Shown piece by piece: positions 1 through 64,000 of a DNA stretch of 64,000 bases. Position numbers and translations under genes: made by a program. The notes below the pieces were generated by a model. It saw only the letters and a list, made by a program, of their open reading frames with translations, was not told the DNA's origin and made no database searches. The stretch is from contig JAVKGX010000001.1 in NCBI GenBank assembly GCA_031432545.1, positions 578,411-642,410 of the forward strand, given 5' to 3'. How positions within the stretch are numbered: position 1 is the stretch's first letter; each line of letters starts with the position of its first letter. The stretch is from Armatimonadota bacterium (lineage in GTDB: Bacteria; Sysuimicrobiota; Sysuimicrobiia; Sysuimicrobiales; Sysuimicrobiaceae).

Positions 1-1082
1 TGAAGGCCCACCCCGAAGCGACGGCTCCGACCGGCAACGGTCCGTACCGGTTCGTCGAGTGGGTGCGTGGGAGCCACATCACCCTCGAGGCATATGACCG
101 ATTCCCGGAGGGCCGGCCGCAGATCCGGCGCATCGTCTTCCGGTGGATCCTCGACGCGACGGTCCTTCAGGCCAACGCGATCGCAGGCCAGGTGGACGTC
201 ACGGACATCAACAACTTCGACTGCGTCCAGGTGGCGGAGATCGAACGTCGGAACCCGGACGTGGCGGGCCACTACACGCCGGCGCTGATCTGGGAGCACA
301 TCGACTTCAACCTGGACAACGAGTGGCTACGCGACGTGAGGGTGCGCCACGCACTGGCACACGCCATCAACCGGGCGCAGCTCGCCGAACTCGCCTGCCC
401 CGGCGGACGTCAGCCGGTGGCGCACACGTGGCTGCCCCCGCGGCACGAGGCCCACAACCCGAACGTGCGGCAGTACGCCTTCGACCAGGCCCGCGCCCGC
501 GCGCTGCTCGCCGAGGCTGGGTTCACCCCCGGCCCGGACGGCATCCTGCGCGACCGGCAGGGTCGGCCGTTCTCCATCTCGATCATGACGACGGCTGGCA
601 ACCGGCTGCGGGAGCAGGTCCAGCAGGTGATGCGCGACCAGCTCCGCCAGGTCGGCGTCGATCTGAGGATCGACAACCGGCCGGCGGCCGTGTTGTTCGG
701 GCAGATCACGGCGCGGCGTCAGTTCCCGCACCTGGTGATGTACGCCTGGGTGATGAGCCCGGTGACGCTGCCGGCGGGGCTGTGGCACAGCAGCCAGATC
801 CCGCGTCCCGAGAACAACTGGGAGGGACAGAACAACCCCGGGTGGCGGAACGCGGAGAACGACCGTTTGATCGACCAGATCATGGGCGAGGTCGACACCC
901 AGCGGCGCATCCAGCTGCTGCGGCGCCAGCAGGAAATCTGGGCGAACGACCTTCCCGCGATCCCGCTGTTCTTCCGGCTGAGCCTGACGACCTCAAGGAA
1001 GTCGTTGCAGAACGTCAAGCCGGCCGGACTGTCGGGCACCTACATCAACTGGAACTCGCACGAGTGGTCGTGGGCCCGATAG
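1..1082 (+). CDS. Peptide-type ABC transporter substrate-binding protein (SBP family 5), C-terminal part
   Basis: The reading frame is open from base 3, so the gene begins before the window; about 359 residues are visible. The segment GNGPYRFVEW near the edge is the end of lobe I of an SBP family 5 protein. Lobe II follows, with DVRVRHALAHAINRAQ and DQARARALLAEAGF, the usual signatures of oligopeptide/dipeptide/nickel-binding proteins. It should capture a peptide or similar solute outside the membrane and deliver it to the two permeases downstream. The C-terminus (ending WSWAR) closely resembles that of the binding protein at 15397-17091 (ending WRWAR), so the two are paralogs. The substrate cannot be told from sequence. 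Confidence 0.9.
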   Translation, partial: KAHPEATAPTGNGPYRFVEWVRGSHITLEAYDRFPEGRPQIRRIVFRWILDATVLQANAIAGQVDVTDINNFDCVQVAEIERRNPDVAGHYTPALIWEHIDFNLDNEWLRDVRVRHALAHAINRAQLAELACPGGRQPVAHTWLPPRHEAHNPNVRQYAFDQARARALLAEAGFTPGPDGILRDRQGRPFSISIMTTAGNRLREQVQQVMRDQLRQVGVDLRIDNRPAAVLFGQITARRQFPHLVMYAWVMSPVTLPAGLWHSSQIPRPENNWEGQNNPGWRNAENDRLIDQIMGEVDTQRRIQLLRRQQEIWANDLPAIPLFFRLSLTTSRKSLQNVKPAGLSGTYINWNSHEWSWAR

Positions 1083-1109
1083 CGCGAAGAAGGTAACGGG
1101 AACAGAGGA

Positions 1110-1139
1110 CGGGGTGCAGGGCCTGCTCCCTGCACCCCG
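1110..1139 (+). terminator. Hairpin between binding-protein and permease genes
   Basis: A perfect 12-bp stem (1110-1121 with 1128-1139, arm GGGGTGCAGGG) closes a 6-base loop. No run of T follows, so it is more likely an mRNA-stabilising or partial attenuation hairpin than a full terminator. It would keep binding-protein mRNA in excess over permease mRNA. Confidence 0.6.
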
Positions 1140-1172
1140 CCTTTGTGTGGAATCGGCGGAGAGAGGCTCCGG

Positions 1173-2168
1173 ATGCAGTGGTACCTGCTGCGGCGTGGCG
1201 TCCAGACGGTCGTCATCCTCTTCGGGCTGTCGATCCTGATGTTCACCCTCCTGGTGTTCACGCCGGGAGACCCGGTGGAGCTGCTGGCGACCAGCAACCC
1301 CGACATTCAGCCGGAGGATATCGCCGCGTTGCGCCAGTACTACGGTCTGGACGATCCCTTCTACGTCCGCTACTTCAAGTGGCTGCGCACCGTCGTCCGA
1401 GGCGATCTAGGGTACTCCCGGCAGTACGGGAAGCCCGTGATGGAGATCATGGGCGAGAGGCTGAAGAACACGCTCACGCTGCTGACGGCGGCGGTCGTGG
1501 TCGCCTTCGTGGTCGGGGTGGCGGTCGGCATTTACTCCGCCCTCCACCAGTACTCGACCACCGACTACGCCGTCACCGTCTTCTCGTTCATCGGGCTTTC
1601 GATCCCCAACTTCTGGCAGGGGATCGTCTTCATCCTCATCTTCGCGGTCTGGGCACCGTGGGCGCACATCCCGGGGCTGGCGTGGCTGAAGCTGCCCGCC
1701 GGTGGGATGATGACGCCGGGGGTGTCCGAGGGACTCCCGATGGTGCTCGACCGAGTGCGCCACCTGGTCCTGCCGACGCTGGTCCTGGCCACCAGCGGCA
1801 TGGCGTCATGGGTCCGGTTCACCCGGTCCAGCATGCTGGAGGTGATCCGCCAGGACTACATCCGGACGGCGCATGCCAAGGGCTTGGCGGAGAAGGTGGT
1901 CATCAACAAGCACGCGCTGCGCAACGCGCTGATCCCGCTCATCACGCTGGTCGCCTTGAGCATTCCCAATGTCGTCAGCGGAGCGGTGCTGACCGAGACT
2001 GTCTTCTCCTGGCCTGGCATGGGACTCTTACTGTTCCAGTCGGTCCTGGGGCACGACCACAACGTCGCCATGGCGGTGCTGTTGTTCCTGGCGCTGATGA
2101 CGATCCTCTTCAACCTGCTGGCCGACATCGCCTATGCGGTGGTCGATCCTCGGGTGAAGTACGATTAG
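1173..2168 (+). CDS. Peptide-type ABC transporter permease, DppB family (importer A)
   Basis: Inner-membrane permease of 331 residues that forms the channel with the next gene product. It shows the DppB pattern: a first membrane helix after YLLRRG, the conserved APGDP-like stretch (TPGDPVELL), YGLDDPFYVRYFKWL, and the cytoplasmic EAA loop around residues 221-256 (MLEVIRQDYIRTAHAKG), which docks on the ATPase. The ATG at 1173 is chosen because it fits the DppB N-terminus and has GGCGGAGAGAGG upstream; a GTG at 1143 would add ten unlikely residues. The adjacent dppC-like gene lies 52 bases on. Paralog of 17182-18147. Confidence 0.9.
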   Translation: MQWYLLRRGVQTVVILFGLSILMFTLLVFTPGDPVELLATSNPDIQPEDIAALRQYYGLDDPFYVRYFKWLRTVVRGDLGYSRQYGKPVMEIMGERLKNTLTLLTAAVVVAFVVGVAVGIYSALHQYSTTDYAVTVFSFIGLSIPNFWQGIVFILIFAVWAPWAHIPGLAWLKLPAGGMMTPGVSEGLPMVLDRVRHLVLPTLVLATSGMASWVRFTRSSMLEVIRQDYIRTAHAKGLAEKVVINKHALRNALIPLITLVALSIPNVVSGAVLTETVFSWPGMGLLLFQSVLGHDHNVAMAVLLFLALMTILFNLLADIAYAVVDPRVKYD

Positions 2169-2220
2169 CGGGGAGCGAGAGGTCGAGGAGGAGCGAACCT
2201 CCGTCCTCTGAGGGTCGACG

Positions 2221-3132
2221 ATGGCCAAGGACCAGATCGCGCTGGAACTCGCCGAACGGCGCAAGGCCGCGGCCGGATTCGCGGTCGGCCTGTCGTACTG
2301 GCAGATCGCCTGGCGGCGCTTCCGACGGCACAAGCTGGCTCTGGTCGGCGGGTCGGTAGCCGTCTTTTTGTCCGTGGTGGCGATCCTGGCTCCTTGGGTC
2401 GCACCGTTCGACTTCGAACGGGTGAACCTCGACGCGCGGTGGATCACACCGCGCTGGCCGCACGTCTTCGGCACGGACGAGCTGGGGCGGGACGTGTTGA
2501 CCCGGATTATGTATGCGGGCCGCATCTCGCTGGTGGTCGGCTACGTCACCGCCATCGGCATCACAATCGTCGGCACGCTCGTGGGGGTCGCCGCCGGCTA
2601 CTACGGCGGCTGGGTGGACTCCGTCCTGATGCGCCTGGTGGACATCCTGATCGCGATCCCGACGCTTCCCCTCTACCTGATCCTGGCGGCGCTGATCCCG
2701 GGCGGCGGGGTCAACCGCATCGTGCTGATCTTTACCGTGTTCGGGTGGACGACGGTCGCACGGCTGGTGCGCGGCCAGATTCTGTCGTTGAAGAACCAGG
2801 ACTATGTGGACGCCGCGCGGGCCATGGGGGCGTCCAACGCTCGGATCATGCTGCGGCACCTGATGCCCAACTCGCTGGCTCCCGTGATCGTCGCGGCGAC
2901 CCTCACGGTGGGTGGAGCGATCCTCGGCGAGTCGGCGCTGTCCTACCTGGGGTTGGGAATCCAGCCGCCGACGCCGTCGTGGGGCAATATGCTGCAGCGG
3001 GCCCAGGAGTACATCTGGAACGCGCCCTGGTTGGCGGTGTGGCCGGGGTTGTTCATCTTCGTCACGGTCCTCAGCTTCAACTTCCTCGGCGACGGCCTCC
3101 GCGATGCCCTGGACCCGAGACTGAAGGTCTAG
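2221..3132 (+). CDS. Peptide-type ABC transporter permease, DppC family (importer A)
   Basis: Second permease of importer A, 303 residues. The N-terminal OppC-type region (about 20-75) includes WRRFRRHKLALVGG, then FGTDELGRDVLTRIMYAGR, typical of DppC/OppC. The EAA loop is at about 195-224 (DYVDAARAMGASNARIMLRH), and the C-terminus NFLGDGLRDALDPRLKV is canonical. About six membrane helices. No ATPase genes follow, so the importer must use ATPases encoded elsewhere, plausibly those of importers B or D. Closely resembles the DppC of importer D at 18169. Confidence 0.92.
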   Translation: MAKDQIALELAERRKAAAGFAVGLSYWQIAWRRFRRHKLALVGGSVAVFLSVVAILAPWVAPFDFERVNLDARWITPRWPHVFGTDELGRDVLTRIMYAGRISLVVGYVTAIGITIVGTLVGVAAGYYGGWVDSVLMRLVDILIAIPTLPLYLILAALIPGGGVNRIVLIFTVFGWTTVARLVRGQILSLKNQDYVDAARAMGASNARIMLRHLMPNSLAPVIVAATLTVGGAILGESALSYLGLGIQPPTPSWGNMLQRAQEYIWNAPWLAVWPGLFIFVTVLSFNFLGDGLRDALDPRLKV

Positions 3133-3150
3133 TGGGGATGTGCTGACTGA

Positions 3151-3175
3151 CCCGACCCCCGGTGTTGGGGTTGGG
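3151..3175 (+). terminator. Hairpin at the end of importer A
   Basis: A 9-bp stem with one G-T wobble (3151-3159 with 3167-3175, arm CCCGACCCC) around a 7-base loop, starting 18 bases after the permease stop codon. There is no T tail. The position suggests it ends the operon, but the lack of a T run keeps this tentative. Confidence 0.4.
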
Positions 3176-3452
3176 GCAGATCGCCTGCCGACGATCCTGC
3201 CTCGGTGCGCGCACCGCCTTCGAATCCCTCTCGACCGTCGTTCCGGTGGACCAAAGCAGTATGTCGAACCGTAGACTTGGGATACTCTCGTATAGTACAG
3301 TGTAGTTTGGTATAAGTCAGGCGCATCGGGCAGAGGGGGATTTCCTCATGGCCCGGACGGGCGACAAAAGGGGGTGATGGGTAACAGGAAAGCGTCGCGA
3401 CGGTGGGACGAACTGGCGCCCATTTGGGTCTAGCTACTAGGAGGTGGCGAAA
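3176..3452. other. Intergenic region between importers A and B
   Basis: Apart from the hairpin at its left edge I see no gene in this 277-base stretch. The part at 3268-3320 is clearly more AT-rich than its surroundings and probably holds the promoter of importer B. A ribosome-binding site GGAGGTGG at 3440-3447 precedes the next gene. Confidence 0.6.
3268..3316 (+). promoter_or_regulatory. Possible promoter of importer B
   Basis: AT-rich segment with -10-like hexamers TATAGT (3291-3296) and TATAAG (3311-3316). No convincing -35 lies at 16-18 bases from either, so this rests on base composition and position only. Confidence 0.3.
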
Positions 3453-5927
3453 GTGAAGCACAAGACCCGAAACGTCATATTGGCCCTGCTTGTCGGCGCT
3501 TTGGTGCTCACACTGACACCCGGCACGGCCGCTCAGGCCCAGCGGGTAGGAGCGTGGGTAGACGTCGTCTTGGCGGTCGAGGAGCCCAGTGACGCTTCGG
3601 CGGTGCGGCGCCTGGAGGCCAACGACATCCAGGCCTGGTTCAGCAGTACCGCCAACCCCGACATCGCGGCCCGTATCCGCCAGAGCCGGGCCCTCCGCTC
3701 GACCGTCTCCTACGGGCTGTACCATGAGATCAGCTTCAACCCGGTCGGCCCCACCCTGCGTGACGGGCGGCTGAACCCATTCGCCGTGCCCCGGATGCGG
3801 GAGGCGATGAACTGGCTGATCGACCGCCGGCGCATCGCGCAGGACATCATGGGCGGTCTCGGCGAGCCGCGCTGGTTGCCAATCAACCGGGCGTTCCCTG
3901 ACTATGCGCGCGTCGCGGAAGCGGCGCGGCGGCTGGAGATCCGCTACGCGCACAACCCCGACCGTGCCCGGTCGGTGATCACCGAGGAGATGCAGAGGCT
4001 GGGGGCCACGCTTGTGGGCGGGCGGTGGCACCACCGCGGCGAACCCGTCAGGCTCGTCTTCTTGATCCGCACTGAGGACGAGCGCCGGCAGATCGGCGAC
4101 TACGTCGCCGGCCTGCTGGAGCAGGTAGGATTCACGGTGGAGCGGCGCTACGGCCGCGCCGCCGAACTCAGCCCGCTGTGGTTCAGCGGCGATCCAGCCG
4201 AAGGCCGGTGGCACCTGTACACCGGCGGGTGGATCACCACCGTCGTCAGCCGGGACCAGGTGACCAACTTCGACTTCTTCTACACGACGCGCGGTCTGAC
4301 GTCTCCGCTGTGGCAGGCCTACCGGCCATCCACGGAGTTCGACCGGCTGTCCGACCGGCTGGCCAAGCGCGAGTTCCGCACCGTGGCCGAGCGCAACCAG
4401 CTCCTGGCGCGGGCGCTGGAACTCTCGATGCAAGACTCCGTGCGGCTGTGGCTGGTGGACCGCGTGCCGGTGTGGCCGGTGCGCGAGGAGATCGAGGTCG
4501 TCTCCGACCTCGCGGGCGGGTTGTCCGGCTCGTTCATGTGGCCCTATACGCTGCGCGTCCGGGGCCGGCCCGGCGGGACGGTCCGGATCGGGCTGCCCAG
4601 CATCCTCACCGAGCCCTGGAACCCCATCGGCGGATCGAACTGGATCTTCGACACCACGCTGTACCGCGCGACGCAGGACTACCCGACGTTGCCCAACCCG
4701 CACACCGGGCTGCCGATGGCCCAACGGATCGAGAGGGTCGAGGTGACGGTCCAGCAGGGTCTGCCGGTCACCAAGAGCGCGGACTGGCTGACGCTGCGGT
4801 TCGCGCCCCAGATCCGCGTCCCCGACGACGCGATCATCGGCTGGGATTCGGCGGCCCAGCGGTTCGTGACGGTCCGTGAGCGGCACCCGCAAGGGCTGAC
4901 CGCGCTGCGGGTAAGCCGAGTCCACTTCGAGCGCGACCTGTTCAACAGGGTACAGTGGCACGACGGGAACCGCCTGAGCATGGGGGACATCATGCTCGGC
5001 TGGATCCTGACGTTCGAGCGGGCCGACGAGCGCAGCCCGCTGTTCGACCGGTCCTACCTCCCGACGTTCCGGTCGTTCATGGAGACGTTCCGCGGCTTCC
5101 GGATCGTGAGCGAGAACCCCCTCGTCGCGGAGTTCTACTCGACGGCCTGGACGCTGGAGGCGGAGCTGATGACCGCTGCGGGGTCGTTCTGGCCTCTGTA
5201 CGGGTTTGGCCCCGGACCGTGGCACACCGTGGCGCTGGGGATCCGCGCGGAGAGCGCCGGGCGGGCTGCGTTCACGGCCGCCAAGGCGACCGCGAACCGG
5301 GTGGAGCGGCTGAGCTACGTGGCCGGCCCCACGATCGCCATCCTCGATCGTGAGCTGGAGGCCGCCCGTGCCGAGAACTTCATCCCCTTCGCGCAGGCAC
5401 TAAGCAGGTGGATCCGGCCCGAGGAGGCGCGTCAGCGCTGGCAGTTCCTAAGTGCGTGGCGCGCGGGCCGCGGCCACTACTGGGTCGGCATGGGCCCGTT
5501 TTTGATCCAGCGTGTGTCTCCGGTGGAGAAGATCGTCGAGCTGCGGCGGTTCGGGCGCTTCGCGGACCCTGCCAGCAAGTGGCTGCGCTTTGGCGAACCC
5601 CGCATCCCCAGCGCGGCGGTCAGCGGGCCCAGGAGCGTGCGCGCGGGGACCGAGGCCGCGTTCGACGTCCGCGTCACGTTCCGCGGGCGCCCGTACCCCG
5701 CGGGCGACATCGAGGAGGTCAAGTTCTTGCTGTTCGACGCCCGCGAGCAGCTCGTGGCCAGCGGGCGGGCCCAGCGGATCGGTGAGAACTGGCGGATCGG
5801 CCTCGCGCCGGCGGTGACCGGCCGGCTGGCGCCGGGGTCGAACCGCCTGGAGGTAATCGTCCTCTCGAAGGTGGTCAGCATACCGAGCTTCGCGTCGGTC
5901 ACGTTCACGACGCTGCCGCGGCAGTAG
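3453..5927 (+). CDS. Large SBP family 5 protein with lobes in swapped order (importer B)
   Basis: 824 residues against the usual 520-600. Residues 1-29 are a Sec signal peptide without lipobox. The mature chain opens with material that normally forms lobe II: RMREAMNWLIDRRRIA near 114, then a return segment ending near 370. Only then comes GGTVRIGLPS (about 374), the normal start of lobe I, followed by VQWHDGNRLSMGDI (about 500) and VGMGPFLIQ (about 678), which normally closes lobe I. Residues 718-824 look like an added beta-sandwich. This order suggests circular permutation, though a fusion of two binding proteins is possible. GTG 3453 is chosen because GGAGGTGG sits at 3440-3447; the GTG at 3444 lies inside that site. 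Two permeases and two ATPases follow. Confidence 0.8.
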   Translation: MKHKTRNVILALLVGALVLTLTPGTAAQAQRVGAWVDVVLAVEEPSDASAVRRLEANDIQAWFSSTANPDIAARIRQSRALRSTVSYGLYHEISFNPVGPTLRDGRLNPFAVPRMREAMNWLIDRRRIAQDIMGGLGEPRWLPINRAFPDYARVAEAARRLEIRYAHNPDRARSVITEEMQRLGATLVGGRWHHRGEPVRLVFLIRTEDERRQIGDYVAGLLEQVGFTVERRYGRAAELSPLWFSGDPAEGRWHLYTGGWITTVVSRDQVTNFDFFYTTRGLTSPLWQAYRPSTEFDRLSDRLAKREFRTVAERNQLLARALELSMQDSVRLWLVDRVPVWPVREEIEVVSDLAGGLSGSFMWPYTLRVRGRPGGTVRIGLPSILTEPWNPIGGSNWIFDTTLYRATQDYPTLPNPHTGLPMAQRIERVEVTVQQGLPVTKSADWLTLRFAPQIRVPDDAIIGWDSAAQRFVTVRERHPQGLTALRVSRVHFERDLFNRVQWHDGNRLSMGDIMLGWILTFERADERSPLFDRSYLPTFRSFMETFRGFRIVSENPLVAEFYSTAWTLEAELMTAAGSFWPLYGFGPGPWHTVALGIRAESAGRAAFTAAKATANRVERLSYVAGPTIAILDRELEAARAENFIPFAQALSRWIRPEEARQRWQFLSAWRAGRGHYWVGMGPFLIQRVSPVEKIVELRRFGRFADPASKWLRFGEPRIPSAAVSGPRSVRAGTEAAFDVRVTFRGRPYPAGDIEEVKFLLFDAREQLVASGRAQRIGENWRIGLAPAVTGRLAPGSNRLEVIVLSKVVSIPSFASVTFTTLPRQ

Positions 5928-5935
5928 CGACGAAG

Positions 5936-7057
5936 GTGGCTCAGGCTCTGCCGCTCGGTGTACCGAAAGCCCGCACGGGCATGGCGACGCTCCCGCGTGT
6001 GGTGACCTACACCCTCACGCGGGGCGTCGCCCTGTTTTTGACCACCGCGGTCGGCGTCTACCTGACGATCCTCGTCGCCAACATGGGTGGATACGTCGAC
6101 CAGATCAAGCGCTCGGAGATCCGAGAGCAGGTCGGCATCGCCGTCGGGCTGAACCCCGAATACCAACAGCTGCCGCCCGACGTGCGCCAGCGCATGATCG
6201 AGGAGATGATCCGCGTGGAAGAGCAGCGGTTGGGACTGGACCGCCCGTTCCTCCTGCGTTCGGTGTACTTCCTCCGTGATGCTCTTCTGTTGCGCCTGGG
6301 ATTCGCCGAGCGCACCACGAGCGACACGGGATCGAGGCTCGTGCGCAACATCATCCTGGACCGCCTACCCCCCACGCTGCTGCTGTTTGCGACGACGCAG
6401 ATCCTGCTGTTTTTGATGGCCGTGGGCTTCGCGTTGTCCCTGTCGCGGCGGTACGGGAGCGCGGCCGATCGGGCGGTGGTGGGGCTGGCGCCAACGTCGG
6501 CGGCACCGGCGTGGTTTTACGGAATCTTTCTCATCCTCATCTTCGCCGCGTGGCTGCGCGTACTGCCGTTCGGCGGCATGGTGGACGCCCCGCCACCCGA
6601 GAACAGGATCGCGTACGCGCTCAGTGTCTTGCGGCACATGCTGCTGCCCGCGATGGCCATGGTTTTGAGTTCCGTCTTTCTGGCGATCTACTCCTGGCGT
6701 ACGTTCTTTTTGATCTTCAGCAGCGAGGACTACGTGGAGGTGGCCAAAGCCAAGGGCCTGCCGGGCCGACTGGTCGAGCGCCGGTACATCCTGAGGCCCA
6801 CGCTGCCGACGATCATCACGAACTTCGCACTGGGGCTGATCGGGGCCTGGACGGGCGCGATCGTCCTGGAGACGGTGTTCAACTGGCCGGGGCTGGGGCG
6901 CGCGCTTTACCAGGCGATCGGGACGTTCGACACCCCGGTGATCGTCGGTGCGACGATCCTGTATGCTTACCTTCTGGCGATCACGGTCTTCGTCTTGGAC
7001 ATCGTGTACGCGATCGTGGACCCCCGGGTGAAAGTCGGACTGGCGGCCGAGCGATGA
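5936..7057 (+). CDS. DppB-family permease with enlarged first external loop (importer B)
   Basis: 373 residues, longer than the usual 310-340. After the first membrane helix (about residues 28-48) there is an expanded, charged segment (about 50-125) with QQLPPDVRQRMIEEMIRVEE before the next helix. The core then follows the family: RLPPTLLLFATT, EAA loop SEDYVEVAKAKGLPGRLVER, NWPGLGRALYQAI and the end IVDPRVKVG. The start is uncertain: GTG 5936 gives an extra N-terminal tail, ATG 5981 is an alternative, and neither has a good ribosome site. It ends in an ATGA overlap with the next gene, so the two are translationally coupled. Confidence 0.85.
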   Translation: MAQALPLGVPKARTGMATLPRVVTYTLTRGVALFLTTAVGVYLTILVANMGGYVDQIKRSEIREQVGIAVGLNPEYQQLPPDVRQRMIEEMIRVEEQRLGLDRPFLLRSVYFLRDALLLRLGFAERTTSDTGSRLVRNIILDRLPPTLLLFATTQILLFLMAVGFALSLSRRYGSAADRAVVGLAPTSAAPAWFYGIFLILIFAAWLRVLPFGGMVDAPPPENRIAYALSVLRHMLLPAMAMVLSSVFLAIYSWRTFFLIFSSEDYVEVAKAKGLPGRLVERRYILRPTLPTIITNFALGLIGAWTGAIVLETVFNWPGLGRALYQAIGTFDTPVIVGATILYAYLLAITVFVLDIVYAIVDPRVKVGLAAER

Positions 7058-8379
7058 GCGAAGGGCTGCGGCAGCTGCTGGGGTATCGGGCCGCGGCCGC
7101 GGGCGTGGTGATCGTCGCGCTGCTCCTGGCGACCTCGGTCTACGCAGTGGTCACGATCCCCTATAGCGAGGCGATCCGGCTGTGGCGCGGCGGAGAGGAT
7201 CTGTGGCGGGAAAACCCGCGCAACGCCCGCCCGGAGTGGGTGAACGCGTTCCGGCGGGACAATCTGCCACCGACGATCACCGTCGACAGCCGCGCGGTGC
7301 CCTACGCAGAGCGGACCGTCGGGGTGCAGGTACGGGAGGTGACCTTCGATCTGCCGTTCGACTACGCGTACAGCCACTTCCCGACCGAGCTGGCGGTCTT
7401 GTTCGAGGCGGACTACGCGGGTCAGGCCGGCCCCCAGGTGGAACTGGTCTGGAAGACGCCCGACGGCGCCGAGATCCGGCTCACCGAGATTGGCCTGCGG
7501 CGCCGGGACGTGTACCGGATCTCCGCGGATCCCCGCGTGCAGCAGGAACTCGGCGACCGGCCGGAAGTCGCGCTGTTTGCCGATCCCGATCGGCCGGGCG
7601 AGGTTCTCCAGGGGCGGTATGCGCTGGGGGTGCGGGCGTACCTCTTCGACCCGGCCTCGACCGTCAACGCCCGCTTGGTGGTGTACGGCCGGGTCCACGG
7701 GCTGGCGGGCACCGACCACCTGCGGCGGGATCTGAGCCTCGCGCTGTTGTGGGGTACGCCGATCGCGATGGCGTTCGGCCTGCTGGCGGCCGTCGGGTCC
7801 ACGGTCAGCACGATGGTGATCGCGGCGGTGGGCGCGTACTACGCGCGGTGGGTGGACGGGTTGATCCAGCGGATCACGGAGGTTAACCTCATCCTGCCGG
7901 GTCTTCCGATCCTGATCATGATCGCTACCCTGTACTCGCGCAGCATCTGGGTCATCCTGGGCGTGGTCATCCTGCTCGGGGTGTTCAGCGCCGGGATCAA
8001 GACATACCGGGCGCTGTTCTTGCAGATCCGCGAGTCCCCCTACATCGAGGCGGCACGGGCGTACGGCGCCGGCGGGTTGCGCATTGTCTTCTCCTACATG
8101 ATCCCGCGGGCGGTCCCGACCCTCATTCCGTCGTTCGTCACCCTGATCCCCAGCTTCGTCTTCCTGGAAGCGACGCTTGCCGTGCTCGGTCTGGGGGATC
8201 CGCTGCTGCCCACCTGGGGCAAGGTGATTGAGGACGCCTACCGGGCGGGCGCCCTGTACGTCGGGCACTACTACTGGATCCTGCAACCCGCGGCGCTTTT
8301 GATGGTCACCGGGCTTGGGTTCACGATGCTCGGGTTCGCCCTCGACCGGATCTTCAATCCCCGGCTGCGGGAGCTGTGA
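7054..8379 (+). CDS. DppC-family permease with large external insertion (importer B)
   Basis: 441 residues where DppC proteins usually have 280-320. One membrane helix (about 13-33) is followed by some 180 residues predicted outside the membrane (about 38-220, containing FDLPFDYAYSHFPTELAVLF), reading like a beta-rich domain. The permease core starts at HLRRDLSLALLWGTPIAMAF (about 222) and the EAA loop is at about 328-360 (SPYIEAARAYGAGGLRIVF). ATG 7054 overlaps the previous stop (ATGA). The insertion may contact the unusual binding protein of the same operon; that is inference. Confidence 0.85.
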   Translation: MSEGLRQLLGYRAAAAGVVIVALLLATSVYAVVTIPYSEAIRLWRGGEDLWRENPRNARPEWVNAFRRDNLPPTITVDSRAVPYAERTVGVQVREVTFDLPFDYAYSHFPTELAVLFEADYAGQAGPQVELVWKTPDGAEIRLTEIGLRRRDVYRISADPRVQQELGDRPEVALFADPDRPGEVLQGRYALGVRAYLFDPASTVNARLVVYGRVHGLAGTDHLRRDLSLALLWGTPIAMAFGLLAAVGSTVSTMVIAAVGAYYARWVDGLIQRITEVNLILPGLPILIMIATLYSRSIWVILGVVILLGVFSAGIKTYRALFLQIRESPYIEAARAYGAGGLRIVFSYMIPRAVPTLIPSFVTLIPSFVFLEATLAVLGLGDPLLPTWGKVIEDAYRAGALYVGHYYWILQPAALLMVTGLGFTMLGFALDRIFNPRLREL

Positions 8380-9359
8380 TGGCCGCGACGCTGCTGCGGG
8401 TCGAAGACCTCCGGCTGTACTTCCGCACGCGTCGGGGACCGGTGCAGGCCGTCGACGGCGTCAGCTTTACGGTCGAGCGCGGTCGGACGCTCGTCGTCGT
8501 CGGGGAGAGCGGCTGCGGGAAGAGCTCGCTGGCCCGGGCGATCCTGCGCCTGCTGCCCCGCAACGTCCACACGTACACCGGGCGCATCTGGCTGGAGGGC
8601 ACGGAACTGATGGGCCTGCCCGAGGAGCGGTTCCGCCGGGAAGTGCGGTGGGTCCGGATCGCGCTCGTGCCGCAGGCGGCGATGAACGCGCTGAATCCTG
8701 TGATCCGCGTCGGTGAGCAGGTCGCCGAGCCTTTGATCCTGCACCGCCGCGTCGCGAGCCCGGAGGCGGCGCGCCGGGAGGTCCACGACGTCTTCAAGCG
8801 GGTGGGCGTACCGGCCGACTTTGTCGACCGCTATCCGTTCGAGCTCAGCGGCGGCATGCGGCAGCGGGTCGCGCTCGCCATGGCCCTCGTGCTCCGGCCG
8901 GACGTAATCGTGCTCGACGAGCCGACCTCGGCCCTCGACGTCCTGACCCAGGCGAACGTGATGAACGTGTTGAAGATGATCAAGCGGGAGTTCGGTACGA
9001 GTTTCATCCTCATCACGCACGACATCGGCACCAGCAGCGAGCTGGCGGACGACGCCGCCGTGATGTACGCAGGGCAGATCGTCGAACTCAGCCGCGCCGC
9101 CCAGTTCTACCGGGAACCCATGCACCCCTACGCCCAGGCGCTCATGGCGAGCGTCCCCACGCTGCGCGAGGACAAGCCGCTGGGCTTCATCCGAGGGCGC
9201 CCGCCCAGCCTCGTCGAACCGCCCGCCGGATGCCGCTTCGCAGACCGCTGCGCCAAGCGGTTCGACCGCTGCGAGGAGGATCCGCCGCTGGATGCGGTAG
9301 ACGGGGACCGGCGCGTGAAGTGCTGGCTGCACGTCGGGGGAGCGGTCCATGCCCGGTGA
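8379..9359 (+). CDS. Peptide ABC transporter ATPase, DppD/OppD family (importer B)
   Basis: Cytoplasmic ATPase of 326 residues. Walker A GESGCGKSS at about 42-50, signature [15 protein letters not shown] from about 155, Walker B VIVLDEPTSALD near 175, and the switch histidine in LITHDIG. The C-terminal oligopeptide-transporter domain carries PAGCRFADRCAKRFDRCEE, the Cys-rich motif usual in DppD/DppF. ATG 8379 overlaps the preceding stop (TGATG); a GTG one codon earlier is possible. It should form a heterodimer with the next protein and may also serve importers A, C and E, which have no ATPases of their own here. Confidence 0.93.
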   Translation: MAATLLRVEDLRLYFRTRRGPVQAVDGVSFTVERGRTLVVVGESGCGKSSLARAILRLLPRNVHTYTGRIWLEGTELMGLPEERFRREVRWVRIALVPQAAMNALNPVIRVGEQVAEPLILHRRVASPEAARREVHDVFKRVGVPADFVDRYPFELSGGMRQRVALAMALVLRPDVIVLDEPTSALDVLTQANVMNVLKMIKREFGTSFILITHDIGTSSELADDAAVMYAGQIVELSRAAQFYREPMHPYAQALMASVPTLREDKPLGFIRGRPPSLVEPPAGCRFADRCAKRFDRCEEDPPLDAVDGDRRVKCWLHVGGAVHAR

Positions 9360-10356
9360 CACCCTGCTGTCCGTGCGAGACCTGCACACGTGGTTCGAAC
9401 TGCGGCGGTGGGGTTTCGTGCACGTTGGATTCGTACGCGCTGTCGACGGCGTCGACTTCGCTCTGCGGCGGGGCGAAGCCGTCGCCGTCGTCGGCGAGAG
9501 TGGTTGCGGAAAGAGCACGCTCGCCAAGACCATTCTCGGCCTGGTCCTGCCCACCCGGGGTGAGATCGTCTTCGACGGACGGCCCGTTCACGGCAAGCAA
9601 GACCTGCGGTGGTACCGGTCGCGGGTGGGCTACGTCCAGCAGGATCCCTACGGCGCGCTGCCGCCGTTCATGAGCGTCAGGCGGATCCTCGAAGAACCGC
9701 TCGTCGTCAACGGCGTGCGCTGGGAGGCCGCCCGGTTGGAACGGATCCGGAGCGTCCTCGAGGAGGTGAGGCTGACTCCGGTCGAAGACTTCCTGCCCCG
9801 CTTTCCCCACATGCTCAGCGGGGGCCAGCAGCAGCGTCTGGTGATCGCGCGGGCCATGATCCTGGAGCCTCAGCTGATCGTGGCCGACGAACCGGTCTCG
9901 ATGCTCGATGCGTCCGTGCGCATCGAGATCCTCCAGTTGCTGCGGGGGCTGCAAGAACGGCACGGTCTCAGCGTCGTGTACATCACGCACGACCTGTCGA
10001 CGGTCCGGTACTTTTGCGAACGTGTGTTCGTCATGTATGGGGGCAAAATCGTCGAGCAGGCACCCGTGCGGGAACTGTTGCGCAATCCCCGACATCCCTA
10101 CACGCGCGCGTTGCTCGCGGCGATCCCCGACCCGGACCCCGCCAACGTCGAACGCTTGCGGGACGTTCCGCCGGGCGAGCCGCCGAGTTTGCTGCGCCCG
10201 CCGCCGGGGTGCCGTTTCCATCCGCGGTGTCCGGAGTTCATGCAGGGTTTGTGCGATGTCGAAGTGCCCCCTGACTTCCGGGTGGGTGCCTCGCACCTGG
10301 CGGCGTGTTGGCTGTACGAGCAACCGCGGTCGGCCGCGGCGGCCTCCGGGACGTGA
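9349..10356 (+). CDS. Peptide ABC transporter ATPase, DppF/OppF family (importer B)
   Basis: 335 residues; overlaps the previous ATPase gene by 11 bases. Walker A GESGCGKST at about 49-57, signature LSGGQQQRLVIARAM, Walker B LIVADEPVSMLDASV, and the His switch in VYITHDLSTV. The C-terminal domain includes PPGCRFHPRCPEFMQGLC. It is the partner ATPase of the gene before it and energises peptide uptake. Confidence 0.93.
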   Translation: MPGDTLLSVRDLHTWFELRRWGFVHVGFVRAVDGVDFALRRGEAVAVVGESGCGKSTLAKTILGLVLPTRGEIVFDGRPVHGKQDLRWYRSRVGYVQQDPYGALPPFMSVRRILEEPLVVNGVRWEAARLERIRSVLEEVRLTPVEDFLPRFPHMLSGGQQQRLVIARAMILEPQLIVADEPVSMLDASVRIEILQLLRGLQERHGLSVVYITHDLSTVRYFCERVFVMYGGKIVEQAPVRELLRNPRHPYTRALLAAIPDPDPANVERLRDVPPGEPPSLLRPPPGCRFHPRCPEFMQGLCDVEVPPDFRVGASHLAACWLYEQPRSAAAASGT

Positions 10357-10359
10357 GAC

Positions 10360-10563
10360 GTGACCTCGCGCGGGCCTCTGCGGTTGATGCTGTGGGGCTT
10401 CGTCCTGCTGGTGGGTGCATGGCTGGTGCTGTTCTTGATGACGATCCGTCAGATACCGCCCAGCTTGCCGGTGGCGATGCTGGCCTACGCGGCCTCCGTC
10501 GGCGGGCTCATGGTGGGACTTGTGGGGATCGTTCAGTTCGTGCGCGCTCGCCGGCCCTCTTAG
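10360..10563 (+). CDS. Small two-helix membrane protein
   Basis: 67 residues starting at GTG 10360, four bases after the ATPase stop. Two hydrophobic helices are visible (about 9-29 and 37-59) joined by a short loop (IRQIPPSLP), with a basic C-terminus (VRARRPS). I do not recognise the family. Tight placement suggests co-transcription with importer B; a small accessory subunit is conceivable but unproven. Confidence 0.55.
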   Translation: MTSRGPLRLMLWGFVLLVGAWLVLFLMTIRQIPPSLPVAMLAYAASVGGLMVGLVGIVQFVRARRPS

Positions 10564-10754
10564 GTCCGGCAGACGTGCAGACGGGAGGGGGCGTGCGCTT
10601 CGTCCACTTCCAAGCCGGCCCCCAGGCCGGGTTCGGCGGGGCGGGAACTTCGGTCCTGGGGATCCCGTACGGACAGAAAGGTCTTCGGGGAGGGCGTGGC
10701 GAATCCTGCGCTGCGGTGTGGGATGGTATGCCATGGTCTAGTTTCGTGATACCC

Positions 10755-10780
10755 GCCCCTGCCGCAGGGCAGGTGGGGGC
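10755..10780 (+). terminator. Possible hairpin before importer C
   Basis: GCCCCTGCC (10755-10763), a 4-base loop, then GGCAGGTGGGGGC with one bulged T. No T tail. It may end importer B or lie in the leader of importer C. The rest of 10564-10840 shows no gene and no convincing promoter. Confidence 0.3.
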
Positions 10781-10840
10781 CTGCAGCAAGATCCAGAGCG
10801 AGACGGGCCAAGGTGCCCGTGAAGGGAGGGATGGGCAGGG

Positions 10841-12604
10841 ATGAGGCGAGCATGGTTGACAGTACTGGTGGTGGTCGTCGTTCTGGCACTGCTGGCGCCG
10901 AGTTTTGCCGCCCCGACGCAGCAGCAGCGGCGGTTCACGCTTCCGGACATTCCGAACCCGAAAGTCGACACCCACGCGACGGGCGAGGGGGCGCGGTACG
11001 GCGGGGTGTTCGTCACCTCGCAGATCTCCGATCCGCGAACCTTCAACTATATTGTCGCGCAGGAGACGTCTTCGACCGTTCCCCTGAGTCTGGTGTTCAG
11101 CGGTCTGGTCGATCAGGACTTCGTGACGGGCGAGATCGAGCCGGATCTGGCAGAGTCGTGGACGCTGAGTCCCGACCGGCGCACGTGGACGTTCCGACTG
11201 CGCCGGGGCGTCAAGTGGCACGACGGCCGGCCGTTTACGGCCGCCGACGTGGACTTCACGTTCAAGGCGATCTTCACAGAGGGGGTCCAGACCAGCTACC
11301 GGGACACCCTCACCTATGAGGGCCAACCCCTGCGCTGGAGGGTAGTGGACGAGTTCACCGTGCAGTTCATCACGCCCAAGCCCGTGGGCATCTTCCTGCG
11401 TCAGATCGGGGTGCCCATTCTGCCGCGGCACAAGCTCGAGGCGGCGCTGGCACGGGGCGGCGCGGAGTTCAACCGTACGTGGAGCGTAGCCACGCCGCCA
11501 CGGGAGATCGTGGGCACCGGCCCGTTCGTGATGCAGCGCTACACGCCGGGGCAGCGGATCGAGTACGTGCGGTGGTCCGGCTACTACAAGGTGGACCAGC
11601 GCGGCAACCGGCTGCCGTACCTGACGCGTCGGGTCATCCTCATCGTACCGAATCTGGATGCCGCCCGGTTGCGCTTCCTGGCAGGAGAGACCGACATCTA
11701 CGCGGCGCGTCCGCGCGAGTTTGCCGAGTTCAAGGCCCGCGAACGGGAGGGGAACTACACGATCTACGACGGACCGGAGACGTTCACGTCCGAGTTCGTG
11801 GCGTTGAACATGAACCCGCGGGGGATTCAGCCGCCCAAGGTGACCTGGTTCCAGGACGTCCGGTTCCGGCGGGCGCTCAACCACGCGATCGACCGCAACG
11901 CGATCGCCCAGCAGGTCTACGCAGGCCGGGCCACTCCGGCGTGGGGACCCGTGAGCAGCGGCCACCCCCTGTACTACAACCCGCGGCTGGCACAGTACCC
12001 GTACGACATCAACCGGGCCCAGCAGCTGCTGGCCGAAGCCGGCTACCGCCGCGAGGGCACCGGCCCGCTGCGGGACCCACAGGGCAACACGGTGGCGTTC
12101 GTGCTGGCGACGAACTCGGAGAACACCGACCGTGTGGCCATCGGTAACATCGTGCGGCAGGACTGGCAGCGTCTGGGGGTGCAGGTCACTTTCGCTCCGG
12201 AGGCCTTCAACTCCCTCGTCGGCAAGCTGGTGGGCTCCTTCAACTGGGATGCGATCATCATCGGATTGACCGGCGGTATCGAGCCCGGCACGGGCCGCAA
12301 CGTATGGCTGTGCAGCGGATCGCTCCACCTGTGGTGGCCGCGCCAGGAGAGGTGCGCCACACCGTGGGAGCAGGAAATCGATCGTCTGTTCGAGCAGATC
12401 GCCGAGGAGACCGACCAGGCCCGCCGCCGGCAGCTGTACTTCCGCTGGCAGGAACTGGTGGCGCAGAACGTGCCGCTGATGTACTTTACGTACCCGAAGA
12501 CGCAGCCCGCGGTGCGGAACACGCTGGGCAACATCAAGATCGGGCTGCAGGGTGCCGTCAGTCCGTCGGAGATCCTCTTCTACAGGGCGCCCGTACGCCG
12601 GTAG
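10841..12604 (+). CDS. Substrate-binding protein, SBP family 5 (importer C)
   Basis: 587 residues in canonical order. A Sec signal peptide (1-23, cleaved near SFAA) lacks a lipobox. YGGVFVTSQ opens lobe I, VKWHDGRPFTAADVDFTF is near 124, GTGPFVMQRYTPGQ closes lobe I, and lobe II carries DVRFRRALNHAIDRNAIAQQ and NRAQQLLAEAGY. It should bind a peptide-like solute in the periplasm. GAAGGGAGGG lies at 10821-10830, ten bases before the ATG. A strong hairpin follows the stop, then two permeases; there are no ATPase genes. Confidence 0.92.
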   Translation: MRRAWLTVLVVVVVLALLAPSFAAPTQQQRRFTLPDIPNPKVDTHATGEGARYGGVFVTSQISDPRTFNYIVAQETSSTVPLSLVFSGLVDQDFVTGEIEPDLAESWTLSPDRRTWTFRLRRGVKWHDGRPFTAADVDFTFKAIFTEGVQTSYRDTLTYEGQPLRWRVVDEFTVQFITPKPVGIFLRQIGVPILPRHKLEAALARGGAEFNRTWSVATPPREIVGTGPFVMQRYTPGQRIEYVRWSGYYKVDQRGNRLPYLTRRVILIVPNLDAARLRFLAGETDIYAARPREFAEFKAREREGNYTIYDGPETFTSEFVALNMNPRGIQPPKVTWFQDVRFRRALNHAIDRNAIAQQVYAGRATPAWGPVSSGHPLYYNPRLAQYPYDINRAQQLLAEAGYRREGTGPLRDPQGNTVAFVLATNSENTDRVAIGNIVRQDWQRLGVQVTFAPEAFNSLVGKLVGSFNWDAIIIGLTGGIEPGTGRNVWLCSGSLHLWWPRQERCATPWEQEIDRLFEQIAEETDQARRRQLYFRWQELVAQNVPLMYFTYPKTQPAVRNTLGNIKIGLQGAVSPSEILFYRAPVRR

Positions 12605-12621
12605 TGCGCCTCTGGGACAGA

Positions 12622-12652
12622 CGGGAGGCGCGTGGGATCGACGCGCCTCCCG
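12622..12652 (+). terminator. Hairpin between binding-protein and permease genes (importer C)
   Basis: Perfect 12-bp stem CGGGAGGCGCGT (12622-12633) with 12641-12652 around a 7-base loop, in the same position as the hairpin of importer A. No T tail, so differential expression by mRNA protection or partial termination is the likely role. Confidence 0.6.
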
Positions 12653-12673
12653 CCGGCCACTCGAGGAATCGAA

Positions 12674-13639
12674 TTGCTTCGTCACATCGTCCGCCGCCTG
12701 CTGATCCTGTTCCCGATGCTCTTGGGGATCACGGCCGTCTCTTTCGGGGTCATCCAGCTCGCGCCGGGAGACTTCCTGGACGAGATGCGCCTCAATCCGG
12801 TCGTCAGCGCGGAAACCGTGGAGCAGATGCGGCGGAACTTCGGGTTGGACCGGCCGATCCACATTCAGTATCTGAAGTGGCTGTCCAACGTCGTACGCGG
12901 GGACTTTGGCTATTCGTTTTCGTTCCACGTTCCTGTGGCCTGGCTGCTAGGTTCGCGGTGGCTCAACACGATCATCTTGAACATCACCGCGTTCGTGTTC
13001 GCCTGGATCGTGGCGATTCCGCTGGGCATCCACGCAGCGGTGCGCCAGTACTCGTGGAGCGACAACTCGCTCACGTTCATTGCGCTGCTGGGGATTTCGA
13101 CTCCGACGTTTTTCTCGGGACTGTTGGGGCTGTATTTGGCCTTCAAGACCGGTTGGCTGCCGATCGGCGGAATGACGAGCTTGGGGTTCGAAGACCTGTC
13201 CCCGATCGGCAAGGTCCTCGACGTCGCTCACCACCTCATTCTGCCGACGCTCATCCTCGGGTTCCTCAGCGTGGCCGGCCTGATGCGGCAGATGCGCGGC
13301 AACCTGCTGGAGGTCCTCCGGCAAGACTACGTGAAGACGGCCCGGGCGAAAGGGCTGCACAACCGGGTGGTGTTGTACAAGCACGCGGTCCGCAACGCGA
13401 TCAACCCGCTGATCACGATCTTCGGGTTCCAGCTGGGGGCGCTGCTGAGCGGGTCGGCGATCCTCGAGAACGTGATCGGCTGGCCGGGCATCGGCCAGCT
13501 CATCGTCGAAGCCCTGTTCAAGAAGGACCTGTACGTCGTCATGGCGGCGCTCGTGGTCGGGTCCGTCACCCTGGTGCTCGGCAACCTCGTGGCGGACATC
13601 TTGCTGGCGGCAGTGGATCCGAGGATCCGGTATGACTGA
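12674..13639 (+). CDS. Peptide-type ABC transporter permease, DppB family (importer C)
   Basis: 321 residues from TTG 12674, chosen because GAGGA lies 6-7 bases upstream and the protein then starts LRHIVRRLLILFP as DppB proteins do. A start at 12632 would fall inside the hairpin stem. It shows LAPGDFLDEM, FGLDRPIHIQYLKWL, EAA loop LLEVLRQDYVKTARAKGLHN, GWPGIGQLIVEAL and the end AAVDPRIRYD. The second channel subunit follows 24 bases on. Confidence 0.9.
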   Translation: MLRHIVRRLLILFPMLLGITAVSFGVIQLAPGDFLDEMRLNPVVSAETVEQMRRNFGLDRPIHIQYLKWLSNVVRGDFGYSFSFHVPVAWLLGSRWLNTIILNITAFVFAWIVAIPLGIHAAVRQYSWSDNSLTFIALLGISTPTFFSGLLGLYLAFKTGWLPIGGMTSLGFEDLSPIGKVLDVAHHLILPTLILGFLSVAGLMRQMRGNLLEVLRQDYVKTARAKGLHNRVVLYKHAVRNAINPLITIFGFQLGALLSGSAILENVIGWPGIGQLIVEALFKKDLYVVMAALVVGSVTLVLGNLVADILLAAVDPRIRYD

Positions 13640-13663
13640 GGGGGGAGTCAGGGGATCGCGGCG

Positions 13664-14800
13664 ATGGCCAATGTAGCCTTCCCCGAGGCAACCGGTCGAC
13701 GGCTGGAGGAATCTGACCGGCTGGTGAGGGCCCGTACACCCGCTCAGCTCGCGTGGCGGCAGCTGCGCAAGCACCGCATGGCGCTCATCGGCGGGATCAT
13801 CGTCGTCCTCTTGTACTTCGTCACGATCTTCGGGGAGTTTTTCGCGCCCTACTCGCTGGATTTCACCGATCGGTCGAAGTTTTACCACCCACCCACGCCG
13901 CTGCGCTTCGTCGACGATCAGGGGCAGTTCTCCTTGCGCCCGTTCGTCTACGGAACGCACCTGGCGGACCCGGCCACGCGGCGCTACGAGACGAACGCCG
14001 ACGAGAAGTACTACGTCCGGTTCTTCGTCCGTGGCGAGCCGTACAGGCTGCTGTTCTTGATCCCGACGAACATCCACTTCTTCGGTGTGGACGAGCCGGG
14101 ACGGATCTTCCTGATGGGGACCGACCAGTTCGGTCGGGACCTGCTGTCGCGCGTGCTGATCGGCGGCCGGATCTCGATGTTCCTCGGAGTGTTCGTGCTG
14201 ATGGTGAGCCTGCCGATCGGCGTCATCTACGGGGCGATCTCCGGCTATTTCGGCGGGCGCGTGGACAACGTCATGATGCGCATCGCCGAGATCGTGATCG
14301 CCTTCCCGGAGTTCTACCTGCTCCTGGCGCTGGCGGCGGTGCTGCCGCCGCAGATTCCCTCGACGACGCGACTCGTGCTCATCGTCGTGATCATTTCGTT
14401 CGTCGGTTGGGGTGGACTGGCGCGTTTGGTGCGCGGCATGGTGTTGTCCCTGCGCACCCAGGAGTACGTGCTGGCGGCGCGGGCCAGCGGAGCGGGGACC
14501 GCCTACATCCTGCGGCGGCACGTCATCCCCAACACCGCAACGCTGCTGATCGTCGTCGCGACGCTAAGCATCCCCGGGGCGATGATCGCGGAGGCCGCGC
14601 TGTCGTTCTTCGGCTTGGGTATCCGGGAACCACAGGCCTCATGGGGCCAACTCCTCAACGTGGCCAACAATCTGACGACCTTGACGCAGTCGCCGTGGCT
14701 GCTTTGGCCCGGCGCGTTCATCGTCGTGGCGGTGGTCGGGTACAACCTCCTCGGCGACGGGCTGCGGGACGCTTTGGACCCGCGTCTGCGGACGAGTTGA
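13664..14800 (+). CDS. DppC-family permease with external insertion (importer C)
   Basis: 378 residues, about 80 longer than typical DppC. The N-terminal helix (about 38-60) is followed by roughly 85 extra residues (about 65-150, with TRRYETNADEKYYVRFFVRG) before GTDQFGRDLLSRVLIGGR, where the normal family sequence resumes. The EAA loop is TQEYVLAARASGAGTAYILR and the end is LLGDGLRDALDPRLRTS. Pairs with the preceding DppB. The insertion faces outside and is shorter than that in importer B. Confidence 0.9.
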   Translation: MANVAFPEATGRRLEESDRLVRARTPAQLAWRQLRKHRMALIGGIIVVLLYFVTIFGEFFAPYSLDFTDRSKFYHPPTPLRFVDDQGQFSLRPFVYGTHLADPATRRYETNADEKYYVRFFVRGEPYRLLFLIPTNIHFFGVDEPGRIFLMGTDQFGRDLLSRVLIGGRISMFLGVFVLMVSLPIGVIYGAISGYFGGRVDNVMMRIAEIVIAFPEFYLLLALAAVLPPQIPSTTRLVLIVVIISFVGWGGLARLVRGMVLSLRTQEYVLAARASGAGTAYILRRHVIPNTATLLIVVATLSIPGAMIAEAALSFFGLGIREPQASWGQLLNVANNLTTLTQSPWLLWPGAFIVVAVVGYNLLGDGLRDALDPRLRTS

Positions 14801-14868
14801 GTGCGGGCGGCAACAGGTTGATGGGCGGGCACGGAGAGTGGTACTGGGGAATCGAGGGAAGGTGGAGG

Positions 14869-15267
14869 ATGCGGAGACCACGAGCAGAGACTTCACAGGA
14901 CGTCCTGACCGTCGAGCAGGTGGCTGATTATCTGCAGCTCAACAAGATGACGGTCTACAAGTACATCCGGGAAGGGAAGTTGCCGGCCAGCCGCATCGGG
15001 AAGTCGTACCGGGTCCGCAAGGTCGATCTGGCGGTGTTCCTCGAGGTCTCCCGGGTTCGACCGGTCCGCCGCCCGACGGCGGGCGTCAGCCCGCCCCGCA
15101 GGACACCTCGGTCCCAGCGCCCTCCGGAGACTGCGCAAGAGTCCCGTCCGATGCCAGCGCCGACCGGGGGGGCGCAGCCGCCGGTGGGCGAGGTCCGCAG
15201 GGAGAGGCCGGGACCGGAGGAAATCACCGGGCACCCGCTGGAGCGCGTGCTGTCCGGGCTGCACTGA
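14869..15267 (+). CDS. Excisionase-family helix-turn-helix DNA-binding protein
   Basis: 132 residues. Residues about 12-58 form an HTH_17/excisionase-type winged helix: LTVEQVADYLQLNKMTVYKY, then a basic turn IREGKLPASRIGKSYRV and RKVDLAVFLE. The rest (about 60-132) is a Pro/Arg-rich, probably disordered tail. ATG 14869 follows AAGGTGG; ATG 14821 would add 16 residues without a better site. Such proteins are often small transcription factors outside phages too. It sits between importers C and D and may regulate them. No integrase or att site is visible nearby. Confidence 0.75.
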   Translation: MRRPRAETSQDVLTVEQVADYLQLNKMTVYKYIREGKLPASRIGKSYRVRKVDLAVFLEVSRVRPVRRPTAGVSPPRRTPRSQRPPETAQESRPMPAPTGGAQPPVGEVRRERPGPEEITGHPLERVLSGLH

Positions 15268-15396
15268 CGCGTCCGCCGACGACCGGCGAGCCGGGAGGTG
15301 AATGACCAGAAAGAGGTGGTGGCATGGAGATGTCGCCATCGGAGGGCTTGGATGACCCACGAACCGGTTACCTTGGATCGTGAGGAGGTGTCCAAG

Positions 15397-17091
15397 ATGA
15401 GCAGGCGATGGTCCACGCTCGCACTGGCGGTGTTGGCCGCCCTGGCGCTGCCCGCACTCGTCCTGGCCGGCCCAGCCGGGGGTCCGGCGGCCGGTCCGGA
15501 CACGATCGTGATCGGCACGCAGCAGGAGCCGGCCGTCATCGGGCTGACGATCTGCGACGCGTGCACCATGTTTGTTGCGACGATGGTCTCGGCGCCGATG
15601 TTCGTACCGGACGTCGAGCTGACGAACGAGTGGAAGTACCAGCCGGTGGCCATGGAGAAGATGCCGAGCCTGCGCGACGGCGACTGGCGGCTTCTGCCCG
15701 GCGACAAGATGCAGGTCACCTGGCGGCTGCGCCGGGGTCTGCGCTGGCAGGACGGGACGCCGCTCACGGCCGCCGACTACATCTTCGGCTGGCGCGTGAA
15801 CCTCAACCCGCGCTTCCCCTCGGCCGGGCGCGACGTGTCCGAGCGCGTGGAGAACATCCAGGCGCCCAACGCGAACACGCTCATCGTCCAATGGAAGAGG
15901 AAGTACGCCTTCGCCAACTTGGGCGTGGCGGGGTCGGTGGCCCTCCCGCGGCACATCCTGAACGCCGCCTACCAGCGTGATCCGTCCAAGCTGCCGGAGA
16001 ATGCGTGGGGTACGTCGGAGCGGACGGTCGGCAACGGCCCGTACCGGATCACGCAGTGGCAGAAGGGTTCGTCCATCACGCTGGAGCGGTGGGATCAGTT
16101 CAACCACAACGCCGTCGGTGGCTCCTACCGCACGCCATCGGCGATCCGCCGGATCGTGTTCCGGTTCGTGCCCGACACCAACACCCAGATCGCCAACGTG
16201 CTGGCGGGCTCGATCGACGCGTTCGACGAGACGGCCATCCCATTCGTGCAGGGTCTCGAGCTGGAAAACCGTCTGCGCCGCGAAGGCCGGCGCGACTGGA
16301 TCGTGGAGGCCGTGCCCGGTTTGATCTGGGAGCACATCGACCTCAACCTGGACAACTTCCACCTCCGCGACAAACGCGTGCGGCATGCGCTGATCTACGG
16401 CATGAACCGTGAGGCGATCGTGCAGAGCCTCTTCGAGGGCAAGCAACCGGTCTCCCACTCGCTGTTCCCCGAAAAACACTACGGCTACCACCGCAACATC
16501 AAGCGGTATCCGTTCGACCAGGCCCGTGCGCGGGCGCTGCTGCAGGAAGCGGGCTACCGGCCGGGTCCCGACGGCATCCTGGTGAAGGACGGCCAGCGGC
16601 TGTCGCTGGAGTTCGCGACGACTGCGGGCAACCGCACCCGCGAGGCGGTCCAGCAGATCATCCAGCAGCAGCTGCGCCAGATCGGCATCGAGATCGTGAT
16701 CCGCAACCAGCCCGCGCGGGTGTACTTCGGGGAATCGCTGCCCAAGCGCCAGTTCACGCTGGCGATGTACGCGTGGGTGTTCGGTCCGACGTCGGACTGC
16801 GAGGGTCTGTACACCGGCGACACGCTGCCCCCGGACGGCCAGAACTACCCGGGTTACAAGAACGACGAGGTCACGCGGCTGTGCCACGCCATCCCCGAAG
16901 AACTGGACGAGGGGCGGCGCGCGCAGATGCTGCGGCGGTTCCAGGAGATCTGGATCGAGGATCTGCCGGTGATCCCTTTGTACTTCCGGTCTGACTACGC
17001 CGGCCGCAAGGCTTCGCTCCAGAACTGGCGGCCTACGGGCGCGACGGCGCCGGTGACGTGGAACGCCACGCAGTGGAGGTGGGCCCGGTAG
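15397..17091 (+). CDS. Substrate-binding protein, SBP family 5 (importer D)
   Basis: 564 residues. ATG 15397 is chosen for the GAGGAGGTG site just upstream and because it yields a clean signal peptide (1-24, LALPALVLAG) without lipobox. Lobe I: TIVIGTQQEP, LRWQDGTPLTAADYIFGW and GNGPYRITQW. Lobe II: RVRHALIYGMNREAIVQ and DQARARALLQEAGY. The C-terminal third matches the partial protein at the window start, indicating duplication of importers A and D. It heads a complete set of permeases and ATPases. Intergenic 15268-15396 shows no clear promoter. Confidence 0.92.
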   Translation: MSRRWSTLALAVLAALALPALVLAGPAGGPAAGPDTIVIGTQQEPAVIGLTICDACTMFVATMVSAPMFVPDVELTNEWKYQPVAMEKMPSLRDGDWRLLPGDKMQVTWRLRRGLRWQDGTPLTAADYIFGWRVNLNPRFPSAGRDVSERVENIQAPNANTLIVQWKRKYAFANLGVAGSVALPRHILNAAYQRDPSKLPENAWGTSERTVGNGPYRITQWQKGSSITLERWDQFNHNAVGGSYRTPSAIRRIVFRFVPDTNTQIANVLAGSIDAFDETAIPFVQGLELENRLRREGRRDWIVEAVPGLIWEHIDLNLDNFHLRDKRVRHALIYGMNREAIVQSLFEGKQPVSHSLFPEKHYGYHRNIKRYPFDQARARALLQEAGYRPGPDGILVKDGQRLSLEFATTAGNRTREAVQQIIQQQLRQIGIEIVIRNQPARVYFGESLPKRQFTLAMYAWVFGPTSDCEGLYTGDTLPPDGQNYPGYKNDEVTRLCHAIPEELDEGRRAQMLRRFQEIWIEDLPVIPLYFRSDYAGRKASLQNWRPTGATAPVTWNATQWRWAR

Positions 17092-17119
17092 GTCGACCGC
17101 ATCCACCGGTGGGACCAGA

Positions 17120-17143
17120 GGGGGAGGGCGGGTGTCCTCCCCC
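17120..17143 (+). terminator. Hairpin between binding-protein and permease genes (importer D)
   Basis: 8-bp stem GGGGGAGG (17120-17127) with CCTCCCCC (17136-17143), 8-base loop, no T tail. Weaker than the other hairpins of the array but in the same place. Confidence 0.45.
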
Positions 17144-17181
17144 TTCCCGCCGGGGACAGCAGCCTCACGAGGTGCTCGGAA

Positions 17182-18147
17182 GTGGGCAGGTACCTGCTGC
17201 GCCGGACGTTCCAGATGGTCCCGTTGCTGTTCGGGATCTCGGTGATCATCTTCATGGTCCTGGTGATGGCGCCGGGCGACCCGGTGGACCTGCTGCTCTC
17301 GGGTAACCCCAGGGTGCGGGCGGAGGACATCAGGCTCCTGCGCGAGATCTACGGTCTGGATGACCCCCTGCACATTCGCTACGTCAAGTGGTTGCGTGCG
17401 GCCGTCCAGGGCGACTTCGGCTACTCCAGGACGTACAAGGTCCCGGCCCTGGAACTCGTGATGGCGCGGATCGGAAACTCCCTGTGGCTGACGATCCCGT
17501 CGTTTCTGCTGGCGCTGGCGGTGGCGGTGCCGGTGGGCGTGTATTCCGCGCTGCACCAGTACTCCAAGACCGACTACGCGGCGACGTTCTTTGCGTTCTT
17601 CGGCGTTTCCGTACCGGCGTTCTGGTTCGGGATCATGATGATCTACGTCTTCGCCGTCACGCTGCGGTGGCTGCCGCCCGGGGGCTTCGTGACGCCCGGC
17701 GTGACCGAGGGCATACCCCTCATCCTGGACCGCCTGCGATACATGGTCCTGCCGGTGATCGTGCTGTCGCTGCTGTTGATGGCGTCGCTGACCCGCTACA
17801 CGCGGGCGGCGATGCTCGAGGTGATCCGCCAGGACTACGTGCGCACGGCACGCGCGAAGGGGCTGGCGGAGCGGGCCGTGATCAACAAGCACGCGCTGCG
17901 AAACGCGCTGATCCCCATCGTGACGATCCTGGCCTTGGGCATCCCGGGCCTGTTCGCGGGCGCGCCACTGACCGAGACGGTCTTTGCCTGGCCGGGCATC
18001 GGACGCCTGATCGTGGAGTCGGTGGGTGGCGGGGACTACACGGTGGCGCAGGTGGCGCTGCTGTTCCTGTCGGGTCTGGTGCTGATCTTCAACCTGGTGG
18101 CCGACGTCGCTTACGCGGTGCTGGATCCGAGGATCCGTTATGACTGA
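17182..18147 (+). CDS. Peptide-type ABC transporter permease, DppB family (importer D)
   Basis: 321 residues from GTG 17182 with GAGG about nine bases upstream. Family marks: YLLRRTFQMVP, MAPGDPVDLLLSG, YGLDDPLHIRYVKWL, EAA loop MLEVIRQDYVRTARAKGLAE, AWPGIGRLIVESV and LDPRIRYD. Similar along its length to the DppB of importer A. Forms the channel with the next gene product. Confidence 0.92.
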   Translation: MGRYLLRRTFQMVPLLFGISVIIFMVLVMAPGDPVDLLLSGNPRVRAEDIRLLREIYGLDDPLHIRYVKWLRAAVQGDFGYSRTYKVPALELVMARIGNSLWLTIPSFLLALAVAVPVGVYSALHQYSKTDYAATFFAFFGVSVPAFWFGIMMIYVFAVTLRWLPPGGFVTPGVTEGIPLILDRLRYMVLPVIVLSLLLMASLTRYTRAAMLEVIRQDYVRTARAKGLAERAVINKHALRNALIPIVTILALGIPGLFAGAPLTETVFAWPGIGRLIVESVGGGDYTVAQVALLFLSGLVLIFNLVADVAYAVLDPRIRYD

Positions 18148-18168
18148 GCGACGACGGCAGAAGCGCCC

Positions 18169-19062
18169 ATGGCCGTAGCCGTCCGGCAGCGACCGAGAGC
18201 CGGTGGGGCGCCGGCCATCGCGGGCGGGTACTGGCAGATCGCCGTCCGCCGCCTCCGCCGCCACAAGGTGGCCATGGCCGGTGCGGTGGTGATCGCCGTC
18301 CTCGTGCTCATGTCCGTCTTTGCGCCGTGGCTCACCCCGTACGGTTTCGGGGACATCGATCTGCTGAACCGGCTGGCTCCCCCGTCCTGGCGACATCCCC
18401 TCGGCACGGACGAGATCGGCCATGACGTGCTGACCCGCCTGCTGTACGCGGGGCGCGTATCACTGCTGGTGGGGTTCAGCGCCGCGGTGGCCTCGGCGCT
18501 CGTGGGGACGGTGGTCGGGGTGATCTCCGGGTTCTACGGCGGGCGGCTGGACAACCTGCTGATGCGGTTCGTGGACATCATGCTGTCGATCCCCGACCTG
18601 CCGATCCTGATCATTCTGGCCCGCTACTTCGGCGGCAGCCTGCTCGGCATCATCGTGGTGATCACTGCCTTCGGGTGGATGGGTACGGCTCGCCTGGTGC
18701 GGGGCGAGGTGCTCCGGCTGAAGAACATGGAGTTCGCGGAGGCGGCGAGGGCTATGGGGGCGTCGAACGCGCGCATCATGGTGCGCCACCTCCTGCCCAA
18801 CTCCCTGGCTCCAGTCATCGTCTCTGCCACGCTGGCCGTCGGGGGCGCCATCCTGACGGAGGCGGCCCTGTCGTACCTGGGGTTCGGAATCCAGCCTCCG
18901 ACGCCGAGCTGGGGCAACATGCTGCAGAACGCCCAGGACTTCATCTGGCGGACGCCGTCGCTGGCGTTCTGGCCCGGAGCGATGATCTTCTTGACGGTGT
19001 TGTGCTTCAACTTCTTCGGGGACGGGCTGCGCGACGCGCTGGATCCGAGGCTGCGGCAGTGA
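18169..19062 (+). CDS. Peptide-type ABC transporter permease, DppC family (importer D)
   Basis: 297 residues, normal DppC length with no insertion. YWQIAVRRLRRHKVAMAG leads into the first helix; LGTDEIGHDVLTRLLYAGR, EAA loop NMEFAEAARAMGASNARIMV, GFGIQPPTPSWGNML and GDGLRDALDPRLRQ are canonical. Strong resemblance to the DppC of importer A (both share GASNARIM and IQPPTPSWGNML). The following 189 bases before the ATPase gene hold nothing I can identify. Confidence 0.92.
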   Translation: MAVAVRQRPRAGGAPAIAGGYWQIAVRRLRRHKVAMAGAVVIAVLVLMSVFAPWLTPYGFGDIDLLNRLAPPSWRHPLGTDEIGHDVLTRLLYAGRVSLLVGFSAAVASALVGTVVGVISGFYGGRLDNLLMRFVDIMLSIPDLPILIILARYFGGSLLGIIVVITAFGWMGTARLVRGEVLRLKNMEFAEAARAMGASNARIMVRHLLPNSLAPVIVSATLAVGGAILTEAALSYLGFGIQPPTPSWGNMLQNAQDFIWRTPSLAFWPGAMIFLTVLCFNFFGDGLRDALDPRLRQ

Positions 19063-19251
19063 AGGAGGCACAGAGGGGGTAACGCCAGGCCGGGTGCGGC
19101 GCAGACCGGGCGGTGGAGAGGCAGGGGCCGAGAGGACAGGCTCTGGGGCTTGGCGAAAGGGAGATGCTCGTCGGGACGGCGTCCCGGCGGAATTCGAGGC
19201 GAGGGGGATACGGAACGTTCGAGGAGTTTGAGCGACCGAGGAGGCATCGAG

Positions 19252-20289
19252 ATGGCCGAACCGCTTCTGTCCGTCCGCAACCTGAAGACGTACTTCTATA
19301 CCGACGAAGGGGTGGTCCGCGCGGTGGACGGGTTGAACTACGACCTCCAGCGAGGGGAGACGCTTGGCATCGTCGGGGAGTCGGGCAGCGGCAAGAGCGT
19401 GCACGCGCTGTCGATCATGCGCCTGATCCCCACGCCCCCGGGGAAGATCGTGGACGGGCAGATCCTGTTCAAGGGGCAGGACCTGCTGCGGCTGACCGAG
19501 GAGCAGATGCGCCGGGTGCGCGGCAACGACATCGCGATGATCTTCCAGGAACCGATGACCTCCCTCAACCCCGTGCTGACGATCGGTGAGCAGATCGCCG
19601 AGGCGGTGATGCTCCATCAGAAGCTGGACCGCAAGGCGGCGTGGGCGCGGGCGGTCGAGATGCTGGAACGGGTGAAGATTCCTTCGGCCAAGGATCGGGT
19701 CCGCGACTACCCCCACCAGTTCAGCGGCGGGATGCGCCAGCGTGTGATGATCGCGATGGCGCTGTCGTGCAACCCGGAGGTCCTGATCGCGGATGAGCCG
19801 ACGACCGCGTTGGACGTCACGATCCAGGCGCAGATCCTCGACCTGATGCGGGAACTGCAGAAGGACTTCGGTACCGCGATCATCATGATCACCCACAACC
19901 TCGGGGTCGTCGCCGAGATGTGCGACAACGTCGTCGTCATGTACGCCGGCAAGCCCGTAGAGCACACGGACGTCGTCCGCACGTTCAAGGATCCCAAGCA
20001 TCCATACACGTGGGGCCTGCTGCACTCGATCCCCAAGCTGTACGAGCGGGCGGAGCGTCTGATCCCCATCGAAGGGCAGCCCCCGAGCCTCATCGACTTG
20101 CCCCCGGGGTGTCCGTTCGCGCCGCGCTGCCCGTTCGCGATGGAGGTGTGCGTCGAGGAGGACCCGCCCGAAGTCCCGATCGCCGACAACCACTACGCGA
20201 AGTGTTACCTGTACACGGACAAGGCGACCGAGCAGGATAAGAGGGCGGCAGCGGAGGCGGGGCTGCTGGCGAGTGGGCGAACGATCTAG
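19252..20289 (+). CDS. Peptide ABC transporter ATPase, DppD/OppD family (importer D)
   Basis: 345 residues. ATG 19252 follows GAGGAGG; an upstream GTG at 19150 lacks support and would precede the family's normal start ([17 protein letters not shown]). Walker [10 protein letters not shown], signature [15 protein letters not shown], Walker [15 protein letters not shown], switch MITHNLGVV. The C-terminal motif [17 protein letters not shown] marks the oligopeptide-type ATPase. Pairs with the next gene and may also power the ATPase-less importers A, C and E. Confidence 0.94.
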
Positions 20290-20303
20290 CGAAACGGAAA
20301 GCT

Positions 20304-20328
20304 CCCCAAGCCGGGCGAAAGCTTGGGG
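20304..20328 (+). terminator. Hairpin between the two ATPase genes of importer D
   Basis: 8-bp stem CCCCAAGC (20304-20311) with GCTTGGGG (20321-20328) and a 9-base loop. No T tail; an mRNA processing or stability element is as likely as attenuation. Confidence 0.4.
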
Positions 20329-20362
20329 CCTTACATGCTCGACTCTGGACGGGAGGTCATCC

Positions 20363-21400
20363 GTGATCGGTGACACGATACTCGAAGTTCGCAACCTGGT
20401 GAAGCACTTCCCCATCACCAAGGGCTTCATCTTCCAGAGGCAGGTCGGTGCGGTCCGGGCCGTGGACGACATCTCCTTTTCGATCCGCGAAGGCGAGACC
20501 CTCGGCCTGGTCGGGGAGTCCGGTTGCGGCAAGACCACCGCCGGCCGCGTCATCCTCCGGCTGATGGAGCCCACGTCGGGCGAGGTCATCTTCCAGGGGC
20601 AGAATGTCTTTCGGCTCAATCGGGAAGAGCTGCGGCGGATGCGGCGCGACATGCAGATCATCTTCCAGGACCCGTACTCGTCGCTCAACCCACGGATGAC
20701 CGTGGGCGACATCATCGGCGAGCCGCTCGAGATCCACCGACTGGCGCGGGGCCGAGAGAAGGTGCGGCGCGTGCAGGAGCTGCTGGAGATCGTTGGGCTT
20801 TCCCCCTACCACGTGAACCGGTACCCGCACGAGTTCAGCGGCGGCCAGCGGCAGCGGATCGGCATCGCAAGGGCGCTGGCGGTGAACCCGAAGCTGATCA
20901 TCTGCGACGAGCCGGTGTCGGCTTTGGACGTGTCGATCCAGGCACAGGTGATCAACCTGTTGGAGGAGTTGCAGAAGGAGTTCAAGCTGACGTACCTTTT
21001 CATCGCCCACGACCTGTCGGTCGTGAAGCACATCTCCGACCGCATCGCGGTGATGTACCTCGGCAAGATCGTGGAACTGGCGCCGGCCGACGAGCTGTTC
21101 GAGAACCCACAGCACCCCTACACCGAGGCACTGCTGTCGGCGGTGCCGATCCCCGATCCGGAGATCCGACGGGAGCGGATCATCCTGCCCGGCGACGTCC
21201 CAAGTCCGGTGAACCCACCCTCGGGGTGTCGGTTCCACACGCGGTGCATGTATGCGGTCGAGTCGTGTCGGACGGAGGAACCACCGTTTGAGGAAGTCCT
21301 GCCGGGCCACTGGGTGGCCTGCCCGGTGCGGCCGTTCCGGCACCAGCGCAGCCGGGTGGCGGTGACCTCCCGGCCGGCGACCACCGGGGGCACATCGTAA
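20363..21400 (+). CDS. Peptide ABC transporter ATPase, DppF/OppF family (importer D)
   Basis: 345 residues from GTG 20363, chosen for the GGGAGGT at 20351-20357; a start at 20273 would read through the hairpin. Walker [10 protein letters not shown], signature [15 protein letters not shown], Walker [15 protein letters not shown], switch [11 protein letters not shown]. The C-terminal domain has [18 protein letters not shown]. It partners the preceding ATPase. Confidence 0.94.
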
Positions 21401-21434
21401 ACGGCAGACGACAGACACGGGAGGGGGGATGCAG

Positions 21435-23213
<1,779 letters not shown>

Positions 23214-23229
23214 GGGGGAGTGCCGTCCG

Positions 23230-23262
23230 CAGGGGGCGGGTAGACTGCCCGCCCCCTGTTTT
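23230..23262 (+). terminator. Rho-independent-type terminator or attenuator after the importer E binding-protein gene
   Basis: Perfect 11-bp stem CAGGGGGCGGG (23230-23240) with 23248-23258, 7-base loop, directly followed by TTTT (23259-23262). The permease gene starts 15 bases later, so partial read-through must occur for the permeases to be made from the same message. Confidence 0.75.
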
Positions 23263-23277
23263 CATCGAACCTGCCGC

Positions 23278-24300
23278 ATGACCCAGTTCATCGTCCGCCG
23301 CCTGATGCTGCTTCCGGTCGTCGCTCTGGGGACGACCCTGCTGATCTTCGCGCTCACGCAGCTGCTGTCGCCGGCCATGCGCGCCAGCCTGTTCGTCCAG
23401 GATCCCAACCAGATGCGCGACCTGGAGGCGATCATCCAGAAGTACGGTCTGGACCAGCCCTTCCACGTGCAGTACTGGGAGTGGTTGAAGAACCTGGCGC
23501 GGGGGGACCTCGGATACTCCTTCGTCGCCCGCCAGACGGTCGCGGAGGCGATCCGCAGCTACTTCCCCATGACGCTGGAGCTGTCGCTGCTGTCGTTTGC
23601 CGTGATCCTCGTCGTCGGCGTGTGGCTGGGTACGCTGTCGGCGGTCCACAAGGATCGCTTCGTCGACCATCTGTCGCGCTTCGTCTCGATCGTGGGGACG
23701 GGTCTGCCCACGTTCGTGTGGGGACTGCTGCTGCTGCTGGTCTTCTACGGGCTGCGGCCGTGGTTTCCGCCGGGGCGGTTGTCGCTGCAGGCGTACCTGT
23801 TCGTGACCTCCGACGGGTTCCACGCCTATACCGGCCTGATGACCGTCGACGCGTTGCTCAACGGCCAGCTGTGGATCTTCTGGGATGCGCTGCGCCACCT
23901 CGTGTTGCCCGTACTGACGCTGTCGTATTTCATCGCCGCGGTGCTCGTGCGGGTGACGCGGTCGTCAATGCTCGAGACGCTGCGCCAGGACTACGTTCGC
24001 ACCGCCAGGGCGAAGGGTGTGGCCGAGCCGGTCGTGATCCGCCGCCACGCGCGCCGCAACGCGTTGATCCCGGTGATCACGCTCGGCAGCCTGATCATGG
24101 TCGGTCTGCTGACCGGATCCGTGATCACCGAAACGATCTACGACCTGCCGGGGATCGGGCGTTGGGGGGCGCAGGCGGCCAACCAGCTCGACATCCCCGG
24201 AGCGGCGGGATTCGCGCTGTTCGCCGCCCTGCTGACCGTGCTCGGAAACCTCGCCGCCGACGTGCTGTACGCCTTCGTGGACCCACGCATCCGTTACTAA
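23278..24300 (+). CDS. Peptide-type ABC transporter permease, DppB family (importer E)
   Basis: 340 residues from ATG 23278. TQFIVRRLMLLPVVALGTT is the first helix, then YGLDQPFHVQYWEWLKNL, ARGDLGYSF, and the EAA loop MLETLRQDYVRTARAKGVAE; it ends YAFVDPRIRY. The start lies just behind the terminator-like hairpin. Pairs with the next permease. Confidence 0.92.
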   Translation: MTQFIVRRLMLLPVVALGTTLLIFALTQLLSPAMRASLFVQDPNQMRDLEAIIQKYGLDQPFHVQYWEWLKNLARGDLGYSFVARQTVAEAIRSYFPMTLELSLLSFAVILVVGVWLGTLSAVHKDRFVDHLSRFVSIVGTGLPTFVWGLLLLLVFYGLRPWFPPGRLSLQAYLFVTSDGFHAYTGLMTVDALLNGQLWIFWDALRHLVLPVLTLSYFIAAVLVRVTRSSMLETLRQDYVRTARAKGVAEPVVIRRHARRNALIPVITLGSLIMVGLLTGSVITETIYDLPGIGRWGAQAANQLDIPGAAGFALFAALLTVLGNLAADVLYAFVDPRIRY

Positions 24301-24309
24301 GGAGACGCT

Positions 24310-25266
24310 GTGAGCGGCGTGCGCACAGCCACCCGACAGGTCCCGGACGTCCGGGGTTCGCGGCTGGGTCTGTGGCGCAGCGGCGTAGCGGAGTTTTTGC
24401 GGCGGATGCGCCGCAACCCGCTTTCGATCGCGGGACTCGTGTTGGTCTGCTTCTTCGTGCTCGTCGCGATCCTGGCGCCGGTGCTGGCACCGCCCCCGGA
24501 GGGGTGGCGCAACCCCTACCAGATCCCCAACGAGACGTTTGCGCCCGACCCCCGACCGCCGCGTCCGGGCTATCCCTTCGGCACCACCAGCGAGCAGTAC
24601 GACCTGTACTACGGTGTGGTGTGGGGCACGCGGACGGCCTTCCGGGTATCGCTGACGGTCATCGCGATCTCCGTGGCGGTCGGGCTCGTCATCGGTGGAC
24701 TGGCCGGATACCGCGGCGGCCTGGTGGACGAGGTCTTCATGCGCATCACCGATGTCTTCTTGGCGTTCCCGGGTCTGATCCTCGCCGTCGTGATCGTCGC
24801 GATCTTGGGCAAGGGCCTCGATAAGGTGCTGATGGCGTTGGCGCTCGTTTCCTGGCCGACGTACACGCGTCTGCTGCGCGGCGAGATCCTCTCGGCGAAG
24901 GAACGAGACTTCGTGGAGGCGGCCCGCGCGCTGGGCGCATCGGACTTCCGCGTGTTCTTCCGTCACGTGCTGCCGAACACGATCTATCCGGTCGTGGTGT
25001 ACGGGTCGCTGGACATGGGCAGCGTCGTGATCTCGGCGGCGGCGCTGTCGTTTCTGGGTCTGGGGGCGGAGGTGGGCTATGCGGACTGGGGCCAGCTGAT
25101 CAACCTGTCGCGCCCCTGGATCATCGGGGCGCCCGGCAACGCGCTGCAGTACTGGTACACGCTGGTCTATCCGGGCCTGGCGATCTCTCTGTTCGTGCTG
25201 GGCTGGAACCTGCTGGGCGACGCATTCCGAGACATCATGGACCCGAAGCTGCGGGGTCAGACATGA
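24310..25266 (+). CDS. Peptide-type ABC transporter permease, DppC family (importer E)
   Basis: 318 residues from GTG 24310 with AAGGAG at 24299-24304. RRMRRNPLSIAGLVLVCFF is the usual N-terminal motif; YPFGTTSEQYDLYYGVVWG replaces the more usual GTDxxGRD, a departure at the conserved site. EAA loop KERDFVEAARALGASDFRVF; end NLLGDAFRDIMDPKLRGQ. Last gene of the array; no terminator is obvious after it. Confidence 0.9.
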   Translation: MSGVRTATRQVPDVRGSRLGLWRSGVAEFLRRMRRNPLSIAGLVLVCFFVLVAILAPVLAPPPEGWRNPYQIPNETFAPDPRPPRPGYPFGTTSEQYDLYYGVVWGTRTAFRVSLTVIAISVAVGLVIGGLAGYRGGLVDEVFMRITDVFLAFPGLILAVVIVAILGKGLDKVLMALALVSWPTYTRLLRGEILSAKERDFVEAARALGASDFRVFFRHVLPNTIYPVVVYGSLDMGSVVISAAALSFLGLGAEVGYADWGQLINLSRPWIIGAPGNALQYWYTLVYPGLAISLFVLGWNLLGDAFRDIMDPKLRGQT

Positions 25267-25335
25267 TGGGTCGCGCGCTCCGTGCGGTGTAACCCCCCGA
25301 AGGGTCCGAGCACCGGATCCGGCATCCTGTCAAGA

Positions 25336-25365
25336 TTGTGCCCGCCCGCCGCCCGCGGGTATAAT
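25336..25365 (+). promoter_or_regulatory. Promoter of the adenosine-deaminase-family gene
   Basis: -10 TATAAT (25360-25365, perfect) with -35 TTGTGC (25336-25341) at 18 bases. The ATG at 25396 lies about 24 bases after the expected transcription start. Confidence 0.6.
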
Positions 25366-25395
25366 CCTACCAACCTCGGGCCAGCGGGGGAGGGG

Positions 25396-26400
25396 ATGGC
25401 GGAAGGACCCACGCGTCAGGCGATCCGAGCGCTGCCCAAAGCAGAACTCCACCTCCACCTGGAGACCTCCTTGCGGTTGCGCAGGCTCGCCCAGAAGTTG
25501 CACGCGCCGGCCGTCGGGCAACCCTATCTGGTCAGCGACCCCAATTTGCATCACGGCTACGATCGCCTGCGCCGTCTGCGGTATGCCGGCCGGGCGGGGA
25601 AGGTGCCAGACAGCCTGTACACCCACGCGAACATCGCGACGATCACCTACGATCTGCTGCGGGAGGCGGCCTCGCAGAACATCCGCTACGTCGAGATCCG
25701 CGTCGGCGGGCGCCGCGGATTCACCCTGCTCGGCATCCGGGGGATGCTGGAGGCGATCGCCGCCGGGCGCGAACGTGCGCGCGCCGACTTCGGCGTGCAG
25801 TCGGGCACCATCGTCACGATCGTCCGCGAGCGCGGTCCAGAGCACGCGCTGGAAGTCGCCGAGATCGCCGCGGAGTGCCGCGACCGGGGGATCGTGGGGC
25901 TGGACATCGCCGGCGACGAGGAGAACTTCCCGCCGACGCTGTTCGTGCGGGCGTGCGAGGTCGCGCGCGACGCGGGGCTGGGGATCACCGTGCACGCCGG
26001 GGAGTTTTCCGGTCCGGCATCGGTGTGGACCGCGATCTACCAGCTGGGGGCCAGTCGCATCGGCCACGGATTCCGAGCGGTCGAAGACCCCGAGCTCGTC
26101 GCCTGCCTGCGCGAACACAGGATCACGCTGGAGATCTGCCCCACGAGCAACCTGCGGTTGGGTCTGGTGCCCACCCGGCGGGAGCACCCGCTGCGGGCCC
26201 TCTTCGACGCGGGCGTCCGGGTGACCGTCAACAGCGACGATCCCGTCCTGCTGGGCACCTCCCTGGAAGACGAGTTCGCAAGCGTCGCGCACGACCATGG
26301 TTTCTCGCTGGACGACCTGCGGACCCTCACCCGCTACGCGGTCGAAGCCGCCTTCCACCGCGAGGCCGTCTTGGAGGCCTTCGCCGTACCCGCTCCCTGA
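25396..26400 (+). CDS. Adenosine/adenine deaminase-family amidohydrolase
   Basis: 334 residues. ATG 25396 follows GGGGAGGG. Metal-site HxH is H19/H21 in KAELHLHLETSL; IAGDE matches the GDE near the catalytic region; ITVHAGE (H about 200, E about 203) gives a metal-binding His and the proton-shuttle Glu; RIGHGFR gives the next His; NSDDP gives the last metal Asp. All core residues of the family are present, so hydrolytic deamination of a purine (nucleo)base is expected. Sequence alone does not separate adenosine, adenine and thioadenosine substrates. It has its own promoter and is probably for purine salvage. Confidence 0.85.
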   Translation: MAEGPTRQAIRALPKAELHLHLETSLRLRRLAQKLHAPAVGQPYLVSDPNLHHGYDRLRRLRYAGRAGKVPDSLYTHANIATITYDLLREAASQNIRYVEIRVGGRRGFTLLGIRGMLEAIAAGRERARADFGVQSGTIVTIVRERGPEHALEVAEIAAECRDRGIVGLDIAGDEENFPPTLFVRACEVARDAGLGITVHAGEFSGPASVWTAIYQLGASRIGHGFRAVEDPELVACLREHRITLEICPTSNLRLGLVPTRREHPLRALFDAGVRVTVNSDDPVLLGTSLEDEFASVAHDHGFSLDDLRTLTRYAVEAAFHREAVLEAFAVPAP

Positions 26401-26402
26401 GC

Positions 26403-26428
26403 GGTACCAGGAACCGGTACCAGGAACC
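26403..26428 (+). repeat. Two copies of a 13-bp minisatellite (GGTACCAGGAACC)
   Basis: Two identical, directly adjacent copies begin two bases after the deaminase stop codon, upstream of tetR. The same unit forms a seven-copy array inside menE at 33878-33968. Confidence 0.95.
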
Positions 26429-26440
26429 CTCAGGATCCGC

Positions 26441-26446
26441 TACAAT
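26441..26446 (+). promoter_or_regulatory. -10 element for the tetR-men operon
   Basis: TACAAT matches the -10 consensus at five of six positions. No clear -35 is present; the expected place falls in the minisatellite. Transcription would start around 26453, within the palindrome described next. Confidence 0.4.
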
Positions 26447-26450
26447 TTCG

Positions 26451-26472
26451 GATGACCGACCGGTCAGTCGTC
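26451..26472. promoter_or_regulatory. Palindromic operator candidate for TetR autoregulation
   Basis: GACCGACCGGTCAGTC (26454-26469) pairs at 14 of 16 positions around 26461/26462, and the outermost two base pairs (26451-26452 with 26471-26472) also match. It sits just downstream of the -10 element at the start of tetR, where TetR-family repressors commonly bind their own promoters. Confidence 0.6.
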
Positions 26473-27096
26473 ATGCCCGCATCGACGCGCCAGCAGAGGC
26501 TGGCTGCTCAAAAGGACCACACCCGGGGTCGCATCCTCCAGGCCGCCCGGACGGTGTTCGCGGCACGGGGTTATCACGGGACCACCATGGACGACGTCGC
26601 GCGCGAGGCCGGGCTTTCCAAGGGCGCCCTGTACGTCCACTTTCCGGGCAAAGAGGACCTGTTCGTCTCGCTGGTCGAAGACTGCGCCGCAGCTCTGGCC
26701 GAACGGGTGCTGGCGGCCATCGGGGCGGCCGAGGGCGGGGCCAACAAGGTGGCGGCGGCGTTGCGGGCGGCGGTGGAGGCGTTCTCGGAAAACGAGAGCC
26801 TCACGCGCCTGTTGCTCATCGAGGCCGTGGGGCTGAGCCCGGCGCTGGAGCAAAAACGCTTCGCGCTGCAGGCCGCCCTGACCTCCCTTGTCCAGCGCCA
26901 CCTCGACGACGCGGCCTCAGACGGCGACATCCCGCAGCAGGACACCGCACTGGCTGCGGCCGCGTGGATCGGGGCGGTCAACGAGGTCGTGGTCCGCTGG
27001 TTGCACGCCCGCCAGCCCGCGCGGCTGCTCGACGTCGTTTCCCCCCTCACCACCCTGCTGCTGCGGTCCGTGGGATTTCCGGAGGAGCGCCGGTGA
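26452..27096 (+). CDS. TetR-family transcriptional regulator heading the men operon
   Basis: 214 residues. The N-terminal HTH is classic TetR: RILQAARTVFAARGYHGTTM, then DDVAREAGLSKGALYVHFPG and KEDLFVSLV (about 28-75). The C-terminal ligand-binding half is helical and unassigned. The start is ambiguous: ATG 26452 or ATG 26473, the latter lying just after the palindrome; the message may be nearly leaderless. Its stop overlaps the start of menF, so it is transcribed with the menaquinone genes and probably represses them in response to a small ligand. Known TetR regulators bind many lipophilic ligands; which one here is unknown. Confidence 0.88.
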   Translation: MTDRSVVMPASTRQQRLAAQKDHTRGRILQAARTVFAARGYHGTTMDDVAREAGLSKGALYVHFPGKEDLFVSLVEDCAAALAERVLAAIGAAEGGANKVAAALRAAVEAFSENESLTRLLLIEAVGLSPALEQKRFALQAALTSLVQRHLDDAASDGDIPQQDTALAAAAWIGAVNEVVVRWLHARQPARLLDVVSPLTTLLLRSVGFPEERR

Positions 27097-28493
27097 AGGC
27101 GGCGGTGCACGCAGCCCCCATCCCAGCCGACGCGCTGGAGCGACTGGAGCGACACCACGCCCGCGCCCGCCAGCTGGCCAGGCGCACCGGTCAACCCACG
27201 CTGGCGTGGGTCGCACACGCACTGGAACGCACCGCCCCGCCCGACGTCTTCGCCCGCACACCCGATCAACCCCGTTGGCTGTGGAGCAGGCCCGCCGACG
27301 GCTTCGAGCTGTTGGGTGTCGGGATCGCCTGGAGGGCTGTCACACGCGGGCCCCGGCGCTTCGACGACGCGGGTGCGGCCTGGAAGCGGCTGGTGGAGCA
27401 ATCGGTCGGGGATGCCCCCGCCGAGTCGGTGGCGTTTGGGGGATTCTCCTTCGCGCCGCAGGGGCCTTACGCGGAGGAGTGGGCGGGTTTCCCGCCAGGC
27501 GAGGTCGCCGTGCCTCGCCTGGCGGTCGTGACGGAGGGTGGGCGGATCCGGATCGTCCTCGCTGCCGCGGCGCTCCCGGACGAGGACGGCAGCACGGAAC
27601 TGGGCGCCACGCTCTCCCTGGCAGGCCGGTTGTTCGAGTCCGTGCCGCGGGCGGGGTGGGGTAGAGGGCAAGCGACGATCACCGCCGAGCATCCCGCAGC
27701 CCCCGCGTGGAAGCGGGCCGTGGCCGACTCGGCCGGGGCGGTGCGCGAGGGCATTTTGCGCAAGGTGGTCTTGGCTCGTCGCGTCGAGTTGCGCCTGGTC
27801 TCGTGTGACCCGGCGCGGATGCTCGCACACCTCGCCGATGCGCACCCGCACTGTACGGTCTTCGCCGTCGAACGGGAGGGGGCCGTGTTCTGCGGCGCCA
27901 CACCCGAGAGGCTGGTGCGGGTGGGAGGCGGATGGGTCGAGGCGATGGCGCTGGCCGGATCCGCGCCCCGAGGACGCAATCCGGACGAAGACGCGGCGCT
28001 CGCGCAGACGCTGGTCGCCAGCGCCAAGGAGCGCGACGAGCACGCGGCGGTGGTCGAATGGTTGCGGGAGGCGCTGGGCGGCGTGTCCGAGGAAATCAGC
28101 GTCGCGACGGCCCCCGACGTGCTGCAGACGACCGACGTCCAGCACCTGCACACCGGACTGCGCGGCCGGCTGCGCAGTCGGGCCGGAATCCTGGAGGTCG
28201 CCGGCCGGCTGCACCCTACGCCCGCGGTCGCCGGCGTGCCCGCGGAGGCCGCGCTCGCGTGGATCCGGTCCTGTGAGCCCCTCGACCGCGGATGGTACGC
28301 CGGCGCCGTGGGCTGGACAAACGGGAAGGGCGAGGGGGAGTTCGCGGTCGCGATCCGTTCCGCGCTCGTCCGCGACCGCACCGCGTTCGTCTTCGCCGGT
28401 TGCGGGATCGTCGCCGGTTCCGACCAGGACCGTGAGTACGAGGAGTCGCAGATCAAGATGCGCCCGATGCTGCGCGCGCTGGGGGTCCGATGA
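27093..28493 (+). CDS. menF: Isochorismate synthase
   Basis: 466 residues from GTG 27093, overlapping the tetR stop, with GGAGGA six bases upstream. It converts chorismate to isochorismate, the first committed step of menaquinone synthesis. The chorismate-binding domain carries GILRKVVLARR (the general-base Lys at about 224), ALAGSAPRGRN, ASAKERDEHAAVVEW, LHPTPAVAGVP and CGIVAGSDQDREYEESQIK. Length is normal. It is coupled to menD by an ATGA overlap. Confidence 0.93.
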   Translation: MKAAVHAAPIPADALERLERHHARARQLARRTGQPTLAWVAHALERTAPPDVFARTPDQPRWLWSRPADGFELLGVGIAWRAVTRGPRRFDDAGAAWKRLVEQSVGDAPAESVAFGGFSFAPQGPYAEEWAGFPPGEVAVPRLAVVTEGGRIRIVLAAAALPDEDGSTELGATLSLAGRLFESVPRAGWGRGQATITAEHPAAPAWKRAVADSAGAVREGILRKVVLARRVELRLVSCDPARMLAHLADAHPHCTVFAVEREGAVFCGATPERLVRVGGGWVEAMALAGSAPRGRNPDEDAALAQTLVASAKERDEHAAVVEWLREALGGVSEEISVATAPDVLQTTDVQHLHTGLRGRLRSRAGILEVAGRLHPTPAVAGVPAEAALAWIRSCEPLDRGWYAGAVGWTNGKGEGEFAVAIRSALVRDRTAFVFAGCGIVAGSDQDREYEESQIKMRPMLRALGVR

Positions 28494-30265
28494 CGTTTGA
28501 GAACCCCGCCTATGCCTTCGCCACCGCCGTGGTGGACGAGCTCGTGCGCGGTGGGGTCCGCCACCTGTGCCTGTGCCCGGGCTCTCGCTCGACGCCGGTG
28601 GCGCTGGCGGCGGCCGACCACGCCACGCTGCGCGTGTGGACGCTTATCGACGAGCGGTCAGCCGGCTTTTTCGCCGTGGGCATGGCCAAGGCGTTGCGCG
28701 CTCCCGTGGCGTTGCTGAGTACGTCGGGCACGGCCGCGGCGAACTTTTTGCCCTCGGTCGTCGAGGCGCGGTACGGTCGCGTCCCGCTCGTGGTCGTGAC
28801 GGCGGATCGCCCGTACGAACTGCGCGACAGCGGCGCGCCGCAGACGATCGATCAGGTGCGCCTGTACGGGCCACACGCCAAGTGGTTCGCCGACGTCCCG
28901 CCGCCGGGTGCGTCCGAGGCGCTCATGCGACATGCCCGGGCCATGACCTGCCGGGCCCTGGCCGTCGCCACGAACGAACCCGCCGGACCGGTCCACATCA
29001 ACGTCCAGTTCCGCGAGCCCCTCGTCCCGCTGGGTGATCCGCTGCCCCCCGCAGACCCTGCGTCGAGGACCGCCCGCCCCGACGGGACGCCCTACGTGCG
29101 CGTCGTTCGGTCGCACCGCTGTCTTGAGGCGGGTTGCGTCGAGGTTGTGGCGCGCGAGCTGCGGGAGCGCGCCCGGGGCGTGATCGTCTGCGGCCCCCAG
29201 GACCACCCCGACTTTCCCACAGCGGTCGCCGCGCTGGCGCGGCGGATCGGGTACCCCGTCCTCGCCGATCCACTCTCGCAGGTCCGCTGCGGGCCTCACG
29301 ATCGGACGGTGGTCGTCGACGCCTACGACGCGATGCTGCGCAGCGACGAGGTCGGGCAACTGCTCGCACCCGACGTCGTCATCCGGTTCGGGGCCACCCC
29401 GACTTCGCGGCCGCTGCTCGGTTACCTGGCACGCCATGCGGGCGCGCGTCAGATTCTGGTCGATGTGGCCGGTGAGGCACATGATCCGGACCACGTCGCC
29501 GCCGACGTGGTGCAGGCGGATGCGCGGCTGTTCTGTGAAGCCCTCCGGGATGCCCTGGGTGAGCGCGAGGACCGAGGATGGATCGATGCCTGGCGGCGCG
29601 CGGCGGCGGCGGCGAGGAGGGCCCTGCGCGCGTACGTGGCGGGTCTGGACGAACCCTTCGAGGGAGCGGTGTTCGAGGATCTGGCGGAAGTGCTCCCGGA
29701 CGGTGCGCTGCTGTACGTCGGCAACAGCATGCCCGTACGCGATGCCGATGCGTACTTCGGCGGTCGATCGGCCGCGGTGCGGTTCCTCGGCAATCGGGGC
29801 GCCAGCGGCATCGACGGTCTGATCTCGAGCGCGCTCGGTGCTGCTGCGGTCAGCGACGGCCCGGTGGTGCTCGTGGTGGGTGACCTTTCCTTCTATCACG
29901 ACATGAACGGACTGCTGGCGGCTCGGCTGTACGGGCTCAGCTCGACGATCGTCCTGGTCAACAACGACGGGGGTGGGATCTTCTCGTTTCTGCCGCAGGC
30001 TGCCCACCCGGAGCACTTCGAGCGGCTGTTCGGGACCCCCCACGGCCTGGACTTCCGGCCCGCAGTCCAGATGTACGGCGGTACCCACACGCGGCCGGAC
30101 GGCTCCCGGGCATTCCGCCGTGCGGTGCGGAACGCGCTGGAGGAGGGCGGGCTGCAGGTGATCGAAGTGCGGACCGACCGACAGCGCAACGTGGTCCTGC
30201 ACCGCGCCGCCCAGGGCGCGGCCACCGCCGCGGTGCTGGCGGAGTTGCGGGCAGGGGAGTCCTGA
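28490..30265 (+). CDS. menD: 2-succinyl-5-enolpyruvyl-6-hydroxy-3-cyclohexene-1-carboxylate synthase
   Basis: 591 residues. ThDP-dependent enzyme joining isochorismate and 2-oxoglutarate. The N-terminal part has LCPGSRSTPVALAAA, IDERSAGFFAVGMAKA and LSTSGTAAANFLPSVVEA; the ThDP/Mg site is GDLSFYHDMNGL with VNNDGGGIFSFLP (about 464-500). TIDQVRLYGPHAKWF is also MenD-specific. Start ATG 28490 overlaps menF by four bases. Confidence 0.96.
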   Translation: MTFENPAYAFATAVVDELVRGGVRHLCLCPGSRSTPVALAAADHATLRVWTLIDERSAGFFAVGMAKALRAPVALLSTSGTAAANFLPSVVEARYGRVPLVVVTADRPYELRDSGAPQTIDQVRLYGPHAKWFADVPPPGASEALMRHARAMTCRALAVATNEPAGPVHINVQFREPLVPLGDPLPPADPASRTARPDGTPYVRVVRSHRCLEAGCVEVVARELRERARGVIVCGPQDHPDFPTAVAALARRIGYPVLADPLSQVRCGPHDRTVVVDAYDAMLRSDEVGQLLAPDVVIRFGATPTSRPLLGYLARHAGARQILVDVAGEAHDPDHVAADVVQADARLFCEALRDALGEREDRGWIDAWRRAAAAARRALRAYVAGLDEPFEGAVFEDLAEVLPDGALLYVGNSMPVRDADAYFGGRSAAVRFLGNRGASGIDGLISSALGAAAVSDGPVVLVVGDLSFYHDMNGLLAARLYGLSSTIVLVNNDGGGIFSFLPQAAHPEHFERLFGTPHGLDFRPAVQMYGGTHTRPDGSRAFRRAVRNALEEGGLQVIEVRTDRQRNVVLHRAAQGAATAAVLAELRAGES

Positions 30266-31101
30266 TGCCCCGCATCGGCGTGCGGGGCGTCCAGCTGAAC
30301 GTCGAGACCGCCGGGTCCGGCGCGCCGCTTGTGTTGCTGCACGGATTCGCCGGAACGGCGCAGACCTGGGTCCCGCACACGGCGGCCTTAGCCAAGCGCT
30401 GTCGCGTCATCGCGCCTGACCTGCTCGGACACGGAGACTCCGATGCCCCGGACGACTTCGGACGCTATGCGATCGAGGAGGTGAGCGCGGATCTGGTGGC
30501 GCTGTTGGACCGGCTGCGAATCGATCGGGCCGTCGTCGTAGGCTACTCCATGGGCGGGCGGATCGCGCTGAACGTGGCCATCGGGTTCCCCGACCGCGTA
30601 AGCGCGCTGGTGTTGGAGAGCGCATCCCCGGGAATCGCAGACGCCGCGCACCGCCGCCGGCGCGCGGCGCAGGACGCGGCTCTGGCCGAGCACATCGAGC
30701 GCGACGGCGTCGAGGCGTTCGTCGACTTTTGGGAACGTCAGCCGATCTTCGCCTCCCAGGCCCGACTGCCGCCGGGCGTCCGCACCGCGCTGCGTCGCCA
30801 GCGTCTGCGCAACGGCGCGCATGGGCTGGCGAACTGCTTGCGCGGCCTCGGGCAGGGCGTCCAGCCGCCGTTGTGGCACCGTATGGCGGAAGTGACCGCC
30901 CCGACGCTGCTTCTGGCCGGAGCCCTCGACGCGGACTACGTAGCGATCGCCGAACGGATGCACGATGCGATTCGCGGATCGCAGCTGGCCATCGTGCCCG
31001 ACGCCGGCCACGCCGTCCACCTCGAGCGACCGGAGGCGTTCGGTGCGGTCGTCGACCGCTGGCTGCGCTCGTTGTGCCCATCCCCCGGATCCCATTGCTG
31101 A
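30265..31101 (+). CDS. menH: SHCHC synthase, alpha/beta hydrolase
   Basis: 278 residues, start overlapping the menD stop (TGATG). An alpha/beta-hydrolase fold: [15 protein letters not shown] (oxyanion region), nucleophile elbow VVGYSMGGR (Ser about 94), and [12 protein letters not shown] with the catalytic His. In this position it should eliminate pyruvate from the MenD product to give SHCHC. The operon context makes MenH likely over another hydrolase. Confidence 0.85.
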
Positions 31102-31118
31102 CGTTGCGAGGTGACGCG

Positions 31119-31937
31119 ATGCCCGTGGAATGGAAGAGAGTAGGCGACTATACCGACATCCTGTACGACCAGGCGGAGGGGATCGCACGGATCACGATCA
31201 ACCGGCCGGAGGTGCGCAACGCCTTCCGGCCCGAGACGGTGATGGAGCTGATCGATGCGTTCAGCCGCGCGCGCGACGACTCGGCCGTCGGCGTGATCCT
31301 GTTCAGGGGCGCGGGAAGGGAAGCGTTCTGCTCCGGTGGCGACCAGCGCGTCCGCGGGCACGGCGGCTACGTGGGAGCCGATCGGATCCCGCGGCTGAAC
31401 GTGTTGGACCTGCAGCGCCTGATCCGCATCATCCCCAAGCCGGTGATCGCCCTCGTCGCCGGGTATGCGATCGGCGGCGGCAACGTGCTGGCCACCGTGT
31501 GCGACCTCACCATCGCCGCCGACAACGCGATCTTCGGCCAGACCGGACCGAAGGTCGGTTCGTTCGACGCCGGATACGGTTCGACCTACCTGGCGCGGAT
31601 CGTCGGCCACAAGAAGGCGCGCGAGATCTGGTACCTGTGCCGTCAGTACACGGCGCAGGAAGCGCTCGAGATGGGACTGGTCAACACGGTCGTGCCGGTG
31701 GACCAACTTGAAGAGGAAGGCATTCGCTGGGCGAAGGAGATCTTGGAGCGCAGCCCGCTGGCGATCCGCCTGCTGAAGGCGGCGTTCAATGCCGACACCG
31801 ACGGCCTGGCAGGGTTGCAGCAGCTGGGTGGCGATGCCACGCTGCTGTACTATCTGACCGACGAGGCCAAGGAAGGCCGGGACGCGTTCTTGGAGAAGCG
31901 CAAGCCGGACTTTCGGAAGTTCCCCCGGTTTCCGTGA
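31119..31937 (+). CDS. menB: 1,4-dihydroxy-2-naphthoyl-CoA synthase
   Basis: 272 residues, crotonase fold. ATG 31119 follows GCGAGGTG; an upstream frame extension into menH is not real. It closes the second ring of naphthoyl-CoA from o-succinylbenzoyl-CoA. MenB-specific marks: [64 protein letters not shown] and a C-terminus [10 protein letters not shown]. Overlaps menA by four bases. Confidence 0.96.
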
Positions 31938-32908
31938 TCCGTGACGCCGATCGGGAACGCAGATCCGTCGACGCCTCGCGCCCCGCGCGCGGCACGCATC
32001 CACCCGGGCCGTCAAAAGCCACGCCTTCGGCCGTCTTCGCGTGGGTGACCGCGACGCGTCCGGCTACGCTGACGGCGGCGGTCGCCCCGGTCGTCGTGGG
32101 GAGCGCGACGGCGGCTGCGGAGCAGGCGTTCCACCCGCTCGCAGCGCTGGCGGCGTTGGCAGTGGGGGTGTTCATCCAGATCGGCACGAATCTCGCCAAC
32201 GACGCCTACGACTTCCTGCACGGAGCCGACACGGCCGAGCGTACCGGTCCGGTGCGGGTGACCGCGGCCGGGTGGCTGTCCGCCCGACAGGTGCTCGCAG
32301 GCGCCTACCTGTGTTTTGGGGCGGCCGCATTCGTGGGCCTGTACCTGGTCGCTTTGCGGGGATGGCCTCTGCTGATCGTCGGCGCGCTCGCGATCGTGTC
32401 GGGGGTGGCGTACACGACCGGACCGCTTCCGATCGCCTACCGCGGGCTCGGAGAGCTGTTCGTGTTCGTGTTCTTCGGCTTGGTCGCCGTGTCAGGAACC
32501 GACTACGTCCAGACGGGGGCGGTGCGGCCGCAGGCGTTGTCCGCCTCGGTCCCCGTCGGGCTGCTGTGCGCCGCGATCCTCGTCGTCAACAACCTCCGGG
32601 ACATCGATACCGACCGAGCGGCCGCAAAGCGGACTTTGGCCGTGCGGATCGGTCGATCCTGGACGCGCATCGAGTATACGGTCTGTTTGGTCGGCGCCTT
32701 CGCCGCGCCCGCGCTGATGCGCGCTGCGGGCACGCTGGGCGCGTGGTTCTGGTTGCCGTGGGTTGCTCTTCCGTTCGGCCTGGGTCTGGCGTTAAGGGTC
32801 TGGAGGGATGACGGTCCCCGACTGAACGGGGCCCTGCGGGGCACGGCGCGGCTGCACCTGCTATTCGCCGCACTCTTGGCGGCGGCGATCCTCGGGCCGG
32901 ATCGATGA
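31934..32908 (+). CDS. menA: 1,4-dihydroxy-2-naphthoate polyprenyltransferase
   Basis: 324 residues from GTG 31934. UbiA-family integral membrane enzyme that attaches the isoprenoid tail. The first Asp-rich motif is [14 protein letters not shown] and the second [16 protein letters not shown]; about eight or nine membrane helices lie between and after them. The first 35 residues are hydrophilic and Arg-rich and could be shorter if translation starts later. Coupled to menE by an ATGA overlap. Confidence 0.93.
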
Positions 32909-34440
32909 TCGGTACGCTGCCCGACTGGCTCGGTTACCGGGCGCGCACGTCGCCCCACCGCCCCGCGCTGATCGCCGGATCCACGACACTCACCTTTGCC
33001 GAGCTAGATCGCTGCGCCGCTGTCGTCGCGCGTCGGCTGGCGTCTTTGGGGGTCGGAGAGGGTGCGCGGGTGGCGACGGTGCTGCCCAACGGGGCAGCGT
33101 ACGCCGTCCTTGTCCACGCCCTCATGCGGCTGCGGGCCATCCTCGTGCCCTTGAACCCGCGCCTGACTGCTTCGGAGATCGCCTGGCGCCTGCAAGACGC
33201 TTCCCCCACTGTCGTGGTCGGTGACGCCTCCGCCGCAGGTGCCGTCGGAGGCCTACACGTGACAGACCCCCAAGACCCGGACGTGCTGAGCGGCGTGCGG
33301 GAGGAGCGGGTGGCGTTGTGGGAGCGCATCGATGTGTCGGCGGTGCAAGGCATCGTCTACACTTCCGCGACCGCCGGTCACCCCAAGGGCGCGATGCTGA
33401 CCTACGGCAACCACTGGTGGAGCGCGGTGGCCTCGGCGCTCAACCTGGGCGTCCATGTGGGGGACCGTTGGCTCGCCGTGCTCCCCCTGTCGCACATCGG
33501 GGGCCTGGCGATCCTTTGGCGATCAGTGATCTACGGGCACCCCGTCGTGATCCACCAGCGGTTCGATCCCCAATCGGTCAGCGAAGAACTCGACCGCGGC
33601 GAGGTGACCGTCCTGTCGTTGGTGCCGACGATGCTACACAGACTGCTGGACGCCAGGGGCGACCGCCCCTTGCCCCAGAGCGTGCGGGCAGTCCTGTTGG
33701 GGGGCGGACCGATCCCCCCCTCCCTCGTCGAGCGCAGCCTGCAGGCGGGGGTGCCCATCGCCCCCACCTACGGGCTGACGGAAGCCGCCTCCCAGGTGGC
33801 CACCCTGCGCCCCGAGGACGTGCGCCTCTGTCCGGGGTCGTGCGGTCGGCCGCTGTACCCCATCGAAGTGCGCATTCGGTACCAGGAACAGGTACCAGGA
33901 ACAGGTACCAGGAACAGGTACCAGGAACAGGTACCAGGAACGGGTACCAGGAACCGGTACCGGGAACCCGGGGAGATCCTGGTGCGGGGCCCTGTGGTGA
34001 TGGCGGGATATTGGGGCCGCCCCCACGAAACCGAACGAGCCCTGCGGGGCGGCTGGCTGCACACTGGCGACATCGGTTACCTCGACGCAGAGGGGTACCT
34101 CTACGTCCTGGATCGGCGCGACGACCTCATCGTCACCGGCGGGGAGAATGTCTATCCGGCGGAGGTGGAGGCCGTACTGCGGGCACACCCCGCGGTCTGC
34201 GAGGCTGCGGTCGTCGGATTGCCCGACGAGGAGTGGGGGCAGGTGGTGGTCGCGGCTGTCGAGACGCTGCCACAGGTCGTCGCCTCGGAAGCCGAGTTGC
34301 TGGCCTTCTGTGCCGGCCGCCTGGCCCGCCACAAGGTACCCAAGCGCGTGTGGTTCGTCGACGCCCTGCCCCGGTCCGGCCCGGACAAGGTCCGCCGTGC
34401 CGCCGTCCGCGAGCGGCTGCGAGGGGCCGCAGCGGAGTGA
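32905..34440 (+). CDS. menE: o-succinylbenzoate-CoA ligase with an in-frame minisatellite
   Basis: 511 residues of the acyl-adenylate-forming family. Late motifs are intact: APTYGLTEAAS, HTGDIGYLDAEGYLYVLD, RRDDLIVTGGENVYPAEVEA and a C-terminal Lys in SGPDKVRR. The phosphate loop reads YTSATAGHPKGA instead of the usual TSGTTGxPKG. Residues about 325-355 come from seven 13-bp repeats; because 13 is not a multiple of three, the peptide repeats every 13 residues (RYQEQVPGTGTRN twice, then a partial unit). The insert falls in the surface turn before GEILVRGPVVMAGYW and leaves the frame open. menC, the preceding step, is not in this window. Confidence 0.92.
   Translation: MIGTLPDWLGYRARTSPHRPALIAGSTTLTFAELDRCAAVVARRLASLGVGEGARVATVLPNGAAYAVLVHALMRLRAILVPLNPRLTASEIAWRLQDASPTVVVGDASAAGAVGGLHVTDPQDPDVLSGVREERVALWERIDVSAVQGIVYTSATAGHPKGAMLTYGNHWWSAVASALNLGVHVGDRWLAVLPLSHIGGLAILWRSVIYGHPVVIHQRFDPQSVSEELDRGEVTVLSLVPTMLHRLLDARGDRPLPQSVRAVLLGGGPIPPSLVERSLQAGVPIAPTYGLTEAASQVATLRPEDVRLCPGSCGRPLYPIEVRIRYQEQVPGTGTRNRYQEQVPGTGTRNRYREPGEILVRGPVVMAGYWGRPHETERALRGGWLHTGDIGYLDAEGYLYVLDRRDDLIVTGGENVYPAEVEAVLRAHPAVCEAAVVGLPDEEWGQVVVAAVETLPQVVASEAELLAFCAGRLARHKVPKRVWFVDALPRSGPDKVRRAAVRERLRGAAAE
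33878..33968 (+). repeat. Seven-copy 13-bp minisatellite inside menE
   Basis: Units at 33878, 33891, 33904, 33917, 33930, 33943 and 33956. The first four are identical (GGTACCAGGAACA); the fifth ends in G and the sixth in C; the seventh has one internal change (GGTACCGGGAACC). The homogeneous left side and diverged right side suggest growth by slippage. Confidence 0.97.
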
Positions 34441-34586
34441 GCACGGGCTGCGACCGCCCTGAAGCTCTGGCAGCGGGTTATCGGGTTTCAGAACGAAGCG
34501 CCGAGAGCGCCGTACAACCGGGTGCGGCCCGTATGGTAGACTGGAAATGTAGTTCACACCGCATCTTCCCCTGAAAGGAGCCGGAA

Positions 34587-35030
34587 ATGGCCGACATCGT
34601 GCGGACAGCGAATGCCTTGTGGCGCGGAGACCTGCGCGGCGGGACTGGATCGGCTTCGACCCAGAGCGGGGCCGTCCGCGACGTCACGATCACCTATCCT
34701 TCGCGCTTCGAGGCGGCTGAAGGCAGCAACCCCGAAGAACTGGTCGCCGCGGCCCACGCCGCCTGCTTCAGCATGTCGCTCGCCGGACGCCTCGCCCGCG
34801 AGGGCATGTCGCCGGAGGAGATCCGGACGCGCGCCGCGGTGACCCTCTCCAAGACCGAGACGGGGTTCGCGATCACCCGCATCCACCTGGAAACCGAGGC
34901 GCGCGTGCCGGGCGCCGACGCGGAGAAGTTCCGGGCCGCCGCCGAGGCCGCCAAGGACGGCTGTCCCATTTCGGTCTTGCTGCGACCGGGCCTCCAGTCT
35001 CTGACACTGGACGCCCGATTGGTCTCCTGA
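34587..35030 (+). CDS. OsmC/Ohr-family peroxide reductase
   Basis: 147 residues; AAAGGAG lies just upstream of ATG 34587. The two redox cysteines of the family are in AAHAACFSMSLAG (about 60) and DGCPISVLLR (about 130). GSNPEELVAAAHAACF is diagnostic of OsmC. It should detoxify organic hydroperoxides with thiols in the cytoplasm. Single gene; 34441-34586 shows no clear promoter. Confidence 0.92.
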   Translation: MADIVRTANALWRGDLRGGTGSASTQSGAVRDVTITYPSRFEAAEGSNPEELVAAAHAACFSMSLAGRLAREGMSPEEIRTRAAVTLSKTETGFAITRIHLETEARVPGADAEKFRAAAEAAKDGCPISVLLRPGLQSLTLDARLVS

Positions 35031-35047
35031 TCGCCGCCGCCTACGGT

Positions 35048-35076
35048 TTGACCGGCGCACAGCCCGGAAATACAAT
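35048..35076 (+). promoter_or_regulatory. Promoter of the suf operon
   Basis: -35 TTGACC (35048-35053) and -10 TACAAT (35071-35076) with an ideal 17-base spacer. Expected start near 35083, some 47 bases before the sufC ATG. Confidence 0.75.
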
Positions 35077-35087
35077 GACTGTAGACG

Positions 35088-35110
35088 TTGTTGACTGCAA
35101 AGATCAACAA
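35088..35110. promoter_or_regulatory. Inverted repeat in the suf leader, possible regulator site
   Basis: TTGTTGA (35088-35094), nine bases, TCAACAA (35104-35110): a perfect 7-bp inverted repeat just past the expected transcription start. That is a suitable place for a repressor such as an Rrf2/IscR- or SufR-type Fe-S sensor, none of which is encoded in this window. Confidence 0.5.
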
Positions 35111-35129
35111 ATACCGTCGGGAGTGGTGC

Positions 35130-35978
35130 ATGAGCCAGCGTGAGCCGGAACTGGTGATCCGCAACCTGCGGGCCAAGGTCGAAGAACTCGACCGCGAGAT
35201 CCTCAAGGGCGTGAACCTGGAGGTCCGCAAGGGCGAGATCCACGCGATTATGGGACCTAACGGGTCCGGGAAGTCGACCCTGGCCAACGTGCTGATGGGC
35301 AACCCCTTCTACGTCATCACGGGCGGCGAGGTGCTCTACAAAGGCCAGGACCTGCTGGAGATGACCCCGGACGAGCGCGCCCGCCAGGGGCTGTTCATCG
35401 CGTTCCAGTACCCGGTGAGCATCCCCGGGGTCAACTTCGCGTCGTTCCTGCGGACCGCGCTGTCGGCCCGGCGGGGCTACGAGAACGAGCTGATCCCGGT
35501 CTCGGAATTCCAGAAGGTCCTGCGGGAGAAGCTCGAGCTGCTGAAGATGGATCCGAGCATCGTCGGCCGCTACGTCAACGAGGGGTTCAGCGGCGGCGAG
35601 AAGAAGCGCGCCGAGATCCTGCAGATGGCGGTCATGGAGCCCGAGATGGCGATCATGGACGAGACCGACTCGGGGTTGGACATCGACGCGGTCAAGGTCG
35701 TCTCCGACAACGTCAACAAGCTGTTCGAGAAGGCGGGCGGGGAGATGGGCATCGTGCTCATCACCCACTACTCGCGCATCCTGCACCACATTCGTCCGCA
35801 CCACGTGCACGTCATGCTCGACGGACGGATCGTGATCTCCGGCGGGTTCGAACTCGCCGAGGAGCTCGAGCGGACCGGATACGAAGGGCTGCAGGCCCAG
35901 TTCGCGGAGGTCGTGGCGCAGACCCCCTCCGACCAGCCCGTGCGGCGCGCGGGCAAGGTGTTCTGGGTGACGCACTGA
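35130..35978 (+). CDS. sufC: Fe-S cluster assembly ATPase
   Basis: 282 residues. ATG 35130 is chosen over a TTG at 35088 because the latter would start inside the operator-like repeat. Walker A is [14 protein letters not shown]; the signature [20 protein letters not shown] and [19 protein letters not shown] are specific to SufC rather than transport ATPases. It powers the SufBCD scaffold. The C-terminus is about 30 residues longer than in Escherichia coli. First gene of the suf operon; sufB follows after 25 bases. Confidence 0.95.
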
Positions 35979-36003
35979 GCGGGCAGCTGACGGGAGGGTT
36001 CCG

Positions 36004-37410
36004 ATGGCCGTAACGAATCCACTGGGAATCAACCTCGACGAATACAAGTGGGGTTTTCGCAAGCCCGAGGACTACGTCTACAAGTCCCGTAAGGGGCTGT
36101 CGCGCGATGTCGTCGAGGAGATCTCCTACATCAAGGGTGAGCCGGACTGGATGCGCGCCTTCCGCCTGCACAGCCTGGAGGTCTTTTGGAGCAAGCCGAT
36201 GCCGAAGTGGGGCGCGGACCTGTCCGCGATCGACTTCGACAACATCTACTACTACATCAAGCCGACCGAGAAGCAGGCGCGCAGCTGGGAAGACCTGCCG
36301 CCGGAGATCAAGGACACCTACGACCGGCTGGGCATCCCCGAGGCGGAGCGCAAGTTCCTGGCGGGCGTGGGGGCGCAGTACGAGAGCGAGGTCGTCTACC
36401 ACAATTTGAAGGAAGAGTGGGAGAAGCAGGGCGTCATCTTCCTGGACATGGATGGGGGGCTGCGCGAGCATCCGGACATCGTGCAGCAGTACTTCGGGAC
36501 CGTGGTCCCGCCCGAGGACAACAAGTTCGCGGCCCTCAACTCCGCGGTGTGGTCGGGAGGCTCGTTCGTCTACGTGCCCAAGGGGGTGCGCGTGGACATC
36601 CCGCTGCAGGCGTACTTCCGGATCAACGCCGAGAACATGGGACAGTTCGAGCGAACCCTGATCATCGTCGAGGACGGGGCCTACGTCCACTACGTGGAGG
36701 GATGCACGGCTCCGATCTACACCACGGACTCGCTGCACAGCGCGGTGGTGGAGATCGTCGTGAAGGAGGGCGGGCGCTGTCGGTACACGACGATCCAGAA
36801 CTGGTCGAAGAACGTCTACAACCTCGTGACCAAGCGTGCGGTGGCCTACCGCGACGCGACGATGGAGTGGGTCGACGGGAATCTGGGCTCCAAGATCACG
36901 ATGAAGTATCCGAGCGTCTACATGGTCGAGCCGGGGGCCAAGGCCGAGATCCTCTCGGTGGCGTTCGCCGGCGCCGGCCAGCACCAGGACCCCGGTGGCA
37001 AGGTGATCCACGCCGCGCCGTACACGCAGTCCTCGGTCGTCAGCAAGTCGATCAGCAAGGACGGCGGCCGCGCTGGCTACCGCGGTCTGGTGAAGGTCTA
37101 TAAAGGCGCGCACGGCAGCAAGTGCGCGGTGCGGTGCGACGCGCTGATCCTCGACGAACGGTCGCGGTCGGACACGTACCCAACAATGGAGATCGACGAG
37201 GAAGACGTGCAGATCACGCACGAGGCGACGGTGTCCAAGGTCAGCGACGAGCAGCTGTTCTACCTGATGAGCCGCGGGATCAAGGAGGACGAGGCGATGA
37301 ACATGATCGTCCGCGGCTTCATCGAACCGATCGCCAAGGAACTCCCGCTGGAGTACGCGGTCGAGCTCAACCGGTTGATCGCCCTCGAGATGGAGGGCTC
37401 GGTCGGATAA
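36004..37410 (+). CDS. sufB: Fe-S cluster scaffold protein
   Basis: 468 residues, full length. GGGAGG precedes ATG 36004. Family marks: [94 protein letters not shown] and [20 protein letters not shown]. Assembles nascent clusters with SufC and SufD. Confidence 0.97.
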
Positions 37411-37454
37411 CCCGCCCGCAGTGCGCATGCGGGCGCCGGCCTCTGACGGTCTAC

Positions 37455-37482
37455 CGGGGCAGGGCCGTGTCGCCCTGCCCCG
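37455..37482 (+). terminator. Hairpin between sufB and sufD
   Basis: Perfect 11-bp stem CGGGGCAGGGC (37455-37465) with 37472-37482 and a 6-base loop, followed by TTT. Looks like an attenuator that would make sufC and sufB more abundant than the distal genes. Confidence 0.6.
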
Positions 37483-37510
37483 TTTGATGACGCGCGATGG
37501 AGGCACAACG

Positions 37511-38887
37511 TTGGGTGACGGTGCGAAGCTGCAGACTCCTGTGGCGTTCGACGAGACGGCGCTGCGACAGCTGGCGGCCATGTGGCGTGAGCCCGACTGG
37601 ATGACGGAATCGCGGCTGGCGGCGCTGGCGGCGTTCGAGCGGCTGCCTTTGCCGGAGCCGACCGACGAAGCCTGGAGGAGGACGCCTCCCAACGACCTGT
37701 CGTGGGAGGGCCTGCATCCGGTTCTGGAGGAAGCCCAAGACAGCGAGCTTCCCCGGGCCGTGCGGGCGGCGCTCGATGCGGAGCCTGCTCGGTCGGGTGT
37801 GGTGGTGAACCGCAACGGCGCACCGGTGCTCGCGTACGTGGACGACGACCTGCGCCGCGGGGGTGTGATCTTCACCGACCTGCGCTCCGCTCTCCGGGAC
37901 TGCGCCGATCGGGTGCGGCCGCACCTGGGGCGCATCGTCCGCGCCGAGGAGAGCAAGTTCGCCGCCCACCACGCAGCGTTTTTGAGCGGCGGTCTCTTCG
38001 TGTACGTCCCGCGGGGGGTCGAAGTGGATCGGCCCCTGGTGGCGGCCGAGTGGATCGACGCCCAGCGCGCCGCGGTGTTCCCTCACGTGCTGATCGTCGC
38101 CGAACCCCAAAGCCGCCTTACGGTCGTGCAGCGCTGGTTGTCGACCGGTCCTGGCGAGGCGCTGGTCAACGCCGCGGTCGAGGTCGTCTGTGGGGAGGGG
38201 GCGCAGGTCCGCTACGTGAGCCTGCAGGAGCTGGGGCACGGCGTGCGCGAGCTGGTCACTTGGCGCGCGCGCATCGGACGGGACGCAGTCCTGCGCAGCC
38301 TGGTCGCGGGTTTCGGCGCACGGCTATCGAAGGTCTTCGTGGAGTCCTACCTGAGCGAGTCCGGGGGATCGTCGGAGATGCTCGGCCTGTTCTTCGCCGA
38401 TGACGCGCAACACTACGACGCGCACACGCTGCAAGAGCACCTGGCGCCCCACACGACGAGCGACCTGCTCTACAAGAACGCGCTGCTCCAAACCGCCCGG
38501 ACCGTGTTCGCCGGTATGATCCGCGTGCACCCCGGCGGGCAACGGACCAACGCGTTCCAGTCCAACCGGAACCTGCTGCTCTCGCGCGACGCCAAGGCCG
38601 ACAGCAAGCCGGAACTGGAGATCATGGCCAATGACCTGCGGTGCACGCACGGGTCGGCCGTCTCCCGGCTGGAAGAGCAGCACCTGTTCTACCTGCAGAC
38701 GCGGGGCCTCAGCCGGCGCCAGGCGGTCCACATGATCGTTGAGGGGTTCTTCGCGGAGGTCTTGGACCGCCTCCCTCTGGAGGGGGTCCGGCAGGCGATC
38801 GAGCAGCGCGTCGCCGAGAAGATGGGCGCCCAGGCGCCGTTGGGACGCGCGGCGGCGCTTGGGGGCCTGCTGGAGGAGGCGTCGTAG
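37511..38887 (+). CDS. sufD: Fe-S cluster assembly protein
   Basis: 458 residues from TTG 37511, supported by GATGGAGG (37496-37503) with 7-base spacing; starts at 37421 or 37487 lie before or just behind the hairpin without a ribosome site. SufD features: EPDWMTESRLAALAAFERLP, HHAAFLSGGLFVYVPRGVEV, AHTLQEHLAPHTTSDLLYKN and CTHGSAVSRLEEQHLFYLQT. Completes the SufBCD complex. Confidence 0.94.
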   Translation: MGDGAKLQTPVAFDETALRQLAAMWREPDWMTESRLAALAAFERLPLPEPTDEAWRRTPPNDLSWEGLHPVLEEAQDSELPRAVRAALDAEPARSGVVVNRNGAPVLAYVDDDLRRGGVIFTDLRSALRDCADRVRPHLGRIVRAEESKFAAHHAAFLSGGLFVYVPRGVEVDRPLVAAEWIDAQRAAVFPHVLIVAEPQSRLTVVQRWLSTGPGEALVNAAVEVVCGEGAQVRYVSLQELGHGVRELVTWRARIGRDAVLRSLVAGFGARLSKVFVESYLSESGGSSEMLGLFFADDAQHYDAHTLQEHLAPHTTSDLLYKNALLQTARTVFAGMIRVHPGGQRTNAFQSNRNLLLSRDAKADSKPELEIMANDLRCTHGSAVSRLEEQHLFYLQTRGLSRRQAVHMIVEGFFAEVLDRLPLEGVRQAIEQRVAEKMGAQAPLGRAAALGGLLEEAS

Positions 38888-38892
38888 ACGAG

Positions 38893-39234
38893 ATGAGCGA
38901 CTACGTACGGGTCGGCAGGGCGGACGAGATCCCCAACAACCGCGGAAAGGCCTTCGAGGTCGCCGGGCGGCGGATCGCGGTGTACAACCTCAACGGCAGT
39001 TTCTACGCGATCGACGACACGTGTACGCACGAGGAGGCGTCGCTCGCGGCAGGGCCGGTCATGGGAGAGATGGCGGTGTGCCCGCGGCACGGTTCCCGCT
39101 TCCACATCCCGACCGGGCAGGTCCGCTCCCTGCCAGCCGTGCACAACGTAGCGGTCTACGAGGTCCGGGTGGAAGGCGACGAGGTGTACGTGAACCCGAC
39201 GCCGAAGGTGCGGACGGGGCGCATCCACGGGTGA
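38893..39234 (+). CDS. Rieske-type [2Fe-2S] ferredoxin in the suf operon
   Basis: 113 residues. Rieske ligands are C44/H46 in DTCTHEEAS and C63/H66 in VCPRHGSRFHIP, the short NirD/BphF-type soluble form without membrane anchor. It sits between sufD and sufS with short gaps, so it likely supplies electrons to, or is matured by, the Suf machinery. Its exact role in such operons is not established. Confidence 0.9.
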   Translation: MSDYVRVGRADEIPNNRGKAFEVAGRRIAVYNLNGSFYAIDDTCTHEEASLAAGPVMGEMAVCPRHGSRFHIPTGQVRSLPAVHNVAVYEVRVEGDEVYVNPTPKVRTGRIHG

Positions 39235-39267
39235 CGGCCCCGCGCCCGGCGGGAGGCGGTGAGCACG

Positions 39268-40497
39268 ATGGCGTTGCCGGCGGACGTCCGCGACGACTTC
39301 CCCATTCTTTACCGGAAGGTCGACGGAAAGCCGCTCGTCTACCTCGATAGCGCCGCCACCTCCCAGAAACCGCGGGTGGTGCTGGACGCGCTGCGCGCGT
39401 TCTACGAGGAATACAACGCCAACGTCCACCGCGCGCTGTACCGGATCGCCGAGCGCGCGACGCTGGCCTACGAGGAGGCTCGCCAGAAGGTCGCCGCGTT
39501 CGTGGGTGGCCGCTCCGAAGAGCTGGTGTTTACGCGGGGGACGACTGAGGCGATCAACCTCGTCGCCTACGCGTACGGCCGTTGGGGCCTGCGCGAGGGC
39601 GACGAGATCCTCGTGACCGAGATGGAGCACCACAGCAACCTCGTCCCCTGGCAGATCCTCGCGGCGGAGCGGGGCGCCCGGCTGCGGTTCGTTCCGGTCC
39701 GCGAGGACGGTACGCTCGATCTCGACGCCCTCGAACATCTGCTGACGGACCGTACCCGCATCGTCGCGCTGACCCATCAATCGAACGTCGTCGGGACGAT
39801 CAACCCGGTCCGGGAGATCGCCGACCGTGCACACGCCGTCGGTGCGGTCGTCGTCGTCGACGGCGCACAGAGCGTGCCGCACATGCCGGTGGACGTCGCT
39901 TCGCTGGGATGCGACTTCCTCGCGTTTTCGGGGCACAAGATGTGCGGACCGACGGGGATCGGTGCGCTGTGGGGACGGTACGACCTGCTGGAGCGGATGC
40001 CGCCGTTCCACGGCGGGGGCGAGATGATCGAGCGCGTGGAGTTGCAGCGGTCCACGTACAAGGACCCGCCGCACAAGTTCGAGGCCGGCACTCCGAACAT
40101 CGCCGATGCGATCGCTCTCGGCGTGGCCGTCGACTACCTCCGGCGGATCGGCCGGGAAGCGATCCGGGAGCACGAAAAATCCCTGACACGGTATGCACTG
40201 GCCCAGCTGCAGGAGGTCGCTGGCGTTCGCATCTACGGACCCCGCGACGTCGAACGGCGCGGCGGAGCGGTGGCCTTCACGGTGGAGGGCGTGCATCCGC
40301 ACGACGTCGCCCAGGTTCTCGACAGCGAAGGGGTGTGCGTGCGTGCCGGGCACCACTGCGCGCAGCCCCTGCACCGGAGGCTTGGGGTACAGTCGACGGC
40401 CCGCGCAAGCCTGTACCTTTACAACACCACCGACGATCTGGACGTACTGGTGCGCGGATTGGAGAGAGTGAAAGCATTCTTCGGGATCCGGGGATAG
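39268..40497 (+). CDS. sufS: Cysteine desulfurase
   Basis: 409 residues. ATG 39268 is preferred; GTG 39259 lies only two bases after GGGAGG. PLP-dependent group II desulfurase: YLDSAATSQKP, ATLAYEEARQKVAAFVGG, PLP-lysine in SGHKMCGPTGIGALWG, catalytic Cys in RAGHHCAQPLHRRLG (about 363). Provides sulfane sulfur to SufU and the scaffold. Confidence 0.96.
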   Translation: MALPADVRDDFPILYRKVDGKPLVYLDSAATSQKPRVVLDALRAFYEEYNANVHRALYRIAERATLAYEEARQKVAAFVGGRSEELVFTRGTTEAINLVAYAYGRWGLREGDEILVTEMEHHSNLVPWQILAAERGARLRFVPVREDGTLDLDALEHLLTDRTRIVALTHQSNVVGTINPVREIADRAHAVGAVVVVDGAQSVPHMPVDVASLGCDFLAFSGHKMCGPTGIGALWGRYDLLERMPPFHGGGEMIERVELQRSTYKDPPHKFEAGTPNIADAIALGVAVDYLRRIGREAIREHEKSLTRYALAQLQEVAGVRIYGPRDVERRGGAVAFTVEGVHPHDVAQVLDSEGVCVRAGHHCAQPLHRRLGVQSTARASLYLYNTTDDLDVLVRGLERVKAFFGIRG

Positions 40498-40525
40498 CGG
40501 GCGGACCGCCGGCCGCCGACCAGCG

Positions 40526-40993
40526 ATGCTCGACGACTTGTATCGGGAGATCATCCTCGACCACTACGCGCACCCCCGCAACCGGGGCCGCCTGGATCCA
40601 GCGGACATTGCGGTGGAGGGCGCGAACCCGTCCTGCGGCGATGAAATCAGCGTCTTCGCCCGCATCCGTGACGGTGTGATCGAGGAGGTGTCCTTCGAGG
40701 GCAGAGGCTGCTCGATCAGCCAGGCGTCGGCGTCGATGATGACCGAGAGAGTGAAGGGCAAGACGCTGGCGGACGCCACAGCGCTCGTGGACCGCTTCAA
40801 GGCCATGATGCAGGGCCAGCCTGTCGACGCGGAGGAAGCGGGCGACCTTGCCGCCCTGCAGGGCGTGCGCAAGTTCCCGGTGAGGATCAAATGCGCCACG
40901 CTCGCCTGGGTGGCGCTGCAACAGGGGGTGGCCGAGTACGAGGCGGGTCACCGCCAGGTGGTCACCGCCGCCTCTTCCGAGGACGATCTGTAG
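40526..40993 (+). CDS. sufU: Sulfur-transfer protein SufU
   Basis: 155 residues. Zn-binding Cys residues C37 (NPSCGDE, with D39), C62 (GRGCSISQAS) and C123 (RIKCATLAW) are all present, as is the insertion of about 20 residues that separates SufU from IscU. It accepts persulfide from SufS. Last suf gene; a short gap follows. Confidence 0.95.
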   Translation: MLDDLYREIILDHYAHPRNRGRLDPADIAVEGANPSCGDEISVFARIRDGVIEEVSFEGRGCSISQASASMMTERVKGKTLADATALVDRFKAMMQGQPVDAEEAGDLAALQGVRKFPVRIKCATLAWVALQQGVAEYEAGHRQVVTAASSEDDL

Positions 40994-41029
40994 CGTTTCC
41001 TTCCGATGTGCCCGTAAACTGAGAGAGCC

Positions 41030-41572
41030 GTGAGGCGCATTCTGATCCTACTGGGGATCCTGGGCGGCATCGCGGCGGGTGCCTGCGCGGTGCAGCGGAC
41101 GGCCGAAGTACAGCCGCTGCTGTCTTCGGTGCGGATGCAGACGTCCGGGGTGCAGCGTGCGGCGCCGGACTTCATCGGCGAGACCCTGGATGGGCGGGAG
41201 CTGGCGTTGTCGGAGTTGCGCGGCAAGCCGGTGGTGGTGAACTTCTGGGCCTCGTGGTGCGCGCCGTGCAAGCTGGAGATGCCGGTCCTGTCGGCGGCGG
41301 CCCGCAGGCATGCCGGGCGCGTTCATTTCGTCGGTGTGAACGTCCTAGACAGGTTGGACGACGCCCGACGGTTCGCACGACAGATCGAGATTCCGTTCCC
41401 GTCGGTGTACGACGATGGCTCCCTGCTGCAGGCCTATCAGGTGGTGGGTCTGCCGACGACGGTGTTCATCACGGCCGACGGCCGAGTCGCGGCCACCCAC
41501 GCAGGCCCGTTCGTCGGGGAGGAGGGCACGCGGCGTCTGGAAACCTACCTCGCAGCACTGCTGAGGCCCTAG
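41030..41572 (+). CDS. TlpA/ResA-type thiol-disulfide oxidoreductase
   Basis: 180 residues from GTG 41030. The N-terminal hydrophobic segment (4-19) ends GIAAGAC, so C19 could be lipidated, though the lipobox is poor. The thioredoxin domain has WASWCAPC (C77/C80) and the cis-Pro in GLPTTVFI. It should reduce disulfides outside the membrane, for instance in cytochrome c maturation. Four bases before the next gene, so probably co-transcribed. Confidence 0.9.
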   Translation: MRRILILLGILGGIAAGACAVQRTAEVQPLLSSVRMQTSGVQRAAPDFIGETLDGRELALSELRGKPVVVNFWASWCAPCKLEMPVLSAAARRHAGRVHFVGVNVLDRLDDARRFARQIEIPFPSVYDDGSLLQAYQVVGLPTTVFITADGRVAATHAGPFVGEEGTRRLETYLAALLRP

Positions 41573-41575
41573 GTC

Positions 41576-42343
41576 GTGGCGGAGCGTGCTGAGTCCGTGG
41601 TTCCGCGGGCCGTGCCCGGTCGTGCGCAGGCGATCGCCCTGCAGGTCCTGGCCGTCGCGGTGCTGACGGCCATGGGCTTTTTGCTGGTCAGTCAGGTCCG
41701 TGCCGGCCGACAGCTTCAACAGGAGCCGGAGGTCCGCACCCGCAACCTCTACGCGCTGGCGGTGATGCTGCGCCAGGAACGGGAGGCCCGCAGGCGCATG
41801 GAGCAACAGATCGCGGGGTTGCAGGTACGGGTCCGGGAGTACGAGCAGGCGGCGGCGGAAGGCCGGACCGTGACGGAGTCGCTCCAGCGGCAGGTGGAGC
41901 AGTTTCGGGTCGCGCTGGGGCTGCAGGCATTAGAGGGACCGGGTGTGGTGGTACGTGTCAGCGAGCCGCGCCTGCAGCCGGCCGGAACCGGCCCGATCGT
42001 CGTGCAGTACCAGGACCTGGTGGGCATCGCCAACGAGCTGTGGGCGGCCGGCGCGGAGGCGGTGTCGGTCAACGGGCAGCGGATCTTCGCCACCAGCGGG
42101 TTCAGCCAGGTCGGCGGGACGATCATCGTCAACCTGCAGCGGCTGTCGCCTCCGTACGTCATGCTGGCGATCGGGGACCCGGCGACACTGGAGGGTGCGC
42201 TGAACATACGGGGCGGGCTCGTCGAGGGCCTGCGCGGGCTGGGGCTGGAGATCCGCATCGAGCGCCGGGAGCGCGTGACCGTACCGCCGTACCGCGGTTC
42301 GATCCAGTTCGAGTATGCCAAGCCGGTGGAGCGTGGCAGGTAG
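41576..42343 (+). CDS. DUF881 (YlxW-like) membrane protein
   Basis: 255 residues from GTG 41576. One membrane helix (about 21-41), a coiled coil (about 55-115, with REARRRMEQQIAGLQVRVRE), then the DUF881 domain: GPGVVVRVSEP, YQDLVGIANELWAAGAEAVS and VNGQRIFATSGF. In Gram-positive bacteria such genes lie near division genes; here it stands after a thioredoxin and its role is unknown. Confidence 0.85.
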   Translation: MAERAESVVPRAVPGRAQAIALQVLAVAVLTAMGFLLVSQVRAGRQLQQEPEVRTRNLYALAVMLRQEREARRRMEQQIAGLQVRVREYEQAAAEGRTVTESLQRQVEQFRVALGLQALEGPGVVVRVSEPRLQPAGTGPIVVQYQDLVGIANELWAAGAEAVSVNGQRIFATSGFSQVGGTIIVNLQRLSPPYVMLAIGDPATLEGALNIRGGLVEGLRGLGLEIRIERRERVTVPPYRGSIQFEYAKPVERGR

Positions 42344-43400
42344 CCGGCGTTACGACGCCGTCATCGTCGGGGCCTCGTTTGCCGGTCTCGCGCTCGCGCA
42401 GCGGTTGCGCGGACGGCGGGTGCTGCTCGTCGACCGCGACCCCGTGGGGGCGAACCAGACGTCCGCGTGCGGTGCGCCGCTGCGTCTGGTCGAGGCGGTG
42501 GGAGCCGGGGATGCGGTCCAGCAGGTGCACGACGCGATCTGGATCCACACGACGCGCGGGGAATATCGGTGGGACATCGCCCACCATCCGTATTGCACGT
42601 TCGACTACGCGCGCTTTTGCGAACTCGCGCTGGCCCGGTGTGACGCGCAGTTCGTCCAGGCATCCGCACGCGGGCTTTCAGGCGGCGCGGTTCATACGTC
42701 GCGGGGAGTGTTTCGAGCCCGGCTGATCGCGGACTGCACCGGGTGGCGTGCGGCGGTGGGGCGTGCCGTCTCCCCCGATCTGCATCTGGGGCAGTGGCAA
42801 GGGTTCGGGATCGAGACCGAGGTTTCCTGTGCGTTTCCGGCGGGCCTGCACTTCTACTTCTGGCCGGACGTGGCGCCCGGCGGGTACGCCTGGGCCTTCC
42901 CGTGCGGCGGCGCGGTTCGCTTCGGCGTGCTGTCCTACCGGGGTGAGACCCAGCTCCGACCGGGTCTGCTCGCGTTTTTGGAACGGTTCGGGGTCGCGCC
43001 CACGACCTACCACGGCGGCTTCCTCGGATCCGGGGCCTACGACCCGGTGGTCGGTGGGATCTTCGTCGTCGGCGACGGTGCGGGGCAGTGCCTGCCTTTG
43101 ACCGGCGAGGGGATCCGGACGGCCATCCACGCCGCCTGGGTGGTCGGTGACCTATTCGCCCGTGTGCTCGACGGGGCGGTTTCGCCCGAGTGGGCCGCCT
43201 ACGCGTACCGGAGGTACGTCCGCGAGCAGCGCCGCGGCGTGTACTTCCTGGCGGGGGCGACGCTGGCCGCGCTCCATCTGCCCCGAGGGCTGCTGAACGC
43301 GGTGATCGGATGGTTCTCCGGGCTGCACGCCCAGCGGATCTTCCTCTCGCACTACCTGGCGACATTCGCACCCCCGTCCTGGCTTGCCTCCTCTCGCTGA
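42315..43400 (+). CDS. Geranylgeranyl-reductase-family FAD-dependent oxidoreductase
   Basis: 361 residues; overlaps the DUF881 gene by 29 bases, or 11 if translation starts at GTG 42333. FAD-binding Rossmann motif VIVGASFAGLALAQRL, with the second FAD motif VVGDGAGQCLPLTGEGIRTA near 250. The central fold and FYFWPDVAPGGYAWAFPCGG fit the geranylgeranyl reductase/MenJ group, which saturates isoprenoid chains. With a menaquinone operon in the window, reduction of the quinone side chain is a reasonable guess. Confidence 0.75.
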   Translation: MPSRWSVAGSRRYDAVIVGASFAGLALAQRLRGRRVLLVDRDPVGANQTSACGAPLRLVEAVGAGDAVQQVHDAIWIHTTRGEYRWDIAHHPYCTFDYARFCELALARCDAQFVQASARGLSGGAVHTSRGVFRARLIADCTGWRAAVGRAVSPDLHLGQWQGFGIETEVSCAFPAGLHFYFWPDVAPGGYAWAFPCGGAVRFGVLSYRGETQLRPGLLAFLERFGVAPTTYHGGFLGSGAYDPVVGGIFVVGDGAGQCLPLTGEGIRTAIHAAWVVGDLFARVLDGAVSPEWAAYAYRRYVREQRRGVYFLAGATLAALHLPRGLLNAVIGWFSGLHAQRIFLSHYLATFAPPSWLASSR

Positions 43401-43504
43401 GGCGCCGGGTGCGACCTGGGTGGGAGGATGCGGCTGGGGACGCTTGCGCTTCGACTGAAAGGCGGGCAGACCGCGACGGCGGGGGATGATATGTTGGGTG
43501 AGGG

Positions 43505-43591
43505 GCCGGAGTGGCGGAACCGGCAGACGCGCCGGACTCAAAATCCGGTGGGCGCAAGCCCGTGTGGGTTCGACTCCCACCTCCGGCACCA
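43505..43591 (+). tRNA. tRNA-Leu (anticodon CAA)
   Basis: 87 bases with encoded CCA. Acceptor GCCGGAG pairs with CTCCGGC; anticodon stem CCGGA/TCCGG encloses loop CTCAAAA giving CAA; the long variable arm (GGGCGCAAGCCC) is the class II hallmark of tRNA-Leu; T-arm loop GTTCGACTC. Confidence 0.96.
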
Positions 43592-43598
43592 GTCAACC

Positions 43599-43673
43599 GG
43601 GCGGATAGCTCAGCGGGAGAGCACTTCCCTTACAAGGAAGGGGTCGCAGGTTCGAACCCTGCTCCGCCCACCA
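43599..43673 (+). tRNA. tRNA-Val (anticodon UAC)
   Basis: 75 bases with encoded CCA. Acceptor GGGCGGA pairs with TCCGCCC; D-arm TAGCTCAGCGGGAGAGC; anticodon loop CTTACAA gives UAC; T-arm GCAGGTTCGAACCCTGC. Seven bases after tRNA-Leu, so the two are likely one transcript. Confidence 0.96.
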
Positions 43674-43744
43674 GGAGAGGGGAACGGTGGCCGGCCTGAT
43701 TTGCTCCCACGCGAAGTTCGACAGTGCGAGACCCCGCATCGCTG

Positions 43745-43999
43745 ATGTGTACCGGCTTTCCCATGCGCGTACTGGCGGTCGACTGCGATCAACTGCTGGC
43801 GCGCGTCGCGTACGGCCAAGGCGAACAGGACGTGACGATCGCGACGCTGGACCAGGAGATCGCCCCGGGCGACTGGGTGCTCGTCTATCTGGGGATGGCG
43901 GTGAGCAAGCTCACCGAGCGTGAGGCCGCAGACATCATCGCGTTTTACGAGCACGGCCGCGTGCCGCCGATCGGAGGAACCGGTGATGAAAAAGATTGA
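43745..43999 (+). CDS. HypC/HupF-family small protein lacking the conserved His
   Basis: 84 residues. ATG 43745 is chosen because HypC proteins begin Met-Cys and the N-terminal Cys is their cofactor ligand: here MCTGFPMRV. The core ARVAYGQGEQ, APGDWVLVYLGMAVSKLTER follows the family. Canonical HypC has a His (VLVHxGFA) that helps bind the Fe(CN)2CO unit; here that place is Tyr48. No hydrogenase or other hyp gene is present. It overlaps the next gene by 14 bases, so the pair is translated together. Confidence 0.75.
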   Translation: MCTGFPMRVLAVDCDQLLARVAYGQGEQDVTIATLDQEIAPGDWVLVYLGMAVSKLTEREAADIIAFYEHGRVPPIGGTGDEKD

Positions 44000-44744
44000 T
44001 CGTGGACGGGGAGCGTTGCTGGCGGCGCAGTTCAGCTTCATGCCCAACCGGCTCGGTTTGTGCGGGCCCGACGCCAACGAGGTGATGCTCGGTCACCTCG
44101 TCGACCGCCACGCGGACCGCGAGCTCGAAGAGGTCCTACGCGGCTTTCACGGCGCTTATCCCTATCTGCACTTCATCGCGTACGCATCGGGAATCCGCGA
44201 TCCGTTCGACCCCCGCGTGACGGAGGCGTACTGGATCGGCAACGAGCTGTTGGAAAGCGTGTCGATGGACGACTTCCACGTCCATTTGCGCGAGCGGTTC
44301 GAGCGACGCTTCCCACCCAAGCTGTTGGACGCGCTGCTCGGCCACGTCCCCGCCGGTGCGCACGCCCACCACAACTTCCACGTACTGGCGATGCCCCTGC
44401 GCACCGGCCACCAGGAGGTGCCGCACACGCTTGCGACGATGGACGCCTGTCGCGTCAGCTGGGGGCGGGTGCAGGCGGTTGTGGGCGACGACCTGCTCGT
44501 CGAACGCCGTCCGCTGGTGCTGCGCGACGGTGCGCTGGCCCTGGGCGATCCCCAGACGCAGGTCGTGAAGTGGCGATTCGGCGGCAAGGCGTTCTGCCAG
44601 CCCCGGCCCGGCGATGCCGTGGCGATCCACTGGGGCTGCGCGTGCCAGCGGCTGAGTGAACGCCAGCTCCGCCACCTCGTCCGCGAGACGCGGCGTCATC
44701 TGGGGATCGCCAACGCCCGCAAGGCCAACGTCGTGTTCCGCTGA
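43986..44744 (+). CDS. Uncharacterised His/Cys-rich protein paired with the HypC-like gene
   Basis: 252 residues from ATG 43986. I recall similar proteins (possibly DUF6390) next to hypC genes but am not certain of the family. Candidate metal ligands: C26 (RLGLCGPD), H126/H128/H129/H132 (AGAHAHHNFHV), C204 (AFCQPRPGD), H215, C218 and C220 (IHWGCACQRLS). There is no signal peptide or membrane helix, so it is cytoplasmic. FHGAYPYLHFIAYASG looks like a conserved core. Overlap with the HypC-like gene suggests a complex or joint handling of a metal cofactor; the function is unknown. Confidence 0.65.
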   Translation: MKKIDRGRGALLAAQFSFMPNRLGLCGPDANEVMLGHLVDRHADRELEEVLRGFHGAYPYLHFIAYASGIRDPFDPRVTEAYWIGNELLESVSMDDFHVHLRERFERRFPPKLLDALLGHVPAGAHAHHNFHVLAMPLRTGHQEVPHTLATMDACRVSWGRVQAVVGDDLLVERRPLVLRDGALALGDPQTQVVKWRFGGKAFCQPRPGDAVAIHWGCACQRLSERQLRHLVRETRRHLGIANARKANVVFR

Positions 44745-44758
44745 CCGAGAGCCGTACC

Positions 44759-46327
44759 ATGCGCTCGTTCGGTGCTCGACCCCTGGTGCTGTTGGCTGTG
44801 GCGGCGCTGGCTGCGGTGCCGGTCGGCGCGCAAGCGCAGCCTCCTTTGCGCATCGCGTGGTGGACCGACGTCGGTTTCCCCACGCCGTTCGCCTTCTCGA
44901 CCCTTGGCCCCGGCGGCGTCGTCCGTCTGACGCTTTTGTACGACACGCTGGTATGGAAGGACGAGCGTGGCCTGATCCCCTGGCTGGCCGAGTCATGGCG
45001 TGCGAGCCCGGATGGGCGGGCGTACGTGTTCACCCTGCGCGGCGGCGTCCGCTGGCACGACGGGCGAGAACTGACCGCGCACGACGTCAAGTTCACCTTC
45101 GACTACTACCGCAAGCACCCCTTCCGGTGGGTCGATGTGTCCATCGTCACCGCGGCGGAGGTGCGCGACCGCCGGACGGTCGTGCTGCGTTCGCGCGAAC
45201 CGTACGCGCCGTTTTTGGAGAACGTGGCCGGTGTGGTGCCGATCGTCCCGCAGCACATCTGGCGGGACGTCACACAGCCGGAGCGCGCGCAGGAGTTGCG
45301 TTTTGCCATCGGATCGGGGCCCTACCGGCTGGCCGAATACCGTCCGGAGGCTGCGCAGTACCGCTTCGTAGCGTATGACGGCTACTTCCGGGGCCGCCCC
45401 GTGGTGCGCGAGATCCACTACGTGCTGGTCCCCACCGCACGCCAGGTGCTGGCGGTGCAGAGCGGGCAGGTGGACGTGGGGCACGCAACGACCTACGACG
45501 TCGTGGGTTTGTTCGCGAGCCATCCGTACCTGCGGGTGATGCAAACCGAACCGCTGTCGATCGCGCGGCTGATCTTCCACATGGACCGTCTCCCCACCAG
45601 CCACCGCTCCTTCCGTCGGGCCGTGGCGCACGCGCTGGACCGCCGAAGGATCGCGGAGACGATCACGCGGGGTCCGGCGCCGGTGGGCAGCCCCGGGGTC
45701 GTCCCCCCGACCGACCCGTGGTACAACCCAAACGTCGCAGACTACCCGCACGACCGCGACCGGGCCCGCGCCCTGCTGCGCGAACTGGGCTACATGGACC
45801 GCGACGGCGACGGCTGGCTGGAGGCCCCCGACGGTCAGCGGCTGGCGGTCGAGCTGGTCAGCAGCCCGGCGGGCGACCTCCAGCTCGTCCAGCAGATGCT
45901 CGCGGAGGTCGGCATCGACGTGCGGCTGCGTACGGTCGATCCCGCCACGCGCACACAACTCGCCGCGGAAGGCCGTTTCCAGTTGCTGTTCAGCACCCAC
46001 ATCGGCAGCGGCGGCGACCCCGATTACCTGAGGACCTGGTTCGTCGGTGTCGACGCCAACCAGTTCGCAGTGGGCAGCGTCATGCGGTCCCCCACGTACG
46101 CGCGCCTGGCGGAACTGCAGCTGCGGACGCTCGACCCGACCGGCCGGCGTCGGTACGTAGACCAGATGCAGGTGCTGTTGAGCCAGGAACTGCCGACGTT
46201 TCCCCTGTACTACCGCCGCTTCTTTTGGATCTACGACAGTCGCAGGTTCACTCCAGTTGCCACGCGCGGTGGGCTGCTGAACGGGATCCCCCTCGTCGAG
46301 AACAAGCTCGCCTTCCTTTCTCGCTGA
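44759..46327 (+). CDS. Substrate-binding protein, SBP family 5 (importer F)
   Basis: 522 residues. Signal peptide 1-24 (ending VGAQAQ) without lipobox. Lobe I: LRIAWWTDVGFP, VRWHDGRELTAHDVKFTFDY, GSGPYRLAEYRPE; lobe II: FRRAVAHALDRRRIAE and DRARALLRELGYMD. Probably binds peptides or a related solute. It starts 14 bases after the HypC-partner gene, so it may share that transcript; two permeases follow without ATPases. Confidence 0.92.
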   Translation: MRSFGARPLVLLAVAALAAVPVGAQAQPPLRIAWWTDVGFPTPFAFSTLGPGGVVRLTLLYDTLVWKDERGLIPWLAESWRASPDGRAYVFTLRGGVRWHDGRELTAHDVKFTFDYYRKHPFRWVDVSIVTAAEVRDRRTVVLRSREPYAPFLENVAGVVPIVPQHIWRDVTQPERAQELRFAIGSGPYRLAEYRPEAAQYRFVAYDGYFRGRPVVREIHYVLVPTARQVLAVQSGQVDVGHATTYDVVGLFASHPYLRVMQTEPLSIARLIFHMDRLPTSHRSFRRAVAHALDRRRIAETITRGPAPVGSPGVVPPTDPWYNPNVADYPHDRDRARALLRELGYMDRDGDGWLEAPDGQRLAVELVSSPAGDLQLVQQMLAEVGIDVRLRTVDPATRTQLAAEGRFQLLFSTHIGSGGDPDYLRTWFVGVDANQFAVGSVMRSPTYARLAELQLRTLDPTGRRRYVDQMQVLLSQELPTFPLYYRRFFWIYDSRRFTPVATRGGLLNGIPLVENKLAFLSR

Positions 46328-46333
46328 CGGCCG

Positions 46334-47305
46334 ATGGCTGCAGTTGCGCGGACGCACCTGGTACGCCTGGGGGCGGTCGTGGCCGTCCTCGTGGTCGCGA
46401 ACTTCTGGCTGCCACGCCTGCTGCCCGGAAGCCCTCTGGCGGAGGGCACCGCCGATGTGGCCTTCCTGCCGGCTACGGTCCAAGCCGACCTCCGCCGTAC
46501 GTACGGGCTCGACCTGCCGCTCACCGAGCAGTTCCGGTTGTACCTGGCAGGGCTGTTGCGCGGCGACCTCGGCCGCTCGCTGGCCAGCCACCGCCCGGTC
46601 GCTTCCATCCTCGCGGAGCGCCTGCCCTGGACCGGGCTGCTGGTCGGCTGTGCGTTGTTGGCGGCGACGGCGATCGGCGTCACCTTGGGCACGCTCGGCG
46701 CGTGGCGGCCGGGTAGCCGGGCGATCAGGTGGCTGGGACCGGTGGTCGTGGCCGTCGGCGCCCTGCCCGAGTTCCTCGTGGCGATGGTGCTCATCGCGGT
46801 GTTCGGGACGTGGCTACAGCTGCTGCCCGCGGGCGGGGCCGCGACACCCTTCTTTGCAGCAGGCGGGTTGGCCGGGGCGTTGGACGTCGCGCGACATGCG
46901 GTGCTGCCCGTGGCCACGCTCGTTGCGGCCCTGGCGCCGGCCTTCTTCCTGCTGTCCCGCAACGCGCTGGTTGCCGTCATCGGGCAGCCCTACCTGCTGA
47001 CCGCCCGCGGTAAGGGGCTGAGCGAGGGCCGGGTGCTCTGGCACGCGTGGCGCAACGCGCTGCCGCCCGTCCTCACGCTGTTCGGCCTCCGGCTCGCGTT
47101 CGTCGTGACCGGTGCCGCTGTCGTGGAACGTGTCTTCGCCTACCCGGGCATGGGAATGCTGCTGTTCGAGGCGGTGGCGCGGCGCGACTATCCGGTCCTG
47201 CAGGGCATCTTCCTGGTCGCCAGCGCAGCGGTGGTCGCCGTCAGCGTGATGCTCGACCTGGCTGCGGGTGTGCTCGACCCGCGTGCCCGCGAGGAGCGTA
47301 CTTGA
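46334..47305 (+). CDS. Peptide-type ABC transporter permease, DppB family (importer F)
   Basis: 323 residues. LPGSPLAEGTADVAF, YGLDLPLTEQFRLYLAGLLR, GDLGRSLASHRPV, and an EAA loop QPYLLTARGKGLSEGRVLWH with AYPGMGMLLFEAV. The sequence is less like importers A to E than they are to one another. Its stop overlaps the start of the next permease. Confidence 0.92.
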   Translation: MAAVARTHLVRLGAVVAVLVVANFWLPRLLPGSPLAEGTADVAFLPATVQADLRRTYGLDLPLTEQFRLYLAGLLRGDLGRSLASHRPVASILAERLPWTGLLVGCALLAATAIGVTLGTLGAWRPGSRAIRWLGPVVVAVGALPEFLVAMVLIAVFGTWLQLLPAGGAATPFFAAGGLAGALDVARHAVLPVATLVAALAPAFFLLSRNALVAVIGQPYLLTARGKGLSEGRVLWHAWRNALPPVLTLFGLRLAFVVTGAAVVERVFAYPGMGMLLFEAVARRDYPVLQGIFLVASAAVVAVSVMLDLAAGVLDPRAREERT

Positions 47306-48171
47306 ACGCCGCGCTGGCCGCTGTGGCTCCGCCGCGGACCGCCCGACGGCTGCGGTTTGCCTCCGCGGCACTGGGAGGAGCCGTCGTGGGAGCGTTGGTC
47401 GTGCTGGCTGCTCTCGCCGACGTGCTGGCGCCGCACGATCCGCGGGCACTGTCGGGCCCACTGATCGCCCCACCGTCTGTGCGCCATCCCATGGGGACCA
47501 ACGACCTCGGCCAGGACCTGCTGAGCACGTGGCTGCACGGTGCCCGGGTCTCGCTGGGGGTCGGATTCGCGGCGGCTCTGCTGTCGACGACCCTGTCGGG
47601 AGCGGTCGGCATCCTCTCGGTTACGTCCCGGCCCGCACGAGCGGTGTTGCTGGGCCTGACCGACGTGTTGCTGGCGACTCCCAACCTCCCGCTGCTCGTG
47701 CTGGCGGTGACCCTGATGGGACCGGCGACGTGGCACCTGGTGCCGTTGCTGGCTCTGGTGAGCTGGCCGGCGTACGCGCGTGTCGTGCGCGCTCAGACGG
47801 CAGCGACGGTCCAGTACGACTACGTCCTGGCAGCGCGTGCCGCGGGGGCGACGCCGGGGCGGATCGTACGGACGTGCCTGCTGCCGGAGGTCTTGCCGCT
47901 GCTGTGGACCAAGTTCCTGCTCACGACGCGCTGGGCGATCCTGATGGAAGCGGTCCTGGCGCTGATGGGACTGTCCGACCCCACGCGCGTGAGCTGGGGA
48001 TCCACCCTCAGCGGCGCGTTCGCCTATCCGCTGCTGTTCGTGGGCAATGCCTGGCTGTGGTGGGCGTTGCCGCCCGCGCTGGCGATCGCGGCCGTCACGC
48101 TGGCCCTGTCGGCGATCGGGCAGGACTTCGAGCTGTGGCTCAACCCCGCCGCCCGGTTGCGCCGCCTTTGA
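47302..48171 (+). CDS. Peptide-type ABC transporter permease, DppC family (importer F)
   Basis: 289 residues from TTG 47302, overlapping the preceding stop, with GAGGA six bases upstream. HPMGTNDLGQDLLSTWLHGAR is the DppC motif, and the EAA loop is QYDYVLAARAAGATPGRIVR. Ends WLNPAARLRRL. The promoter of the ileS leader overlaps its 3' end. Importer F has no ATPase genes of its own. Confidence 0.9.
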   Translation: MNAALAAVAPPRTARRLRFASAALGGAVVGALVVLAALADVLAPHDPRALSGPLIAPPSVRHPMGTNDLGQDLLSTWLHGARVSLGVGFAAALLSTTLSGAVGILSVTSRPARAVLLGLTDVLLATPNLPLLVLAVTLMGPATWHLVPLLALVSWPAYARVVRAQTAATVQYDYVLAARAAGATPGRIVRTCLLPEVLPLLWTKFLLTTRWAILMEAVLALMGLSDPTRVSWGSTLSGAFAYPLLFVGNAWLWWALPPALAIAAVTLALSAIGQDFELWLNPAARLRRL

Positions 48172-48195
48172 CAGCGCGAGGCCGCATGCTAGAAT
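48168..48195 (+). promoter_or_regulatory. Promoter of the ileS T-box transcript
   Basis: Perfect -35 TTGACA (48168-48173) and -10 TAGAAT (48190-48195), 16-base spacer. Expected start near 48202. The -35 overlaps the stop codon of the upstream permease gene. Confidence 0.85.
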
Positions 48196-48201
48196 CGCGA
48201 A

Positions 48202-48520
48202 AAAGGCGAAGACGGGGACGAGTAGCGGCGCCACAACCGCGCAGCGAGCCGCGGACGGTGGGAGGCGGTCGGGCGACGCCGTGAAGATCCCCCCGGAGCT
48301 TCCGGGCGAAAACCCATATAGCGGCCAGTAGCCCCGGACGGATCCCCACCGTGACGAGGGGTCGGAGTCGGACGGCGCGCGCCGTCCCGCTCCGGTTGAG
48401 CGCCGTGTTCGGGGGTGTGGTCGGCGGGTGCTGCACGCGTCCGCACTGACCGCCGATCGCCGGACGCGGAACCAGGGTGGTACCGCGGGTTCGTGCCCGT
48501 CCCTTCGGGGCGGGCATTTT
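48202..48520 (+). ncRNA. T-box riboswitch controlling ileS (isoleucine)
   Basis: Leader of about 320 bases ending in a terminator. The T-box core AGGGTGGTACCGCGG (48474-48488) is unmistakable. At the 5' end, GGGG then ACGAGTAG faces GAAGATC then CCCC (about 48280-48296), giving a specifier loop whose codon reads ATC, isoleucine. Uncharged tRNA-Ile would pair with the specifier and the T-box bulge, stabilise the antiterminator and allow ileS transcription. Confidence 0.95.
48494..48520 (+). terminator. T-box intrinsic terminator
   Basis: Stem TGCCCGTCCC with GGGCGGGCA around a TTCG tetraloop, one bulged T (48500), then TTTT (48517-48520). It is mutually exclusive with the antiterminator formed by the T-box. 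Confidence 0.93.
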
Positions 48521-48539
48521 GCTTGACGGGTGAGCTGTC

Positions 48540-51500
48540 ATGGCGACGTTTGAACCGATGCCGGCCAAACCGGACTTCCCCGCGATGGAACGGGAGACGC
48601 TACGGTGGTGGGAAGATCAGGGTCTTTTGCCGGAATACCTGAAGCGCAACGAGGGGTCCGCGCAGCGCTGGTCGTTCCTCGACGGCCCGATCACCGCCAA
48701 CAACCCGATGGGCGTCCACCATGCTTGGGGGCGCACCTACAAGGACCTGTTCCAGCGCTACAAGACGATGTGCGGGTTCCGCCAGCGATACCAGAACGGG
48801 TTCGACTGCCAGGGCCTGTGGGTCGAGGTCGAAGTCGAGCGGGAGCTGGGGTTCCGCAGCAAGCGCGACATCGAGACATTCGGGATCGCTCGGTTCGTGA
48901 ACCTCTGCAAGCAGCGCGTCCTGCGCTACGCCGCAATCCAGAGCGAGCAGTCGATCCGGCTCGGTATGTGGATGGACTGGAACGAACCCGCCGACCTGCG
49001 GCGCCTGGCGGAGGCGTTTGCCGACGACCCGCGCCAGCAGGTGGCGATCCGGGGCCGGTTCGGCCCGGTGACGGGTGCGGCCGAGGAACTGGCGGCACGC
49101 TTGGGCAACCGCAACCTGGGAGGGTCGTACTTCACGTTCTCAGACGAGAACAACTACCAGATCTGGGCGTTCCTCAAGCGCTGCTGGGAGCGCGGGATGA
49201 TCTACAAGGGGCACGACGTGATGCCCTGGTGCCCGCGCTGCTCGACAGGCATCAGCGAGCACGAGATCGTGACTGAGGGCTACCAGGAGCTGACACACCC
49301 CGGGCTGTTCGTGCGGTTCCCGCTTCTGGACCACCCGAACCGTTCGCTGCTGGTCTGGACGACCACGCCGTGGACGCTAACGTCGAACGTGGCCGCGGCG
49401 GTGCACCCGGAACTGACCTACGCCGTCGTCCGCCAGCAGGACGAGGAGCTGGTGCTGGCCGAAGCCACCCTACGCGTCTTGCGGGGGCGGTACGAGGTTA
49501 CCGAGCGCATCCCCGGCCGGCATCTGGTCGGGCTGCGCTACCGCGGACCGTTCGACGAGCTGGCGCCGCAGCGCGGTGTCGAGCACCGTGTGATCGCCTG
49601 GGAAGAGGTGTCCGGAGAGGAGGGGACCGGCGTCGTCCACATCGCCCCCGGATGTGGGGCCGAGGACTTCGCGCTGAGCAAGGAGCACGGCTTGCCCGTG
49701 ATTGCGCCGGTCGACGAGTTCGGTGTGTTCACCTCCGAGTTCGGCTGGCTAGCGGGCATGCGCACCAACGAGGTGGCAGACGTCATCATCGAACAGCTGC
49801 GCAGAGCGGGCCGGCTGTACCACGTGGAACCCTACACCCACCGCTACCCGGTGTGCTGGCGGTGCGGCAGCGAACTCATCTTCCGGCTCGTCGACGAGTG
49901 GTTCATCGCGATGGACCCTATCCGCGAGGAGCTGATGGACATCACACGCCGCATCCGATGGATTCCCGAGTTCGGGCTGGACCGCGAGCTGGACTGGCTG
50001 CGCAACATGCACGACTGGATGATCAGCAAGAAGCGCTACTGGGGGCTGGCGCTGCCGATCTTCGAGTGTGCGTCGTGCGGGCGCTTCGAGGTCGTCGGGT
50101 CGCGCGAGGAGCTGCGCGAGCGCGCGGTCGCCGGGTGGGAAGTCTTCGACGGCCACACCCCCCACCGCCCGTGGGTGGACGCGGTCCGCATCCGGTGCTC
50201 GGGGTGCGGGCAGATCGTGTCGCGCATCCCCGACGTCGGCAACCCATGGCTGGACGCCGGCATCGTGCCGTTCAGCACGATGGGCTACCGGGAGGATCCC
50301 CAGGAGTGGCGCAGGTGGTTCCCGGCCGACTTCGTCACCGAGAGCTTTCCGGGCCAGTACCGCAACTGGTTCTACTCGCTGCTGGTGATGTCGACCGTCC
50401 TCGAGCACCGGGAGCCCTTCCGCACCTGCCTGGGCTACGCGCTGGTGCGCGACGCCCAGGGCCGCGAGATGCACAAGTCCTGGGGCAACATGATCGAGTT
50501 CAACGAGGCTGCCGACCACGCAGGGGTGGACGTGATGCGGTGGGCGTACTGCGCGCAGAACCCGTCGCAAAACCTCAACTTCGGCTACGAACTGCTCGAC
50601 GACGTGCGGCGGCGGTTTTTGATTCCTCTGTGGAACTGCTGTGCGTTCTTCGTCACCTACGCGAACCTGGAACCGTTCGATTTCTCCGAGCTGATGCGGT
50701 TGCGGCCTCCGCTCAGCATGCTGGACCGCTGGATCCTCTCCCGCCTGCAGTCCGTCGTGGGGCGGGTTCGCCAGCGGCTGGACGACTACGACCCCGCTGC
50801 GGCGACGCGCGCGGTCGAAGAGTTCACCGACGACCTGTCCAACTGGTACGTGCGGCGGTGCCGGCGGCGCTTCTGGAAAAGTGAGGACGACGGCGACAAG
50901 CGTGCGGCCTACCACACGCTGTATTCGGTCCTCCGGACCCTGGTGGTGCTGGTCGCACCCTTCGTCCCCTTCGTCGCGGAGCGGCTGTATCAGCGCCTGG
51001 TGCGACCGGTGGAGGCCGACGCGCCGCGCAGTGTGCACCTGTGCGACTACCCGGCCGTCGATCCGGCGCAGCAGGACACAGAGATGGAGTCCCGGATGGC
51101 CGCGGTGCGTTCGCTGGTCACCCTGGGCCGTGCCGCCCGGGCGCGGGCCCGGATCCGCGTCCGGCAGCCGCTGCCGGCGGTGCTGCTGGCGAGCCGGCAG
51201 GCGGCGCTGCGGGATCAACCGGAGCTGCTGGAGCAGATCCGCGACGAACTCAATGTCAAGGAAGTGCGCTTCGTGGACCGCGCGGCCGACTACGTGGTGT
51301 ATTCGGTGAAGCCGCGGTTCGACGTGCTGGGACCGAAGTACGGACCCAAAGTGCAGGAGATCGCGCAGGCACTGCGTGATCTCCCACCGGAGCGCGTCGA
51401 GGAACTGGCCGCGGGCGGGGGCGTCACGGTGCAGGTGGGCACCGAGTCCGTGGCGCTGGGACCCGACGAGCTGGACGTCCGGGCGAGCGAGAGGGAAGGG

Positions 51501-51827
51501 TTCGCGGCAGCTGCCGGTGGCGGCGACGTGGTGATCCTGGACACCCACTTGACGCCGGAGCTCGTTCGGGAGGGCGTGGCACGCGAGCTGGTGCACCACG
51601 TGCAGCAGGCGCGCAAGGAAGCCGGGCTGACGGTCGACCAGCGGATCGTCCTGTATGTGGACGCGTCCGCGGAGGTCGTCGACGCGGTGCGCGTCCACCA
51701 GGACGCGATCGCCGGCGAGGTGCTGGCCACACGAGTCGTCGTCGGCGCCGCGCGGGACGGTTTTCGCAAGCGGGTGTCGGTCGACGGCGTTCCGGTCGAG
51801 ATCGGGATCCTGCCGGCGAACGTGTGA
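48540..51827 (+). CDS. ileS: Isoleucine-tRNA ligase
   Basis: 1095 residues, within the long type-2 IleRS range. The HIGH-equivalent is in NPMGVHHAWGRTYKD (about 56-64) and the KMSKS-equivalent is MHKSWGN (about 644-650); both depart from consensus. Between them lies the CP1 editing domain (VWTTTPWTLTSNVAAAVHPE). Cys pairs WCPRCSTG, CWRCGSEL, CASCGRFE and CSGCGQI suggest bound zinc. The C-terminal part carries the anticodon-binding helices and DTHLTPELVREGVARELVHH. The upstream Ile T-box confirms the amino acid. Confidence 0.95.
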   Translation: MATFEPMPAKPDFPAMERETLRWWEDQGLLPEYLKRNEGSAQRWSFLDGPITANNPMGVHHAWGRTYKDLFQRYKTMCGFRQRYQNGFDCQGLWVEVEVERELGFRSKRDIETFGIARFVNLCKQRVLRYAAIQSEQSIRLGMWMDWNEPADLRRLAEAFADDPRQQVAIRGRFGPVTGAAEELAARLGNRNLGGSYFTFSDENNYQIWAFLKRCWERGMIYKGHDVMPWCPRCSTGISEHEIVTEGYQELTHPGLFVRFPLLDHPNRSLLVWTTTPWTLTSNVAAAVHPELTYAVVRQQDEELVLAEATLRVLRGRYEVTERIPGRHLVGLRYRGPFDELAPQRGVEHRVIAWEEVSGEEGTGVVHIAPGCGAEDFALSKEHGLPVIAPVDEFGVFTSEFGWLAGMRTNEVADVIIEQLRRAGRLYHVEPYTHRYPVCWRCGSELIFRLVDEWFIAMDPIREELMDITRRIRWIPEFGLDRELDWLRNMHDWMISKKRYWGLALPIFECASCGRFEVVGSREELRERAVAGWEVFDGHTPHRPWVDAVRIRCSGCGQIVSRIPDVGNPWLDAGIVPFSTMGYREDPQEWRRWFPADFVTESFPGQYRNWFYSLLVMSTVLEHREPFRTCLGYALVRDAQGREMHKSWGNMIEFNEAADHAGVDVMRWAYCAQNPSQNLNFGYELLDDVRRRFLIPLWNCCAFFVTYANLEPFDFSELMRLRPPLSMLDRWILSRLQSVVGRVRQRLDDYDPAAATRAVEEFTDDLSNWYVRRCRRRFWKSEDDGDKRAAYHTLYSVLRTLVVLVAPFVPFVAERLYQRLVRPVEADAPRSVHLCDYPAVDPAQQDTEMESRMAAVRSLVTLGRAARARARIRVRQPLPAVLLASRQAALRDQPELLEQIRDELNVKEVRFVDRAADYVVYSVKPRFDVLGPKYGPKVQEIAQALRDLPPERVEELAAGGGVTVQVGTESVALGPDELDVRASEREGFAAAAGGGDVVILDTHLTPELVREGVARELVHHVQQARKEAGLTVDQRIVLYVDASAEVVDAVRVHQDAIAGEVLATRVVVGAARDGFRKRVSVDGVPVEIGILPANV

Positions 51828-51857
51828 TTGCCATCCGTTCGCGGACCCGGGAACCCC

Positions 51858-51885
51858 TTGTCGACGCATGGTTTTGTGGTAAGAT
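51858..51885 (+). promoter_or_regulatory. Promoter of the aspartate racemase gene
   Basis: -35 TTGTCG (51858-51863), -10 TAAGAT (51880-51885), 16-base spacer; the -10 is preceded by TGTGG, an extended -10-like context. Confidence 0.5.
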
Positions 51886-51942
51886 GAGGCGCCGGACGCC
51901 CGAAGTGGCGACCGTGTGTTTGACTGTTGCCCGGAGGAGGCG

Positions 51943-52659
51943 ATGGCCCGGACCGTAGGCGTCGTGGGGGGGATGGGACCCCGTGCCACCGCGGACTTCT
52001 TCAGCAAGCTGATCGAGTGCACACCGGCTGAGCGCGACCAGGACCACCTTCGGGTCCTCATCGACAACAATCCACAGATCCCCGACCGGTCGGCGTTCAT
52101 CTTTGGCCGGGGCCCCGACCCCACACCGGAGATGATCGCGACGGCCCGGAACCTGGAGGCGGCGGGTGCTGACCTCCTGGTGATCCCGTGCAACACCGCC
52201 CACCACTTCCTGGAGGCGATCCGCCGCAGCGTGGGGATTCCCGTCCTGGACATCACCGAAGTCGTCGCACAGGCCGCAGCCGAGCGCGTGGCGGACCTGC
52301 GAAGCGTCGGCGTACTCGCCACGCGTGCCACCGTGGCCACCGGGCTGTACGAGCGGGCGTTCGGCTGTCGGAACGTCAGCGTGCTCGTGCCCCCCGACGA
52401 CCTGCAGGAACGCGTCAACCGAGCGATCTGGGCCGTCAAGGCGGGTCGGGCCGACGCGACGGTCCGAAAGTGGGTGCGCCGAGCAGGTCGCGAGCTCGTC
52501 GATCGAGGGGTTCAGGGGATCGTGCTCGGGTGCACGGAGCTGCCGCTGGTCGTCGATCCGCAGGAATGGAGCGTGCCGGTGTTCGACTCGACCGGTCTGC
52601 TGGCGCGGGCTGCGGTGCGAGCCGCATGGGAGCCGGAACCCGCCAGCGTGGGAGTGTGA
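51943..52659 (+). CDS. Aspartate/glutamate racemase-family protein
   Basis: 238 residues. ATG 51943 follows GGAGGA; a start at 51916 lacks a site. VGVVGGMGPRATADFFSKL is the aspartate racemase N-terminus. The two catalytic cysteines are C83 in VIPCNTAHH and C197 in VLGCTELPL. It is cofactor-independent and would supply D-Asp, or less likely D-Glu, for cell wall or other use. Stands alone after ileS. Confidence 0.9.
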   Translation: MARTVGVVGGMGPRATADFFSKLIECTPAERDQDHLRVLIDNNPQIPDRSAFIFGRGPDPTPEMIATARNLEAAGADLLVIPCNTAHHFLEAIRRSVGIPVLDITEVVAQAAAERVADLRSVGVLATRATVATGLYERAFGCRNVSVLVPPDDLQERVNRAIWAVKAGRADATVRKWVRRAGRELVDRGVQGIVLGCTELPLVVDPQEWSVPVFDSTGLLARAAVRAAWEPEPASVGV

Positions 52660-52712
52660 ACACGTCGGCGCGGCGTTTGCGCATGCGCCGGCGGACGAGT
52701 GCAGGAGGGGGT

Positions 52713-53444
52713 ATGACCAAGAAGGCGACGAAGACCAAGCGCCGGGCCGTGAAGACCCCGGCCCGGCAGAAGGCTGGCAAGAGAAGCGCCGGCAAGACGC
52801 AGCCCGCGACGCGCGTTCGAAAGCCCGCCGCGAAGCCGGCTCCCGGCGTATCCCGCAAGACGGCCCCGGAGTCCAGCCCGGTGTCTTTGCCGGCCCGGCG
52901 TTCACCGATGCCGGCCCGTGCCGTGCGGCCGCCGGCCGACATCCCGCTGTTGGCCCAGACGCCGCGCATGGACCTGCCCTCGCCCACCGTGGCCAGGGTC
53001 GCAGCGGGTGCGAGGCGCGTGGCGCGCGCGGTCGAACGCCAGAAGGTGCGGGGCATCACCAAGCGCGACTACCCGGCGTTCCGCAGGTTGCTGTTGAGCG
53101 AGCGTCAGCGGCTGGTGCAGGAACTGGAGACGATGGGCGAACGGCTCCAGCAGGTCGAAGAGGTCGGCGTCGTAGAGGCGTCCTCGGAAGACGACTACGG
53201 AGACGTGGCGACCGAGACATTTGAGCGGGAGAAGGGTTTCGCGCTGGAGTCGTCGGTTCAGGGGATGCTTCGGATGGTCGAGGACGCGCTCCGGAAGATC
53301 GACGTCGGCAAGTACGGAATCTGTGAACGCTGTGGGAACCCGATTGATGTCGAGCGGCTGCGCGCGCTGCCCTTCGCGAGTCTGTGCATCCGGTGCAAGA
53401 CCGAGGAGGAGCGCGAGAAGAACCAGGTCAACAGCGGACGCTGA
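52713..53444 (+). CDS. DksA/TraR-type zinc-finger protein with basic N-terminal tail
   Basis: 243 residues; AGGAGGGG precedes ATG 52713. Residues 1-60 are Lys/Ala/Pro-rich (TKKATKTKRRAVKTPARQK), like a histone H1 tail and likely disordered. About 110-170 form a coiled coil (LLLSERQRLVQELETMGERL). The zinc finger is C204/C207/C225/C228 (ICERCGNP, LCIRCKTEE). Such proteins can bind RNA polymerase; a basic tail hints at nucleic-acid contact. Followed by lspA after 24 bases. Confidence 0.88.
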   Translation: MTKKATKTKRRAVKTPARQKAGKRSAGKTQPATRVRKPAAKPAPGVSRKTAPESSPVSLPARRSPMPARAVRPPADIPLLAQTPRMDLPSPTVARVAAGARRVARAVERQKVRGITKRDYPAFRRLLLSERQRLVQELETMGERLQQVEEVGVVEASSEDDYGDVATETFEREKGFALESSVQGMLRMVEDALRKIDVGKYGICERCGNPIDVERLRALPFASLCIRCKTEEEREKNQVNSGR

Positions 53445-53468
53445 TGGCCTGCCCTTCGTCCTCCCCAG

Positions 53469-53969
53469 ATGCGGCGGCGAGCACTGATCGAGTTCGTAGC
53501 GGTGATCGTGCTGGTCGCGGTGCTGGATCAGGCCAGCAAGGCCGCCGTGGTGCGCGTGATGGCGTTCGGAGAGTCGATTTCGGTTTGGCCGCCGGTGCTG
53601 CGGCTGACGCTGTGGAAGAACACGGGGATCGCGTTCGGGTTGCTGAGCGGCGCGAGCGGCGCGGTCGGGGCGCTCGCCGCCTTGACCGCGCTGTTTTTGC
53701 TTTTCTACAATCGGGGCCGGTGGCAGACCAGCCGCCTCGTGCGCATCGGCCTGGGCATGGTGTTGGGCGGTGCGATCGGGAACCTCGTCGACCGGGCGCG
53801 GCTGGGATACGTCGTCGACTTTCTGGAACTGCCGTACTGGCCGGTGTTCAACATCGCCGATGCATGCATCGTGGTCGGCGGCGCGCTGCTGGCTTGGTCG
53901 GCGCTGAGGCGCGGGTCCGGTTCAGAGCTCGCAGCCCACGGCCGTGCGGACGGGGGCTCACGCTCGTGA
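53469..53969 (+). CDS. lspA: Lipoprotein signal peptidase
   Basis: 166 residues with four membrane helices. The catalytic Asp pair lies in GGAIGNLVDRARLG (about D107) and FNIADACIVVGG (about D129); NTGIAFGLLSG is also conserved. Cleaves prolipoproteins after Lgt modification; lgt is the next gene. The C-terminal tail after helix 4 is long and basic. Confidence 0.95.
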   Translation: MRRRALIEFVAVIVLVAVLDQASKAAVVRVMAFGESISVWPPVLRLTLWKNTGIAFGLLSGASGAVGALAALTALFLLFYNRGRWQTSRLVRIGLGMVLGGAIGNLVDRARLGYVVDFLELPYWPVFNIADACIVVGGALLAWSALRRGSGSELAAHGRADGGSRS

Positions 53970-54780
53970 CCCTTGCCCTCTGAACCCGGCGGGCTCGGTC
54001 CGAGGTCACCTTCCATGCATCCCACCCTCTTCGAAGTCGCCGGCTTCCGCGTCTCCTCGTTCGGCCTGTTCCTGTTGGCGGCGTTCGCCGCCGGCGTCTA
54101 CAACCTGATGCGCGGTGCCCAACGCGAGGGGCTGGACGCGAACGAAGCGCTGGACCTCGCTCTGTATGCCATTATCGGCGGCATCCTTGGCGCCCGCGCG
54201 GTCTACGTCGCCGCCCACTACGGTCAGTATGCCGCAGAGCCGGTCAGGATCCTGCAGATCTGGCAGGACGGCGGACTCGTCTTTTACGGCGCGCTGGCAG
54301 GCGGGTTGATCGTGTCGCACTTCACGGCGCGGCGATGGGGGCTGGGGCGGTTTGCCGACTTGGCGGCGCCCGCCGTCGCGATCGGCTACGCGGTGGCGAT
54401 GGTCGGCGCCCTGCTGGCGGGGATGTTCAACGGGGGCGAGACCGACGCGCCGTGGGCCGTAGAGATCGCCGGCGTCGCGCGCCATCCTACGCAGATCTAC
54501 CTGCTGGCCGCGGCGATCGGCATCTACCGCGTGCTCGGGGCGGTGCGCCGGGTGCGGCCGCGCCCGGGTCAGGTGTTCTTGACGTTCGTCTTCCTCCTCG
54601 GGCTCACCCGATTCGTCGTCGAGTTCTTCCTAGACCGTGAACTCGCGCCGGCCGTATGGGGGCCGTTCACGCTCGGGCAGTTCGCGCACGGCACGGTGGC
54701 GATCCTCGCCCTGCTCCTGCTGGTGGCCCGGGGAGGGATCGCGGCCCAGGCAATGCCCCCCGAGCCGAGTCCGCCGTCCG

Positions 54781-56347
<1,567 letters not shown>

Positions 56348-56381
56348 CGGCTTGGGCGGATGCTCTCCGGGCGGCGATCGC

Positions 56382-58073
56382 TCAGACCGGGGGGGCCGAC
56401 CCCGACCAGGGCCGGACCCGCAGCGTTCGCTCGCCCCGATAATGGGCAACACCAGGCGGTGCGCCCTTCGGCTTCCAGACGTTGCGCCGCTCGGTGACGT
56501 CGACATCGACGGCGCCGGCGTCGCGGCCGGCGCTGTGGTAGGCGGCGAGGGCGGCCACGCGTTCGATCGTACGTTCCTCGGGCCGTCGACCCGCTACCTG
56601 GAGGATGACGTGAGCGCCGGGCTGACCCCGCGCGTGGAACCAGAGGTCGGAGGGTGCCGCCAGGCGGAACGTCACGCGGTCGTTGTCGCGGCCGGATCGT
56701 CCGACCCACACGGTGAACCCGTCCACCTGATAGGTCCGCGGTTGGGAGACCGTGGGTACGCGGCGCCGCTCGCGGGGGTGGCGCAGGTAGCCCGCGTCGG
56801 CGAGTTCCTGCTCGATCTCCACCAGGTCTTCGTCCGTGTGCGCGTTCTCGACGTAAAAGCGCGCCGCCTCCAGATAGGTGATCTCGTCGCGCAGCGCGGC
56901 GATCCGTACCGGGAGGGATTCGGCACCCGCGCGCACCTTCCGGTATCGCCGGAAGTAGTGCTGGGCATTTTCGATCGCGCTGCGCGCGGGGTCGAGCGGG
57001 ATCTCGGTGGGGCGGCCTTCGTAGTCGGCAAGCGCGACGACGTCGACGCCGCGCGGGACCTGGGCCGCGTAGGCGAGCAGCAACTCCCCGAACATCCGCA
57101 GCCGATCTGCGTCTGTGGCTTCCGTCAGGCTGCGCTCCGCCTGTGCGAGGGCGTTGCGCCTGCGTCGCAGCGCCGACTCGATCTGCCCGCGCAGAGCGCG
57201 GCACCGCTGTTGCCGCCGGTCGTCGACGATGCGCGCACCGAGTGTTTGCTCGATCGCGCGACTCATCGTGGTGGCGACTTCGTGCCAGCCCCGCAGGCAG
57301 ACGAACGGGAACGGGCTGTAGGTCGCCTGCTCGCCCTGACGGTACAGCCGCGGATCGAAGTCCGCCTGGTGCACCCGCCGCGCGAGGTCGTCCAGTTCCG
57401 CCGCCAGGCGCGAAGCGGCGGCCGCGTCGAAGACGGACGCATCGATGTGGCCGGCGCGGGTGCACAGCTCGTACGCCAGCAGGGGCCCGATGCCGGCCAC
57501 CGCGGCCAGCAGGCGCCGCCAAGCGGGCCCGGTGCCCTGCGCGAGCACGTGGCCCAGGTCCAACACTTTGCCCGGCCGAGGGCGGGTGTCCGGCGGTGGG
57601 GGCGCATACGGGGACCCGGGCACGACGGGACGCAGCCGGGATCGGTGGGGGCCGATCACCTTGGCGGCGCCCACCACCAGGCCGTCCCGGACGAGGATGA
57701 GGTTCGCGTGCTTTCCCATGGGTTCGGCGACTAGACGGTACGGGCCGTCGAGAGCGTCCACGTGAAGTTCCAACACGCGCTCGAACGCGGGGTGCACCAA
57801 ACCGGTGACCAGGGCGTCGTTGAGGCGGGCGCGGAGGAGTTGGCCGAACGGCCCGCTCCCGTCGCCGTCCGGCCATGCCTCCAGCAGGTGCGCGCGGGCC
57901 CAGCGCGGGTCCGCCGACAGCAGCAGGATCCCCACGCCGCGCAGTTCCAACACGACCTCGTGCGGGTCCGGCTGCGCCACGCGGCGGATGCGCGCGGGCA
58001 GCAGCGGTCCCAACTCGGCCGCGACAGCGGCGAGGGTGACGGCGTCGAACGACGGGGCAGGGAGATCGGGCAT
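56382..58073 (-). CDS. rqcH: RqcH/NFACT-family ribosome quality-control protein
   Basis: 563 residues, the only clear - strand gene. Start ATG at 58073 reading down. NFACT-N domain to about 220, with VAEPMGKHANLILVRDG; the usual conserved Asp-Arg pair reads Glu-Arg (AFERVLEL). HhH segment AAVAGIGPLLAYELC; coiled coil; NFACT-R domain with DLWFHARGQPGAHVIL near the end. Homologs (RqcH, formerly FbpA) add C-terminal Ala tails to stalled chains on 50S subunits. Divergent from yicC across 51 bases. Confidence 0.93.
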   Translation of the reverse strand: MPDLPAPSFDAVTLAAVAAELGPLLPARIRRVAQPDPHEVVLELRGVGILLLSADPRWARAHLLEAWPDGDGSGPFGQLLRARLNDALVTGLVHPAFERVLELHVDALDGPYRLVAEPMGKHANLILVRDGLVVGAAKVIGPHRSRLRPVVPGSPYAPPPPDTRPRPGKVLDLGHVLAQGTGPAWRRLLAAVAGIGPLLAYELCTRAGHIDASVFDAAAASRLAAELDDLARRVHQADFDPRLYRQGEQATYSPFPFVCLRGWHEVATTMSRAIEQTLGARIVDDRRQQRCRALRGQIESALRRRRNALAQAERSLTEATDADRLRMFGELLLAYAAQVPRGVDVVALADYEGRPTEIPLDPARSAIENAQHYFRRYRKVRAGAESLPVRIAALRDEITYLEAARFYVENAHTDEDLVEIEQELADAGYLRHPRERRRVPTVSQPRTYQVDGFTVWVGRSGRDNDRVTFRLAAPSDLWFHARGQPGAHVILQVAGRRPEERTIERVAALAAYHSAGRDAGAVDVDVTERRNVWKPKGAPPGVAHYRGERTLRVRPWSGSAPPV

Positions 58074-58079
58074 CCGGGG

Positions 58080-58090
58080 CTTATCATAAG
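58080..58090. promoter_or_regulatory. Shared AT-rich element between rqcH and yicC
   Basis: CTTATCATAAG is an almost perfect palindrome giving TATGAT on the - strand and TATCAT on the + strand, so it may serve as -10 for both divergent genes. No good -35 is visible on either side. Confidence 0.35.
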
Positions 58091-58124
58091 GGAAGCGGGC
58101 GGTCGGCCGCGTCGGGAGCGTGGT

Positions 58125-59012
58125 GTGGTCCACAGCATGACGGGATACGGCGCCGCGGAGGCGCGCACGGACGCCGGGCGATGGGTGGTGGAGGCGCGGT
58201 CGGTGAACCACCGGTTCCTGGAGGTCTCTGTCCGACTCCCGCGCGAGCTGGGCGCACTCGAAGACCGCGTGCGCGCCGTGGTCGGCGGGCGCGTGTCGCG
58301 CGGGCGCATCGAGGTCGCCGTGCTCAAAGACGATCCGTCGCCTCGTGCGCGGTCTGTGCGGATCGATGTGGAGCTGGCGCGGCGGTACGCGGAGGCGGTT
58401 CGGGAACTGCAACGGGTCCTCGAAGCGCCCGATGCGGTGCCGCTGTCGGTGCTGCTTTCGCTGCCCGATGTCGTCCGGGTCGAAACCGAGCGCGAGGACC
58501 CTGAAGCGGCGTGGACGGCGATCGCGCCGGCGGTCGATGCGGCGGTCGAGAATCTCGTGGCGATGCGCCGCGCCGAGGGGCAGCGGCTCGCCCGAGACCT
58601 TCTGAGGCGGCTGGACCGCCTGGAGACGCTGGCCGATCAAGTGGCCTCCCGCGCCGATCGGGTCGTGGAGGACTACGCGCGGCGGTTGCGGCGGAGGATC
58701 GGCGAGCTGTTGCGGGCGGCCGGCGGCGCTGAAGTCGACGACGCGCGGCTCGCAGTTGAAGTCGCGCTGTTCGCCGAGCGCGCGGACATCAGCGAGGAGA
58801 TCACGCGCCTGCGCAGTCACTTCGCCCACATGCGATTTCTGCTCGACGGCCGCGGCCCCGTGGGGCGCAAGCTGGAATTCCTCCTGCAGGAGATTGGCCG
58901 GGAGGTGAACACGATCGGATCGAAGGCCACGGATCTGGCGATCACGCAAGCCGTGCTGGAGATGAAGTCACAGCTGGAGAGTCTGCGCGAGCAGGTGGCG
59001 AACGTGGAGTGA
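58125..59012 (+). CDS. yicC: YicC-family endoribonuclease
   Basis: 295 residues from GTG 58125, with GGGAG six bases upstream; the protein then begins VHSMTGYG, the family start. EARSVNHRFLEVSVRLPREL and the C-terminal LEFLLQEIGREVNTIGSKA are diagnostic. In other bacteria YicC degrades certain RNAs. remA follows, as in many Gram-positives. Confidence 0.93.
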   Translation: MVHSMTGYGAAEARTDAGRWVVEARSVNHRFLEVSVRLPRELGALEDRVRAVVGGRVSRGRIEVAVLKDDPSPRARSVRIDVELARRYAEAVRELQRVLEAPDAVPLSVLLSLPDVVRVETEREDPEAAWTAIAPAVDAAVENLVAMRRAEGQRLARDLLRRLDRLETLADQVASRADRVVEDYARRLRRRIGELLRAAGGAEVDDARLAVEVALFAERADISEEITRLRSHFAHMRFLLDGRGPVGRKLEFLLQEIGREVNTIGSKATDLAITQAVLEMKSQLESLREQVANVE

Positions 59013-59060
59013 CGGCGGACAGCGGATCCCGACCGCTGCGCCCGAACCGTGAGGGGGTTC

Positions 59061-59333
59061 ATGGAACCGAAGCTGGTCAACATCGGATTCGGCAACATCG
59101 TGGCCGCCAACCGGATCGTGGCGATCGTCAGCCCGGACTCTGCGCCGATCAAGCGGATCATCCAGGAGGCGCGCGAGAACGGTTCGCTGATCGACGCCAC
59201 CTACGGGAGGAGGACGCGCGCGGTGGTGATCACGGACAGCGGCCACGTGCTCCTGTCGGCTGTGCAGCCCGAGACCGTCGCCCACCGCCTGGCGTCTCGC
59301 GAGCCGGGTGAGGAGGCAGGTGCGGAGCGCTAG
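59061..59333 (+). CDS. remA: RemA-family regulator (DUF370)
   Basis: 90 residues; ATG 59061 matches the family start. [20 protein letters not shown] and [18 protein letters not shown] are the DUF370 core. In Bacillus, RemA is an architectural DNA-binding activator of matrix genes; here it sits in its usual yicC-remA cluster and may have a general role. Confidence 0.93.
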
Positions 59334-59381
59334 CTGCCGCGGGATCATGCCGGTAGCCGTCGCGCCCACCGCGGGCGCGCC

Positions 59382-59912
59382 ATGATCATCACGGTCAGCG
59401 GCCTCATCGCCAGCGGCAAGACGACGGCCGCGCGGGCCCTGGCCGCACGCCTCGGATTGCGGTACCTGTCGGCGGGCGAAGTCATGCGCCGATGGGCCGA
59501 ACAGCGCGGCGTCACCCTGTTGAAGTTCTCGGAGATGGCCGAGCGCGACCCCTCGATCGATCGTGAGATCGACCGGCTCCAGGTGGAGATGGCCAAGGAC
59601 GGCAATGCCGTCGTGGATTCACGGCTGGCCGGCTGGTTCGTCCCGGCGGAGATGAAGGTGTGGCTGCGGGCACCGCTGGAGGTGCGCGCACAGCGCGTCG
59701 CCCGGAGGGAAGGGATGGATCCCCGCGTCGCCCTCGAGGAACTCCAGACGCGTGAGGCGAGCGAGCACAGGCGCTATCGGGCGCTGTACGGCATCGACCT
59801 GAACGACCTGTCGCCGTATCACGTCGTGCTCGACACCGAGCGATGGCAGAAAGAACAGGTGGCCGACGCACTCGAGACGCTCGCGCGGGCTCTGGTCGCG
59901 GCCGGGTGTTGA
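59382..59912 (+). CDS. Archaeal-type (d)CMP kinase
   Basis: 176 residues. P-loop GLIASGKTT (7-15), then RYLSAGEVMRRWA, DREIDRLQVEMAKDGNAVVD, SRLAGWFV, VWLRAPLEVRAQRVARRE and RYRALYGIDLNDLSPYHVVL. This matches the short cytidylate kinase form known mainly from archaea. In most genomes gmk (guanylate kinase) follows remA; this gene takes its place but does not resemble gmk. Expected to phosphorylate CMP/dCMP. Confidence 0.8.
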   Translation: MIITVSGLIASGKTTAARALAARLGLRYLSAGEVMRRWAEQRGVTLLKFSEMAERDPSIDREIDRLQVEMAKDGNAVVDSRLAGWFVPAEMKVWLRAPLEVRAQRVARREGMDPRVALEELQTREASEHRRYRALYGIDLNDLSPYHVVLDTERWQKEQVADALETLARALVAAGC

Positions 59913-59921
59913 GGGGATGCG

Positions 59922-60509
59922 ATGGAACCCGACCTGACACGGCAACCGAGGCTGCCCTCCGCCGACCCGATGGTTCTGGTGGGCGTGTGCGGCGGGATCT
60001 CCGCGTACAAGATCGCTTCCCTCGTGAGCGCGCTGCGGCGCGAGGGCAACCGGGTGCACGTGCTGATGACCGCCTCGGCGCAACGCTTCGTCGGCCCCGT
60101 CACGTTCCGGGCGTTGTCGCAGAACCCGGTCACCACCGACATGTGGGACCCTCACGGCCCGTACGACGAGCCGCACGTCGCGCTGGGATCCCAGGCGGAC
60201 CTGTACGTCATCGCGCCGGCGACCGCGCAGACCATCGCTTGTCTGGCGCATGGGTTTGCCGACGACGTGGTCACCGCCACTGCGCTCGCGACGCGCGCTC
60301 CGGTGCTGCTGGCGCCGGCGATGAGCGAGGAGATGTGGCAGCATCCAGCCACGCGCCGCAACGTCGCGAGGCTGCAGGAGTGGGGCTACCGGTTCGTCGG
60401 CCCGGTACGGGGCCGGCTCGCATCCGGCCAGGAAGGCTGGGGCCGGATGGCCGAGCCGGAGGAGATCCTCGCGGCCGCCAGGGTTCTGCTGAAGGAGGCC
60501 ATCCGGTAG
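59922..60509 (+). CDS. CoaC-like flavoprotein (PPC decarboxylase domain only), altered active site
   Basis: 195 residues; the CoaB half of the usual fusion is missing. The fold motifs are clear: GVCGGISAYKIASLV, FMN region, the catalytic His in DEPHVALGSQAD (H85), YVIAPATAQTIACLAHG. Two residues known to be needed in the Escherichia coli enzyme are changed: the Asn of PAMNxxMW is Ser135 (PAMSEEMW), and the Cys of ACGxxGxGRM is Ser168 (LASGQEGWGRM). It may be an inactive or re-purposed flavoprotein, or a variant decarboxylase. Starts nine bases after the kinase stop and precedes priA. Confidence 0.8.
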   Translation: MEPDLTRQPRLPSADPMVLVGVCGGISAYKIASLVSALRREGNRVHVLMTASAQRFVGPVTFRALSQNPVTTDMWDPHGPYDEPHVALGSQADLYVIAPATAQTIACLAHGFADDVVTATALATRAPVLLAPAMSEEMWQHPATRRNVARLQEWGYRFVGPVRGRLASGQEGWGRMAEPEEILAAARVLLKEAIR

Positions 60510-60571
60510 CGGGCAAGCCCCGAACCGGCTATCTGCTGCACTCGTCGAGTCCCCAGGGTCTTCGGCCGACC

Positions 60572-62962
60572 ATGCGCTATGCCCTCGTCCTGATCGATCT
60601 GCCGGTCGGGTCCCTGCGCGCTCCCTTCCACTATCGGGTGCCGGAGGAGATGGAGGGGCGGGTGCGGTTCGGTGTCCGGGTGGTCGTGCCGTTGTCGCGC
60701 AGGTCGGTACCGGGATTCATCGTGGGCTTCGACGACCACGCACCCACACCCGATGTCCTGCCGATCACCGACGTCGTGAGTCCGGACTCCTTGTTCGACG
60801 AAGAAATCTGGGAACTCGCGCAGTGGGTGGCAGAACATTATCTGGCGACCCCGCAGGAGGCGCTGCGCTGTGCGATCCCCTCCGATGCGCTCGCCCATCT
60901 GCGGCGGTGGGTGGTCCGCGGGGCGGAACCGCTCGATGCGTCGATGCTCTCCGCCACCGAGCGCGCGCTCCTCGGCGCACTGGGCCCTCAGGGCGCCGAC
61001 GAAGAGGATCTGGTGGCGGCGATCGGGCGGGGTGCGGTGCGCCGCGCGCTGGCGCGCATGCAGGCGGCGGGATGGGTCCACGTCCGCACGCAGGTGCGCC
61101 CTCCGGCGATCTCACCCCGTCGAGAGGTCCTGCTGCGCCTTGCGGTGCCGCCGGAGGCGGCGTGGGAGGCAGTGGACCGCTACCGCCTGCACGCCCCACA
61201 GCGCGCGCGCATCCTCCGGATGCTCGCAGAGGCGGGGGAAGCACCCCGCGCGGCGGTGTTGCGTGGAGGGGGAGGGGCGCTGCGGGCGCTGCTGCGCGAG
61301 GGGCTGGTCGAGGAGGTGCGCGTCGAGGCGGTCCGAGATCCCCTGCGCGGTACGTACCGAGATACCTCCGTTCCGGCCGAACTGACCGCCGAGCAACGGG
61401 AGGCGCTCGATGCGGTCTTGGATGCGCTGGACAACAGTCGCCACGAGGTCTTCCTGTTGCACGGCGTAACCGGCAGCGGCAAGACCGAGGTGTACCTTCG
61501 TGCGGTCGGCTCGGCGATCCAGCGCGGGCGGCGGGCGCTGGTGCTGGTGCCGGAGATCGCCCTGACGCCGCAGACGGTGGCGCGCTTTGCCGGTCGCTTC
61601 GGTGAGCGCGTCGCGGTCCTGCACAGCCGCCTGAGCGCCGGCGAGCGGTACGACACCTGGTGGCGGATCCGCCGGGGAGACTACGATGTGGTCGTGGGTC
61701 CCCGCTCCGCGGTGTTCGCGCCGCTGGCTGACATCGGCCTGGTGGTCGTGGACGAGGAGCACGAGGGCGCCTACAAGCAGACGAACGCGCCCCGCTACCA
61801 CGCACGCGACGTGGCGTTGGAGCGCTCGCGCCGCCGGGGCGTCCCGGTCCTGTTGGGCAGCGCGACCCCTTCGGTGGAGTCACTGTGGCGGGCGCAGCAG
61901 GGCAGTTGGCGCTGGCTGCGGCTTCGGTCTCGGGTCGCCGCAAGACCGCTGCCGGCGATCCGCATCACCGACATGCGCAGGGAAGATGGACGGTCGGTGT
62001 TCGGACGAGCCCTCATCGAGGCGATGCGGGCCCGCATCGCCTCCGGCGATCAGGTCCTGCTGTATCTGAACCGCCGCGGCTACGCGTCCGCTCTCGTCTG
62101 CCGCGAGTGCGGGCACGTCCCCCGGTGTCACGGCTGCGGCGTCGCGCTCACCTACCACCTCGCGACCCGGGCGCTGCGTTGCCACTACTGCGGCCGCGTG
62201 CTGCCAGCCCCCTCTGCGTGTCCGTCCTGCCGTGGCATACACCTGCGTCCGTTCGGCCCGGGGACGCAGCGCGTCGAGGAGGAGGTGCGCCGACTGTTTC
62301 CAGGCGTGGATGTGGCGCGCGCCGACCGCGACACGATGTCGCGGCGCGGTGCCCACCAGCGGCTGATGGACGACCTGCGCCAGCGGCGGGTGCAGGTGCT
62401 CGTCGGCACCCAGATGATCGCGAAGGGCCTCGACCTCCCGGGGGTCGGGCTGGTGGGCGTCGTGGCGGCTGACGTGGCTCTGAGTCTACCGGACTTCCGC
62501 GCCGGGGAGCGCGCGCTGCAGCAGCTCGTCCAGGTGGCCGGTCGCGCCGGCCGCGGTGAGTCCCCCGGCGAGGTGATCATCCAGACCTATCAACCGAAAC
62601 ACCCCGCGGTCCTGGCGGCATGCGGCGACGACATGGCATTCTTCGAGGAGGAGATCGCCGCGCGAAGGGCGCTGCGCTATCCTCCTTTCAGTTCGCTGAT
62701 CCAGCTGATCGTCTCCGCGAGGGCACTGGCCGACGCGCGGACGGCGGCGCGGTCCCTGGCGGACTCGCTGGCCGCAGCCGAGATCCTGGGTCCCAGCCCC
62801 GCACCCTTGAGCCGGTTGCGCGGCTGGTACCGCTGGCAGATCGTCGCGCGCGGCCAAGATGCGCAGGCGCTGCGAGACGCCGTGCGCCAGGGGCTGGCGG
62901 CGTGGCGGCGTCCGCCCGGCGTGCGCATCGCAATCGACGTCGACCCGGTGGAGATGCTGTAG
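60572..62962 (+). CDS. priA: Primosomal replication restart helicase
   Basis: 796 residues from ATG 60572; the frame is open further upstream but without a family N-terminus. YALVLIDLPVGSLRAPFHYR opens the 3'-DNA-binding domain. Walker A GVTGSGKTE (about 299-307), DEEH at about 393-396 with YKQTNAPRYHARDVALER, and the zinc-binding insert CRECGHVPRCHGCG, CHYCGR, CPSCRG (about 509-555) are all intact, as are the C-terminal helicase motifs (GTQMIAKGLDLPGVGLVGV). Reloads the replicative helicase at stalled forks. Confidence 0.95.
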   Translation: MRYALVLIDLPVGSLRAPFHYRVPEEMEGRVRFGVRVVVPLSRRSVPGFIVGFDDHAPTPDVLPITDVVSPDSLFDEEIWELAQWVAEHYLATPQEALRCAIPSDALAHLRRWVVRGAEPLDASMLSATERALLGALGPQGADEEDLVAAIGRGAVRRALARMQAAGWVHVRTQVRPPAISPRREVLLRLAVPPEAAWEAVDRYRLHAPQRARILRMLAEAGEAPRAAVLRGGGGALRALLREGLVEEVRVEAVRDPLRGTYRDTSVPAELTAEQREALDAVLDALDNSRHEVFLLHGVTGSGKTEVYLRAVGSAIQRGRRALVLVPEIALTPQTVARFAGRFGERVAVLHSRLSAGERYDTWWRIRRGDYDVVVGPRSAVFAPLADIGLVVVDEEHEGAYKQTNAPRYHARDVALERSRRRGVPVLLGSATPSVESLWRAQQGSWRWLRLRSRVAARPLPAIRITDMRREDGRSVFGRALIEAMRARIASGDQVLLYLNRRGYASALVCRECGHVPRCHGCGVALTYHLATRALRCHYCGRVLPAPSACPSCRGIHLRPFGPGTQRVEEEVRRLFPGVDVARADRDTMSRRGAHQRLMDDLRQRRVQVLVGTQMIAKGLDLPGVGLVGVVAADVALSLPDFRAGERALQQLVQVAGRAGRGESPGEVIIQTYQPKHPAVLAACGDDMAFFEEEIAARRALRYPPFSSLIQLIVSARALADARTAARSLADSLAAAEILGPSPAPLSRLRGWYRWQIVARGQDAQALRDAVRQGLAAWRRPPGVRIAIDVDPVEML

Positions 62963-62986
62963 CCGGCTCCGGGGCCCTGCGGCCGC

Positions 62987-62995
62987 TGGTACACT
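62987..62995 (+). promoter_or_regulatory. Possible extended -10 promoter for def
   Basis: TGGTACACT combines a TGN extension with -10 TACACT (62990-62995). No -35 is seen. A short inverted repeat TGATC...GATCA (62995-63008) follows. Confidence 0.35.
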
Positions 62996-63030
62996 GATCT
63001 GCGGATCACACACAACGGACTGCGGCGGTC

Positions 63031-63534
63031 ATGAAGATCATCACGGTGGGCAGTCCACGGGGCGCGGTGCTGCGACGCAAGGCGAAGCCGGTGGGGCAGG
63101 TGACGCCGCAGGTCGCGCGGCTGATGGACCAGATGCTGGCGTTGATGCGGGCGGCCCCCGGCGTCGGCCTGGCGGCGCCCCAGGTCGGCATCGGCCGACG
63201 CATCCTCGTCGCGGAGTACGATGGGATCACCTACCAGCTCGCTGACCCGGAGATCGTGCGGATGCAGGGTGAGGAGATGGGCCGCGAGGGCTGTCTGTCC
63301 ATCCCCGGCATCGTGTGCGATGTGCGGCGGGCGGTGGACGTCGTGGTGCGCGCGAAGAACCGGCGCAACCGTCGGGTGGAGATCCGCGCGACCGGCTGGC
63401 TCGCGCGCATCCTGCAGCACGAGATCGACCACCTCGACGGCATCCTGATCACCGACCGCGTCGACGGACCGGAACACATCCATCGGGTCGACGAGCTGGC
63501 GCCCGAAGAACGGGCGGAGGAGGTGGTGGGGTGA
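63031..63534 (+). CDS. def: Peptide deformylase
   Basis: 167 residues. All three motifs are present: GVGLAAPQ (44-51), EGCLS with metal ligand C88, and HEIDHLDG with H130, E131 and H134. Removes the formyl group from new proteins. fmt follows after 13 bases, the common def-fmt pair. Confidence 0.97.
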   Translation: MKIITVGSPRGAVLRRKAKPVGQVTPQVARLMDQMLALMRAAPGVGLAAPQVGIGRRILVAEYDGITYQLADPEIVRMQGEEMGREGCLSIPGIVCDVRRAVDVVVRAKNRRNRRVEIRATGWLARILQHEIDHLDGILITDRVDGPEHIHRVDELAPEERAEEVVG

Positions 63535-63547
63535 GCGGCTGCCGACC

Positions 63548-64000
63548 GTGAGGGTACTGTTCTTGGGTACGCCGTCGTTCGCACTGCCCTCCTTGGAAGC
63601 CCTGGCCTCGCGTCACGGTGTCGTGGCGGTCATCACGCAGCCCGACCGACCGGCGGGGCGCGGGCGGAGGCTCACTCCGCCCCCCGTCGCGGTGCGTGCG
63701 AGAGAGCTCGGTATCCCCGTGCTGCAACCCGACAGGCTGCGCGATGTGCGCGCGCAGGTCGAGGCCCTAGCGCCCGACCTCGGCGTCACCGTTGCGTACG
63801 GCAAGATCATCCCCCGCTGGTTGCTGGATCTGCCTGCGCACGGCTGCATCAACCTGCATCCCTCATTGCTCCCAAAATACCGCGGGGCGTCACCGATCCA
63901 ACGGGCGATCCTGCACGGAGACGCGGTAACGGGTGTGACGGTGATCCGGCAGACCGCCGAGCTGGATGCGGGCGACATCCTCGCGCAGCGTGAGGTCCCC
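63548..64000 (+). CDS. fmt: Methionyl-tRNA formyltransferase, N-terminal part
   Basis: Starts at GTG 63548 and runs off the window end; 151 residues are visible. RVLFLGTPSFALPSLEAL and QPDRPAGRGRRLTPPPV are the family N-terminus; the formyl-transfer site NLHPSLLPKYRGASPIQ is complete, with the catalytic Asp in ELDAGDILA. Formylates initiator Met-tRNA. Confidence 0.95.
   Translation, partial: MRVLFLGTPSFALPSLEALASRHGVVAVITQPDRPAGRGRRLTPPPVAVRARELGIPVLQPDRLRDVRAQVEALAPDLGVTVAYGKIIPRWLLDLPAHGCINLHPSLLPKYRGASPIQRAILHGDAVTGVTVIRQTAELDAGDILAQREVP

Follow-up and report, generated by a model that had tools for sequence, protein, structure and literature searches.

The enzymes HypD, HypE and HypF make Fe(CN)2CO and are thought to be essential for the iron centre of hydrogenases, with HypD carrying a [4Fe-4S] cluster and a thiol-disulfide motif. 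Fe(CN)2CO is held on Cys2 of HypC and Cys41 of HypD, possibly together with HypC His51, and almost the same cofactor has been found in every [NiFe]-hydrogenase analysed (PMC12134894). HypC is described as both scaffold and carrier in a second report (PMC9002611). Among open-licence papers, we found no relevant earlier reports on HypD-less maturation or on the maturation of Patescibacteria hydrogenases.

The locus compared here with these systems lies in the window, the whole stretch of 64,000 nucleotides that was analysed, and comprises two overlapping genes, encoding a HypC-family protein (HypC*) and a protein of the DUF6390 family, followed by transport genes:

43745..43999, plus strand: HypC*, HypC family, 84 aa, with Cys2 kept and Tyr48 in place of the conserved His (PF01455, TIGR00074, alignment to PDB HypC)
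43886..43888, plus strand: TAT codon of Tyr48, at the position of the HypC cofactor-binding His (direct reading; alignment to 2z1c/3vyr HypC)
43986..44744, plus strand: DUF6390 protein, 252 aa, with a predicted helical N-domain (~6-135) and HypC-like C-domain (~153-243) (PF19927, AlphaFold2)
43986..43999, plus strand: overlap of the HypC* and DUF6390 frames, 14 bases (ORF coordinates)
44061..44063, plus strand: codon of DUF6390 Cys26, invariant (87-sequence alignment)
44370..44381, plus strand: segment with the codons of DUF6390 His129 and His132, in a single predicted helix (129-135), HHxFHV (alignment; AlphaFold2)
44442..44714, plus strand: HypC-like C-domain of DUF6390 (hhalign, PDB fold match, PF01455 matches in relatives)
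44448..44450, plus strand: codon of DUF6390 Cys155, the putative counterpart of HypC Cys2 (CRxSWGxV against MCLAxPGxV; 87-sequence alignment, profile alignment)
44628..44645, plus strand: DUF6390 His215, the putative counterpart of the HypC His, to Cys220, HWGCAC (alignment; in register with the HypC GDYVxVHxGFA motif)
44759..46327, plus strand: ABC-transporter substrate-binding protein, nearest NCBIfam model NikA (nickel) (TIGR02294, 156.6 bits, below the cut-off of 393)
46334..47305, plus strand: ABC permease, nearest model the nickel permease Opp2B (217.7 bits, below the cut-off of 350)
47314..48171, start codon provisional, plus strand: second ABC permease, OppC/NikC type (model comparison)

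HypC* matches PF01455 with 60.7 bits (cut-off 28.5, E 1.5e-16), which places it in the family, and TIGR00074 with 53.5 bits, above the cut-off of 48; its N-terminus, MCTGFPMRV, has the Met-Cys start that contains the iron ligand Cys2. In the alignment to PDB HypC, the segment PGDWVLVYLGMAV of HypC* is in register with the T. kodakarensis HypC segment PGDWVIVHTGFAI; Tyr48 thus occupies the His position and the conserved His of the GDxVxVHxG motif is missing. The original prediction had described a HypC-like protein with a Met-Cys start and Tyr48 for His, a 14-base overlap between the two genes and clusters of His and Cys in the partner, and all of these are borne out, positions 43986-43999 being common to both open reading frames and the clusters reading AHAHHNFH at residues 125-132 and HWGCAC at residues 215-220. 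Close packing of the HypC* and DUF6390 genes is seen again in other loci, and genes for tRNA-Leu and tRNA-Val lie upstream of the pair in the window.

The 252-aa partner, initially taken to be an unknown protein, matches PF19927 with 215.3 bits (cut-off 25, E 1.2e-63) over positions 4-242 of the 244 in the model; its function is undescribed, as had been supposed, but the protein already belongs to a Pfam family, DUF6390, which was named in no paper found in a literature search limited to open-licence papers. Across 87 sequences, Cys26, His129, Cys155 and His215 are invariant (100%), with Cys26 falling inside a retrieval motif and the other conserved Cys and His residues outside such motifs. 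His132 is present in 99% and Cys220 in 97% of the sequences, and His126 and Cys218 are not conserved among the 87 relatives. The conserved His and Cys residues point to a putative role in metal handling.

Comparison of the DUF6390 C-domain with HypC using hhalign gave 95.8% (E 7e-9), against 0.1% for the N-domain as control. PF01455 matches at E<=1 were obtained in 23 of 71 DUF6390 relatives (best 4e-5), and the single-sequence Pfam score of the window's C-domain against HypC was 13.9 bits, below the cut-off of 28.5. The AlphaFold2 model of the full protein (pLDDT 94.5, pTM 0.92) has T. kodakarensis HypC (2z1c) as its top PDB fold match (probability 1.00, TM 0.68 by target length, E 0.03); because this E-value is weak and other OB folds come next, the fold match alone is insufficient for HypC identity. 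No solved counterpart of the helical N-domain appeared among the first 50 matches listed. The profile alignment places Cys155 on HypC Cys2 and His215 on the HypC His. As judged from profile, predicted fold and weak Pfam matches, the C-domain is a second HypC-like domain, with its Cys and His in register with those of HypC, and since His215 aligns with the HypC His, the residue missing from HypC* is found in its partner.

The genome of the window (G000) has been assembled into 21 contigs that total 2.19 Mb, with a listed completeness of 100%, and gene absence in it was judged from family searches. These searches returned a single HypC, the HypC* of the window, and found no HypD, no HypA and no HypE or HypF above cut-off. 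A HypE-like gene of G000 was rejected as HypE, since it encodes an AIR-synthase-type paralogue of 335 aa that ends in WRALERLESEAAGGR and has no C-terminal Cys; HypE-like paralogues occur in 43 of 43 genomes of the phylum, with or without hydrogenase. The initial reading that no hydrogenase or hyp gene lies nearby holds for ~37-52 kb, but a NikABC-like transporter is found directly downstream and a [NiFe]-hydrogenase is encoded elsewhere in the genome, on contig C13. The large subunit of this enzyme carries RICGIC and DPCISC. At the start of the contig, a partial maturation-protease gene is followed by the genes for large, small and FAD-type subunits, all on the minus strand, a gene set from which we judge the hydrogenase to be group 3b-like. 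A full hyp set elsewhere in the genome had been named as the outcome that would refute the original prediction, and here G000 points neither way: a hydrogenase and a sole HypC are present, but HypA, HypD, HypE and HypF were not found. Because the hydrogenase sits at a contig edge (C13:1), the adjoining gap may hide further hyp genes, and no conclusion can be based on this genome by itself.

Among 43 genomes of the phylum, 13 harbor DUF6390, and all 13 encode both a HypC and a canonical [NiFe] large subunit (read from contig fragments in G010), giving a Fisher p of 2e-7 for DUF6390 against [NiFe]-hydrogenase across the 43. The pair adjoins the large-subunit gene in most of the 13, the usual order, as in G028, being large subunit, HypC*, DUF6390, HypA and HypB; where a protease gene was recognised, it follows that of the large subunit. 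Family searches detected HypD in none of these 13 genomes, and HypE and HypF above cut-off in none. Conversely, the five genomes of the phylum with HypD (G004, G005, G012, G017 and G041) all lack DUF6390 (Fisher p 0.0016 for DUF6390 against HypD among the 18 hydrogenase genomes) and all contain HypE and HypF, the HypF of G004 being partial and below cut-off alone. HypA is present in 12 of the 13 DUF6390 genomes (not found in G000), mostly adjoining the pair, and HypB lies beside HypA in nine phylum loci; HypB was sought in the fetched loci and HypE in the phylum genomes. Since HypA and HypB are retained and HypD, HypE and HypF are absent, these organisms appear to keep the nickel half of maturation and to lack the known Fe(CN)2CO pathway.

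Almost all hydrogenases encoded by the 13 genomes keep the RxCGxC and DPCxxC motifs, the exception being one of those in G001, and the EAPRG arginine motif is mostly kept. The exception, a group-1-like large subunit (L041, G001:C1:808972-810522), reads AQRI*GV*TTVH, with both Cys codons of RxCGxC replaced by in-frame TGA and the Cys residues of DPCMAC intact. Unless this reflects an error, the nickel ligands would include two selenocysteines, or TGA would be decoded as Cys; two selenocysteines at these ligands would, to our knowledge, be unlike known [NiFeSe] enzymes. A separate observation concerns G008, a 96% complete genome that encodes a canonical [NiFe] large subunit (L047, G008:C1:112644-113909) without HypD, HypC or DUF6390.

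A single-sequence search of genome contigs for DUF6390 relatives gave no match, and an alignment/profile search of GTDB species genomes gave 455 or more DUF6390 stretches. Of these, the 80 best loci belong to Chloroflexota, Patescibacteria, Actinomycetota, Dormibacteria, Sulfobacillus and others, and no DUF6390 was found in phages. HypD is missing in 42 of 50 DUF6390 genomes outside the phylum, one of the 42 being the complete 1.05-Mb chromosome of a Beckwithbacteria (Patescibacteria) (CP011210), and HypF is missing in 43 of 50. In 34 of the 42 HypD-less genomes, the fetched locus contains a large subunit with RxCGxC and DPCxxC, all four Cys included. Eight large subunits (L109, L126, L148, L152, L155, L162, L168 and L173) stop exactly at DPCxxCxxH and so have no C-terminal tail for a protease. 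Thermomicrobium roseum was rejected as a living example of a HypDEF-less organism, as it has HypD, HypE and HypF (PMC2615216).

DUF6390 stands beside a hydrogenase in several phyla, and in several Actinomycetota loci, as in the window, it does not adjoin one. The latter arrangement speaks for the original proposal that the pair may handle a metal cofactor unrelated to hydrogenase. Part of that proposal stands, in that the pair is conserved and its conserved His and Cys residues point to metal. A hydrogenase-independent role, on the other hand, is barely credible and was rejected on co-occurrence: every DUF6390 genome of the phylum has a [NiFe]-hydrogenase, mostly adjoining the pair, the association holds across the 43 genomes, and adjacency recurs in several phyla.

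A reading of HypC* as an ordinary HypC of a complete Hyp pathway, with HypD, HypE and HypF missed through incomplete metagenome assemblies, draws on the contig-edge position of the G000 hydrogenase and on the many metagenome-assembled genomes in the set. We regard it as very improbable, since HypD is missing from all 13 genomes, which are up to 98-100% complete and include one (G001) in 4 contigs, HypE and HypF are missing from the same 13, and HypD scores above 440 bits in the other genomes that have it. The absence of HypD in 42 of 50 genomes elsewhere, one of them a complete chromosome, argues in the same direction, and a plain HypC of a full hyp set was rejected on the absence of HypD, HypE and HypF.

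The state of the HypC His also differs between the two kinds of locus. The residue is replaced in 45 of 54 HypCs from DUF6390 loci, by eleven different residues, and kept in nine, whereas it is kept in 7/7 distinct HypD-linked HypCs (p 2.6e-5). Together with the association with hydrogenase, the absence of HypDEF, the retention of HypA and HypB in loci of the phylum and the HypC-like C-domain, this frequent replacement of the His in DUF6390-linked HypCs suggests that HypC* and DUF6390 are probably part of [NiFe]-hydrogenase maturation in organisms without HypD, HypE and HypF, where they would handle the iron moiety. The nine DUF6390-linked HypCs that keep the His, and the G008 hydrogenase, which has neither HypD nor DUF6390, run counter to this reading.

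HypD is present in seven Actinomycetota DUF6390 genomes and in Sulfobacillus, and complete hyp operons containing DUF6390, with two or three HypC genes, are found in Sulfobacillus acidophilus (Sulfobacillus L171/L203) and on an M. intracellulare plasmid (L204). DUF6390 is thus not always a replacement for HypDEF and can act alongside these enzymes. On the DUF6390 tree, HypD genomes fall in three places, one of them nested among HypD-less Chloroflexota. The Mycobacterium intracellulare plasmid (NZ_CP012886.2, 437 kb) has three HypC genes in its hyp operon, with RuBisCO genes adjoining.

That DUF6390 occurs together with complete hyp sets and multiple HypCs in Sulfobacillus and Mycobacterium is compatible with the pair being an auxiliary carrier or insertion chaperone that only hands over finished Fe(CN)2CO, with unrecognised, unrelated proteins carrying out the HypD, HypE and HypF reactions. 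HypC itself is both scaffold and carrier (PMC9002611). Nevertheless, three unrelated enzymes would need replacing, and an all-against-all BLAST comparison of neighbours, on selected ORFs, revealed no conserved neighbour in DUF6390 loci able to replace HypD, HypE or HypF or to make CN or CO. The HypE-like paralogues, present in all 43 genomes regardless of hydrogenase and without a C-terminal Cys in G000, also speak against this explanation, which we consider unlikely.

Under the preferred reading, in which the pair takes part in maturation, HypC* and DUF6390 would form a complex that takes over the scaffold role of HypC and HypD. The iron moiety, with or without its ligands, could be held by Cys2 of HypC* and by Cys155 and His215 of DUF6390, perhaps with Cys26, His129, His132 and Cys220, and the complex would then hand it to the apo large subunit. 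HypA and HypB would subsequently add nickel, and the protease would finish those large subunits that have a C-terminal tail. Going further, we tentatively propose, at somewhat less than even confidence, that Patescibacteria, Chloroflexota, Dormibacteria and the window's phylum use a second way of making the iron half of the cofactor, independent of HypDEF and with HypC* and DUF6390 at its core, by new CN/CO chemistry or with differently liganded iron. Alternatively, the hydrogenases might carry iron without the usual CN and CO, or with other ligands, inserted by HypC* and DUF6390, with activity that may be low or different. The absence of every known ligand-making enzyme would fit such altered iron, but RxCGxC and DPCxxC are kept in nearly all large subunits (that of G001 with in-frame TGA excepted) and EAPRG in most, and the published cofactor hardly varies among the [NiFe]-hydrogenases analysed (PMC12134894), making this alternative decidedly improbable.

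The transport genes next to the pair are of two kinds. The transporter downstream of the pair in the window misses the NikA, NikB and NikC equivalog cut-offs (156.6/393, 145.9/447 and 111.5/358 bits). In 16 fetched loci (~13 without duplicates), a homolog of its substrate-binding protein is encoded next to DUF6390 or HypC*; NikABC-like transport genes adjoin the pair in several Chloroflexota as well as in the window's phylum, and this conservation speaks for a part of the pair in maturation. Some 18 other loci, mostly from Patescibacteria, have an EamA-type permease gene placed between those of HypC* and DUF6390, and none of the loci listed for one transporter contains the other. Examples include:

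L109 7089-7988: EamA-family permease between HypC* and DUF6390
L124 7124-8020: EamA-family permease between HypC* and DUF6390
L152 7103-8014: EamA-family permease between HypC* and DUF6390
L175 7026-8723: EamA and DUF6390 as one open frame
L181 7050-8738: EamA and DUF6390 as one open frame

We infer that the NikABC-like or EamA transporter may have a role in nickel supply.

In all, ~47 genomes (13 in the phylum and 34 outside it) encode canonical [NiFe] large subunits, often along with the nickel-insertion genes, but lack HypD, and HypE and HypF where tested, and have one consistent substitute pair. Their hydrogenases would either obtain diatomic ligands by a new route or function without such ligands, which bears on the functionality of the hydrogenases predicted in Patescibacteria. 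The pair and its associates make up a testable set of few small proteins, which would simplify hydrogenase production in other hosts.

Compared with the HypC/HybG/HupF chaperones (PF01455, TIGR00074), HypC* is alike in length, Met-Cys start, GDWVLV motif, scores above the cut-offs and linkage to [NiFe]-hydrogenase genes, and differs in having Tyr for His, no HypD in the genome and DUF6390 as its partner. That partner is a full-length member of DUF6390 (PF19927), a family of undescribed function. Like the NikABC nickel ABC transporter, the operon downstream encodes one substrate-binding protein together with two permeases, and most of their nearest models are for nickel; its scores are below the equivalog cut-offs, however, and no ATPase gene was noted in it (44759-48171). 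The closest parallel is the HypC-HypD scaffold of Fe(CN)2CO synthesis, which the pair matches in having two partners, one of them a HypC, that offer Cys and His ligands, and in lying likewise beside a hydrogenase operon with HypA, HypB and a protease apparently kept. The two systems differ in that HypD, HypE and HypF are absent here and the partner of HypC* is DUF6390, with its predicted helical domain and second HypC-like domain.
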